A stretch of 47,873 nt of DNA from Sphingomonadaceae bacterium (GTDB taxonomy: Bacteria > Pseudomonadota > Alphaproteobacteria > Sphingomonadales > Sphingomonadaceae), in the NCBI GenBank assembly GCA_020847445.1, contig JADLBY010000018.1, positions 1-47,873 on the forward strand. Reading direction: 5' to 3'. Below the pieces are notes generated by a model. It was not told the DNA's origin, ran no database searches, and was given only the letters and a program-made list of their open reading frames with translations. Position numbers and translations under genes: made by a program. Positions 1-47,873 of this stretch are shown here, one piece after another (within the stretch, counting starts at the first letter, position 1; each line of letters begins with the position of its first letter).

Positions 1-554
1 CGCAGGGCCATGTCGCCTATCCGCACCTCGCCGACAATCCGATCCCCCGGCTGGTCGCGATCCTTGCGCAGATCAAGGCGGTGGTGCTCGACAAAGGCAC
101 CGCATTTTTCCAGCCGAGCAATATCGAAATCACCGAATTGCACACCGGCAACCCGGCAACCAATGTGATACCGGCGCGGGCGATGGCGCGGCTTTCGATC
201 CGCTTCAACGATCTGCATAGCGGCGAAAGCCTGGTCGAACTGATCGACGGCATTGTCGATCAGGGCGGCGGCACGCTGAAGGCGATGATCTCGGGCGAGG
301 CCTTTCTGACACCGCCGGGCGAATTGAGCGAAGCTATGGCGTCGGTGGTCGAAGAGGTAACCGGCATCACCCCCGAAGCATCGACCACGGGCGGCACATC
401 CGATGCGCGCTTCCTTTCCAGGCTCTGCCCGGTCGTTGAATTCGGGCTGTGCAATGCGACGATGCACAAGCTGGACGAAGCGGTCGCGATAGACGACCTT
501 GATGCACTGGCGGAAATTTACCGGCGGGTGACGCTTCGACTACTGACGGCCTAG
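1..554 (+). CDS. dapE: Succinyl-diaminopimelate desuccinylase, C-terminal part (partial at window edge)
   Basis: This is the C-terminal part of DapE, the M20-family metallo-hydrolase that removes succinate from N-succinyl-L,L-diaminopimelate in lysine and peptidoglycan-precursor synthesis. The reading frame is open from base 3 with no start inside the window, so the N-terminal metal-binding part lies upstream. The visible part begins with the family motif GHVAYPH followed by ADNP, has the dimerisation-domain stretch NVIPARA, and ends with the segment [11 protein letters not shown] and the EFG...MHKLDE region that carries late catalytic and metal-site residues of the family. The stop TAG (552-554) lies in a CTAG palindrome that also supplies the stop of the convergent smr gene. 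dapB, from the same pathway, lies about 18 kb downstream. The family call is secure. Confidence 0.95.
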
Positions 555-1093
555 CGTTTCAACACAATATACAAGGCACCGTCGCCGCCGTGGCGCGGGT
601 GCGCCTGTCGGACGGCGGCAATATGCGCCGCATGGCGCGACGCGCCCAACCAGTCCCGCACCACGGCGGCGATGGCACCTCTGCCCGATCCGCTCGTCCT
701 GTCGTGCGCCCGCGCCTTGCCGGTGACCAGCAGCACGACGCGAAATTTCTGCCGGATTGCCTGTTCGAGCATATGGTCGAGCCGCGCATGCGCCCCGGCA
801 AGGCCGTGCCCGTGCAGGTCGATGCTGATATCGGGAACCACCGTGCCCTTGTGAAAGCGGCGATCCCAGTGCGAATCAAGGTTGCTGTCGAGCGGCTTGG
901 GAGCCGCTTCCTGTTTCCGCAGCGACGCGGACGCGGGCTTTGCCGTCACCGCCTTGCGGTGTTCCGGCGCCATGGCAGGTGGCGGTTCCACCGGATGCGC
1001 GTGCAGTATCACCTTCACCGGATGCAATGGCTTCACTGTCTCGACGACACGGTTCCACAGCGACCGCTCCTCCGGATGGAGGCGGCGGGCCAT
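551..1093 (-). CDS. Smr-domain protein (MutS2 C-terminal-like)
   Basis: A 180-residue protein with a C-terminal Smr domain, a small fold found alone or at the end of MutS2 and linked to nuclease or nucleic-acid binding activity. The hallmark DLHG motif is at about residues 92-95, followed by the strand LLVTGKA and an RGAI segment before WLGA, which is the typical order. The N-terminal half (residues 1-85) is basic and proline/alanine rich and probably disordered. The start ATG overlaps the stop of mltA (TAATG), so the two genes are translationally coupled on the minus strand. Its stop overlaps that of dapE. The cellular role is unknown. Confidence 0.9.
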
Positions 1094-2328
1094 TATTCAG
1101 TCGGAATCAGGCGCGCAACGGCCGCCTTGGGCAGGAACAGCAGCGCACTGCCCCGCGCAGACATTCCGCCTGCAATCGCGCGGGCACGGTCGCCCGCACC
1201 CCAGAAACTGTCGAAACGGTTCGCCCCCCGGATTGCCCCGCCGGTATCCTGCGCCACCCAGACGCCATTGGGTTCGGCCCGATCGAGCGACAGCCAGACG
1301 GGCGCACCCAGCGGGACATATTTGGGATCGACCGCAACGCTTGCTTCGCCGACAACCGGATACCCCATCGCGCCGAGCGGCCCGGCACCTGTCAGCTCGC
1401 GGAAGAAAACAAAGCTCTTGTTTTCATTCATGATCTTTTTCCCCTCTTCGGGGTTTTCACGAAGATATTTGACGATCCCCTGCATCGATCCGTCGGTTAT
1501 CAGCCCGCGATCCTTCATCAGCTTGCCGATCCCGGTATAGCCGCGGCCGTTCTGGCTTTCATACCCTATGCGCATCACCCCGCCATCGGGCAGCCGCAGA
1601 CGGCCCGAGCCCTGGATCTGCAAAAAGAAAAACTCGACCGGATCCGCCGCCCAGGCAATCTCCAGCCCACGCCCGGCGAGCGATCCATCCACGATGGCGG
1701 CGCGCTCGTCATAGGGAATGAATTTCGTTCCCTGCACCTTGCCGCGGATGGACTTGCCTTTCAGATCATCCGAAAACTGCCCCAGATCGACATCGATCAG
1801 ATCGGCCGGGCGTTTGTAGATTGCAACTTCATATCCCGGCTGTCGCGTGCGCGATCCGGCAATTTCGGGTTCAAAATAGCCGGTGACGAACGCCTTGCCC
1901 TCACCCACCTGCACGGCATCCATATAGGTCGCAAAAAAGGAAATGGCATCGCCGGTCCAGGTCTTCACCGCATCACATGCCGCCTGCCAGTCGCTGCCCT
2001 GTGTCAGCCCCGAACTGTCGGTGCGCTTGAGCAGTCCCGGGCAAGAGGTGCGGAACGCGGCGAGCGCGAGGCTGGTCTTGCGCGAATCGACGCTGAGGCT
2101 GCCAATCGCAGCCCCCCGGACGACGCCGGCGCTGGCCGCAGTCACAATCTCTCCCGTGGCAACCGCAGCGGCCAGCGGCGGCACCGGCGTCGAGGGCACG
2201 GGCTTTGCGGCGACATCGGGAACGGGAACGGTCGAGGGCGACGATGCCGCGCCCTTGGGAATGATTCCGCCCGAACAGGCAGAAAGCAGCAGGGTTGCGA
2301 GTATGAGCGCTGATACGGGGCTTTTCAT
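1093..2328 (-). CDS. mltA: Membrane-bound lytic murein transglycosylase A (lipoprotein)
   Basis: MltA cleaves the MurNAc-GlcNAc bond of peptidoglycan to form 1,6-anhydro-muropeptides and is tethered to the outer membrane as a lipoprotein. From the ATG at 2328 the protein has 411 residues and starts with a lipoprotein signal (MKSPVSALILATLLLSAC). An upstream in-frame start at 2364 would overlap the Tim44-like gene and place the signal internally, so it is not preferred. Family motifs appear in order: GYFEPEI, FFLQIQGSGR, RIGYESQNGR, VDPKYVPLG, QDTGGAI and GANRFDSFWGAG, the last being the C-terminal 3D domain with the active-site Asp. It lies between the Tim44-like gene and smr on one strand. 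Confidence 0.95.
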   Translation of the reverse strand: MKSPVSALILATLLLSACSGGIIPKGAASSPSTVPVPDVAAKPVPSTPVPPLAAAVATGEIVTAASAGVVRGAAIGSLSVDSRKTSLALAAFRTSCPGLLKRTDSSGLTQGSDWQAACDAVKTWTGDAISFFATYMDAVQVGEGKAFVTGYFEPEIAGSRTRQPGYEVAIYKRPADLIDVDLGQFSDDLKGKSIRGKVQGTKFIPYDERAAIVDGSLAGRGLEIAWAADPVEFFFLQIQGSGRLRLPDGGVMRIGYESQNGRGYTGIGKLMKDRGLITDGSMQGIVKYLRENPEEGKKIMNENKSFVFFRELTGAGPLGAMGYPVVGEASVAVDPKYVPLGAPVWLSLDRAEPNGVWVAQDTGGAIRGANRFDSFWGAGDRARAIAGGMSARGSALLFLPKAAVARLIPTE

Positions 2329-2341
2329 GCCCCGAGGTGAA

Positions 2342-3004
2342 TCAGACCGCGTCGGTTTCGTCAAGTTTCCAGTTGCGGTCGCCCGACTTCACATCGCGGA
2401 AGAAGGTCCAGATATCGTGGGTATCGACCGCGTCGGTCAGCGAACCGCCAATGATATTGCCATTGGCATCCTTGGTCAGCGCCGCGATATCGGCATCGAA
2501 ACGCACCACGATGCGCGCCATCGGATGATCGTAGCTGGCGTCGATGATGCGCGCTTCCTCGATGCGGACAAGGCGGTTTTCCAGCACTTCGCCGCGTTCG
2601 GCGCGCTGGTCGACGGCATCGGAAAAGCTGTCATAGACATCATCGTCGCACAGAAAACGCAACCGTTCCTTGTCGCCTTTCCAGAATGCGTCGAGGATCA
2701 TGCCATAGGCTGACTTCGCGCCTTCAAGGAACAGTGCGGGATCGAAGGTGCGATCGGCATTGCCAATTGCACGCAGGCCGCTTTGCGCGGCGCTATCGGC
2801 CAGCGGGCTGTCAATGACCGGCACCGATCCCGAAGCCTCGCGCTGCCCGACCGGCTGGTGCACCGTCGCGGGCTGACGTTCTTCGATCGCCGGGCGGGCC
2901 ACAGGCTCCTGCTCATGGCCGGTGCGTTTGCCGAGAACCGAGTACAGGCGCAAACCCAGAAAGGCTGCGACCATTGCCAACAGGACTATTTCGACAGTTA
3001 CCAT
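2342..3004 (-). CDS. Tim44/TimA-type membrane-anchored protein
   Basis: A 220-residue protein with a single N-terminal hydrophobic anchor (residues 4-18, IVLLAMVAAFLGLRL), a proline- and glutamine-rich linker, and a C-terminal Tim44-like domain from about residue 85. The domain is recognisable from FLEGAKSAYGMILDAF, the DDVYDSF segment and the end DIWTFFRDVK followed by RNWKLDETDAV. Alphaproteobacterial TimA proteins are relatives of mitochondrial Tim44, but their role in bacteria is unsettled. The neighbourhood (mltA downstream, secB divergent) fits an envelope function. Start ATG at 3002-3004. Confidence 0.88.
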   Translation of the reverse strand: MVTVEIVLLAMVAAFLGLRLYSVLGKRTGHEQEPVARPAIEERQPATVHQPVGQREASGSVPVIDSPLADSAAQSGLRAIGNADRTFDPALFLEGAKSAYGMILDAFWKGDKERLRFLCDDDVYDSFSDAVDQRAERGEVLENRLVRIEEARIIDASYDHPMARIVVRFDADIAALTKDANGNIIGGSLTDAVDTHDIWTFFRDVKSGDRNWKLDETDAV

Positions 3005-3282
3005 AACGCACGCCTTACCATATCGGACACCGACAGATTAGCCCGAAAATCCAAAATCCGGGTTAACCCCACTTGAACGGCATGTAACCCGGCTACCCTG
3101 ACGTCAACATAGGCATTTCCCCTGCCGGTTTCAAATGGCTTGGCGCAATTCTTTTATTGCAGTGCCCAAAGACAAACCTTGCAATAGCCTTAAGCATTGC
3201 CCTTTGCCCTGCCCCCTGCTAGGCGCGCAGCCGAATTGCGGCCATGAGGGATGGCCGAAAACCCGTAGGAAAGCACATCTCA

Positions 3283-3789
3283 ATGGCCGAAGAAGGCAAT
3301 ATCGTTTCCGACACATTGATGGCAAATGGCGAAGACACCGCGCCCGCAGTCGGCATGCTCAGCCAGTATATCAAGGATCTGTCGGTCGAAAACCCCAATG
3401 CCCCGCACAGCTACGGGTGGGAAGGCCAGCCGCAGATCGACGTGCAGGTCAATATCGAGGTCAATCCGGTCAACGAAGAAGTCAACGAGGTCTGCCTCAA
3501 GCTTGGCGTCAAGGCTGAGGGCGAACAGGGCGTACATTTCAACGTCGAGCTTGAATATGCGACGCTGTTCGGCCTGCGCAACGTCGACGAAGGCTATGCG
3601 CACCAGTTCCTGTTTGGCGAAGCACCGCGCCTGATTTTCCCCTGTGCCCGCCGCATTGTGGCCGATGCGATCCGCGACGCAGGTTATCCGCCGCTGGTGC
3701 TCGATCCGATCGACTTCAACGGCCTTTACGTGCAGCAACTGGCGCAGGCACAGGCGACGGCTGAAGCACAGCCGGCCGGCGAAGCCTGA
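3283..3789 (+). CDS. secB: Protein-export chaperone SecB
   Basis: SecB is a cytoplasmic tetrameric chaperone that keeps preproteins unfolded and passes them to SecA. The call rests on the IKDLSVENP motif, VNEEVNEVCLKL, the strand FNVELEYATLFG, and PRLIFPCARRIVADA followed by the C-terminal DPIDFNGLYVQQ. I place the start at ATG 3283 (168 residues), because AGGAAAG at 3267-3273 gives a good ribosome-binding site and the length suits alphaproteobacterial SecB. An upstream ATG at 3244 adds 13 residues without a ribosome-binding site. It is divergent from the Tim44-like gene across a 278-base region in which no confident promoter was recognised. murJ begins 24 bases downstream. Confidence 0.95.
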   Translation: MAEEGNIVSDTLMANGEDTAPAVGMLSQYIKDLSVENPNAPHSYGWEGQPQIDVQVNIEVNPVNEEVNEVCLKLGVKAEGEQGVHFNVELEYATLFGLRNVDEGYAHQFLFGEAPRLIFPCARRIVADAIRDAGYPPLVLDPIDFNGLYVQQLAQAQATAEAQPAGEA

Positions 3790-3813
3790 TCATCCAGACA
3801 AGGTAATCCGGCG

Positions 3814-5394
3814 ATGAGCCTGCTTCGGCACACCTCCACCATTGCCGGATTCACAATCATCAGCCGCATATTCGGCTTCGTCCGGGATATTCTGCTCGCC
3901 CGCGTGCTGGGTGCCGGACTGGCAGGCGATGCCTATCAGTTGGCTTTCACCCTGCCCAACACCTTTCGCAGGCTCTTTGCAGAGGGGGCCTTTTCGGTCG
4001 CTTTCGTGCCCATGTATTCGCGCAGGCTGGCGGGCGAAAATGGCGAGGAGGCTGCCGCCAGATTTGCCGACGATGTGCTGTCGGTCTTTGTCTGGATATT
4101 GCTGGCCTTTTCAGCCTTCGCCATGCTGATCATGCCGGGCATCGTCTGGTTGCTGGCGGGCGAATTCCAGTCGGTCCCGGGCAAGTTCGATCTCGCGGTA
4201 TTCCTTAGCCGCGTGACTTTTCCCTATCTGTTTTTCATCAGCATCGTGGCGATGCTCACCGGGCTACTCAACGCCCGTTCCAGATTTGCGCCGGGTGCGA
4301 TTGCCCCCATCCTGTTCAACATCGTGCTGATCGGCGGAATCGGTGCGGGCTATGTCTGGCGCGGCCACAGCGGCGACGATCGCTGGGTCGTCTATGCGCT
4401 CAGCATCGCGGTGTCGCTGTCGGGGCTTGTCCAGCTCGTCTATCTCTGGTGGGAAGTGCATCGGGCCGGACTGAAATTCCACCTCCAGATGCCCAAATTC
4501 ACGCCCGAGGTGAAGCAACTGGGCATGGTGATCCTGCCAGCGACATTTGGCGCCGGAATTTACCAGATCAGCCAGTTCGTCGACACATTTTTTGCAACGC
4601 AGTTGCCGCAAGGGTCGCTGACCTTGCTCAAAATGGCCGACCGGTTGAACCAGATGCCGCTGGGTATCGTCGGTATCGCGCTGGGCACGGCCATCCTGCC
4701 GATGCTGTCGCGGCACATCCAGAGCAACGATTTGCAGCGCGCACAGGATTTGCAGGCGGACGCGTTCGAAATGGCGACCCTGCTCACCCTGCCTGCGGCA
4801 GCGGCGCTTGCCATATGCGCACCGGCATTCACCAACGCCTTCTTCGTCGGTGGCAAGTTCACCCTGGCCGACGGAGCGATCATGGCAAATATCACCGCTG
4901 CGCTGGTGGCAGGGCTTCCGGCCTATGTGATCGTCAAAATTCTCAATCCGGGATTTTTCGCCCGATCTGACACAAAAACGCCGGTCTACACCGCTCTGAT
5001 CTCGCTGATCTTCAACATCATCCTCAACGTCTTCGTCGTTCGCCCCTGGGGCATAGTCGGGCTGGCCGGGGCGACCGCGGCCTCCGCCACGCTCAACTGC
5101 CTGCTGCTCTATTTTGTGCTGCACAGACGCGGATGGTTCCATTTCACCGGCGCGCTGGGCAATCGTGTTGCCCGGCAATTGCTTGCGACAGCCGCAATGT
5201 CGGCCTTGCTATGGTGGATGCTGGGCTGGATGATGCCCTATTTCTCCGACGATATTCTGACCCGCATCGCCGCACTTGCCATACTTGTCGGCGGCGGAAT
5301 GGCGGTCTATTTCGCAGTCGGTTATATGGTCGGCGCGCTGGATCGCGAGCGGATCAACCGGCTGTTGCGGCGCAACCGCGCTGCGGCGAATTGA
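3814..5394 (+). CDS. murJ: Lipid II flippase MurJ
   Basis: A 526-residue polytopic inner-membrane protein of the MOP superfamily that moves the peptidoglycan precursor lipid II to the periplasmic side. The N-terminus is diagnostic: [14 protein letters not shown], then GDAYQLAF and [15 protein letters not shown], which line the cavity in this family. Hydrophobic segments recur along the whole length, consistent with about 14 helices, and the motifs [13 protein letters not shown] and [15 protein letters not shown] are present. The gene lies between secB and trpS with short gaps (24 and 22 bases), so a shared transcript is likely. Confidence 0.96.
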
Positions 5395-5416
5395 CAACAA
5401 GGAAAGCACCCAAAAC

Positions 5417-6415
5417 ATGCGTGTCGTCTCCGGCATCCAGCCCACCGGCAACCTGCACCTCGGCAATTATCTGGGGGCTATCCGGAATTGGGTGAAGATG
5501 CAGGATCAGGGCGAATGCCTGTTCTTCCTTGCCGATCTGCACGCCATTTCGCAGCCGCATGTGCCCGCCGAGCTGACCGCGAACACCCGCGAGATGGCGG
5601 CCGCGCTGATCGCCTGCGGCATCGATACCGACAAGTCGGTGCTGTTCAACCAGACCCAGGTGCCCGCACACAGCCAGATGCAATGGCTTTTGAACGGCAC
5701 CGCCCGCATGGGCTGGCTCAACCGCATGACGCAGTGGAAGGACAAGGCGGGCAAGAACCGCGAGGGTGCATCGGTTGCGCTGTTCACCTATCCGGTGCTG
5801 CAGGCGGCCGACGTGCTGCTCTATCAGGCGACGCATGTTCCGGTGGGCGAAGACCAGAAACAGCATCTGGAACTGGCGCGCGACATTGCGCAGAAGTTCA
5901 ACAATGATTTCGGCAATGGCGAGGCGATCTTCACCTTGCCCGAGCCGATCATCCCGCCCGAAGCGGCGCGTATCATGTCACTGCGCGACGGCACCGCCAA
6001 GATGAGCAAGTCCGACCCGTCGGACATGAGCCGGATCAACCTGACCGACGATGCCGACACCATCATGCAGAAGATTCGCAAGGCCAAGACCGACCCCGAA
6101 CCGCTGCCGAGCGAAAAGGACGGGCTGGCCGGGCGCCCCGAGGCCGAAAATCTGGTAGGCATCTATGCCGCGCTGGAAGGCAGCAACGTCGATAAGGTGC
6201 TGGCGCAATTTGGCGGCCAGGGATTTGGCACCTTTAAGCCTGCTCTGGGTGAATTGATGGTTTCCAGCCTGGCGCCGATTGCCGAGCGGTTCAACGCGTT
6301 GCGGCAGGATGTGGCGGCAATCGACGCCGCGCTGCGCAAAGGTGCGACAAAGGCGGGCGCACTGGCCGCGCCGACGCTTGACCGCACCTATGCGGCAATG
6401 GGGCTGCTGCGTTGA
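5417..6415 (+). CDS. trpS: Tryptophanyl-tRNA synthetase
   Basis: Class I aminoacyl-tRNA synthetase that charges tRNA-Trp. From ATG 5417 the product has 332 residues, the usual bacterial length. It begins with [19 protein letters not shown], which includes the HIGH-type signature GNLHLGNY, and carries the KMSKS motif ([11 protein letters not shown]) in the second half. [12 protein letters not shown] and [18 protein letters not shown] are also typical. The frame is open upstream to 5276, but that extension overlaps murJ. AAGGAAAG at 5399-5406 is a good ribosome-binding site for 5417. Confidence 0.97.
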
Positions 6416-6532
6416 TGCCAGTTTACATGTCCCGCAACTGAACGCCGGTTCGTTCAACAACAGTTCAGCGCATTTCAGATAGATATCGCCGCATGGCCGC
6501 CTATATTGGCGGCAACGGAGGTTGTTCGAACG

Positions 6533-7219
6533 ATGCGTAAAGCGGTTTCCATTCTGGCTCCTGCGCTGTTGCTGACGCTGGCGGCCTGTGCGACGCCTTT
6601 CAAGGCCGATGTCTCACGTTTTCAGCAGATGCCTGCACCCCAGGGGCAGACATTCACGGTGAAGGCTGCCGACCCTGATAATGCCGGCGGCATCGAATTC
6701 GGCCAATATGCGGCGATGGTTTCGGCCGAAATGTCCAAGGCTGGCTATATCCCGGCACCTGCGGGCGGGGCAGCCGATCTGGTGGTCAAGCTCGACTATG
6801 GCGTCGATGAAGGCAAGGAACGCACGGTCGTCTATGATGACCCCTTTTACGATCCCTTCTGGGGCTATGGCCGTTACGGTTTCGGGCGGAGCTATTACCG
6901 CCCCTATATCGTGCGCACGCCGCGCGGCGCGCGCTATGTCTATGGCTGGCACGATCCGTTCCTGTTCGGACCCGGATGGGGCGGTGGTTATGACGTGCGC
7001 AGCTACACGGTCTATACCAGCGGCATCGACATGATGATCGAAAATGGCGCGACAGGTGAGCGTCTGTTCGAGGGCAAAGCAGAAGCCAAATCGCGCTCCA
7101 ACCGGCTACCCTATCTGGTGCCCAACCTTGTCACCGCGATGTTCACCGGCTTCCCTGGCAATAGTGGTGAGACGGTTCGCATCTCTGTTGCCCCTGAAGA
7201 AAGCGGCAGGAAGAAATAG
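6533..7219 (+). CDS. DUF4136-type lipoprotein
   Basis: A 228-residue predicted lipoprotein. The start at ATG 6533 is chosen because GGAGG lies at 6517-6521 and the product then begins with a clean lipoprotein signal ending in LAAC (Cys19). The mature part opens with a segment on the pattern SRFQQMPAP...TFTVKA, as in DUF4136 proteins. A central tract rich in Tyr, Phe, Gly, Trp and Pro follows (about residues 103-150, DPFYDPFWGYGRYGFG and onward), then IDMMIENGATGERLFEG. The function is unknown and an envelope location is inferred from the signal. The gene stands alone and is followed by a terminator hairpin. Confidence 0.85.
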   Translation: MRKAVSILAPALLLTLAACATPFKADVSRFQQMPAPQGQTFTVKAADPDNAGGIEFGQYAAMVSAEMSKAGYIPAPAGGAADLVVKLDYGVDEGKERTVVYDDPFYDPFWGYGRYGFGRSYYRPYIVRTPRGARYVYGWHDPFLFGPGWGGGYDVRSYTVYTSGIDMMIENGATGERLFEGKAEAKSRSNRLPYLVPNLVTAMFTGFPGNSGETVRISVAPEESGRKK

Positions 7220-7245
7220 GCAAAGCTGCCTTGCGATCCAACAGG

Positions 7246-7277
7246 CCCCGCCCATCAACAGGCGGGGTTCTGTTTAT
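7246..7277 (+). terminator. Rho-independent terminator after the DUF4136 lipoprotein gene
   Basis: CCCCGCC (7246-7252), an 8-base loop and GGCGGGG (7261-7267) form a perfect 7-bp GC stem, followed by TTCTGTTTAT. The T-rich side is on the plus strand, so it serves the upstream lipoprotein gene. It lies next to the stop of the convergent zinc-ribbon gene. Confidence 0.75.
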
Positions 7278-8473
7278 CAGACACCGCAAGTCAGATCCGA
7301 CTTGCCATAGCGCGCCCCTTCGGCCGTCGCCGCGCCGACACCGGCATACAGATCGGCGCTCGGGATGCTGCCATCCTTGCCAACCCGGTATCCCTTGGCG
7401 CGCAGAACCTCGATCACCCGGGCTGCCGGTTCGGCAAAATAGACCGATTGCGATTCATAATGCTGGCCGATGGCGGTGACCGTCAGCCCTTCATAGCTGC
7501 GCTGCAGCTTTTCATAGCTGCTCCGCCCTTCGACCGCGACCAGCGCCTTTGCCCGTGCTTCCTCGCTCGGATATTCCTTGTTTTCCAGTGCCTTGTAGTT
7601 CGCGCGAAGGCGCTCCCCCATGGCATTGAACAGCGAGTCGATTTCCGGGCCAAAGCTGCAGCTGTTGGGGTTGAAGGCCAGGGCAATGGGCTTGCCATTG
7701 GCAAGCGCGGCAATGCGCGCGCCTTCCGCGACATAGCCAACCCCGCCCTTCGCCAGTTTCACCTCGACAAAATCATTGGCGGTCAGGCCAAACAGGGTCA
7801 GCGTCGTGCCCGCCGCTACCCGGTCAATCAGCGTCGAGGCGGAGTCGGGTTGCGCCCAGATTTCGACCGCCTCGGTCGCGGTCCATTTCTTGTCGCCAAG
7901 CGGCTTGACGATTTCGGGGGGCTGGGATTCGGACAGGTTGGTCATTGCGACAAAACCCTTTCCCTCGGCCAGTTCCAGCCAGTCGCTGGTTCCGTCTTCG
8001 CCAAGTATCGCCTTGCCTGAAACGCCCTCCCCCCGTGCGAGCTTGCCGATTATGGTGCTACCCTGCGTTGTGGCCCGGTCGCGAATATTGGCCTGGGCGA
8101 CCGCATAATAGGATTTGTCGGCTATCGTTTCGACCTGCTGTTCGGTTTTGCCGCCGACCCGATCCTCCAACCCCGACGCGCTGTCGTCGCGCAGGAAAAT
8201 CAGATAATAGGCCAAAAGGAACAACAATAGGGCTGCACCGCCCCCCAGCAGCAGCCAGTTGGGTTTCCTCGCCCCGGATGGTCCCGCTCCGTCGTCAAAG
8301 GTCGCGGGTTGAGCCTCTGTCGGTGACGACGACGGTGGCGGCGCATAGGCCGCAGCCGACTGCGCATCCGGCACGGCAACCGGTCGGCCGGGCTGCACGG
8401 CTGCACCGCACTCCCCGCAATAGCGCGCGCCTTCGTTCAGCGTCGCTCCGCACTGGATGCAGAATTTGGACAT
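7277..8473 (-). CDS. Zinc-ribbon, single-TM, SH3b-like domain protein of unknown function
   Basis: A 398-residue protein with a clear modular order. An N-terminal double-Cys zinc ribbon comes first (FCIQCG at residues 4-9 and YCGECG about 10 residues later), then a Pro/Ala/Ser-rich linker and one transmembrane segment near residues 73-92 (NWLLLGGGAALLLFLLAYYL). An SH3b-like repeat starts near residue 130 (NIRDRATTQGSTIIGKLARGE), with a second related stretch (WAQPDSASTLIDRVAAGTTL). The C-terminal region of about 130 residues contains the invariant-looking NSCSFGPEI and ends in SDLTCGV. Topology suggests a cytoplasmic zinc ribbon and periplasmic SH3-like domains. The gene stands alone between convergent and tandem neighbours. 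I do not recognise a named family. Confidence 0.8.
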   Translation of the reverse strand: MSKFCIQCGATLNEGARYCGECGAAVQPGRPVAVPDAQSAAAYAPPPSSSPTEAQPATFDDGAGPSGARKPNWLLLGGGAALLLFLLAYYLIFLRDDSASGLEDRVGGKTEQQVETIADKSYYAVAQANIRDRATTQGSTIIGKLARGEGVSGKAILGEDGTSDWLELAEGKGFVAMTNLSESQPPEIVKPLGDKKWTATEAVEIWAQPDSASTLIDRVAAGTTLTLFGLTANDFVEVKLAKGGVGYVAEGARIAALANGKPIALAFNPNSCSFGPEIDSLFNAMGERLRANYKALENKEYPSEEARAKALVAVEGRSSYEKLQRSYEGLTVTAIGQHYESQSVYFAEPAARVIEVLRAKGYRVGKDGSIPSADLYAGVGAATAEGARYGKSDLTCGV

Positions 8474-8551
8474 GCGCTGGCCTCCCGATTCCCTGTCTTT
8501 CCATCGGGATAGCCGTTCAGCCGTCCCAAGGAAAGCAGGCAGGTCGGCGGG

Positions 8552-9952
8552 TTATGCCTCCAGCTGGCGCAGCAACGCGCGGACGTCATTGTCCATGTCG
8601 TTGTCCATCCGGCGCAGGTCTTCGACCAGACGAACGGCGTGGATCACCGTCGAGTGATCGCGACCGCCAAATTTGCGCCCGATTTCAGGATAGCTGCGCG
8701 GGGTCATCACCTTGGCCAGATACATCGCCACCTGACGCGGGCGAACGACCGCGCGGGCACGACGCTTCGACGACATTTCGCTGCGATCGATGCGATAATA
8801 TTCACACACGGCTCGCTGGATTTCGTCAATGGTGATACGGCGGCGGCACGCGCTGAGGATGTCCTTCAGTTGCTCTTCCGCCAGTGTGCGCGTGATCGGC
8901 TTCCCGGTCAGTTGCGAATAGGCAATCAGCTTGTTCAGCCCGCCTTCGAGTTCGCGGACATTGCGGCTGATCGTGCGCGCGAGAAATTCGACCACATCCT
9001 CACCTACCTGTGTGTCGGGCATGTTGGCCAGTCGCTGGTTGAGGATCGAGCGGCGCAGTTCGAGATCGGCGGGCTGAATATCCGCCACCAGCCCCATCGA
9101 CAGCCGCGAAAGGATGCGCTGGTCGACGCCATCCAGCGCCTGCGGCGCGCGATCGGCTGCGACCACGAGGCGCTTGCCCGCGCCGATGATGGCATCGACC
9201 GTGTGGAGGAATTCCTCCTGCGTCGAAACCTTGCCGATGATGAACTGGATATCGTCGATGAGGAGGACATCTACCGCGCGCAGGCGGGCCTTGAACTCCA
9301 TCACTTCCTTCCGGCGCATGGCGGAGACAAACTCCATCATGAATTTTTCCGCCGACATATAAAGGATCTGCGCGGACGGATTCACTTCGGCATAGGCATG
9401 GCCGATCGCGTGCATCAGGTGGGTCTTGCCCTGCCCCGTCGCCGCCTGCAGATAAAGCGGGTTGAACAGCGGGCGCTCCGCCGCGGCAACACGCTCGGCA
9501 GCGCTCAAAGCCAGCGCATTTGTCTGTCCCTTGACGAAATTCGAAAAGGTCATGCGCGGGTCGAGCTGGCTGCGGACGGGCAGAGCCTCTGCGCTATGGA
9601 TTGCGGCGGGGCGCTCGGCCAGGCCATTGCCCTGCAGCATCTCGACACGGGCGGCGCCCGGCTTCGTCCGGATTTTCAGCTGGCGCACGGCAGGATTGAT
9701 GCTCGACCATGCCAGACGGATGCGATCGGCATAATGGTCCGAAACCCAGCTTGCCGAAAAGTCGGATGGCGTCAGCAGCTCGAGCGTTCCGGTCAGCTCG
9801 CAGAAATCGCCCAGGGCGATAGAGCGAATCCATTGTCCGTAAATCTGCGCACCGAGATCGCGGCGCAAACGCGACGCTACATTCTGCCAATCTGATTCAA
9901 AAGCGGAGCCCCCCATAGCATCTTGCTCCGACCGCACGACTTTCAGCGTCAC
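8552..9952 (-). CDS. dnaA: Chromosomal replication initiator DnaA
   Basis: AAA+ ATPase that binds DnaA boxes and opens the replication origin. The 466-residue product has domain I at the N-terminus, Walker A ATGQGKTHLMHA (171-182), Walker B DVLLIDDIQF (228-237), sensor-type ILSRLSMGLV, and the C-terminal DNA-binding signature GRKFGGRDHSTVIHAVR. The residue before Walker A is Ala where many DnaA proteins have Gly. The start is GTG at 9952, preceded by a purine-rich AAAGGGG. The gene is downstream of rpsT on the same strand, separated by a 454-base region that begins with the rpsT terminator. Confidence 0.97.
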   Translation of the reverse strand: MTLKVVRSEQDAMGGSAFESDWQNVASRLRRDLGAQIYGQWIRSIALGDFCELTGTLELLTPSDFSASWVSDHYADRIRLAWSSINPAVRQLKIRTKPGAARVEMLQGNGLAERPAAIHSAEALPVRSQLDPRMTFSNFVKGQTNALALSAAERVAAAERPLFNPLYLQAATGQGKTHLMHAIGHAYAEVNPSAQILYMSAEKFMMEFVSAMRRKEVMEFKARLRAVDVLLIDDIQFIIGKVSTQEEFLHTVDAIIGAGKRLVVAADRAPQALDGVDQRILSRLSMGLVADIQPADLELRRSILNQRLANMPDTQVGEDVVEFLARTISRNVRELEGGLNKLIAYSQLTGKPITRTLAEEQLKDILSACRRRITIDEIQRAVCEYYRIDRSEMSSKRRARAVVRPRQVAMYLAKVMTPRSYPEIGRKFGGRDHSTVIHAVRLVEDLRRMDNDMDNDVRALLRQLEA

Positions 9953-10321
9953 TTAGCCACCCCTTTCACCCCACCAGAAACGGCCTTGTTTGTTTCGCAC
10001 ATGCCTATCCCGTCGGCTGACACAGGCCCACCGCTCTCCTGCGTCGTTGCACAGAAGCCCTTATTGCGTCATTCTCGATTGAGACAGGCACGAGGTTAAT
10101 CGCACGCTGCTGGAAGGTGCTTCTTAGCCATGCCGGATTGAGTCGTTCAAGGGGCCGGTTGCAAAAAAAGTGAAATAATTCGCATTGACTCCGCCCAAGC
10201 GCTGTATTTGCGTCAGAATTTTTTTAACGCACTGATTTCAATGCATTTTCCTGCCGCTTGCCCCGGCGGCATTGGCCGAATCGCGGGAAAAGCTGGATTC
10301 GCTGCAGCGCACCATTTCGGG
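9953..10321 (-). promoter_or_regulatory. Region upstream of dnaA (no gene; probable dnaA promoter region)
   Basis: This stretch between the rpsT terminator and the dnaA start holds no supported gene. No good match to the DnaA box TTATNCACA was found by eye on either strand, so it is not claimed as an origin. An AT-rich core lies at 10161-10227 (GCAAAAAAAGTGAAATAATT, then a TTTTTTTAA run). GANTC sites, the target of the alphaproteobacterial methylase CcrM, lie at 10140, 10187, 10278 and 10296, with one more at 10404 in the rpsT end. A dnaA promoter must lie here, but the exact -35/-10 is not clear. Confidence 0.4.
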
Positions 10322-10354
10322 CAAAGAAAAGGCCCACCCGGTGACGGGCAGGCC
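10322..10354 (-). terminator. Rho-independent terminator after rpsT
   Basis: Read on the minus strand, a GC-rich imperfect hairpin (10354 to 10331: GGCCTGCCCG, GTCA-type loop, CGGGTGGGCC) is followed directly by TTTTCTTT (10330-10323). It lies about 50 bases past the rpsT stop. A second hairpin nearer the stop (10375-10395, GAAGGGCT/AGCCCTTC) has no T tract. Confidence 0.75.
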
Positions 10355-10406
10355 GTTAACTTTGTTTACGTGCCGAAGGGCTGCGAAAGCCCTTCGAAAA
10401 GCCGAA

Positions 10407-10670
10407 TCAGGCCAGCGCGGCGACACGCTTGGTAAGGCGGCTGAACTTGCGCGACGCCATATTCTTGTGCAGCACGCCCTTGGCAACACCGCGCGCCAGT
10501 TCGGGCTGGGCAGCCGTCAGCGCAGCAGCAGCAGCAGCCTTGTCGCCAGCTTCCAGTGCAGCTTCGACCTTTTTCACACAGGTGCGGATACGGCTCACGC
10601 GGTTGCCGTTAATCTCGTTGCGACGCGCGTTGCGACGGATACGCTTTTTTGCTTGCGGCGTATTGGCCAT
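10407..10670 (-). CDS. rpsT: 30S ribosomal protein S20
   Basis: S20 binds 16S rRNA early in small-subunit assembly. The product is 87 residues, highly basic, with the signature start [17 protein letters not shown] and [16 protein letters not shown], and an alanine-rich helical C-terminus. The ATG at 10670 is preceded by GAGGAC, and in-frame extension to 10682 would only add four residues before this conserved start. It lies between mutM and dnaA, the usual order in alphaproteobacteria. Confidence 0.97.
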
Positions 10671-10747
10671 TTCAGTCCTCAAAAAATCAGATAGTTACGG
10701 GCATCCAGAACCGGAGAAAATTACCGACCGGACCCGATGAAGCGCCG

Positions 10748-10776
10748 CCCTTAGCCAGCCTTTGCAGATTCGTCAA
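10748..10776 (-). promoter_or_regulatory. rpsT: Candidate rpsT promoter
   Basis: On the minus strand TTGACG (10776-10771) is followed after 17 bases by TAAGGG (10753-10748). The -35 is a strong match and the -10 a weak one, as is common in alphaproteobacteria. It sits about 80 bases upstream of the rpsT start, between mutM and rpsT. Inference only. Confidence 0.4.
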
Positions 10777-10791
10777 CCGCCAAATGCCGCG

Positions 10792-11604
10792 CTAACGCTG
10801 GCATTTCGGGCAGTAAAAGGTTGATCTGCCCGAATCGACGCGCCTCTGGACGATCGCACCGCAGCGGCAGACGAGGCCTTCACGGCCATAGACGAGCCAA
10901 TCCTTGGCGAAATAGCCCAGCTCGCCATCGGGTGCGACAAAATCACGCAAGGTGGAACCGCCCGCCCTGATGGCGGCGGCCAGCACTTCCTTGATCGCTT
11001 GCACAAGTCTTTCGATGCGCGGCTTGCTGATCGCGGATGCGGGTGTGACCGGGGAAATCCCGGCCATATGCAGCGCCTCGCACACATAGATATTGCCCAG
11101 TCCTGCCACGACCGACTGGTTGAGCAGCAACGCCTTGATCGGTGCCTTTCGCCCCTTGAGCGCCAGGTGCAGCACTTTCGCGTCAAAGTCGTCGGCCAGC
11201 GGCTCCGGCCCCATCGCGACGAAATGCCGGAAGTGCGCCAGCTCGTCGCTGCGCACAATATCGAGCGAGCCGAACCGGCGATGGTCGTTGAGCGCGACCA
11301 CCCTGCCCGCCCCGGTTTCGAGGATGAAATGGTCGTGCTTTCCGATTTCCGCCGGGTCGATCCGCCAGTGCCCCGACATGCCGAGGTGAAAGATCAGCAC
11401 ATCGTCGCGGTCGGTATGGATCAGCCCATATTTGGCCCGACGCCCCAGCCCCGTCACGCGGGCCCCCGTCAGTCTTTGTCGCAAGTCCACGGGCAACGGC
11501 CAGCGCAGATCGGCGCGGCGCGGTTCGGCACGGACGATCACCTCACCGTCGAGCACGGCGCGCAGGCCGGCAACAGTGGTTTCGACTTCGGGAAGCTCGG
11601 GCAT
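10792..11604 (-). CDS. mutM: Formamidopyrimidine-DNA glycosylase
   Basis: MutM/Fpg removes 8-oxoguanine and formamidopyrimidines and cuts the DNA backbone at the site. The 270-residue product starts with the invariant PELPEVET (Pro2 nucleophile, Glu3), has Lys58 in RRAKYG, HLGMSG, and the RRFGS loop. It ends in a four-Cys zinc finger (CRCG...YCPKCQR) with the DNA-contacting Arg in SGRSTFYC. All expected catalytic residues are visible. It is transcribed with or just upstream of rpsT and dnaA. Confidence 0.97.
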   Translation of the reverse strand: MPELPEVETTVAGLRAVLDGEVIVRAEPRRADLRWPLPVDLRQRLTGARVTGLGRRAKYGLIHTDRDDVLIFHLGMSGHWRIDPAEIGKHDHFILETGAGRVVALNDHRRFGSLDIVRSDELAHFRHFVAMGPEPLADDFDAKVLHLALKGRKAPIKALLLNQSVVAGLGNIYVCEALHMAGISPVTPASAISKPRIERLVQAIKEVLAAAIRAGGSTLRDFVAPDGELGYFAKDWLVYGREGLVCRCGAIVQRRVDSGRSTFYCPKCQR

Positions 11605-11667
11605 CGCGCTGCGCTAGCGGACAATGGATGGGTCTGTCTATTTCCCAATCCTGAAGCTGTAGGGAAT

Positions 11668-12435
11668 CTAGAGGAACACCTCGGTGTTGCTCACCTGTTG
11701 CCAGGCAATATCGGCATCCAGGCCGTTGACTTCCACGCCATAATCAGGGCCGTAAAAGCTGACCGCATGTTTGGCACCCGCCGCAATGCGACGGTAGATT
11801 TCGTCGCGATACTGGTCGGGGTTGATGATCGTCAGCGCCAGCCCGCCCTTTTGTTCGATCAGCGAGCGCCCGGTTGCAGGCACGCTTTTGACGAAGCCCG
11901 ATATTTTCTGCTGGGCATTACTGATGGATCCGTCGAGCCTTGTTTTGACCCGCAGGCGGATGGCGGTGGTTCCGCCATCATCTTCATAGGCGGCGCTGCC
12001 GCCATCGTCATCGTCGTCAGAATCTTCGTCTTCGTCGTCGCGGGCTTTACCGGCAAGTTCGGGAAACTGGTCCTGCCAGTTGGCACGCGTAACCTCGACC
12101 AGTTCAAGCCGACCGGTAACCAGACTGAACCCGCCCTGCTTGGCCCGATCGATGGCATCGAGCAGCATCGCCTGCACCTCGCGCTTGCGCATCGCCTCCT
12201 CGCGCGAATCCGACACGATCTCGATATTGCGCACGGCCGAGTCGGCCTGCCGCTTCAATCCGATGACGGGCGGCGACGGCGGCTGGAATATGCCGACCGG
12301 CACATTCGCCATATTGTTGGAGATGCGTTGGGCGGTAACAACCACTTCCCCCATTCCGCCATCGCCATCCTGCGCGAGCAGCGGCGCGGCGAAAAGGGCG
12401 ACAATGCTGGCAACGGCATAGGCTGAATTTTTCAT
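11668..12435 (-). CDS. Exported protein of unknown function with acidic insert (paralogue of next gene)
   Basis: A 255-residue protein with a Sec signal peptide (MKNSAYAVASIVALFAAPLLAQ). The mature part begins with GEVVVTAQRI, which resembles the TonB-box region of sphingomonad TonB receptors. It is a paralogue of the adjacent gene: both share PVIGL(K/R)R(Q/E)ADSAV, SDSR(E/D)EA, a long helical E.AMLL.AIDRA stretch and LTIINPDQYRD. This copy has an extra Asp/Glu tract near residues 133-147 (DDEDEDSDDDDDGG). The layout weakly recalls SIMPL/YggE-type periplasmic proteins, but the match is not firm. Start ATG 12435 is preferred: GAGGG overlaps the preceding stop, and the alternative at 12447 is a GTG. 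No function is assigned. Confidence 0.75.
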   Translation of the reverse strand: MKNSAYAVASIVALFAAPLLAQDGDGGMGEVVVTAQRISNNMANVPVGIFQPPSPPVIGLKRQADSAVRNIEIVSDSREEAMRKREVQAMLLDAIDRAKQGGFSLVTGRLELVEVTRANWQDQFPELAGKARDDEDEDSDDDDDGGSAAYEDDGGTTAIRLRVKTRLDGSISNAQQKISGFVKSVPATGRSLIEQKGGLALTIINPDQYRDEIYRRIAAGAKHAVSFYGPDYGVEVNGLDADIAWQQVSNTEVFL

Positions 12436-12443
12436 GGCGGCCC

Positions 12444-13154
12444 TCACTTCGGCACGATGGTGTAGCGATAGGGAATATACAGAAAGACGTCGGTGCCGCT
12501 TACCTGCGACCAGAATATCTGGCCGTCGATTCCGGTCACCTGCACCGCATATTCCGGGCCGAATATCGTCGCCCGGCTGCGCGCATCCTCTGCCACCAGC
12601 TTGACGATGGCGTCGCGATACTGGTCGGGGTTGATGATCGTCAGCGTAAGCCCGCCGCTCTTGTCGATCGCACCGCGCCCGTTGCGCGGCAGCGCTTTGA
12701 CGAAGGCGTCAATTCTCTGCATCGCGGAAACGGTCGATCCGGCCAGCCTGACCTTCGCCATAACGTCGACCTTGCTGGTATCGACACGGCCGGCCCATGC
12801 GAAAGGCAGTTCCTGATAGTTCGCTCCGGTCACGGGAACCAGTTCAAAACTGCCGGTGACCAGTTCGACACCGGCCCCGGCCGCACGGTCGATCGCCGCC
12901 AGCAGCATCGCGTGAATTTCCTTCTTTCGGGTGGCCTCGTCACGCGAGTCAGACGAAAAGGATAGCATCATGACCGCTGAATCGGCTTCGCGGCGCAGGC
13001 CGATAACGGGCCGGTTTTCCTGCGCATAACCGGCATTGATGCGATTGCCGGTGACGATCACCTCACCCAGTTGGGCCGATTTGGCATTCTGGGCGTAGGA
13101 CGGAATGGTGGCGGTTGCCAGCAATGTGGCGGCCAGGATGCAGGCAAATTTCAT
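12444..13154 (-). CDS. Exported protein of unknown function (paralogue of preceding minus-strand partner)
   Basis: A 236-residue protein with a signal peptide (MKFACILAATLLATATIPSYA), followed after a short linker by GEVIVTGNRI. The body is a single domain of repeated alpha/beta character containing SFSSDSRDEATRKKEIHAML, LVTGSFELVPVTG and LTIINPDQYRD, and it ends in FLYIPYRYTIVPK. It is about 45% similar by eye to the product of the downstream gene, which starts 8 bases after this stop, so the pair is one transcription unit produced by tandem duplication. Start ATG 13154 has GGGAGAG upstream, while an alternative start at 13169 is less well placed. A SIMPL-like fold is possible but unproven. 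Confidence 0.75.
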   Translation of the reverse strand: MKFACILAATLLATATIPSYAQNAKSAQLGEVIVTGNRINAGYAQENRPVIGLRREADSAVMMLSFSSDSRDEATRKKEIHAMLLAAIDRAAGAGVELVTGSFELVPVTGANYQELPFAWAGRVDTSKVDVMAKVRLAGSTVSAMQRIDAFVKALPRNGRGAIDKSGGLTLTIINPDQYRDAIVKLVAEDARSRATIFGPEYAVQVTGIDGQIFWSQVSGTDVFLYIPYRYTIVPK

Positions 13155-13307
13155 AGGCGTCTCTCCCACGCCGAAACGTCTGCCATTTCAATCAGAAAGG
13201 CAAGCATCAACCTGCGCTGGCGGCATCGGCGGCGGTGCACCCCGGGCGACGCATTTTGCACCTTTCAACCTTTGCTCCCCATGCAACTATCGGCTAGGGC
13301 GCTTTCC

Positions 13308-14039
13308 ATGACCGAAACCGTCTCCTTTGGCTATGAACAGGTTAGCCCCGAAGAAAAGACCCGGCGCGTGCGCGGCGTCTTTTCCAGCGTTGCCAGCAAA
13401 TATGACATCATGAACGATGCCATGTCGGGCGGGATGCACCGGCTATGGAAGGATCAGTTCGTCCGCCGCGTGAAACCCCGCGCGGGCGAGGACATTCTCG
13501 ACATGGCCGGCGGCACCGGCGACATCGCATTTCGCCTCGAACAGGCAGGCGCCAATGTCACGGTGAGCGACATCAATCCCGACATGCTCGCCGTCGGCAT
13601 GGAACGCGCGGTCGAACGCGGCATAGACACGCTGGTATGGAGCGAGCAGAATGCCGAGACGCTGAGCTTCCCAGACCGCCATTTCGATGCCTACACCATC
13701 GCTTTCGGCATCCGGAACGTCACCGACATCCCGGCCGCGCTGCGCGAGGCATATCGGGTGCTGCGATATGGCGGGCGTTTCTACTGCCTCGAATTTTCAA
13801 CCGTCGAATGGCCAGGGCTGTCCAAGGCCTATGACGTCTATTCGCACCATCTATTGCCGAAAATGGGTAAGGTGATTGCGGGCGACGAGGAAAGCTATCG
13901 CTACCTTGCCGAATCGATCCGCAAATTCCCCGACATGCCGACCTTCAAACGGATGATCGGAGAGGCCGGGTTCGTGCAGACCAAGGTCGAGCCGATCCTG
14001 GGCGGGCTGGTCGCGATCCACAGCGGCTGGAAGGCGTGA
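13308..14039 (+). CDS. ubiE: Ubiquinone biosynthesis C-methyltransferase UbiE
   Basis: SAM-dependent methyltransferase acting on the 2-polyprenyl-6-methoxy-1,4-benzoquinol ring in ubiquinone synthesis. The 243-residue product shows VASKYDIMNDAMSGG, LWKDQFV, the SAM-binding motif I DMAGGTGDIAFR, FGIRNVTD and LEFSTVEWPGLSKAYD. The start at ATG 13308 (MTETVSFGYEQV) gives the normal length. The frame stays open upstream, with another ATG at 13281, but homologues start near this point and AGGGCG precedes it. The next genes, ubiB and then coaBC and dut, follow on the same strand. Confidence 0.95.
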   Translation: MTETVSFGYEQVSPEEKTRRVRGVFSSVASKYDIMNDAMSGGMHRLWKDQFVRRVKPRAGEDILDMAGGTGDIAFRLEQAGANVTVSDINPDMLAVGMERAVERGIDTLVWSEQNAETLSFPDRHFDAYTIAFGIRNVTDIPAALREAYRVLRYGGRFYCLEFSTVEWPGLSKAYDVYSHHLLPKMGKVIAGDEESYRYLAESIRKFPDMPTFKRMIGEAGFVQTKVEPILGGLVAIHSGWKA

Positions 14040-14068
14040 CCCATATTGTTCCGTTCCTACTCCATCTC

Positions 14069-14098
14069 GTCACCCCCGCGAGGGCGGTGGGCCATGAC
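14069..14098. repeat. REP-like palindrome between ubiE and ubiB (first unit)
   Basis: Starts GTCACCCCCGC, has a short turn, and returns as GGGCGGTGGG ending TGAC, giving an imperfect GC-rich hairpin. The sequence style (CGTCACCCCCGC) matches dispersed extragenic repeats common in sphingomonads. It lies in the only sizeable gap of an otherwise tight ubiE-ubiB run. Confidence 0.5.
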
Positions 14099-14125
14099 CG
14101 ATGCTGTAATGATCATCGGCAGGCG

Positions 14126-14162
14126 ATGGATTCGCGCCTGCGCGGGCATGACGCGCATCCAT
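14126..14162. repeat. REP-like palindrome between ubiE and ubiB (second unit)
   Basis: ATGGAT at 14126-14131 pairs with ATCCAT at 14157-14162. The interior (TCGCGCCTGCGCGGGCATGACG) is GC-rich and partly self-complementary. The pattern ATGGATTCGCGCCTGCGCGGG resembles widespread repeats in sphingomonad genomes. Copy number could not be tested here. Confidence 0.45.
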
Positions 14163-14182
14163 AGTGAAACGTCCAACAGCCT

Positions 14183-15727
14183 ATGACCCGTCCCGCAACC
14201 CATATTCTCCGCCTGCTCAGATGGGGCCGCATATTGGCGCGTCACGGCGCGTTGCGCGGGATCGAGAAGGATCGCAACACCCCGCCACAGGTGAAGCGGC
14301 TATGCCGGATTGCACGGCTGGGGACGATGCAGCCGAAGATCCCCGATTATGCCGGTGCCTTTCGCGAAATCGGCCCGGCCGCGATCAAGCTGGGGCAGAC
14401 GCTCGCCACCCGCCCCGATCTGGTTGGCGAGGAAGCGGCGCACAATTTGCTGACCCTGCAGGATTCGCTGCCGCCCGAACGGTTCGAGCGGATTTATGAG
14501 GAAATCGATCACAGCCTGAACAAGCCTGCGGCCGAACTGTTCGAATATGTCGATCCCGAGCCGGTCGGGGCGGCGTCGATCGCGCAGGTCCACCGCGCCC
14601 GCACCAGCGAAGGCGCCGAAGTTGCGGTCAAGGTGCTGCGCCCCGGAATCCGCGAACAATTCGCCCGCGATATCGAAACCTATGAATGGGCGGCGGCGCA
14701 TCTGGAGGCGCTGGGCGGCGAAGCGGCCCGCCTGCGTCCGCAACTCGTTATCGCCAATCTCAAGCGCTGGACGCTGCGCGAACTCGACCTGCGGCGCGAG
14801 GCGGCGTCTGCCTCCGAACTCAAGGAGGCAATGGCAGCAGTCGACGGCTATCACATCCCCGCAATCGACTGGGACCGCAGCTCGGGCCGCGTGCTCACGC
14901 TCGAATGGGTCGATGGCATCAAGATTTCGGATGTCGAGGCGCTGAAGGCCGCCGGGCATGACACCGGAAAGATTGCCGAACGGCTGGTGCTCACCTTTCT
15001 GCGCCAGGCGATTTCGGAAGGCTTTTTCCATGCCGACATGCATCAGGGCAATTTGTTCGTGCGCCCCGACGGCAGCATAGTCGCGATCGATTTCGGCATC
15101 ATGGGCCGGATCGACAGGCAGGCACGGCTGTGGCTTGCCGAAATCCTTTACGGCCTGACCACCGGCAATTACCGCCGCGTCGCCGAAATCCATTTCGAGG
15201 CGCGCTATGTGCCCGATTACCACAATGTCGACGAATTCGCGACCGCGCTGCGTGCGGTGGGGGAACCGACACGCGGAAAGCCGGTGAGCGAATTGTCGGT
15301 CGGGCAGATGCTCGACAGCCTGTTCGCGATCACCCGAGATTTCGACATGCAGACCCAGCCGCACCTGCTGCTGCTGCAAAAGACGATGGTGATGGTCGAG
15401 GGCGTGGCGACAAGCCTGAACCCCGCAATCAACATGTGGGATGTTGCGGCACCCTATGTCGGCGAATGGATTCGCGGCGAACTGGGCCCCGAAGCGGCGA
15501 TCGCCGATGCCATCCGCGCCCGCGGCAAAACACTCGCGCTGATCCCCGACCTCATCAAGCGGCTCGACGAGCAACTGCCACGCAAGGGCGGCGCCCCGCC
15601 TTCGCCGCCGCTGCCCGATATCGAGCTGATCTGGGAACGGCGCCGGGGCGGCAATGGCTGGCGCTATACGGCCATCGCCCTGATTGCCGCCATGGCTGGC
15701 GCGGCAGCCATGTGGGCGCTAGGATAA
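14183..15727 (+). CDS. ubiB: UbiB-family atypical kinase/ATPase (ubiquinone biosynthesis)
   Basis: A 514-residue ABC1/ADCK/UbiB protein needed for ubiquinone synthesis, probably assisting lipid precursor handling with ATPase activity. The family KxGQ motif is at residues 69-72 (IKLGQTLATRPDL), with the Ala-rich nucleotide loop EPVGAASIAQVHRA, the Lys in VAVKVLRPG, the catalytic FFHADMHQGN and metal-binding IDFGIMGR. The C-terminus ends in a hydrophobic anchor (YTAIALIAAMAGAAAMWALG). It lies between ubiE and coaBC; the gap to coaBC is three bases. Confidence 0.94.
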   Translation: MTRPATHILRLLRWGRILARHGALRGIEKDRNTPPQVKRLCRIARLGTMQPKIPDYAGAFREIGPAAIKLGQTLATRPDLVGEEAAHNLLTLQDSLPPERFERIYEEIDHSLNKPAAELFEYVDPEPVGAASIAQVHRARTSEGAEVAVKVLRPGIREQFARDIETYEWAAAHLEALGGEAARLRPQLVIANLKRWTLRELDLRREAASASELKEAMAAVDGYHIPAIDWDRSSGRVLTLEWVDGIKISDVEALKAAGHDTGKIAERLVLTFLRQAISEGFFHADMHQGNLFVRPDGSIVAIDFGIMGRIDRQARLWLAEILYGLTTGNYRRVAEIHFEARYVPDYHNVDEFATALRAVGEPTRGKPVSELSVGQMLDSLFAITRDFDMQTQPHLLLLQKTMVMVEGVATSLNPAINMWDVAAPYVGEWIRGELGPEAAIADAIRARGKTLALIPDLIKRLDEQLPRKGGAPPSPPLPDIELIWERRRGGNGWRYTAIALIAAMAGAAAMWALG

Positions 15728-15730
15728 GGC

Positions 15731-16966
15731 GTGGAACCAAAACGCATCCTCCTGATCGTCGGCGGTGGCATTGCGGCCTATAAGGCGTGCGAGCTGGTGC
15801 GTACCATCCGCAAGGCGGGGCATCAGGTGCGCTGTGTGCTGACCAGGGGTGGCGCGCAGTTCGTGACGCCGCTGACGCTCGGCGCGCTGTCCGAAGACAA
15901 GGTCTATACCGATCTGTTCGACCTCAAGGACGAGGCCGAAATGGGGCATATCCAGCTTTCGCGCCAGGCCGATCTGGTCGTCGTCTGTCCGGCGACCGCC
16001 GACCTGCTGGCGAAGATGCACGCCGGGATTGCCGACGATCTTGCAACCACGCTTCTCCTCGCCACCGACAAGCCGGTGCTGGCGGTGCCCGCGATGAATG
16101 TGCGCATGTGGCAACATCCGGCCACCCAGCGCAACATTACTGCCCTGCGCGGCGATGGCATTCATGTGCTCGATCCCGATAGCGGTGAAATGGCATGCGG
16201 CGAATATGGCCCGGGCCGCCTGCCCGAGGTCGAGCGCATTTTTGCCGAAATCAGCCACCTGCTGGCGACGGCGGCACCCGTCATGATCGCACAGCCCGAC
16301 TTTGCCGATCCGGCGCACCGCCCACTTTACGGCAAGCGCGTGCTGATCACGGCGGGGCCGACGCATGAACCGATCGATCCGGTGCGTTATATCGCCAACC
16401 GTTCGTCGGGGCGGCAGGGCTTTGCGATTGCGCAGGCGGCGGCCGAATTGGGTGCCGAAGTGACGCTGGTGGCCGGCCCCGTGCATCTGGCGACACCGCC
16501 GGGGGTGATCCGCATCGACGTCGAAAGCGCGCGCGAAATGCTCGCCGAAGTCGAAAAGGCGCTTCCCGCCGACATTGCCATCATGGTGGCCGCTGTCGCC
16601 GATTGGCGCGCAGCCGACGTAGAAGGGCAGAAGATCAAGAAGGACGGCAAATCCGTTCCCCCGCTCGCCCTGGCCGAAAACCCCGACATATTGGCGACAC
16701 TGGGCAAGCACAGCAACCGCCCCGCGCTGCTGATCGGCTTTGCCGCCGAAACCGAAAAAGTCGTCGAACATGCACAGGCCAAGTTGAAGAAAAAAGGCTG
16801 CGACTGGATTGTCGCCAATGATGTCTCGGGTGACGTGATGGGCGGCGCGAACAATGCCGTGCATATCGTCACCAAAGATGGCGTCGAAAGCCTTGCCGAT
16901 GCACCCAAGGACGTGATTGCCCGCAAATTGATGGAGAAAGTGGCAGATGCCGTCGGACAAGGTTGA
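15731..16966 (+). CDS. coaBC: Bifunctional phosphopantothenoylcysteine decarboxylase/phosphopantothenate-cysteine ligase
   Basis: CoaBC carries out two successive steps of coenzyme A synthesis. The N-terminal flavin-dependent CoaC domain shows GGGIAAYK near the start, the catalytic His73 (MGHIQLSR), the PAMN motif at 120-123 (VPAMNVRMW) and Cys156 in [10 protein letters not shown]. The C-terminal CoaB domain begins near residue 200 with [17 protein letters not shown] and [10 protein letters not shown] and ends with [11 protein letters not shown]. At 411 residues it has the usual length. The start is GTG at 15731 with ATAAGG just upstream. The dut start lies 20 bases inside its 3' end. Confidence 0.97.
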
Positions 16967-17396
16967 AATCAGGGTCAAGCGGCTGAACAATGGCGCGGGG
17001 CTGCCCTTGCCGGTCTATGCCAGCGCCGGTGCGGCGGGCATGGATATTTGTGCGGCAGAGGCGTTCACGCTGAAGCCCGGAAAGCGCGCGGCCGTGCCGA
17101 CAGGCTTCGCCTTTGCCATCCCGCACGGCTATGAAATTCAGGTGCGCCCGCGATCGGGCCTCGCGCTCAAGCATGGCATAACCTGCCTCAATACCCCCGG
17201 CACGATCGACTGCGACTATCGCGGTGAAGTGAAGGTGATCCTCGCCAATCTCGGTGAGGAGGATGTCAGCTTTGAACGGGGTGACCGGATCGCGCAACTG
17301 GTGGTTGCCGAGGCACCGCAGGCAAAGGTGCGCGAGGTCGACACGCTCGACGACACCGCGCGCGGTGCGGGCGGGTTCGGCTCGACCGGGCTATGA
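16947..17396 (+). CDS. dut: dUTP diphosphatase
   Basis: Trimeric dUTPase that hydrolyses dUTP to dUMP, keeping uracil out of DNA and feeding dTMP synthesis. The 149-residue protein shows all five family motifs: [44 protein letters not shown] and the C-terminal GAGGFGSTG that closes over the active site. It overlaps coaBC by 20 bases, a pairing conserved in many proteobacteria, and its stop overlaps the next start (ATGA). Confidence 0.98.
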
Positions 17397-18154
17397 CGCT
17401 CAGCGATGAACAACTCGATCGCTATGCCCGCCATATCGTCCTTCGCGATATTGGCGGACCCGGACAGGCCCGGCTGCTCGACAGCCATGTGCTGCTGATC
17501 GGAGCGGGTGGCATCGGTTGCCCGGCCATGCAATATCTGGCGGCGGCGGGCGTGGGCACGATAAGCGCGGTTGACGACGATGCCGTGTCGCTTTCGAACC
17601 TGCAACGGCAGGTACTGTTCGGCGATGCGCAGATCGGACAAGCCAAGGTTGAGGCCGCAAAGGCGGCCGTCGCCAGACTGAACCCGGATGTCATATTTAA
17701 TGCAATAAACGAACGAATTACCGCCGATAGTTCAGCTACGTTATTGGATAAGGTCGACGTCGTTATCGATGGCAGCGACAATTTCGCGACCCGCCTGACC
17801 GTCAACGACCTGTGCCTCGCCGCGCGGGTGCCGCTGGTCAGCGCGGCTATCGGCCAGTTCCACGGCCAGATCGGCACCTTCACCGGCTGGCAGGCGAACG
17901 CGCCCTGCTATCGCTGCTTTGTGGGCGACGCCCACGACCCCGACGACTGCGACGATTGCGCGACGCAGGGCGTGCTCGGCGCGATGTGCGGGCTGATGGG
18001 CAGCTTCGCCGCGATGGAGGCGATCCGCATGCTCACCGGCTTTGGCGATAACGCAAAGGGCAAACTGCACATCGTCGACGGCCTCAAACCCGCAATGCGC
18101 ACCATCAATCTGCCGAAAGATTCGGACTGCCGCAGTTGCCGCAACAATAATTAG
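17393..18154 (+). CDS. moeB: HesA/MoeB/ThiF-family adenylyltransferase
   Basis: An E1-like enzyme that adenylates the C-terminal glycine of a small ubiquitin-like sulfur carrier (MoaD or ThiS). The 253-residue protein has the N-terminal [13 protein letters not shown], the nucleotide-binding [29 protein letters not shown], the Asp-containing [12 protein letters not shown] and a four-Cys zinc site (CYRC and CRSC near the end). MoeB and ThiF cannot be separated with certainty from sequence. It starts on the dut stop (ATGA). A short stretch at about 17688-17765 is noticeably AT-rich compared with its surroundings. The gene ends inside a perfect inverted repeat. Confidence 0.88.
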
Positions 18155-18170
18155 GGACTGTCCCTAATTA
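18148..18170. terminator. Perfect inverted repeat spanning both convergent stop codons (probable bidirectional terminator or REP)
   Basis: TAATTAGGGAC (18148-18158), a single T, then GTCCCTAATTA (18160-18170): 11-bp perfect arms. It contains the TAG of the moeB-like gene and the TAA of the sirtuin gene. The GGGACTGTCCC core resembles repeats seen at gene ends in other proteobacteria. With only a 1-base centre the RNA hairpin would open to a small loop. Role as terminator is inferred. Confidence 0.6.
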
Positions 18171-18878
18171 AATCTCTGCATTGAGCAGTTCGTCGACCCA
18201 GGCGGGCACCAGTTCGCTTGCCGGGCCGTGGCGCGCCTCGTCGAACCAGCGGCTGCCCTGCGACGGTTCAAGATTGAGTTCGAGCGTACGGACACCATTC
18301 ATCCGCGCCTCGCGCACAAAGCCCGCAGCGGGGTAAACCGCGCCCGACGTGCCGATGCTGACAAACAGGTCGGCACGGTTGAGCGCATGATAGATCCTGT
18401 CCATATCATAGGGCATTTCGCCAAACCAGACGATGTCGGGTCGCAATCGCCCGCTGACGCCGCATTCGGGGCAGGCTGGCCGGTCAAGCAGCGCCCCGCG
18501 CCAGGCGGGTTTGCCATCGCAGGCGAGGCACCAGGCGGTCAGATGCGTTCCGTGCATGTGGATCAGCCGTTCGGCCCCGGCGCGTTCGTGCAGGTCGTCG
18601 ACATTCTGGGTAACGATTGTCAGATCGCGTCCGCCCCCATGCCATGCACGATCAAGCCGGGCGAGTGCATGGTGCGCGGCATTGGGCTCTTTGGTCTGGA
18701 TCGCCGCGCGGCGCATGTCGTAAAAGCGCAGCACCAGATCGGGATCGCGGGCGAATGCCTCGGGCGTCGCGACATCCTCCACCCGGTGCTGCTCCCATAG
18801 CCCGCCGCTATCGCGAAAGGTGTCTATTCCGCTTTCGGCGCTGATCCCCGCGCCGGTCAGGATGACGATATTCTTCAT
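18168..18878 (-). CDS. cobB: NAD-dependent protein deacylase, class III sirtuin
   Basis: Sir2-family enzyme that removes acyl groups from lysine using NAD. From ATG 18878 (GGGGAGAAG upstream) it has 236 residues. GAGISAESGIDTFRD (9-23) binds NAD, TQNVDDLHERAG follows at about 90-101, and catalytic His109 lies in HMHG. A four-Cys zinc module (CLACDG and CPECG) follows. Tyr53 and Arg56 (FYDMR) match the YxxR pair that in E. coli CobB and human SIRT5 favours succinyl/malonyl-lysine, so desuccinylase activity is likely. The open frame upstream to 19229 is a shadow of dapB. It is convergent with the moeB-like gene. Confidence 0.93.
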   Translation of the reverse strand: MKNIVILTGAGISAESGIDTFRDSGGLWEQHRVEDVATPEAFARDPDLVLRFYDMRRAAIQTKEPNAAHHALARLDRAWHGGGRDLTIVTQNVDDLHERAGAERLIHMHGTHLTAWCLACDGKPAWRGALLDRPACPECGVSGRLRPDIVWFGEMPYDMDRIYHALNRADLFVSIGTSGAVYPAAGFVREARMNGVRTLELNLEPSQGSRWFDEARHGPASELVPAWVDELLNAEI

Positions 18879-18967
18879 TCTTCTCCCCGCCTCGAACCGG
18901 CCATCAGCCCGACCTTGTTTCAGGCACCATTTCGCCGCATAGGGCAATAGTCTCGGCTGACACATGG

Positions 18968-18988
18968 ATGCTGAAACAGGTTCAGCAT
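18968..18988. repeat. Extragenic palindrome upstream of dapB
   Basis: ATGCTGAA (18968-18975), loop ACAGG, TTCAGCAT (18981-18988): a perfect 8-bp stem. The wording GGATGCTGAAACAGGTTCAG is a dispersed extragenic repeat type familiar from sphingomonads and other proteobacteria. It ends 14 bases before the dapB start, so it could fold in the dapB 5' leader. A related fragment (CTTGTTTCAGG) occurs at about 18915-18925. Confidence 0.6.
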
Positions 18989-19002
18989 GACGGGGTTGTT
19001 TG

Positions 19003-19731
19003 ATGACTGCAATTGGTATCATCGGAAGCAAGGGGCGCATGGGCCAGGCGCTGGTTTCCGCGACCGCCGAAGCGGGGCTGGCGCACGCGGGCGGTGTCGA
19101 CAAGGGCGATGATCTGGCCGCACTGGCCGCCGCCGCCGATGTGCTTGTCGATTTCTCCTCCCCCCATGCACTTGAAGGCAATCTGGCCGCCTGTATTGCG
19201 GCGGGCAAACCGGTCGTCATCGGCACCACCGGGCTTGAAGAGCGCCATCACTGGCTGATCGACGATGCCGCGCAGGACATTGCGGTGCTGCAGACGGGCA
19301 ACACATCGCTGGGCGTCACCATGCTGGCGGCGCTGGTGCGCGAGGCCGCATCGCGGCTTGGCCCCGACTGGGATATCGAGATTGTCGAGATGCACCACCG
19401 GATGAAGGTGGACGCGCCCTCGGGCACCGCGCTGCTTCTGGGAGAAGCTGCAGCAGCAGGGCGCCACATCGATCTCGCCCAATCGAGCGAGCGCGGACGC
19501 GACGGAATCACCGGTGCGCGCAAACAGGGTGCGATCGGCTTTGCCAGCCTGCGTGGCGGCACCGTTGCTGGCGATCACAGCGTGATATTGGCGGGAAATG
19601 AGGAAAGCATCACCCTTTCGCACCGCGCCGAAAGCCGGATGATATTTGCGCGCGGTGCAGTGAAGGCCGCGCTTTGGCTGACGGGGCAGAAGCCCAGCCG
19701 CTACACCATGCCCGACATGCTCGGCCTTTAG
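19003..19731 (+). CDS. dapB: 4-hydroxy-tetrahydrodipicolinate reductase
   Basis: DapB reduces 4-hydroxy-tetrahydrodipicolinate with NAD(P)H in the diaminopimelate/lysine pathway. The 242-residue protein has the N-terminal nucleotide fold IGIIGSKGRMGQ, VLVDFSSPHA, VVIGTTGL, the active-site segment EMHHRMKVDAPSGTAL with the catalytic His and Lys, and GARKQGAIGFASLRGG. The start is ATG 19003; a TTG one codon upstream is less likely. No strong ribosome-binding site is visible, because a palindrome ends 14 bases upstream. It is convergent with the LacI-type gene, with three bases between the stops. Confidence 0.96.
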   Translation: MTAIGIIGSKGRMGQALVSATAEAGLAHAGGVDKGDDLAALAAAADVLVDFSSPHALEGNLAACIAAGKPVVIGTTGLEERHHWLIDDAAQDIAVLQTGNTSLGVTMLAALVREAASRLGPDWDIEIVEMHHRMKVDAPSGTALLLGEAAAAGRHIDLAQSSERGRDGITGARKQGAIGFASLRGGTVAGDHSVILAGNEESITLSHRAESRMIFARGAVKAALWLTGQKPSRYTMPDMLGL

Positions 19732-19734
19732 GGC

Positions 19735-20742
19735 CTAGCTGCCGCGCTTTACCAGATGCACCGGCACGCGACGCAGGGTTAGTGGTTCCCCGGCGATGCG
19801 GTTGAGCACATTCTGGACGAGCAGGTCGCCTGCCTGCTGGAAATCCGGTTCGATAGTGGTCAGCGGTGGCGAGGAATAATTGCCCGCGCGGATCCCGTCA
19901 AAACCGATCACCGAAACCTGTTCCGGCACCGAAATTCCGCTTTCGGAAAGAGCCCGCAGCACACCGAGCGCCGTCAGGTCGCAAGCCGCAAAAATGGCGT
20001 CGAAGCGCTGGCCCGACTGCAACAGCGATCGAACCGCCTCGACGCCCTGCTCCTCGCGCGAAAGCCCCTCATCAACGTCGATGGCAGGCGGAACAATGTC
20101 CGACTTGTTCAGTTCCTCGGCAAAGCCGGCATAGCGTTCACCAAACTGGCGCTGCTGTGAGGCGCGGGCACCGATGAACACCGGATGCCGACGCCCGGCG
20201 TCGAGCAGGTATCGCGCAGCAATTCTGCCGCCGCCTTCATTCTCGCTGCGCACCCAGCGCAAATCGTCGTCGGGTGCGCCCCAGCATACCCAGGCTTTTT
20301 CGGGGCGATCCAGACCACGGAAATAGGCCCAGGCTTCGGGATTTTGCGTCGTGCCGATGACAATCATTCCGTCGGCCTGCCGCGCATCATCATATTGGCC
20401 GAAAAAATTCGTCGGGCTGTCCTGAAAGGAAACCAGCAGATTATAGCCCCGGGCGGCAGCTGCCGCAGCGACGCTGCCGAGCAGCGAGAAATAGAAGGGG
20501 TTCGTCTCGGTCGCGCTTTCGCCTGCCCGGCCGATGAGAACCACGGCCAGCGTCATCGTCTCTCCACGGCGCAGGCGGGTCGCGTTCTGGTTGATCACAT
20601 AGCCCAGTTCCTGCGCGGCCTCCAGCACCCTCGCCCGGGTTTCATCGCTGACCTTGGGGCTGCCGTTCAGCGCACGCGAAACCGTCGGCTGGGTCACCCC
20701 TGCCCGTTGCGCGACATCAAATGCGGTTACCCTGAAGGCCAT
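19735..20742 (-). CDS. LacI-family transcriptional regulator
   Basis: A 335-residue regulator with an N-terminal helix-turn-helix (TAFDVAQRAGVTQPTVSRAL, residues 6-25), a hinge (LEAAQELGYVIN), and a periplasmic-binding-protein-like ligand domain (MIVIGTTQNP, AIFAACDLTALGVLRAL, VSVIGFDGIRAGNYSSPPLT). LacI proteins usually respond to a sugar or a derivative. It lies 42 bases after the metallo-hydrolase gene on the same strand and across from the TonB receptor gene, so local control of that receptor is plausible. A GGGGAG ribosome-binding site precedes ATG 20742. The ligand cannot be read from the sequence. Confidence 0.92.
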   Translation of the reverse strand: MAFRVTAFDVAQRAGVTQPTVSRALNGSPKVSDETRARVLEAAQELGYVINQNATRLRRGETMTLAVVLIGRAGESATETNPFYFSLLGSVAAAAAARGYNLLVSFQDSPTNFFGQYDDARQADGMIVIGTTQNPEAWAYFRGLDRPEKAWVCWGAPDDDLRWVRSENEGGGRIAARYLLDAGRRHPVFIGARASQQRQFGERYAGFAEELNKSDIVPPAIDVDEGLSREEQGVEAVRSLLQSGQRFDAIFAACDLTALGVLRALSESGISVPEQVSVIGFDGIRAGNYSSPPLTTIEPDFQQAGDLLVQNVLNRIAGEPLTLRRVPVHLVKRGS

Positions 20743-20784
20743 TCAAACTCCCCTGCTGCCCGCCTCATACACGCGCGGCAGCAT

Positions 20785-21861
20785 TTACAGCAACTGCTTG
20801 CTCTCAATCGCCTTGCTATTAACAGGAAGCGAGAAGAACATCCCATCCTCCCCCACGACGATCACGCCCCGAAAGCGCTTTGGTGCATCGCCGAGAAAAG
20901 CCGGATTAAAGAATCGCGACGGCACCGGCGGAACGACATGGGTAAGCACCAATTGCCTGACGCCCGCCTTGTTCGCGCTTTCTGCGGCATCTTCGGGGGA
21001 GGCATGGTAATTGAGAATGTCGCGCGTCAACTGGGCGGTATTCCTGATCCCCCGCGCATCCAGCGCATTGGTAATCTTGCCGACCAGCTTTGGCTGCAAC
21101 GCCTCGTGCAGCAACAGATCAGCGCCTTTGGCTGCGGTTTCAAGGGTTGCCGATTTCGCAGTGTCGCCGCTGACAACCACCGAACGGCCCTTATAGTCGA
21201 AGCGATAGCCGACGGCGGGCGAAACAGGATGATGGTCGACGCGAAAGGCCGTCACTTTCAGACCATCGGCTTCGAAAACCACCGCTTCGTCGCCTTTCAG
21301 ATCGAACGGAACAGCGGCAGCCCCGGCCCCCGATGGCGGCGCCAGGGCGTCGCCATGGTGCGCGGTGCGATAACTGTTGTCCTGCGCGTAGGCCATGTTG
21401 AAGCCCGCTATGACAGCCTCGACCCCCTTGGGTCCGTGCACCGGAAGGGGCGAGGTGGCGGCGCTACCCGTCCAGCGCAGCAGCATCATTGGCCCCAGTC
21501 CGTCCATATGGTCCGAATGGAAATGCGTGAGGAACAGGCCATCGATCTTTCCGTTGGGGATTCCCATCAGCGCGATGTTGCGCGCACCCCCCTCACCCGC
21601 ATCGACGACGAAAATCCGTTTGCCAGCAATGATCAGCGTGCAGGCCCCTGCCCGATCTGCGTTGGGCAGCGGCGATCCGGTACCGCACATGCCGACATGC
21701 AGGCCATCCGGCAGGGTGGCGGTTACATCGCGCCCGATCCTGCCATCCACCGCGCGGGCGAAAAGCCAGGTGCCGATTTCGGCCTGATAGTGCCGCACGC
21801 CCGCCACCGTGATGCCCGCAACCAGTATCGCTGCAATTCCCCATTTGACCCGCTTCTTCAT
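20785..21861 (-). CDS. Membrane-anchored metallo-beta-lactamase-fold hydrolase
   Basis: A 358-residue protein with an N-terminal signal anchor (WGIAAILVAGITVAGV, residues 7-22) and a metallo-beta-lactamase fold. The zinc motif HFHSDH is at 113-118, preceded by VVDAGEG, with later ligands in VSGDT (Asp), LLHEAL and LTHVVPP. The motif order resembles the RNase Z/arylsulfatase-like branch rather than true beta-lactamases. The predicted active site is periplasmic, so RNA processing is unlikely; a hydrolase for an ester or other small substrate is possible. ATG 21861 is chosen for its GGAGGGGG site, and the extension to 21912 lacks support. It lies upstream of the LacI gene and is divergent from the TonB receptor. 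Confidence 0.85.
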   Translation of the reverse strand: MKKRVKWGIAAILVAGITVAGVRHYQAEIGTWLFARAVDGRIGRDVTATLPDGLHVGMCGTGSPLPNADRAGACTLIIAGKRIFVVDAGEGGARNIALMGIPNGKIDGLFLTHFHSDHMDGLGPMMLLRWTGSAATSPLPVHGPKGVEAVIAGFNMAYAQDNSYRTAHHGDALAPPSGAGAAAVPFDLKGDEAVVFEADGLKVTAFRVDHHPVSPAVGYRFDYKGRSVVVSGDTAKSATLETAAKGADLLLHEALQPKLVGKITNALDARGIRNTAQLTRDILNYHASPEDAAESANKAGVRQLVLTHVVPPVPSRFFNPAFLGDAPKRFRGVIVVGEDGMFFSLPVNSKAIESKQLL

Positions 21862-21927
21862 GGCATCCCCCTCCAACCCGACGGACTTACGACAACTGCC
21901 TGCCACCATCAACTTGTTACAAATTGT

Positions 21928-21939
21928 GGCAATATTGCC
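21928..21939. promoter_or_regulatory. 12-bp perfect palindrome in the hydrolase/TonB-receptor divergent region
   Basis: GGCAATATTGCC is a perfect palindrome in the 260-base divergent region. It sits 67 bases from the hydrolase start and about 180 bases from the receptor start. LacI-type operators normally have a central CG, which this lacks, so the binder is unknown. Confidence 0.35.
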
Positions 21940-22043
21940 GCGGTTAGCAAAGATTTTACGCTGTTACATCTAACCGATTGCGACCTTTGCACTGTCCGGT
22001 TACAGCTATGGGCTGTGCAGAAGCACCAGAAATAACAACAAAA

Positions 22044-22059
22044 GGATGGTTGACCATCC
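22044..22059. promoter_or_regulatory. Inverted repeat upstream of the TonB receptor
   Basis: GGATGGT (22044-22050) and ACCATCC (22053-22059) form 7-bp perfect arms around a TG centre, about 60 bases upstream of the receptor start. It could be an operator or a leader hairpin. No binder can be named. Confidence 0.4.
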
Positions 22060-22121
22060 CCGCTCCCAAGGAATGCGCCGATCCCCGGCACCAATGTGAT
22101 GATCAAGTGGAGAGTATGAAT

Positions 22122-24746
22122 ATGAAGTTCGCACAAACCGCAGTGCGCGTTGCACTGCTGTCTTCGATTAGCATTGCCTCAATCGGGCTGGCATCGGCCG
22201 CCCAGGCACAGGACGAAAACGTCGAGGCGACCGACACTGCGGCCGCCGAGGAAGAGGTCGCTTTCGACGAAATCATCGTTACCGCGACGCGCCGTGACCA
22301 GGCTGCGCAGGACATTCCCTTGGCCGTCAGCGTTGTCGCTGGCGAGCAACTCGCCAATGCCGGTGTCGTCGACATCCGCGGCATCCAACAGCTGGCGCCT
22401 TCGCTGAAAACCACCACCGGCCAGTCGGCTGCAACCGGCGCGGTCCTGACCATCCGCGGCATCGGCACCGCAGGCGACAATCCGGGCTTTGAACCCGCGG
22501 TCGGCGTCTTCATCGACGGTGTATTCCGTGCGCGTGCAGGCGTCGCGCTGGCGGAACTGCCGCCGATTGAGCGCGTCGAAGTTCTGCGCGGTCCGCAGGG
22601 CACGCTGTTCGGCCGCAATACGTCGGCAGGCGCCCTCAACATCACCACGACCAAGCCGAAGTTCGAACTGGGTGGCTATGCCGAATTGAGCTATGGCAAT
22701 CTGGACGAAATCGAAGTCAAGGCTGGCGTAACCGGCCCGGTTTCGGAACTGGTCGCGCTGCGCCTCGACGGCGGCTATCACAAGCGTGACGGCTATATCA
22801 AACTCGCCAACGAGGACGGCCGCGTCAACAACGTCAACCGCTGGTTCGCCCGCGGACAGGCCTATTTCGAAAATGACGATGTCAATTTCCGTCTGATCGC
22901 CGACGTTGCGAAAACCAACGAAGATTGCTGCGGCGCGCTGAACACCGGCAGCGGCTTTTCGATCTTTCCGACCATGGACGCGTCGACCAACTCGGCTATC
23001 GCCTTCATCGCGAGCAACGCGATCGAAGCGCTGTCGGCCAACCCGCTTGCTGGCGGTGCGGCGGGCCGTGACGGCATTGTCCGTCCGTTCGACGCCAAGG
23101 GCCGGGTCATGGCCACGACCCCCGGTCGCGGTCTGACCGAAAAGGTCGACGAATGGGGTCTTTCGGGTGAACTGAACTGGGATTTCGGCGGTGCCACGCT
23201 GACCTCGATCACTGCCTATCGCGACTGGAAGGCCAAGCGCGACCAGGACATCGACTTTTCGGGCCTCGATCGCGCCTATCGCGACGACTACCGCACCACG
23301 ATGAAGGATTTCACGCAGGAACTGCGCCTGCAGGGTTCGGCATTTGACGACAAGGTCGACTGGCTGATCGGCGGCTTCTACATGAAAGAGAAGCTGACGC
23401 TGACCGACACCATCCGCTTTGGCACACAGGCAGACCAGTATACCGATGCTGTCATCAACGGTCTGACCCGCTCGACGGCACTGCCGACCGGTCTGCAGCT
23501 TTATGGCACCCTGGGCGCTGGCGTCCCGCTGTTCGGCCAGGTTGCGCTGGCAACCAACCCCACACTGGCCGCCGCAGCGGCCGGAAACCCGGCGCTGCTC
23601 GCGCTGTTCACCAGCCCGCTGCCGCGCACCCCCGCCGGTGCTGGCCAGCTGGCCGACAAATATCGTGTCGACACCGATGCAATCGCACTGTTCACGCACA
23701 ACATCATCAACATCAGCGACAATCTTTCGCTGACGCTGGGTCTGCGCTACAATTATGAAAAGAAGAAGATCGACACCGATCTGAACGCGGCTTCGCCGAC
23801 CTGTTCATTCTTCCAGAACCCCGCCACCCTGCCCTATCGTCAGGCGCTGCAGGCCTCCGGCCTGTTCGGCGGTGCATATCTGCTGGGTTGCAACCCGGCG
23901 ATCAATAGCGAGTTCAACGGCACCCGTTCGGACAAGCGCAGCGAGAGCGAATTCACCGGCACGGCCCGCCTTGCCTATAAGGTGAATGACGATGTGTTGC
24001 TGTTCGGTGGCTATGATCGCGGTTACAAATCGGGCGGTTACAATCTCGACCGCGCCGGTTTTGACTCGGTTCTGCTTGGCGGCAACGGCGCACAGCTCAC
24101 CGACCTCGAATTCGGCAATGAATCGGTCGACGCCTTCGAAGTCGGCGTGAAAACCAACTTCACCCGCGAATTCCAGTTCAACGCTTCGCTCTTCTATTCG
24201 AAGTTCAAGAACTACCAGTCGAACCGTTTCCTCGGCAACAATTTCGTCGTGCTCAACTATGACAAGCTGGTTTCGCAGGGCATCGAGCTGGAAAGCATCA
24301 TCCGCCCGCATCCCGACTTCATCATCAACATGGGCTATACCTATCTTGATGCCAAGGTCACTGACCCGGCAGCAGGAAGCGACAATGGGGCCCAGGCATC
24401 GAACCAGCCCAAGCATGCCATCACCGGTGGCATCACCTGGACGCCGCAGCTGAGCGACGGCGTCAATGGCCTGATCCACGCCGACTGGCGCTATAACAGC
24501 GACCATTATCCGGTAAATGATCCGCTGGGCCGCCGTTTCACCGGCAATGATGGCTATGGCATTGTCAACCTGCGTGCAGGCGTGAACTTTGCCGACGGCA
24601 AATATAGCGTTGAAGGCTATGTCGAAAACCTCTTCAACACCTATTACAACATCACCGCCTTCCCGATTCCGGAACAGGGCAACAGCTTTGCGGTTTATCC
24701 CGCACCGCCGCGTTTCTACGGCGTAAAGCTGGGCGTGAAGTTCTAA
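22122..24746 (+). CDS. TonB-dependent outer-membrane receptor
   Basis: An 874-residue outer-membrane transporter that takes up a ligand using TonB/ExbBD energy. After a signal peptide ending ...LASAAQA comes an acidic linker, then the TonB-box region DEIIVTATRR. The plug domain follows (QDIPLAVSVV, LTIRGIGTAG, VGVFIDGVFR, IERVEVLRGPQGTLFGRN, AGALNITT). The rest is a 22-strand barrel ending YGVKLGVKF with the usual terminal Phe. The best start is ATG 22122, given its spacing from GGAGAG at 22109-22114; ATG 22116 is an alternative two codons upstream. No SusD-like partner is present. Ligand unknown; the adjacent LacI regulator hints at a carbohydrate or related compound. It is followed by two strong hairpins. 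Confidence 0.95.
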   Translation: MKFAQTAVRVALLSSISIASIGLASAAQAQDENVEATDTAAAEEEVAFDEIIVTATRRDQAAQDIPLAVSVVAGEQLANAGVVDIRGIQQLAPSLKTTTGQSAATGAVLTIRGIGTAGDNPGFEPAVGVFIDGVFRARAGVALAELPPIERVEVLRGPQGTLFGRNTSAGALNITTTKPKFELGGYAELSYGNLDEIEVKAGVTGPVSELVALRLDGGYHKRDGYIKLANEDGRVNNVNRWFARGQAYFENDDVNFRLIADVAKTNEDCCGALNTGSGFSIFPTMDASTNSAIAFIASNAIEALSANPLAGGAAGRDGIVRPFDAKGRVMATTPGRGLTEKVDEWGLSGELNWDFGGATLTSITAYRDWKAKRDQDIDFSGLDRAYRDDYRTTMKDFTQELRLQGSAFDDKVDWLIGGFYMKEKLTLTDTIRFGTQADQYTDAVINGLTRSTALPTGLQLYGTLGAGVPLFGQVALATNPTLAAAAAGNPALLALFTSPLPRTPAGAGQLADKYRVDTDAIALFTHNIINISDNLSLTLGLRYNYEKKKIDTDLNAASPTCSFFQNPATLPYRQALQASGLFGGAYLLGCNPAINSEFNGTRSDKRSESEFTGTARLAYKVNDDVLLFGGYDRGYKSGGYNLDRAGFDSVLLGGNGAQLTDLEFGNESVDAFEVGVKTNFTREFQFNASLFYSKFKNYQSNRFLGNNFVVLNYDKLVSQGIELESIIRPHPDFIINMGYTYLDAKVTDPAAGSDNGAQASNQPKHAITGGITWTPQLSDGVNGLIHADWRYNSDHYPVNDPLGRRFTGNDGYGIVNLRAGVNFADGKYSVEGYVENLFNTYYNITAFPIPEQGNSFAVYPAPPRFYGVKLGVKF

Positions 24747-24763
24747 GCCGCCTTGCGGCGAAC

Positions 24764-24786
24764 GCGGCCCCGATTGCCGGGGCCGC
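24764..24786. repeat. GC-rich hairpin after the TonB receptor
   Basis: GCGGCCCCG (24764-24772), loop ATTGC, CGGGGCCGC (24778-24786): a perfect 9-bp stem, 17 bases after the receptor stop. There is no T tract. It stacks with the terminator that follows. Confidence 0.6.
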
Positions 24787-24803
24787 CAGATACAGCCAAT
24801 CGA

Positions 24804-24837
24804 GGGGCCCCTGCCAAAAGCGGGGGCCCCATGTTTT
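24804..24837 (+). terminator. Rho-independent terminator after the TonB receptor
   Basis: GGGGCCCCTGC, loop CAAAA, GCGGGGGCCCC (24804-24830) forms an 11-bp stem with one T-G wobble, followed by ATGTTTTT. It separates the receptor gene from the phosphate regulon. Confidence 0.85.
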
Positions 24838-24843
24838 TGGGCA

Positions 24844-24861
24844 TTGTCACAAAACCGTCAC
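24844..24861 (+). promoter_or_regulatory. Pho box (PhoB binding site) in front of pstS
   Basis: TTGTCAC (24844-24850), AAAA, CCGTCAC (24855-24861) is the 7-4-7 direct repeat expected of a Pho box (consensus CTGTCAT N4 CTGTCAT). It lies 46 bases upstream of the pstS start and would replace the -35 element in phosphate starvation. No clear -10 is visible. PhoB is encoded at the end of the same run. Confidence 0.8.
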
Positions 24862-24907
24862 CAACATGACTTACCCGCCCCGGTGACACTGACCGAAAGG
24901 GGTTATC

Positions 24908-25948
24908 ATGGGTTCGTTCAAATCAATCGCTGTCCTGACCACCGCCACTGTCGCGCTCGCCGCATGCGGGGGGCAGTCGTCGGGCGATGCACGCGATTTC
25001 GTGCGCGTCGTGGGGTCGTCGACGGTTTATCCGTTCGCCACCACCGTGGCCGAAAGCGTTGCGAAATCGGCCGGCGTGAAGTCGCCCGTCGTCGAATCGA
25101 CCGGCACTGGCGCGGGCATGAAGCTGTTCTGCGCGGGCGTCGGTGCAAAGCATCCGGACGTCGAAAATGCGTCGCGCCGCATCAAGAAGTCCGAATATGA
25201 AGAATGCGCCAAAAATGGCGTGAAGGATATCGTCGAGATCCAGATCGGCCTTGACGGGATCGCCTTTGCCAGCGCCAGAGACGGCATTTCGGTGCCGCTA
25301 ACCGTGGTCGACGTCTACAAGGCACTCGCTGCCACACCCTTTGGCAAGCCCAATATGGCCAAGACCTGGAAGGATGTGAATCCGGCGCTGCCCGCAACAC
25401 CCATCAGCATTTATGGCCCGCCGTCGACCTCGGGCACGCGCGACGCACTTGCCGAACTGATCCTGACCAAGGGCTGTGAAAGCGATCCGGCGATGAAGGC
25501 GCTGAAAGACAGCAACAAGGATGCGCACAAAAAGATCTGCACGACCGTCCGCACCGATGGTGTCTATGTCGAACAGGGCGAGAATGACAATCTGATCGTT
25601 CAGAAGATCGCCGAGAACAGGAATGCCGTCGGCATATTCGGTTTCTCCTTCCTCGAAGAGAATATGGACAAGCTGAAGGGCCTGACCATGGACGGGATCG
25701 CGCCGAGCTACCAGACCGTTTCCGACTTTTCCTATCCGGGCGCCCGCCCGCTATATATCTATGTGAAGGCTGCGCATCTGAAGGCGATCAAGGGCCTGAA
25801 GGCGTTTGTCGAAGGCTTTGTCCCCATGTGGGGCAAGGACGGCGTGTTGCAGGGCAAGGGCATGGTCGTGGCACCGGACGATGTTCGTGCAGCCAATGCC
25901 GAAGTCGTCAGGACCATGAAGCTGATGGACGCTTCGCAGCTAAAGTGA
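24908..25948 (+). CDS. pstS: Phosphate ABC transporter, substrate-binding lipoprotein PstS
   Basis: Periplasmic phosphate-binding component of the high-affinity Pst transporter. The 346-residue precursor has a lipoprotein signal with Cys20 (VALAACGG), so it is membrane-tethered. Phosphate-site elements are visible: VVGSSTVYPFA, ESTGTGAGMKLFC, and YGPPSTSGTRDALAE with the Ser/Thr/Arg ligands. It uses ATG 24908 with GAAAGGGG upstream and is the first gene of the Pho-box-controlled run pstSCAB-phoU-phoB. Confidence 0.97.
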   Translation: MGSFKSIAVLTTATVALAACGGQSSGDARDFVRVVGSSTVYPFATTVAESVAKSAGVKSPVVESTGTGAGMKLFCAGVGAKHPDVENASRRIKKSEYEECAKNGVKDIVEIQIGLDGIAFASARDGISVPLTVVDVYKALAATPFGKPNMAKTWKDVNPALPATPISIYGPPSTSGTRDALAELILTKGCESDPAMKALKDSNKDAHKKICTTVRTDGVYVEQGENDNLIVQKIAENRNAVGIFGFSFLEENMDKLKGLTMDGIAPSYQTVSDFSYPGARPLYIYVKAAHLKAIKGLKAFVEGFVPMWGKDGVLQGKGMVVAPDDVRAANAEVVRTMKLMDASQLK

Positions 25949-25958
25949 GCACGCGACC

Positions 25959-27332
25959 TTGTTTGGCATTGTCCTGATAACCATTATCCTTGCCCTTTCT
26001 GTCGCCGGCTGGGCGTCAGCAAGGGCCAAGGCGCGCCGGTTGTACAGCGGGCGGGGTTCGCTCCATTCGCTGCCATCGCATCATGGCTGGCACATGGCGT
26101 TGTGGATCGCCATCCCCGCGCTGGCAGGGCTCGCCTTATGGTCGGTTGTCCAGCCGGGGCTGATCCATCAAGCGATCATGGCTTCGCCCGAGGCCGCTAC
26201 GCTGCCGACCATGGATCTTGAGCGCGACACGCTGTTGAGCGAAGCCTATCAGCTTGCCGCCGATCCCGACACGCCGGTGTTCAATGAAGCGGCGCGCCCT
26301 TTCGCCCCGATCATCGCCGCGGCTACCGCCAAATATCAAATGATCGGTGCGATCGTGGCTTTGCTGCTGGCATTTACCGGTGGCGCCTTTGCCTTCACGC
26401 GGATCAAGGCAGCCTATCCGGCGCGCACAAGGCTGGAACAGGCGGTGATGCTGGCGCTGCTCGGCTCGTCGCTGATCGCAATTCTGACGACCTTCGGCAT
26501 TATCGGTTCGCTGCTATTCGAAGCCGGGCGGTTCTTTGCCATCATATCCCCGATAGATTTTCTCACAGGCCTCGCATGGGATCCGCAATCCACAACCGGC
26601 CCTGATGCTGCAAAGAGTTTCGGCGCTATTCCGCTGTTCTGGGGGACGCTGTTCATCGGGGCCGTGATTGCAATGATTGTCGCCATTCCGCTGGGTCTGA
26701 TGAGTGCAATCTACCTGACCCAATATGCCAGCCAGAAGATGCGCGCCTGGATAAAGCCGTTGCTTGAAATCCTGGCAGGCATTCCGACCGTCGTTTACGG
26801 CTATTTCGCCGCGCTTACCGTCGCCCCGAAAGTGCGCGATTTTGCAGCGGCGATCGGCATGGAAAACCCCTCGACCGAAAGCGCGCTTGCAGCCGGTCTG
26901 GTGATGGGAATCATGATCATTCCCTTCGTCTCCTCGATGGCAGACGACAGTATCGCCGCGGTTCCGCAATCGATGCGCGATGGCTCGCTGGCCATGGGGG
27001 CTACCCCTTCAGAAACGATCAAGAAGGTGTTGATCCCTGCGGCACTTCCCGGAATCGTTGCCGGTGTCATGCTGGCGATCAGCCGCGCGATCGGGGAAAC
27101 CATGATCGTCGTGATGGCGGCGGGCGCCGCCGCCAATCTGTCGGCAAACCCCTTCGACAGCATGACGACCGTAACCTATCAGATCGTCAAACTGCTTACC
27201 GGCGACCAGGAATTTGACAGCGCAAAGACGCTGTCGGCCTTTGCGCTGGGCCTTGTGCTTTTTGTCGTCACACTTGTTCTCAACATCATCGCGCTGCGCG
27301 TCGTGAAGCGCTTCAGGGAAGCATATGAGTAA
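25959..27332 (+). CDS. pstC: Phosphate ABC transporter permease PstC (long form)
   Basis: Inner-membrane permease of the Pst system. At 457 residues it is much longer than E. coli PstC (about 320): an N-terminal part of about 150 residues with two or three extra hydrophobic segments and a periplasmic-looking loop precedes the permease core, as in many alphaproteobacteria. The core has IFWGTLF-like FLAFWGTLFIGAV spacing, VVYGYFAALTVAP, and the EAA-type loop MRDGSLAMGATPSETIKKVLIP. The only usable start after the pstS stop in this frame is TTG 25959, with a poor ribosome-binding site, so translation may depend on pstS. Its end overlaps pstA by 8 bases. Confidence 0.93.
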   Translation: MFGIVLITIILALSVAGWASARAKARRLYSGRGSLHSLPSHHGWHMALWIAIPALAGLALWSVVQPGLIHQAIMASPEAATLPTMDLERDTLLSEAYQLAADPDTPVFNEAARPFAPIIAAATAKYQMIGAIVALLLAFTGGAFAFTRIKAAYPARTRLEQAVMLALLGSSLIAILTTFGIIGSLLFEAGRFFAIISPIDFLTGLAWDPQSTTGPDAAKSFGAIPLFWGTLFIGAVIAMIVAIPLGLMSAIYLTQYASQKMRAWIKPLLEILAGIPTVVYGYFAALTVAPKVRDFAAAIGMENPSTESALAAGLVMGIMIIPFVSSMADDSIAAVPQSMRDGSLAMGATPSETIKKVLIPAALPGIVAGVMLAISRAIGETMIVVMAAGAAANLSANPFDSMTTVTYQIVKLLTGDQEFDSAKTLSAFALGLVLFVVTLVLNIIALRVVKRFREAYE

Positions 27333-28206
27333 CTGGCAAGACCCTGTCATGGCGAAACGGCTTGCGAGACGTTACGCCGCCGAACGGCGCTTCCGGCTGA
27401 TCGGGCTGGGCGCGATCGCCGTGTCGCTCGCCTTTCTGGCCTATTTGCTGGTCACTATGCTGGCAAGCGGGCTGTCCGGAATCGACCTCGATTTCCTGTC
27501 CGGATCGGATTCGACCGAAGCGGCAACCGCGGGCATCTGGGGCGCCTTCAAAGGTTCGCTGCTGACCATGCTGGTAACGCTGGTCCTGTCCTTCCCGATG
27601 GGCGTGCTGGCGGCAATTTATCTGGAGGAATTCGCACCCAAATCGCGCTGGGTCGAGTGGATTGAGGTTTCGATCAACAATCTGGCGGCGGTGCCATCGA
27701 TCATTTTCGGCCTGTTGGGCCTCGCCGTTTTCATCAACATATTGCATATGCCCCGATCGTCAGCGGTTGTGGGCGGCATGACCCTGGCCCTGATGACAAT
27801 GCCGGTCCTCGTCATTTCGGGCCGCAATGCGATCAAGGCGGTGCCGCCGTCCATCCGCGATGCCGCGCTGGCCATCGGGGCAAGCAGGGTGCAGACGGTG
27901 TTCGGCCATGTCCTTCCGCTGGCGCTGCCCGGCATATTGACCGGAACGATCATCGGCATGGCACGCGCCCTGGGTGAAACGGCCCCGCTGCTGATGATCG
28001 GAATGCGGGCCTTTGTTTCGACACCGGCACAGGGCGTGACCGATCCGACAACCGTATTGCCCATGCAGATTTTCCTGTGGTCCGATGAAATCGATCAGGC
28101 ATTTGTCCGGAATACGTCTGCGGCCATTCTGGTGCTGCTCGCATTCCTGCTCGCCATGAATGGCCTCGCCATTTACCTGCGAAACAAGTTTGAAACCCGT
28201 TGGTAG
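27325..28206 (+). CDS. pstA: Phosphate ABC transporter permease PstA
   Basis: Second permease of the Pst transporter, 293 residues. It has a cytoplasmic basic N-terminus, six hydrophobic segments, and the family stretch [19 protein letters not shown]. The EAA loop [22 protein letters not shown] contacts PstB, and [14 protein letters not shown] follows. It starts 8 bases before the pstC stop (ATGAGTAA), indicating translational coupling, and pstB begins four bases after its TAG. Confidence 0.96.
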
Positions 28207-28210
28207 AAAC

Positions 28211-28975
28211 ATGACCGAAACACTGAAAATTGCCGCACGAAACGTGAATGTCTTTTATGGCGAGAAGCAGGCCATCACCGACGTTTCCGTCGATATTGCC
28301 ACGGAAAATGTGACCGCGTTCATCGGCCCTTCCGGTTGCGGCAAATCAACCTTTTTGCGCACGCTGAACCGGATGAACGACACCATCCCCTCCTGCCGGG
28401 TAACGGGGACGATCGAACTGGACGGCCAGGATATCTACGGAAGCGATATGGACGTCGTGCAGTTGCGCGCTCGCGTCGGCATGGTCTTTCAGAAGCCGAA
28501 TCCATTCCCAAAATCGATATATGAAAATGTCGCTTATGGCCCCCGGATACATGGTCTGGCTCCGACACGGGCAGATATGGACGCGATCGTGGAAAAATCG
28601 CTGCGCCGCGCGGGGCTTTGGGAAGAGGTGAAAGACCGCCTGGCAGAGGCAGGAACGGCACTGTCCGGCGGCCAGCAACAGCGATTGTGCATTGCCCGTG
28701 CGATCGCGGTAAGCCCGGAAGTGATCCTGATGGACGAACCCTGTTCCGCGCTCGATCCGATCGCAACGGCGCGCATCGAAGAACTGATCGACGAACTCAA
28801 GGGCCGCTATGCGATCGTCATCGTAACCCATTCGATGCAGCAGGCAGCCCGTGTTTCCCAGAAAACTGCCTTTTTCCACCTTGGGCAGATTGTCGAATAT
28901 GACGATACATCGACCATATTCACCAATCCGCGCGAGGTGAGAACCAAGGACTATATTACCGGCCGATACGGTTAA
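28211..28975 (+). CDS. pstB: Phosphate ABC transporter ATP-binding protein PstB
   Basis: ATPase that powers phosphate import. The 254-residue protein has Walker [10 protein letters not shown] (39-47), Q-loop [11 protein letters not shown], the ABC signature LSGGQQQR (151-158), Walker B VILMDEP (171-177) and the H-loop VTHSMQQA. The start at ATG 28211 gives the normal PstB beginning; the longer open frame from 28160 lies inside pstA. Position in the run and Pho box place it under PhoB control. Confidence 0.98.
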
Positions 28976-28985
28976 GGAGCCGACA

Positions 28986-29678
28986 ATGTCCGAACATACA
29001 GTAAAAGCCTTTGACACCGATATCGGCCAGCTTCGCGGGTTGATCGCCGAAATGGGCGGCCTGGCCGAAGTGGCGATTGCCGACGCCATCGACGCGCTTG
29101 TTCGCCACGACACCGAAAAGGCGCGTCTGGTCGTCGCCAATGATGCCCGGCTGGATGCGCTTGAGGCCGAGGTGGACCGGTTCGCGATCCGCATCATCGC
29201 GCTGCGTGCGCCGATGGCCGACGACCTGCGCGACGTCATCGCCGCGCTCAAGATTTCAGGCGTCATCGAACGCATTGGCGACTATGCAAAGAATATCGCC
29301 AAGCGGGTATCCGAAATGGAACGGATCAAGAAGTTCGAGCCACTGACGCTTATTCCGGCAATGGCCGAGATCGCCCAGTCGATGGTGCGCGACGTGCTGA
29401 ATGCCTATGGATCGCGCGATTCGATCCTGGCGGTGCAGGTGATCGAGCGCGACGAAAAGGTCGACAATTTCTACAACAGCATATTCCGCAACCTTGTCGC
29501 GCATATGATGGAGAACCCGTCGACCATCAGCAGCGCGGCACAATTGCTGTTCGTTGCCCGCAATCTGGAACGGATCGGCGATCATGCGACCAATGTGGCC
29601 GAAATGGTCTATTTCGCGGCAACCGGTCTGTATCTGTCGGAACGCGAACAGGCCGAAAAGGGAGAGTCGGCGGGATGA
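28986..29678 (+). CDS. phoU: Phosphate signalling regulator PhoU
   Basis: PhoU links the Pst transporter to the PhoR kinase and dampens the Pho response when phosphate is plentiful. The 230-residue, all-helical protein shows the two repeated three-helix bundles, each with the metal-binding motif: RIGDYAKNIAKR in the first half and RIGDHATNVAEM near the end. VIERDEKVDNFYNSIFR is also typical. It starts 10 bases after pstB, and its TGA overlaps the phoB start (ATGA). Confidence 0.97.
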   Translation: MSEHTVKAFDTDIGQLRGLIAEMGGLAEVAIADAIDALVRHDTEKARLVVANDARLDALEAEVDRFAIRIIALRAPMADDLRDVIAALKISGVIERIGDYAKNIAKRVSEMERIKKFEPLTLIPAMAEIAQSMVRDVLNAYGSRDSILAVQVIERDEKVDNFYNSIFRNLVAHMMENPSTISSAAQLLFVARNLERIGDHATNVAEMVYFAATGLYLSEREQAEKGESAG

Positions 29679-30367
29679 AAGCTGCAGTCCTTATCGTCGA
29701 GGATGATCCGGCCATCGCCGAACTGCTCACCTGGACCTTTTCCAACGACACCTATGAAGTCCGCCAGACCGGGGACGGTGAAGAGGCACTGATCATGGTG
29801 CAGGAACAGTTGCCCGACCTTATCATATTGGACTGGATGGTCGAGAATATCTCCGGCATCGAAATCTGCCGACAATTGCGCAAGCAGAGCGAAACGGCCG
29901 CCATTCCGATCGTGATGCTCACGGCGCGCGGCGAAGAAGATGATCGCATACGTGGCCTGAAAACCGGAGCCGACGATTATGTGACGAAGCCTTTCAGCCC
30001 GCGAGAGTTGCTTGCCCGTGTCGAAGCGGTGCTTCGGCGGAGCAGGCCGTCGGTCACCGGTAATGTCATGCTGTTCGCGGATCTGGAACTCGATCCGGTA
30101 TCATATAAGGTCAGGCGCAATGGTGAGCCGGTCCATCTCGGGCCGACCGAATTCCGTTTGCTCAAACATTTTCTCGGGCGTCCGAACCGGGTTCTCTCGC
30201 GCGATCAACTGCTCGATGCGGTCTGGGGTCTCGACAGCAATGTCGACCTGCGAACCGTCGATGTCCATATCCGGCGGCTGCGCAAGGCGATCAACCTTCC
30301 CGGCACGCAGGATCTGATCAGGACCGTACGATCAGCCGGCTATGCCCTGGAGAATATGGCGGACTGA
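29675..30367 (+). CDS. phoB: Phosphate regulon response regulator PhoB
   Basis: OmpR-family transcription factor that binds Pho boxes when phosphorylated by PhoR. The 230-residue protein has an N-terminal receiver domain with acidic pocket VEDD (8-11), phosphoacceptor Asp53 (IILDWM), the switch Thr in VMLTARG and Lys in YVTKPFSPREL. A winged-helix DNA-binding domain follows (LGPTEFRLLKHF, RTVDVHIRRLRKAI, IRTVRSAGYAL). It ends the pst run. The sensor kinase gene phoR is not adjacent on either side, which is unusual compared with the common phoR-pst-phoU-phoB order. Confidence 0.96.
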   Translation: MKAAVLIVEDDPAIAELLTWTFSNDTYEVRQTGDGEEALIMVQEQLPDLIILDWMVENISGIEICRQLRKQSETAAIPIVMLTARGEEDDRIRGLKTGADDYVTKPFSPRELLARVEAVLRRSRPSVTGNVMLFADLELDPVSYKVRRNGEPVHLGPTEFRLLKHFLGRPNRVLSRDQLLDAVWGLDSNVDLRTVDVHIRRLRKAINLPGTQDLIRTVRSAGYALENMAD

Positions 30368-30383
30368 GCTGCGTTCGCTCAAC

Positions 30384-31631
30384 CTAGGCGACTTTTCGCA
30401 GGTCCAGCTTTTCGACAAGCAGCTCCGCGCCATTCTGGCCGTCACCGCCAGATATTTCAAGCTCCAGCATTTGCGCCTCACAGTTTGCGGGAACGGCGAG
30501 TATTTTCGATCGTGTGCCGCGCGTCAGCTGCATTCGTCCAATAATCGTCCACCGGGTTTCATTAAGACAGTGCAGCGCAAGTTCGCTGGATGCCCCAGCT
30601 CCACCAGAAAAAGTGGCGGTAGTCGCTTCCAGCGCATACTGACCGCCTGACAGGAACAAGAGTTTACGCGCGACCGCTCCGCGCTCTCCGCTCAACGCAA
30701 TTGCCGATATGCCGGGTCTACCAGTCGATTCAGACTGATAGACTGCCGCCTCGACCGAAGCGTCATTCGCAAATGACCAACTAAGCGGTGCCCAGAGCGG
30801 ATCGGTCGATGCCGACGTGATGTCGATCGACTGCAACATCTTGGGCGGGGCACCGTGCAAGCCGAGATAGAAGCTTCTTGCAGCGCCCCATTTGCTTGCC
30901 CGTGCCAATTGGGTCAGCATGGAGGCAGCAATCAAACGAGAGTTGGGACTTTTCGTCAACACGCCGCTTGCCGACAACATTTGCGCAATGCGTTCCGGAC
31001 TGCGACTGGTATCCACTGCGAGGGCCAGCGCCCCTTCCAGCCATGGCGGGTTCGTTCTTACCAGCTTAATGAAGTCCTGAGTGAATTGGGGAATTTCCAT
31101 CGCTGCGACCAGTCTCGGAAGCAATTGCTGTTCCAGATCGGAATTGGTGCGTAGAGCAATATCATAATTTTTTAGAATCGCGGGTACATCCCCGCGAACA
31201 CCAGATAGTTCGATATACAGCATGTTGGTCAGTTCATCGCGCCGTGACAGTTGGCGAGATGCAGCGAGAAATCGTTCGGCCTGATCGAACTTCTTCTCTG
31301 ACATGGCCGTCGATGCCAACACCCCGAAGGCCATTGGGGTCAGCAATTGATGCCGCAACGCAGTATAAGCTTTGGCATTCGCAACTTTGCGGGTTTCGGG
31401 CGCAGCAAGGCCGCGCGCAGCCACCTGGGCCAGCGCCCTTGGCTCGCCTGCATCCAGCATCAAGGCCAAGTCGGGATTCCGAACTCGGGCAATCCCGACC
31501 ACTGCATCTACAGCCGCAAAATAGGCCAGACCGAATGTCGCGATCGTCAACGCAAACATCCTGAGCAATCGACGACCATCCAGCCCCTGTCCCGAACCGG
31601 AATGTCTGGACTTTGCCATTCTCGAACGCAT
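30384..31631 (-). CDS. Membrane-anchored TPR-like protein of the polysaccharide region, unknown function
   Basis: A 415-residue protein with a basic N-terminus, one transmembrane segment (residues 24-43, MFALTIATFGLAYFAAVDAV), and a helical region reminiscent of TPR repeats (for example FDQAERFLAASRQLSRRDEL). The C-terminal part, from about residue 300, is beta-rich (QYALEATTATFSGG, LHCLNETRWTIIGR, LELEISGGDG). It lies 48 bases downstream of the Wza-like export gene on the same strand. The pairing suggests a part in polysaccharide assembly or export, but no named family is recognised. The nucleotide sequence is somewhat less GC-rich than its surroundings. Start ATG 31631; ATG 31619 is an alternative. 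Confidence 0.75.
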   Translation of the reverse strand: MRSRMAKSRHSGSGQGLDGRRLLRMFALTIATFGLAYFAAVDAVVGIARVRNPDLALMLDAGEPRALAQVAARGLAAPETRKVANAKAYTALRHQLLTPMAFGVLASTAMSEKKFDQAERFLAASRQLSRRDELTNMLYIELSGVRGDVPAILKNYDIALRTNSDLEQQLLPRLVAAMEIPQFTQDFIKLVRTNPPWLEGALALAVDTSRSPERIAQMLSASGVLTKSPNSRLIAASMLTQLARASKWGAARSFYLGLHGAPPKMLQSIDITSASTDPLWAPLSWSFANDASVEAAVYQSESTGRPGISAIALSGERGAVARKLLFLSGGQYALEATTATFSGGAGASSELALHCLNETRWTIIGRMQLTRGTRSKILAVPANCEAQMLELEISGGDGQNGAELLVEKLDLRKVA

Positions 31632-31679
31632 CGAATACTCAGCCTTTTGGTTCGGGATCAGGCGCCCCTGACCGCGCGG

Positions 31680-32399
31680 TCAATTGTTGTTTTGCATCGC
31701 TATGATCAACGGCGTGGTCAACAGCGGGACGACCTGCAGCGCATCGCGGAACAGGCGTCGGGCCTGGGAATCGCCAACAACGACAACGTCGTTGGCAAAA
31801 ACTTCCGGATCGGCATAGTTGCCGCGACGAATGGCCTTCAGATTGTAAAGCGCTGCAAGCTGCTGGCCCTTCACGGTCCGGAAAATCACAACGTCGTTAA
31901 GCTTGGCGAATTCAGCCGTGCCTTCGGCCGTCGCCACTGCACGCATCAGCGTCATCTTGCCGATGACGGGATAGAGGCCCGGCTTTTTCACCTGTCCATC
32001 AACGGTAATGACCTGACTGACGGTTTCCTTCAGGTTCACCGTGACTTGCGGATCGCGCACATAGCGCGAACGAAGCCGCGCCTCGATTTCGGCCTCGATT
32101 TCGGCAGGCGTCTTGCCTGCCGCTTCGATGATGCCAGCCAGCGGGAAGGAAATCCGTCCGCTGGCGTCGGTCTGCACTTCCTTTTGGTTCAATTCTTCAA
32201 TGCCGAAAACGTCGATGGTCAGCTTGTCGAACGCACCGATCAGATAGGGGCGCGATTCCGATAGCAGGTCCGTACGGTCGGGTGCGGGCATTTCGCTGCC
32301 TTGCATGACGGTAATATTGGGATCACCCCCGAGTGCGCTCGGCCCGGCACAACCGGCAAGAATCATCAGCATTGCAAGAGGGAGCGCGATTTTCTTCAT
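31680..32399 (-). CDS. Wza/GumB-type polysaccharide export lipoprotein
   Basis: An outer-membrane polysaccharide export protein, 239 residues. The lipoprotein signal ends LAGC (Cys17). A Poly_export domain follows (YLIGAFDKLTIDVFGIEELN, then ASGRISFPLAGIIEAAGKTP), then one SLBB domain (ITVDGQVKKPGLYPVIGKMT). It lacks the long C-terminal helix region of E. coli Wza, as in the shorter GumB/ExoF-like forms. No Wzc-type kinase gene is adjacent. It is divergent from wecB over 156 bases, where no confident promoter was recognised. Confidence 0.9.
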   Translation of the reverse strand: MKKIALPLAMLMILAGCAGPSALGGDPNITVMQGSEMPAPDRTDLLSESRPYLIGAFDKLTIDVFGIEELNQKEVQTDASGRISFPLAGIIEAAGKTPAEIEAEIEARLRSRYVRDPQVTVNLKETVSQVITVDGQVKKPGLYPVIGKMTLMRAVATAEGTAEFAKLNDVVIFRTVKGQQLAALYNLKAIRRGNYADPEVFANDVVVVGDSQARRLFRDALQVVPLLTTPLIIAMQNNN

Positions 32400-32555
32400 A
32401 ATTCCAATATTCCAGCAACTGTTTGAACGCCTGCTATACGATGGCGACTTCCGGTTCCAGCCCGATTTTCTGCCCGCAGTGCCGATTAGGACATTTCACA
32501 ACCCTTAACGCGTGCTTTAGTATGAATTTAAGGCCTTCGGCGCTAAGGTGCGGGA

Positions 32556-33686
32556 ATGAATGACAAACCCGCCGTCCTGATCATCTTCGGCACGCGCCCG
32601 GAAGCAATCAAGCTGTTTCCGGTGGTGCATGCCCTGCGCGAGCGAGCCGACGTCAAGGTCCGGATACTGGTGACGGGACAGCATCGGCATATGCTCGACC
32701 AGGTGCTGGAAATCGGTGAAATCAGCCCCGATCACGATCTCAACGTCATGGCACCCGACCAGACGCTTGACGGCCTTACCGCCAGGTTATTGACCGGAAT
32801 CGGCGAAGTCATCGACTTGGAAAAGCCTGCACGGGTGATTGTTCAGGGCGATACGGCGACCGCCATGGCGGGGGCTCTGGCCGCCTATTATCGCAAGATT
32901 CCGGTCAGCCATGTCGAAGCCGGGCTGCGCAGCCATGACATCTACCAGCCATGGCCCGAAGAAGTGAACCGCAAGATCATCGGCACAATCGCCGACCAGC
33001 ATTTTGCCCCGACCGAGGTTTCCGCCGCCGCGCTGCGCGCCGAAGCGGTGCCCGACAAGGGCATTTTCATCACCGGCAATACGGTGATCGATGCGCTGCA
33101 CTGGGTGACGGCAAAGATCGAGGGCAATCCCGCGCTGGCGTCGGGCCTGGCGCAATTTGAAGCCCGTTTCGCCGGCAAGCGGATCATCGGCGTCACCACC
33201 CACCGCCGCGAGAATTTTGGCGAGGGCATGGAAAATATTGCCTCGGCACTTGGCGAAATCGCATCGCGCGATGACGTTGCGATCCTCTTTCCGGTGCACC
33301 TCAATCCGAATGTCCGCAAGGTCATGGACGCCAGACTGGGATCATATGCCAATATCGCGATGATCGAGCCGCTCGACTATCCGCATTTTGCCCATTTGCT
33401 CGCCATCAGCCACATCATGCTGACCGATAGCGGCGGGGTGCAGGAAGAAGCGCCCGCACTCGGCAAGCCGGTGCTGGTGATGCGCGACACCACCGAGCGC
33501 CCCGAAGGCGTCACCGCCGGAACCGCAAAGCTTGTCGGCACCGACCGGGACAGGATAGTTTCCGAAATCTTCACGCTTCTCGACGATGAAGCAGCCTATT
33601 CAACCATGGCGCGCGCGCATAATCCCTTCGGGGATGGTGAAGCGGCCATTCGTATAGCAGGACTGGTAGCCGATGCTTGTCGATAA
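32556..33686 (+). CDS. wecB: UDP-N-acetylglucosamine 2-epimerase (non-hydrolysing)
   Basis: Interconverts UDP-GlcNAc and UDP-ManNAc, the first step towards ManNAcA-containing polysaccharides. The 376-residue protein shows IIFGTRPEAIK, VTGQHRHMLDQ, VQGDTATAMAGALAAYY, HVEAGLRS, the THRREN motif and LTDSGGVQEEAPALGKPVL, all typical of the family. ATG 32556 has AAGGTG upstream. wecC begins 14 bases before its stop, so the two are coupled. Confidence 0.96.
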   Translation: MNDKPAVLIIFGTRPEAIKLFPVVHALRERADVKVRILVTGQHRHMLDQVLEIGEISPDHDLNVMAPDQTLDGLTARLLTGIGEVIDLEKPARVIVQGDTATAMAGALAAYYRKIPVSHVEAGLRSHDIYQPWPEEVNRKIIGTIADQHFAPTEVSAAALRAEAVPDKGIFITGNTVIDALHWVTAKIEGNPALASGLAQFEARFAGKRIIGVTTHRRENFGEGMENIASALGEIASRDDVAILFPVHLNPNVRKVMDARLGSYANIAMIEPLDYPHFAHLLAISHIMLTDSGGVQEEAPALGKPVLVMRDTTERPEGVTAGTAKLVGTDRDRIVSEIFTLLDDEAAYSTMARAHNPFGDGEAAIRIAGLVADACR

Positions 33687-34971
33687 GAAACCCGATGTCT
33701 GCGTCATGGGGCTGGGCTATATCGGCCTGCCGACCGCTGCCGTAATTGCCCGTTCGGGATGCCGCGTGCTGGGTGTGGATGTGCACCAGCATGTCGTCGA
33801 CACGATCAACCGTGGCGAAATCCATATCGAGGAAGTCGATCTGGATGGCCTGGTGCAGGGTGTGGTGCAACGAAAATTGCTGCGTGCCTCCACCATGGTC
33901 GAGCCGTCCGATGTTTTCGTGATCGCCGTGCCGACGCCATTTGACGAAAATCATGCGCCGGACATCAGCTATGTCCTTTCGGCCGCAACCAGCATCGCCG
34001 CCGCGCTGAAGGCGGGCGATACGGTGATCGTCGAATCAACCTCGCCCGTCGGCACCACCGACCGGGTGAAGGATCTGATCGCGCAATTGCGGCCCGATCT
34101 GAAAGTCCCCGGCGTCACGAATGAAACCCCCGATATCGCAATCGCTTACTGCCCGGAACGCGTCCTTCCGGGCAAGATCCTGGAAGAGCTGATTTCGAAC
34201 GACCGTTCGATCGGCGGGATTACCCCGCGCTGCGCGCGCAAGGCGCTGAGCTTTTACAAGCGGTTCGTACGCGGCGAATGCGTCACCACCGATGCCCGCT
34301 CGGCGGAGATGACCAAGCTGGTCGAAAATGCCTTTCGCGACGTCAACATCGCCTTTGCCAACGAACTGTCGATCGTTGCAGACCAGATGGGGCTCGATGT
34401 GTGGGAGGTCATCCGCCTCGCCAACCGGCACCCGCGCGTCAACATCCTGCAGCCCGGCCCTGGCGTCGGCGGCCATTGCATCGCGGTCGATCCCTGGTTC
34501 ATCGTCCATGGCGCGCCGGAACACACGCCGCTGATCCGCACCGCACGCGAAGTGAATGACGGCAAGGTCGATCATGTCATTGCCCGAGCCACGGCGCTGA
34601 TCGAAGCCAATCCCGGAACAAGTGTCGGGCTGCTCGGCCTCGCCTTCAAGGCAAATATCGACGATTTCCGCGAAAGCCCGGCGCGGAAGGTCGCTGCTGC
34701 GCTGGCCCATAGATTTGGCGCGCGCATCAAGGTGGTCGAACCCTATGCCGCAACGTTGCCACGGGAATTTGACGGCAGTGGCGCGGAACTGACCGACATC
34801 GACAGCGCGCTGCTCGACTGCGATATTCTGATTCCGCTTGTCGACCATGATGCCTTCAAAGCGATCCCGCTGGCAGAGCGTGGCGCAAAGCTGGTATATG
34901 ACACGCGCGGTATCTGGCCCGACCAGAAGTCGGCTGCCGGAGAGGCACGCCAACTGCGCCTCGCGAGCTGA
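33673..34971 (+). CDS. wecC: UDP-N-acetyl-D-mannosamine dehydrogenase
   Basis: Oxidises UDP-ManNAc to UDP-ManNAcA with two NAD. The 432-residue protein has the N-terminal Rossmann motif MGLGYIGLPTA, AVPTPFDENHAPDISYV, ESTSPVGTTD and CPERVLPG. The catalytic Cys269 is in GPGVGGHCIAVDPWF; the HCIAVDP wording favours WecC over UDP-glucose dehydrogenase. The C-terminal domain has GLAFKANIDDFRESPA. It directly follows wecB and precedes the interrupted epimerase by five bases. Confidence 0.95.
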   Translation: MLVDKKPDVCVMGLGYIGLPTAAVIARSGCRVLGVDVHQHVVDTINRGEIHIEEVDLDGLVQGVVQRKLLRASTMVEPSDVFVIAVPTPFDENHAPDISYVLSAATSIAAALKAGDTVIVESTSPVGTTDRVKDLIAQLRPDLKVPGVTNETPDIAIAYCPERVLPGKILEELISNDRSIGGITPRCARKALSFYKRFVRGECVTTDARSAEMTKLVENAFRDVNIAFANELSIVADQMGLDVWEVIRLANRHPRVNILQPGPGVGGHCIAVDPWFIVHGAPEHTPLIRTAREVNDGKVDHVIARATALIEANPGTSVGLLGLAFKANIDDFRESPARKVAAALAHRFGARIKVVEPYAATLPREFDGSGAELTDIDSALLDCDILIPLVDHDAFKAIPLAERGAKLVYDTRGIWPDQKSAAGEARQLRLAS

Positions 34972-34976
34972 CGGCC

Positions 34977-35978
34977 ATGCCGTCGGCCATAATCGTCACA
35001 GGCGCAGCCGGGTTCATCGGCTATCACGTCGCGCGCAGGCTCATCGAACGCGGCGAGCATGTCGTGGGCATCGATTGCATCAACGCATATTACGACCCGC
35101 AGCTCAAACTGGATCGCCTTGCCGAACTGGAACGGCTGGGCGGCGACTTCCGTTTCAGCCGGACCGACTTTGCCGATGCCGACGCGCTGGAAGGATTGGC
35201 GGCGGCACTGGATTTCGACCGCATCATCCATCTCGGCGCCCAGCCGGGAGTCCGCTACAGCCTCGAAAATCCGCGCGCCTATGTGCAGTCAAACCTGGTC
35301 GGCCATCTCAACATCCTCGAATTGGCGCGGCACACGCAGACACGGCATCTGGTCTATGCGTCGTCATCATCGGTCTATGGGCAGAACGGCAAAATCCCGT
35401 TCAGCACCGGCGACCGCGTCGACCACCCGGTTTCGCTTTAGGCGGCAACGAACAAGTCGGATGAGCTTATCAGCGAGAGCTATGCGCATCTGTACCGTAT
35501 TCCGATGACCGGCCTCCGGTTCTTCACGGTATATGGCCCCTGGGGGCGGCCTGACATGGCCCCCTGGCTGTTTACCGAGGCGGTTCTGCGGGGTGATCCG
35601 ATCAAGGTGTTCAACCATGGCCGGATGCGCCGCGATTTCACCTATATCGACGATATCGTCAGTGGCGTCATCGCCGCGCTTGACCGACCTCCGGCGGACA
35701 ACGGCCAGATCAAGCCGGGGGGCAGCGTCGGTCCGCATGCCCTTTACAATATCGGCAACAACCAGTCCGAAGAACTTGGCCGCTTCATCGAGGTCGTGGA
35801 AAAGGCCTGCGGGCGAACGGCCGAAAAAATCATGCTGCCGATGCAGGCAGGCGACGTGCCTGCAACCTATGCAGACATTGACGAGATCGCCCGCGATCTG
35901 GGCTATCAGCCGACCACGCCCATTGACACCGGCATCCCGGCTTTTGTCGAATGGTATCGCGCTTACAAAGGCGTTTGA
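34977..35978 (+). pseudogene. NAD-dependent sugar epimerase interrupted by an amber codon at the catalytic Tyr
   Basis: A short-chain dehydrogenase-like nucleotide-sugar epimerase of UDP-glucuronate 4-epimerase type, 333 codons in one frame. The N-terminal part (34977-35441) has TGAAGFIGYHVA, GIDCINAYYDP, HLGAQPGVRYS and ASSSSVYG. An in-frame TAG at 35439-35441 (codon 155) stands where PVSLYAATKK-type homologues have the catalytic Tyr of YxxxK. The codon at the expected Lys position is AAC (Asn), followed by AAG. Downstream, still in frame, are ELISESYAHLYRIP, LRFFTVYGPWGRPDM, RRDFTYIDDIVSG and VPATYADIDEIARDLGY. There is no frameshift or other damage. Either a very recent pseudogene, a sequence error, or a gene needing amber readthrough. 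It lies between wecC and ugd. Confidence 0.85.
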
Positions 35979-36044
35979 GGCGCTTGCCGCTCGCGGCATG
36001 AGCGCCTAAACGCAGCCAGTTCATCAATAGCCGGAAAGCAGAAA

Positions 36045-37346
36045 ATGAAAATCGCAATGATCGGTTCGGGCTATGTCGGCCTTGTGTCGGGGGCCTGCTT
36101 TGCCGATTTCGGGCATGATGTGGTCTGCGTCGACAAGGACCAGAACAAGATCGACCGGCTGAACGCCAACGTCATGCCGATCTACGAACCGGGCCTTGAC
36201 GCGCTGGTCAAAAGCAATGTCGATGCAGGCCGCCTCAGCTTTTCGACCGACCTTCCCGGCGCGGTTGCAGGCTGCGATGCGGTATTCATCGCCGTTGGCA
36301 CGCCGTCGCGACGCGGAGATGGCCATGCCGATCTGAGCTATGTCTATGCTGCTGCGGATGAAATTGGCCGGGCCATCGCGCCAAAGACCGTCGTCGTCAC
36401 CAAATCGACGGTGCCGGTCGGAACCGGCGACGAAGTCGAACGCATCATCCGCGAAGCGCGCCCCGACCTGGAGTTTGAAGTCGTCTCCAATCCGGAGTTC
36501 CTGCGCGAAGGCGCGGCAATAGGTGATTTCAAGCGTCCGGACCGGATTGTTGTCGGCACCGATGTTGAATGGGCCCGGGAAGCGATGCGCGCGATTTACC
36601 GTCCGCTGTTCCTGAACGAATCGCCGATCCTGTTCACCAGCCGCCGCTCGTCGGAACTGATCAAATATGCCGCCAACGCCTTTCTGGCGACCAAGATCAC
36701 CTTCATCAACGAAATGGCGGATCTGTGCGAAAAACTGGGCGCCAATGTTCAGGATGTCTCACGCGGCATCGGGCTGGACAATCGCATCGGCGGAAAGTTT
36801 CTGCACGCAGGGCCGGGCTATGGCGGCAGCTGCTTTCCCAAGGACACATTGGCGCTGCTCAAGACCGCGCAGGATAATGATACGCCGGTGCGGATCGTGG
36901 AGGCGGTCGTGCAGGCCAACGACCTCAGGAAGCGCGCAATGGGGCGCAAGATTATCAATGCGCTGGGTGGCGATGCCCGCGGCATGAAGGTCGCGCTGTT
37001 CGGACTGACGTTCAAGCCCAATACCGACGATATGCGCGACGCCCCGTCGATCGCCATCGTCCAGACGCTGATCGACGCGGGTGCCGAGGTGCACGCCCAT
37101 GATCCGGAAGGGATGGAAGAAGCGGCAAAGATCCTGCCCGAAGTGAAGATGGCCGACAGCGCCTACGCCGCGGCCGAGGGCGCCGATGCCGTAGCCATCG
37201 TCACCGAATGGGATGCCTATCGCGCACTTGACCTTGCCAAGTTGAACGCGGTGATGAAGGGCGATGTGTTGGTCGACCTGCGCAACATCTATCGTCCGGA
37301 AGAAGGGGCCCGGGCCGGCTTCGACTATTACAGCGTTGGCCGCTGA
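36045..37346 (+). CDS. ugd: UDP-glucose 6-dehydrogenase
   Basis: Oxidises UDP-glucose to UDP-glucuronate, a precursor of acidic polysaccharides. The 433-residue protein has IGSGYVGLVSGACFADFGH, IYEPGLD, FIAVGTPS, STVPVGTGDEV, NPEFLREGAA and catalytic Cys263 in GPGYGGSCFPKD, plus GLTFKPNTDDMRDAPS. The wording separates it from the WecC homologue two genes upstream. The interrupted epimerase just before it would act on the product, UDP-glucuronate, if functional. Confidence 0.96.
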   Translation: MKIAMIGSGYVGLVSGACFADFGHDVVCVDKDQNKIDRLNANVMPIYEPGLDALVKSNVDAGRLSFSTDLPGAVAGCDAVFIAVGTPSRRGDGHADLSYVYAAADEIGRAIAPKTVVVTKSTVPVGTGDEVERIIREARPDLEFEVVSNPEFLREGAAIGDFKRPDRIVVGTDVEWAREAMRAIYRPLFLNESPILFTSRRSSELIKYAANAFLATKITFINEMADLCEKLGANVQDVSRGIGLDNRIGGKFLHAGPGYGGSCFPKDTLALLKTAQDNDTPVRIVEAVVQANDLRKRAMGRKIINALGGDARGMKVALFGLTFKPNTDDMRDAPSIAIVQTLIDAGAEVHAHDPEGMEEAAKILPEVKMADSAYAAAEGADAVAIVTEWDAYRALDLAKLNAVMKGDVLVDLRNIYRPEEGARAGFDYYSVGR

Positions 37347-37421
37347 TGCAAAAGCGCAGCTTGCCTCTGGCCAAGCCATAAATGCTTGCGATGTGCGGCG
37401 CATTCGCCAAATGAGCCTGCC

Positions 37422-38327
37422 ATGTCCCGCAACCTGACCCATCTGGAACGGCTGGAAGCCGAAGCAATCCACATCATGCGCGAAGTGGTTGCCGAGGCCG
37501 ACAGGCCGGTTATGCTGTACAGCATCGGCAAGGATAGCGCCGTGATGCTGCACCTTGCCAAAAAGGCATTTTATCCCGCCCCCCCACCCTTCCCGCTGCT
37601 GCATGTCGACACGACCTGGAAGTTTCGCGACATGTACGCCTTGCGCGAAAAATCCGCCGCCGATGCGGGCATGGAACTGCTGGTCTGGAAGAATCCGGAA
37701 GCTGTAGACAAGGGCATCAATCCCTTCGATCACGGACCGCTGCATACCGATATGTGGAAAACCGAAGGGCTGAAACAGGCGCTCGACCATTATGGTTTCG
37801 ACGTGGCCTTTGGCGGCGCGCGGCGCGACGAAGAAAAGAGCCGCGCAAAGGAACGCATATTCTCGTTCCGCAATGCAAGCCATGGCTGGGATCCGAAAAA
37901 CCAGCGCCCCGAACTGTGGAATCTCTATAATGCCCGCAAGAAAAAGGGCGAGAGCATCCGCGTCTTTCCTATCTCTAACTGGACCGAACTCGATATCTGG
38001 CAATATATCCACCTGAACAGCATTCCGATCGTGCCGCTCTATTTTTCGGCCCCGCGCCCGACCGTGGAGCGCGATGGCCTGCTGATCATGGTCGACGATG
38101 ACCGCTTTCCGTTGAAGCCCGGCGAGCAGCCGGTCGAGCGCTCGATCCGCTTCCGCACTTTGGGCTGCTATCCCTTGACCGGCGCGGTTGAAAGCGAAGC
38201 CGCGACGTTGACCGAGGTTATCCAGGAAATGCTGTTGACCACCACCAGCGAACGCCAGGGCAGAATCATCGACAAGGATGGCGGCGACGCTTCGATGGAA
38301 AAGAAGAAGCAGGAGGGCTATTTCTGA
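37422..38327 (+). CDS. cysD: Sulfate adenylyltransferase small subunit
   Basis: CysD forms APS from ATP and sulfate together with the GTPase CysN. The 301-residue protein has the PP-loop [40 protein letters not shown], and [10 protein letters not shown], with GCYPLTGAV near the end. ATG 37422 is used because [14 protein letters not shown] matches the usual start; the frame is open to 37386 without support. The stop overlaps the cysNC start (TGATG). Confidence 0.97.
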
Positions 38328-40246
38328 TGACCCGCCCTGTTTACGAAACCGATGCCCTGATTGCCGATGACATCGAGGCCTATCTCGATCAGCACCAGCA
38401 CAAGTCGATGCTGCGGTTCATCACCTGCGGCAGCGTCGACGACGGCAAATCAACGCTGATCGGCCGGCTGCTTTATGACAGCAAGATGATATTCGAAGAT
38501 CAGCTTGCCGCGCTGGAAAATGACAGCAGGCGGGTGGGCACTCAGGGGCAGGATATCGATTTCGCCCTGCTGGTCGACGGGCTTGCGGCAGAACGCGAGC
38601 AAGGCATCACCATCGATGTCGCCTATCGCTTTTTCGCCACCGAAAAGCGCAAGTTCATCGTGGCCGATTGCCCGGGGCATGAACAATATACCCGCAATAT
38701 GGTCACCGGTGCGTCGACGGCCGACCTGGCCGTCATCCTGATCGACGCGCGCAAGGGCGTATTGCCGCAGACGCGCCGCCACAGCTATCTGTGCCATCTG
38801 CTGGGCATCCGCAACATCCTGCTCGCCGTGAACAAGATGGATCTGGTCGACTATGACCAGACTATTTTCGATTCCATCGTGCAGGACTATGCGGCTTTTG
38901 CCGCCAGCATCGGCATCGACGCCTTTACGCCAATTCCGATTTCGGGGTATAAAGGCGACAATATCACTGCGGCGTCGCCCCACATGCCCTGGTATCAGGG
39001 CCAACCACTGATCGAATATCTCGAAACCGTCGCCATCGACAATGATACCGATCAGGCAAGGCCATTCCGCCTGCCGGTGCAGTGGGTGAACCGCCCCAAT
39101 CTCGATTTTCGCGGCTTTGCCGGGCAGATCGCCAGCGGATCGGTGAAGCCGGGTGATATGGTTCGGGTGCTGCCCTCGGGCAAGACAAGCACGGTCACGC
39201 GCCTGGTGACCTTTGACGGCGATCTGGATGAGGCCGTCGCCGGCCAGTCGGTGACGCTCTGTCTGTCCGACGAAATCGACTGCTCGCGCGGCAATGTCAT
39301 TGCGGCAGCCGACAGCCCGCCCCAGGCCGCGGACCAGTTCGAAGCGCATTTGGTGTGGATGGCCGACGAGCCGCTGATCCCCGGACGCGCCTATTGGCTG
39401 AAACTGGGCACGCAGATCGTGTCCGCGACGGTTCAGCAACCCAAATATCAGGTGAACATCACCACGATGGAGCATCTTGCGGCAAAAACGCTCGATCTCA
39501 ACGCGATCGGTGTCGCGGTGGTGACCGCGGACCGCCAACTGGTGTTTGAATCCTATGCCCAGAACCGCACGCTTGGCGGCTTCATCCTCATCGACAAAAT
39601 GTCGAACGCAACCGTTGCGGCAGGGATGCTCAACTTCTCGCTGCGACGGGCGGAAAATATCCACTGGCAGGCCATCGACATCAGCCGCGAAGCCCACGCG
39701 CGCCAGAAGGGGCAGGAACCGAAACTGCTCTGGTTCACCGGGCTTTCGGGATCGGGCAAATCAACCATCGCCAATCTGGTCGAGAAAAAGCTGCACGCGC
39801 TAGGCAAGCACAGCTTCCTGCTGGATGGCGACAATGTCCGGCATGGCCTGAACAAGGATCTGGGCTTTACCGATGCCGACCGCATCGAAAATATCCGCCG
39901 CATCGGCGAAGTGGCGAAACTGATGACCGATGCGGGACTGATCGTCCTGACGGCATTCATTTCACCCTTCCGCGCCGAACGCGAATTGGTGCGCGCAATG
40001 TTGCCTGAGGGTGAGTTTGTCGAAATTTTTGTCGACACCCCGCTGGAGGTTGCCGAAACCCGCGATGTGAAGGGCCTTTACAAAAAGGCGCGCGCTGGCG
40101 CGCTCAAGAATTTTACCGGTATCGACAGCCCGTATGAATCGCCCGAGGCTCCGGATATCTGGATCGACACCACCCAAACCACAGCGGAAGCCGCCGCCGA
40201 ATTGATTGTCGAGCGCATATTGGGAATCTGGAGCCCGGACCTGTGA
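38327..40246 (+). CDS. cysNC: Bifunctional sulfate adenylyltransferase large subunit/APS kinase
   Basis: A 639-residue fusion. The N-terminal CysN GTPase has [17 protein letters not shown] (about 35-51), [16 protein letters not shown] and NKMDLVDYD, followed by two beta-barrel domains. The C-terminal CysC domain starts near residue 465 with [14 protein letters not shown] and contains [16 protein letters not shown] and [12 protein letters not shown]. It makes APS and then PAPS. It overlaps cysD by one base, and its stop overlaps the cysQ GTG start (GTGA). PAPS can serve sulfate assimilation or sulfation of glycans. Confidence 0.97.
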
Positions 40247-40962
40247 CCGATGCCGAACTTGCCTATGAACTCGCCCATGAAGCAGGACGGCAGTTGCTGG
40301 CCCTGCAGCAGACGGGCAGACTTGCGGGCAAGGAACTGGGCAAGGAGGGGGACCGGAGCGCGAACGACTTCCTTATGGACATGCTGCGCAGGCACCGCCC
40401 CGACGACGCCATTCTCTGCGAAGAGGAAAAGGACAATCCCGACCGCCTTGGCCGGAATCGCGTCTGGGTAGTTGACCCGCTCGACGGAACCCGCGAATTT
40501 GGCGAGGGGCGCAGCGACTGGGCTGTCCATGTCGCGCTTGCCATTGACGGCGAGGCGGTGATCGGCGCGGTCGCGCTGCCCGGCCTAGGCCTCACCCTGT
40601 CGTCGCAAAACCCGTTGCCGCCACGCCCGTCGAACCAACCGCTCAAAATGGTGGTCAGTCGCACACGACCCGCCGCAGAGGCGGTCAAGGTCGCCGGTGC
40701 ATTGGCCGCCGAGCTGCTACCCATGGGCTCGGCCGGCGCCAAGGCGATGGCGGTGGTGCGCGGCGAGGCCGACATCTACCTGCACACTGGCGGGCAATAT
40801 GAATGGGATAATTGCGCCCCCGCCGCCGTGGCATTGGCAGCGGGCCTGCATGTCAGCCGCGTCGATGGTTCCCCGATGCGCTACAACAATGCCGACCCCT
40901 ATCTTCCGGACCTGCTTGTCTGCCGCAAAGAGCTTGCGGACGCCGTGTTCGCCGCGCTTTAG
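40243..40962 (+). CDS. cysQ: 3'(2'),5'-bisphosphate nucleotidase CysQ-like
   Basis: An inositol-monophosphatase-family enzyme of 239 residues, expected to hydrolyse PAP (the by-product of PAPS use) to AMP. The metal-site motif [12 protein letters not shown] is clear, and the second motif is represented by [16 protein letters not shown]. The Glu of the first metal site lies in CEEEKDNP. The start is GTG 40243 overlapping the cysNC stop. Its TAG (40960-40962) overlaps the TAA of the convergent acyl-CoA dehydrogenase gene. Operon context favours PAP over inositol phosphate. Confidence 0.92.
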
Positions 40963-42140
40963 AGACCCAGTACCAGCTTGGCCATGATGTTGCGCTGAAT
41001 CTCGTTCGAGCCGCCGTAGATCGAGGCGGCGCGTCCGTTGAAATAGCGCGCGGTCGCGGTCAGCGCGCTTTCGGGGCCGACAAAACCCGCATTGCTTCCC
41101 GCCTGCCGCGCTTCAAACTGATAGGGTGCGGCATATATGCCCGCCACATCGACGCCAAGTTCCTGGATTCTTTGCTGGCACTCTGTTCCCTGCACCTTGA
41201 GCATCGACGATGCCGGGCCGGGGTCGCGCCCTTTGCCGATCGCCGCCAACACCATGTCTTCAACGGCATGGATTGTGCGCACCTGCGAATCGAGTTCGGC
41301 AAAACGGCGGCGGATCGCCGGATCGTCCAACAGCTCCGCCTGCTTCGCCGCGGCACGCACCTCGGCAAGCGCCTCTACCAGCCCGGCGGCATAGGCCGCG
41401 GAGCGTTCATATTCGAGCAGCGTCTTGGCAACCGTCCAGCCCCTGCCCTCTTCGCCCAGCCGGTTTACCTTGGGAACGCGGACATTGTCGAAAAACACCT
41501 GATTGAAATCATGGTCGCCCGCGATCGAATAGATCGGCTGCACGCTGATCCCCGTAATGTCCATTTCCATCAGCAAAAAGGTGATCCCCTCTTGCGGCCT
41601 GCCATCGCGGCTGGTCCGGACGAGGCAGAACATATGGTTGGCGACATGCGCGTGCGTCGTCCAGATTTTCGACCCGTTGAGAATATAATCGTCGCCATCG
41701 CTGTCGGCGCGAAGCTGAAGCCCGGCCAGGTCCGAGCCCGCCTGCGGTTCGCTATAGCCCTGACACCAATAATGTTCGCCTGCGAGCAGCTTCGGCAGAT
41801 AATAGGCTTTTTGCGCCTCGCTGCCATATTTCATGATGACCGGCGCGACCATTTTGAGGCCCATGGGCGAAAGATTTGGCGCGCCTGCCCGGGCACATTC
41901 GGATGCGAAGATATATCGCTGCGCCTCGTTCCAGCCGGTCCCGCCATGTTCTACCGGCCAGTTTGGGGCAACCCAGCCCTTGCGCAGCAGGATCGCCTGC
42001 CAGGCAAGATTATACGCCTTTTCGACGAACACGCTGGTCGCCCGCTTATGTGCCTGGCGCAATTCGGGCGGCAGGTTGTCTGCAAGCCAGTTGCGAACTT
42101 CGGTGCGAAAAGCGGCCAGATCGATCTGGATATCGTCCAT
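40959..42140 (-). CDS. Acyl-CoA dehydrogenase
   Basis: FAD-dependent acyl-CoA dehydrogenase of 393 residues. Visible family features are WPVEHGGTGW, the FAD/substrate segment YCQGYSEPQAGSDLAG-like WCQGYSEPQAGSDLA, NGSKIWTTHA, FFDNVRVP, and the C-terminal IYGGSNEIQRNIMAK. It probably belongs to the FadE branch that pairs with steroid or aromatic-acid degradation genes in sphingomonads, but the substrate is not readable. ATG 42140 is preferred over TTG 42146, with CAGGTGA upstream. The gene starts two bases after the stop of the interrupted acyl-CoA ligase gene on the same strand. Confidence 0.93.
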   Translation of the reverse strand: MDDIQIDLAAFRTEVRNWLADNLPPELRQAHKRATSVFVEKAYNLAWQAILLRKGWVAPNWPVEHGGTGWNEAQRYIFASECARAGAPNLSPMGLKMVAPVIMKYGSEAQKAYYLPKLLAGEHYWCQGYSEPQAGSDLAGLQLRADSDGDDYILNGSKIWTTHAHVANHMFCLVRTSRDGRPQEGITFLLMEMDITGISVQPIYSIAGDHDFNQVFFDNVRVPKVNRLGEEGRGWTVAKTLLEYERSAAYAAGLVEALAEVRAAAKQAELLDDPAIRRRFAELDSQVRTIHAVEDMVLAAIGKGRDPGPASSMLKVQGTECQQRIQELGVDVAGIYAAPYQFEARQAGSNAGFVGPESALTATARYFNGRAASIYGGSNEIQRNIMAKLVLGL

Positions 42141-42142
42141 CG

Positions 42143-43699
42143 TCAATTCACCTGCCGCTCATAGCCTTCCCAATAGGGCGCACGCAAATCCTTGCGCAAA
42201 ATCTTGCCCGATGGATTGCGCGGCAAGGCGTCGATAATGTCCACAGACTTGGGCACCTTATAGGGCGCGATCCGTTCGCGAGCCCATGCGATCACGCTGT
42301 CCGGATCGATGCTGGCACCGGGCTTGGGCACACAGACCGCTTTTACGGCCTCCCCCCATTTGGGGTCAGGAATGCCGACAACAGCCACTTCGAGCACATC
42401 GGGATGGCCATAAATCGCGCTTTCGACCTCGGCGGGATACACATTCTCGCCACCTGAAATGATCAGATCCTTCACCCGGTCGTGGATATAGAGATAGCCG
42501 TCATCGTCCAAATAGCCCGCATCACCGGTCTTCACCCAGCCGTCGCCCGTCATCGTCTTTTCGGTCGCTTCCTGCAGGTTCCAGTAACCAATCATGTTGT
42601 TTGACGAACGGGTCCAGATTTCCCCCACTTCGCCGGTCGGAACGTCCTTGCCCGCCGCGTCGACAACCTTGATCTCGACGCCGGGCAGCGGCTTTCCGGC
42701 GCTGCGCATGCGGGGATTGCCATTGGGATCATGGTCTTCGGGCGGCAACATGCAGATCGTGCCGGTCGTTTCCGTCATCCCGTAATTCTGGATGAAGTCG
42801 CATTTGAACATCTGGATGCACTGGCGCAGCAGTTCGAGCGGGATCGGCGCTGCCCCGTAAAGAATATATTTGAGGCGGCTGAAATCGACGGTCGCGCAGC
42901 GCGGATGCTGCAAAAGGATATGAAGCGCCGCCGGAACGATGAATAGCCGTGTCACCCCGCCGGTTTCCACCGAATCGAAAAAGCCGTCCGGTGTGAATTC
43001 GGCGAGAATATAGGATGGAAGCCCCGCCGCGACCGACATGATCCCCAGGCCCGTTCCGCCGATATGCGCGCATGGCATGGCGACTAGAACGACTTCGTCA
43101 TCATCCCATTTGGTATAGGCAAGGTCGGTTCCGGCCGAATGTTTGCGCAGCGCAAACAGGTTCCGGTTCGACAGCACCGCGCCCTGGGGGTTGCCGGTCG
43201 TGCCCGAGGTCTAAAGCTGGAGCACGGCGTCATCGCTGGTCGAAGGTTCAAACGGCGCGCGAGCGGTATTGTCGACCAGCGCGCGCGCTTCGGGATCGGT
43301 TATCACTTCCTCGACCAGGGGCAGCAGCCCTTCCATCGATGCCGGTGCGGATTCGAACCCTCGCCCCAGAAACAGGATCTTCGCCTTGGTATCGTTGATG
43401 ATATAGGCCCATTCGGGTGGTGCCAGACGCCAGCCGACCGGCACCATGACGATTCCCGCGCGCGCTGCGCCGTAGAAAAGCGTGAAATATATGTCGCTGT
43501 TCTTGCCGATCCAGGCGATCCGGTCACCCTTTTTAAGGCCCCTGGCGAGCAGAGCCGTGGCTACACGGGCCGTGCGCTCCTCCAGTTCGGCATAGGTGTA
43601 GAAGCGGTCCTCCTCGCGCATGGCAAGGCGATCTCCGCGCTCATCGCGCCAGTGGCGAATGAATTCGTCAAAACTGTTCAATTCCGAAACATCGGCCAT
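42143..43699 (-). pseudogene. Acyl-CoA ligase (AMP-binding) interrupted by an amber codon in the P-loop
   Basis: An AMP-forming acyl-CoA synthetase, 518 codons from ATG 43699 (GAGAGGAAG upstream). The N-terminal part has RFYTYAELEER, GDRIAWIGKNS and GIVMVPVGWRLAP. An in-frame TAG (43213-43211, codon 163) stands where the family loop has Tyr: DDAVLQL, stop, TSGTTGNPQG. Within that loop the usual Lys of PKG is Gln here, a variant that also occurs naturally. The downstream part stays in the same frame and is complete: QNYGMTETTG, WVKTGDAGYLDDDGYLY, DRVKDLIISGGENVYP and the catalytic Lys in NPSGKILRKDLR. No other lesion is seen. It would form acyl-CoA for the adjacent dehydrogenase. Recent pseudogene, sequence error or readthrough. 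Confidence 0.85.
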
Positions 43700-43959
43700 C
43701 TTCTTCCTCTCCCAAGAAGCCTGGCTGACGGCGACAGCCACAATCACTTATTTGGCCAGCCGGTGCCGCCTGTCAACAGCGAGCTTAATTGAGCGATTAA
43801 ATTTGTGCCGTTGCACGACCGGCAGTTGCTCAACGACGTGCTGCGCCCCCGGGCAAACAGATTGTCGTTGGCAGAGCGGTCAGGTGCCTTTGTCGATGTT
43901 CCGCTTGCTTGCTCGCGTAAAATCAATCAGTTGTCAGCTATCATTGCAGGATTCCCATA

Positions 43960-45186
43960 ATGAAGCTTCCAGTCCGGTTCCGTCTTGCCGCCAGCCTCGG
44001 CGCGATCATGCTCACAACTGCGGCAATGGCGGCGCCCGAGGCTGAAAACCGCGAAATCGTGGTTGTCGGGCAATCGCTCAAGGATACGCAAAAGGCGCTG
44101 GCCGATTGCATCGCCAGAGCTTGCCCACCCGATGAAGAGATTCGTGCGGCGCTCGCCCATGCGGAAAACCAGTTCATTACGGGCGATTACAGGGATGCAA
44201 AGGCCACGCTGAACAAGACCGCAGGGCGGAATCGCAAGCATGGCGACCAGTATCCGATCGAAGTTTCCGACCTGTTCCGTGCCTCCAGTCGCATTTCCGA
44301 GCATCTGGGCGAAGCCGATCAGTTCAAGCTGGCTGTGCTGGACATGCGCGACACGCTTCGCAATGGCCTGCCCGCCGATGACGCGCGCGTCATGGTCGCA
44401 CAGATTGAAGTCGGCGATAGCCGTGCCAAGCTGGGTTATCCGAAAGAAGCGCACCGCATTTATGAGGAAATTGCCGACAAGGCACTGAAGGCCGGTCATA
44501 ATCGAGTTGCAACCTACGCCAATTTGCGACGGCTGTTGCTCGAATACAGCGTGGCGGACGAGAGCGACTATAAGGCGGGCAAGACCAAGGCCATCGACGG
44601 ATTGCGACAACTCGCAAATCATCCGCTTGCCGGCGCCGAAGACTTCGCACTGGTTGCCGAAGTCACACTCGCCCGCTTTGACCGGAAGGCCGGAAACGAA
44701 GACAGCACCGCCAGTATCGTAAAGCGCTTTGCCGAAAGCGGCGGCGCCAAACGGCCGATCCTGCTGTCGTCACAACCCATAAAAATGCCTGACAATCGCG
44801 GCCTCGAAAGCGGAAATGTGCTCTCGCTCGGCCAGACCAATATTGAGGATCGATGGATCGACGTCGGCTTCTGGATCAACACCAGCGGTCTGGTAAGCGA
44901 CACCGAAATCCTGCGATCATCGGGAAACACCGACTGGGCCAAACTGGTTACCGAATCGATCAAATCGCGCATCTATGCCCCCCTTTCGACGAAAGACGGG
45001 GCAACAGCACCGGGATTCTACATGATCGAGCGTTACAGCTATACGGCACGATTCATGGATGAAGTCACTGGCACCCGCATCCGGCAGCGCGCTCCGATAC
45101 CACGCATCGAGCGGCTCGACATCACGCCGGAAAATTACGACCAGCCCGTATCGGCACCCGCCGAAGCCGCCCGGCCTGCACGCTGA
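43960..45186 (+). CDS. Exported TPR-like protein with a TonB-C-like end, unknown function
   Basis: A 408-residue precursor with a Sec signal peptide (LAASLGAIMLTTAAMAA, cut near residue 25). The mature part starts with REIVVVGQSLKDTQKALADC. A helical, TPR-like middle follows (AHAENQFITGDYRDAKATLN, YPKEAHRIYEEIADKAL), then a C-terminal domain from about residue 290 with WIDVGFWINTSGLVSDTEIL, SSGNTDWAKLVTESIKSRIY and a final beta segment. That end resembles the TonB C-terminal domain in layout (strand, SSG, helix, IK..Y.P, strand), but there is no proline-rich spacer. Start ATG 43960 has CAGGA upstream. The 260-base region before it (43700-43959) holds no other supported gene. Confidence 0.75.
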   Translation: MKLPVRFRLAASLGAIMLTTAAMAAPEAENREIVVVGQSLKDTQKALADCIARACPPDEEIRAALAHAENQFITGDYRDAKATLNKTAGRNRKHGDQYPIEVSDLFRASSRISEHLGEADQFKLAVLDMRDTLRNGLPADDARVMVAQIEVGDSRAKLGYPKEAHRIYEEIADKALKAGHNRVATYANLRRLLLEYSVADESDYKAGKTKAIDGLRQLANHPLAGAEDFALVAEVTLARFDRKAGNEDSTASIVKRFAESGGAKRPILLSSQPIKMPDNRGLESGNVLSLGQTNIEDRWIDVGFWINTSGLVSDTEILRSSGNTDWAKLVTESIKSRIYAPLSTKDGATAPGFYMIERYSYTARFMDEVTGTRIRQRAPIPRIERLDITPENYDQPVSAPAEAARPAR

Positions 45187-45250
45187 GGACTGATATCCGG
45201 CGGCCACTTCCTTGTGCCGTCGGTCTGCCATATTCGGCATGGCACGCACA

Positions 45251-45281
45251 GGTGGCTTCACCGTCGGTCGGGGAAGCCACC
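45251..45281. terminator. Hairpin between convergent genes
   Basis: GGTGGCTTC (45251-45259), a 13-base loop, GAAGCCACC (45273-45281): perfect 9-bp stem between the TonB-C-like gene and gcvPB. No T tract on either strand, so termination activity is uncertain. Confidence 0.45.
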
Positions 45282-45308
45282 TTGCATCGCGCTGTCTGAT
45301 GTCCGAAT

Positions 45309-46880
45309 TTACTCGGCGGCGACCGGCAGTTCGGCTTCCTTCCACACCAGCACCGGTTTGCGCGCGGCCAGCGTCTCGTCGAGACGGCGGCGCGGGGCAA
45401 AGTGCGGGGCGGATTTGAGCGAAGGATCGCCCTGTTTGGCGCGATTGGCAACCGAGCGAAGCGCGCCGATAAACTGGTCGAGCGCGGCCTTGCTCTCGGT
45501 TTCGGTCGGCTCGACGAGCATCGCGCCATGGACAACGAGCGGGAAATAGACCGTCATCGGATGATAGCCCTCGTCGATCAGCCCCTTGGCAATGTCGAGC
45601 GTCGAAAAGCCTTCGGCCAGCCCGTTGTCGGTGAACAGTGCCTCGTGCATGCATGGGCCGGACGCGCCGAACGGGGCTTCCAGCGTGCCTTCCAGGCTGC
45701 GCAGGATATAATTGGCGTTGAGCACCGCATCCTCCGCCACCTGCTTCAGCCCGTCGGCGCCGTGGCTCATGATATAGGCGAGCGCGCGGGTGAACATGCC
45801 CATCTGGCCGTGGAACGCCGTCATCCGGCCAAATGTTTCGGGATGCATCTCGCCCGCCGATTCCTCCTCTACCAGTTTGAAACTGCCACCTGGCATCTTT
45901 GCAACAAAGGGGATCGGCCCATAGGGCGACAGCGCCTCTGACAGCACGACCGGCCCCGAACCCGGCCCGCCGCCGCCATGCGGGGTGGAAAAGGTCTTGT
46001 GCAGGTTGATGTGCATCGCATCGACGCCGAGATCGCCGGGGCGGACACGGCCGACGATCGCGTTGAAATTGGCCCCGTCGCAATAGACATAGCCGCCTGC
46101 CGCGTGCACCGCGTCCGAAATGGTCTTCAGGTCGCGTTCGAACAGGCCGCAGGTGTTGGGATTGGTGATCATCACCCCGGCCACGTCAGGGCCAAGACGC
46201 GCCTTGAGCGCCGCGACATCGACCCGGCCTTCGGGCGTTGCCGGGATATTTTCGACGCTGAAGCCCGCAAAGGCCGCAGTCGCCGGATTGGTGCCGTGCG
46301 CGCTTTCGGGCACAAGGATGACCGGGCGGTCTTCGCCACGTGCATCAAGCGCAGCCTTGATCGCAAGGATGCCGCACAATTCGCCATGTGCCCCCGCCTT
46401 GGGCGACATCGCAACGCCGTGCATCCCGGTAAGGTCGATCAGCCAGAATGCCAGTTCGTTGATCACCTGCAGCGCACCCTGCACCGTTTCCTGCGGCTGC
46501 AACGGGTGAACATCGATAAAGCCCTTCATCCGCGCGACTTTTTCGTTGAGCCGCGGATTGTGCTTCATCGTGCAACTGCCGAGCGGGACCAGGCCTAGGT
46601 CGATCGCGTAATTCTGGCGGCTGAGGCGGGTATAGTGCCGCACCGTTTCGGGTTCGGACAGCCCGGGAAGGCCGATTGCGCTCCGGCGTTCCAGCCCGCC
46701 GAGGCGCATTTGCACCTTGGGCGCGGCATCGAAATCGACCCCGGTAGTGTGCGCATTACCAATCTCGAAAATCAGCGCTTCTTCCAGCATCAGCGCGCGG
46801 TTTCCGGTATGGGTTTGTGCCACCATGACGTCAGATTCGCCCATTTCGGGGCGCCATCCGCTTGCATTTACCGTGCTCAT
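45309..46880 (-). CDS. gcvPB: Glycine dehydrogenase (decarboxylating) subunit 2
   Basis: The PLP-binding half of the split P-protein of the glycine cleavage system, which decarboxylates glycine and passes the aminomethyl group to the H protein. The 523-residue protein has GLVPLGSCTMKHNPR, SPKAGAHGE, ESAHGTNPA, MITNPNTCGLFE and the PLP Lys295 in NLHKTFSTPHGGGGPG. It starts on the gcvPA stop (ATGA) with AAGGAG upstream. gcvT and gcvH are not in the window and may lie beyond gcvPA. Confidence 0.97.
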   Translation of the reverse strand: MSTVNASGWRPEMGESDVMVAQTHTGNRALMLEEALIFEIGNAHTTGVDFDAAPKVQMRLGGLERRSAIGLPGLSEPETVRHYTRLSRQNYAIDLGLVPLGSCTMKHNPRLNEKVARMKGFIDVHPLQPQETVQGALQVINELAFWLIDLTGMHGVAMSPKAGAHGELCGILAIKAALDARGEDRPVILVPESAHGTNPATAAFAGFSVENIPATPEGRVDVAALKARLGPDVAGVMITNPNTCGLFERDLKTISDAVHAAGGYVYCDGANFNAIVGRVRPGDLGVDAMHINLHKTFSTPHGGGGPGSGPVVLSEALSPYGPIPFVAKMPGGSFKLVEEESAGEMHPETFGRMTAFHGQMGMFTRALAYIMSHGADGLKQVAEDAVLNANYILRSLEGTLEAPFGASGPCMHEALFTDNGLAEGFSTLDIAKGLIDEGYHPMTVYFPLVVHGAMLVEPTETESKAALDQFIGALRSVANRAKQGDPSLKSAPHFAPRRRLDETLAARKPVLVWKEAELPVAAE

Positions 46881-47873
46881 GCCCCGGCTCCTTCAACTAG
46901 CGTTTCCCGCAGGATTGTCGCAAAGCTTTCGATATCCGCCTCGCTGACCACCTCGGTCACCGCGACCAGCAGCCCGTTCGCAAGCGCTGCCTCGTCGGGA
47001 TAGAGTCGGCCGAGCGAGACGCCGCCCAGTATCTTTTTCGCCGCCAGCCTGTGCACCACATCGCGGGCATTGACGGGGAGTTGCAGCGTGAATTCATTGA
47101 AGAAGCTGTCATTGACCAATGCCACGCCGGGTATCTGCGTCAGCCGTTCGGCGGCCTGCACCGCCTTTGCATGGTTGAGCATGGCCAGTTCACGCAACCC
47201 GCGTTCGCCGAGCAAGCTCATATGAATACTGAAAGCCAGTGCGCAAAGCCCTGAATTGGTGCAGATATTGCTCGTCGCCTTTTCGCGGCGAATATGCTGT
47301 TCGCGGGTCGAAAGCGTCAGCACGAAGCCGCGCTTGCCTTCGGCATCGACGGTCTCGCCGCACAGCCGCCCGGGCATCTGGCGGACGAATTTTTCCTTGC
47401 AGGCGAACAGCCCGACATAAGGCCCGCCAAATTGCAGCCCGACGCCCAGCGACTGCCCTTCGCCGACCACGATATCCGCCCCCATTTCGCCCGGCGCGCG
47501 GATTGCGCCCAGCGCCACCGGCTCGGTCACCACCGCGATCAGCAGCGCGCCATGCGCATGTGCTTTCTCGGCAATTGGCGTCAAATCCTCAATTCGGCCC
47601 AATATGTCGGGATATTGCACGACGACGCAGCTCGTTTCGCCATCGATGCCGGCGAGCAGCCGTTCGGTGTCGCTGCCCGCGAACTGCGGCGCAGCCAGAT
47701 CGAGCGTATCGCCGGTAAAGCGCGCCATCGTCCGGGCGACGCTTACATAATGCGGGTGCAGGCCGGACGACAGGATCGCCTTTTTCCGCTTGGTCACACG
47801 GCCCGCCATGCCGATCGCTTCCCAGCACGCGGTCGAACCGTCATACATCGAGGCATTGGCGATATCGCAGCCG
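46877..47873 (-). CDS. gcvPA: Glycine dehydrogenase (decarboxylating) subunit 1 (partial, N-terminus outside window)
   Basis: The partner subunit of GcvPB. The window holds its C-terminal 331 or so residues; the frame continues through the right edge, where CDIANASMYDGSTA is read, so the start and about 120 N-terminal residues lie outside. Family stretches include GLHPHYVSVARTM, EGQSLGVGLQFGGPYVGL, the LTLSTREQHIRREKATSNIC and TNSGLCALA segments, and GGVSLGR. An internal ATG at 47848 is not the true start. Confidence 0.96.
   Translation of the reverse strand, partial: GCDIANASMYDGSTACWEAIGMAGRVTKRKKAILSSGLHPHYVSVARTMARFTGDTLDLAAPQFAGSDTERLLAGIDGETSCVVVQYPDILGRIEDLTPIAEKAHAHGALLIAVVTEPVALGAIRAPGEMGADIVVGEGQSLGVGLQFGGPYVGLFACKEKFVRQMPGRLCGETVDAEGKRGFVLTLSTREQHIRREKATSNICTNSGLCALAFSIHMSLLGERGLRELAMLNHAKAVQAAERLTQIPGVALVNDSFFNEFTLQLPVNARDVVHRLAAKKILGGVSLGRLYPDEAALANGLLVAVTEVVSEADIESFATILRETLVEGAGA

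Follow-up and report, generated by a model that had tools for sequence, protein, structure and literature searches.

In-frame TAG codons at conserved tyrosines of an epimerase-like and a synthetase-like gene in a Sphingomonadaceae genome bin are best read as ordinary stops

Introduction

The closest described counterparts of the two genes considered here are an epimerase of the SDR type and the ANL acyl-CoA synthetases. The UDP-glucuronic acid 4-epimerase UGAepi has a Tyr/Ser/Lys triad that is called universally conserved, and replacement of the Tyr with Phe lowers its activity ~1200-fold (PMC7984243). For the ANL synthetase FadD13, a 63.5% loss of activity and a ~tenfold higher Km for ATP are reported when Lys172 is replaced with Ala (PMC2793005). 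A third comparison is with bacterial pseudogenes that carry an internal stop, whether genuine or spurious (PMC11017572); they combine a single internal stop with intact relatives, as here. Each of the two genes described below differs from those pseudogenes in a second departure, at a nearby invariant motif residue.

The window, i.e., the whole stretch of 47,873 nucleotides that was analysed, is the complete contig C18 of a draft metagenome bin (G000; 3.15 Mb in 232 contigs, 99.35% complete, 6.1% contaminated). Judged from the synthetase, its nearest named relatives are metagenome bins of Sphingorhabdus, with identities of 93, 90, and 90%.

Materials and Methods

For each gene, 60 relatives were searched and up to 29 relatives' loci (the maximum taken) compared, which yielded the counts of invariant columns and of Tyr and Lys residues. 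Pfam was run on seven window proteins. ORF and codon counts come from a genome sample of 1.07 Mb (~1/3 of the genome), in which 792 main ORFs reach 150 codons or more. A tRNA family search covered the whole draft genome and gave 44 matches, and ARAGORN found a tRNA in all 44 loci. The names used for genes (wecB, wecC, ugd and cys) follow our own reading or the initial annotation.

Results

Two interrupted genes with paired losses in their active-site motifs

The initial annotation had reported two genes, each with a single in-frame TAG at a conserved Tyr after GCTTTA, and both its coordinates and the conservation of the Tyr were confirmed (Table 1). A second lesion close to each TAG, at an invariant Lys column, had escaped it. 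Both TAGs stand directly 3' of a CTT codon that is preceded by G, and the seven bases GCTTTAG are common to the two sites. With intact relatives and an internal stop here, both genes are candidate pseudogenes by internal stop.

Table 1. Coordinates of the interrupted genes and of their lesions (window positions unless a locus is named).
Feature	Position	Strand	Remark
UDP-sugar 4-epimerase-like (SDR) gene	34977..35978	+	interrupted at codon 155 of 333
In-frame TAG, Tyr column of YxxxK	35439..35441	+	Tyr in 29/29 relatives' loci
Epimerase codon 159, Asn in place of YxxxK Lys	35451..35453	+	Lys in 29/29 relatives
Acyl-CoA synthetase-like gene (AMP-binding)	42143..43699	-	interrupted at codon 163 of 518
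In-frame TAG, Tyr column before TSGTTGxPKG	43211..43213	-	Tyr in 29/29 relatives' and 79/79 named loci
Synthetase codon 172, Gln in place of TSGTTGxPKG Lys	43184..43186	-	Lys in 29/29 and 79/79 loci
Fatty-acid hydroxylase gene	L074:2430-3299 (G000 C117)		in-frame TAG; 14/15 relatives Met, one Val
C36 gene, hydrophobic N-terminus	L253:8005-9117		TAA at ~codon 27, directly after hydrophobic stretch

The Pfam domain Epimerase (PF01370) matches residues 5-240 of the epimerase-like protein, across the stop, and the nearest solved chains are 5u4q and then 6zl6, both aligned over almost the full length. This domain and the near full-length alignment are shared with UDP-glucuronic acid 4-epimerase (PMC7984243); the window gene differs from it in having TAG for the Tyr codon and Asn for the YxxxK Lys, which leaves the Ser/Tyr/Lys triad incomplete. 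By descent, the gene would thus be a broken member of the SDR UDP-sugar 4-epimerases. Among the 88 columns invariant in its 29 relatives it departs from two, namely the TAG and the Lys column four codons on; counted after the fact, 3 of the 87 other invariant columns lie as near the TAG as the Asn lesion does. Codon 90 (35244-35246) encodes Pro, a residue shared with one of the 29 relatives; the other 28 have Ala.

Likewise, the AMP-binding domain (PF00501) matches residues 16-373 of the synthetase-like protein, across the stop, and the nearest solved chains are 8weu and 8wev. The domain and the TSGTTGxPKG motif are common to this protein and to ANL acyl-CoA synthetases such as FadD13 (PMC2793005), from which it differs by the TAG at the Tyr codon and by Gln at the motif Lys, so that the motif itself is not intact. 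Judged from sequence, the gene is by descent a presumptive broken member of the ANL acyl-CoA synthetases. It departs from 4 of 255 invariant columns (the TAG, the Lys nine codons on and two mild changes), and 13 of the 254 others are as near the TAG as the Gln lesion, again counted after the fact. By our own arithmetic, there is a ~15% probability that one or more of its three additional departures would lie nine codons or less from the TAG.

The number of broken invariant columns is not in itself special: in a leave-one-out control the relatives depart from 0-4 (epimerase) and 0-17 (synthetase) such columns, against two and four here. The oddity lies in which columns are hit.

The epimerase gene is accessory, because it is missing between wecC and ugd in three genomes (G002, G029 and G001). 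It adjoins ugd in G030 and G028; the G032 and G036 stretches, in which wecC is missing, are uninformative on its presence. The gene and the cysD/N/Q-like block (window 34977-40962) are accessory, with parts missing at the same place in near relatives. Among 36 genomes of the same genus, 30 contain a synthetase match of at least 69% identity with no stop, five others have a stop-free match at 49-52%, and G028 has a weak match only; the gene is widely kept in the genus, and its loss is not obviously expected.

Two further interrupted genes in the genome sample

A codon-usage scan returned 32 candidates, including the synthetase and missing the epimerase, and a phased Markov scan returned 81, including the epimerase and missing the synthetase; as each scan missed one of the two known cases, both are insensitive and more interrupted genes may exist. 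When 20 of the 81 Markov candidates were run against Pfam, a domain spanned the stop in one, the fatty-acid hydroxylase gene of L074, and 3 of the 20 had no domain. This hydroxylase gene is divergent, and an intact homologue lies on C190. The C36 gene, which may be DUF3089-like, has its TAA in a column with Glu (five) or Gln (three) in the eight relatives shown of the 19 compared, and the relatives listed are all stop-free.

Domain matches over the whole draft genome (33 SDR, 16 AMP-binding and 27 ABC, 76 in total) included one internal stop, that of the synthetase described here, so that internal stops are rare in this genome as far as three large families go. In that SDR search the epimerase gave only a weak match, ending before its TAG.

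Alignment of G001 ORFs to the G000 sample gave 19 internal stops in 243 aligned ORFs in one run, and 11 stops and 3 frameshift-like breaks in 176 ORFs in another. There is no raw excess of stops in this genome, because the control direction shows more (44 stops in 238 ORFs; 48 stops and 4 breaks in 146 ORFs). Judged by eye, the true-frame interruptions among the G001-aligned ORFs are the synthetase and the C36 gene only, the others resembling wrong-frame ORFs. Scattered N letters occur in the G001 stretch L294, where some of the apparent stops and breaks stem from masked bases.

State of the contig and of the bin

Contig C18 is not error-ridden: the four remaining window genes for which 20 or more relatives were available depart from only 2 of 896 invariant columns. 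On C115 and C88 (L363, L364), the bin carries a pair of RF1-like gene starts that are 74-76% identical. A 6.5-kb stretch is present twice at 80% identity (L075 and L086; C119 and C74), for which duplication is also possible. From these doubled starts and the doubled stretch, the bin may mix two related lineages.

The base changes were also examined for a pattern that would point to errors or to a mutator, an idea that was set aside. Over eight genes (of ten, the usable ones), residues unique to one genome number 76 here, 173 in G001, and 32, 30 and 26 in G002, G029 and G032. At codon positions 1 and 2, one class of base change occurs 15 times here vs. 3, 4 and 2 times in the three nearer genomes, and its share equals that of the more distant G001 (31 changes). 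We read this pattern as branch depth, with no signature of errors, a comparison that is not decisive.

Discussion

As one of three options, the initial annotation had offered amber suppression, in which a tRNA that inserts Tyr would read the two TAGs and so restore the proteins. Two observations fit this idea: each of the stops is a TAG in place of a conserved Tyr, and the tRNA set is incomplete, with a gap that could hide a suppressor. However, no CUA anticodon occurs among the 44 tRNA loci of the draft genome (Ile-GAT, Ala-TGC and Leu-TAA were likewise not found there, so gaps remain), and the lone Tyr tRNA has anticodon GTA. The statement that TAG ends at least ten other genes holds, with TAG as the terminator of 10 of 40 hand-marked window genes. 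It also terminates 194 of the 792 main ORFs, where recoding would go with a TAG that is little used or with a missing RF1; RF1-like pieces lie on C115, C88 and C93, each singly below the family cut-off. Nor do the interrupted positions correspond to a single residue: in the four interrupted genes found, in a ~1/3 genome sample searched with limited sensitivity, they are Tyr, Tyr, Glu/Gln (TAA) and Met (TAG). Moreover, judged from sequence, inserting Tyr would fail to restore working active sites because neither gene retains its motif Lys: an epimerase carrying the inserted Tyr would still be without its catalytic Lys, and the synthetase would probably be weakened. TAG is therefore best read as an ordinary stop in this genome, and amber suppression is very unlikely.

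An artefact common to GCTTTA sites, also suggested initially, draws on the seven identical bases at the two sites and on four occurrences of GCTTTAG in the window vs. 58 in 3.15 Mb (of the four, one is a gene end and one is intergenic). It is set against 107 GCTTTAC and 76 GCTTTAT next to 27 GCTTTAG in the sample, and against 60 in-frame G-CTT-TAY codons that are intact there (out of 119 intact CTT-TAY codons in the 792 ORFs). The Lys lesions, too, fall outside the seven-base context. GCTTTA is thus not misread as a rule, and an artefact specific to it is unlikely to the point of being hardly credible; the part of the suggestion that stands is an ordinary consensus error at each site separately, weighed below. 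As for chance, the initial annotation was right that an amber change from Tyr is less likely than one from Gln (4-7% of nonsense opportunity for Tyr to TAG, vs. 12-26% for Gln to TAG). With the codon use of this genome, two random nonsense changes would both be Tyr to TAG with a probability of 0.0016-0.0054, would both be TAG with one of 0.27-0.30, and would agree in residue and stop with one of 0.074-0.114. Leu precedes the motif Tyr in 22/22 epimerase and 29/29 synthetase relatives with the motif retrieved (seven epimerase loci escaped the pattern), and of the four nearest relatives, three use CTT for this Leu in the synthetase. Of 385 Leu-Tyr pairs counted, 93 (24%) have CTT as the Leu codon, which amounts to 93 of all 4521 Tyr codons (2%). 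Rates of 7-11% for agreement in residue and stop, and of 24% for CTT at Leu-Tyr pairs, make the coincidence a mild one; what the two sites have in common (Tyr, TAG and CTT) exceeds chance only weakly, and chance, which had been named as one option, is tenable.

The Tyr-plus-Lys pairing is the single odd point remaining. Both genes are otherwise well conserved, and a Lys lesion only four (epimerase) or nine (synthetase) codons from the TAG is not what random decay would lead one to expect. Clustered mutation, or selection against leaky read-through products, could have made this loss in two unrelated active sites real and non-random, with doubly dead enzymes in a living population, a reading that we consider improbable. 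The paired lesions also count in favour of local consensus errors, by which weak spots in the assembly would have put wrong bases into two intact genes; the 232 contigs and 6.1% contamination of the bin, and its possible mixture of two related lineages, point the same way, and low coverage is reported to create spurious internal stops in isolate assemblies (PMC11017572, whose available text does not assess MAGs). Against such errors stand the few departures in the other well-sampled window genes, the one stop in 76 large-family matches, and unusual base changes relative to G001 that are not in excess. Consensus errors are accordingly a serious possibility, short of even odds, and the broken copies would appear slightly ahead as real alleles.

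Our preferred reading, to which we give a probability of about 0.52, takes TAG as an ordinary stop, the two genes as separate copies that were broken recently, and what they share (Tyr, TAG and CTT) as coincidental. The accessory nature of the epimerase speaks for this reading; the wide retention of the synthetase in the genus and the good conservation of both genes outside the lesions speak against it. The two copies would have been broken independently, with lesions in their active-site motifs; translation would end after 154 residues in the epimerase and after 162 in the synthetase, and any read-through product would still be without the motif Lys.

Suppression of the TAGs would have made this a naturally occurring amber suppressor in a free-living member of the Alphaproteobacteria, which the evidence does not support. 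The lesson is one of caution: in a metagenome bin, internal stops can mimic recoding until the tRNA set, terminator use and neighbouring catalytic residues have been checked.
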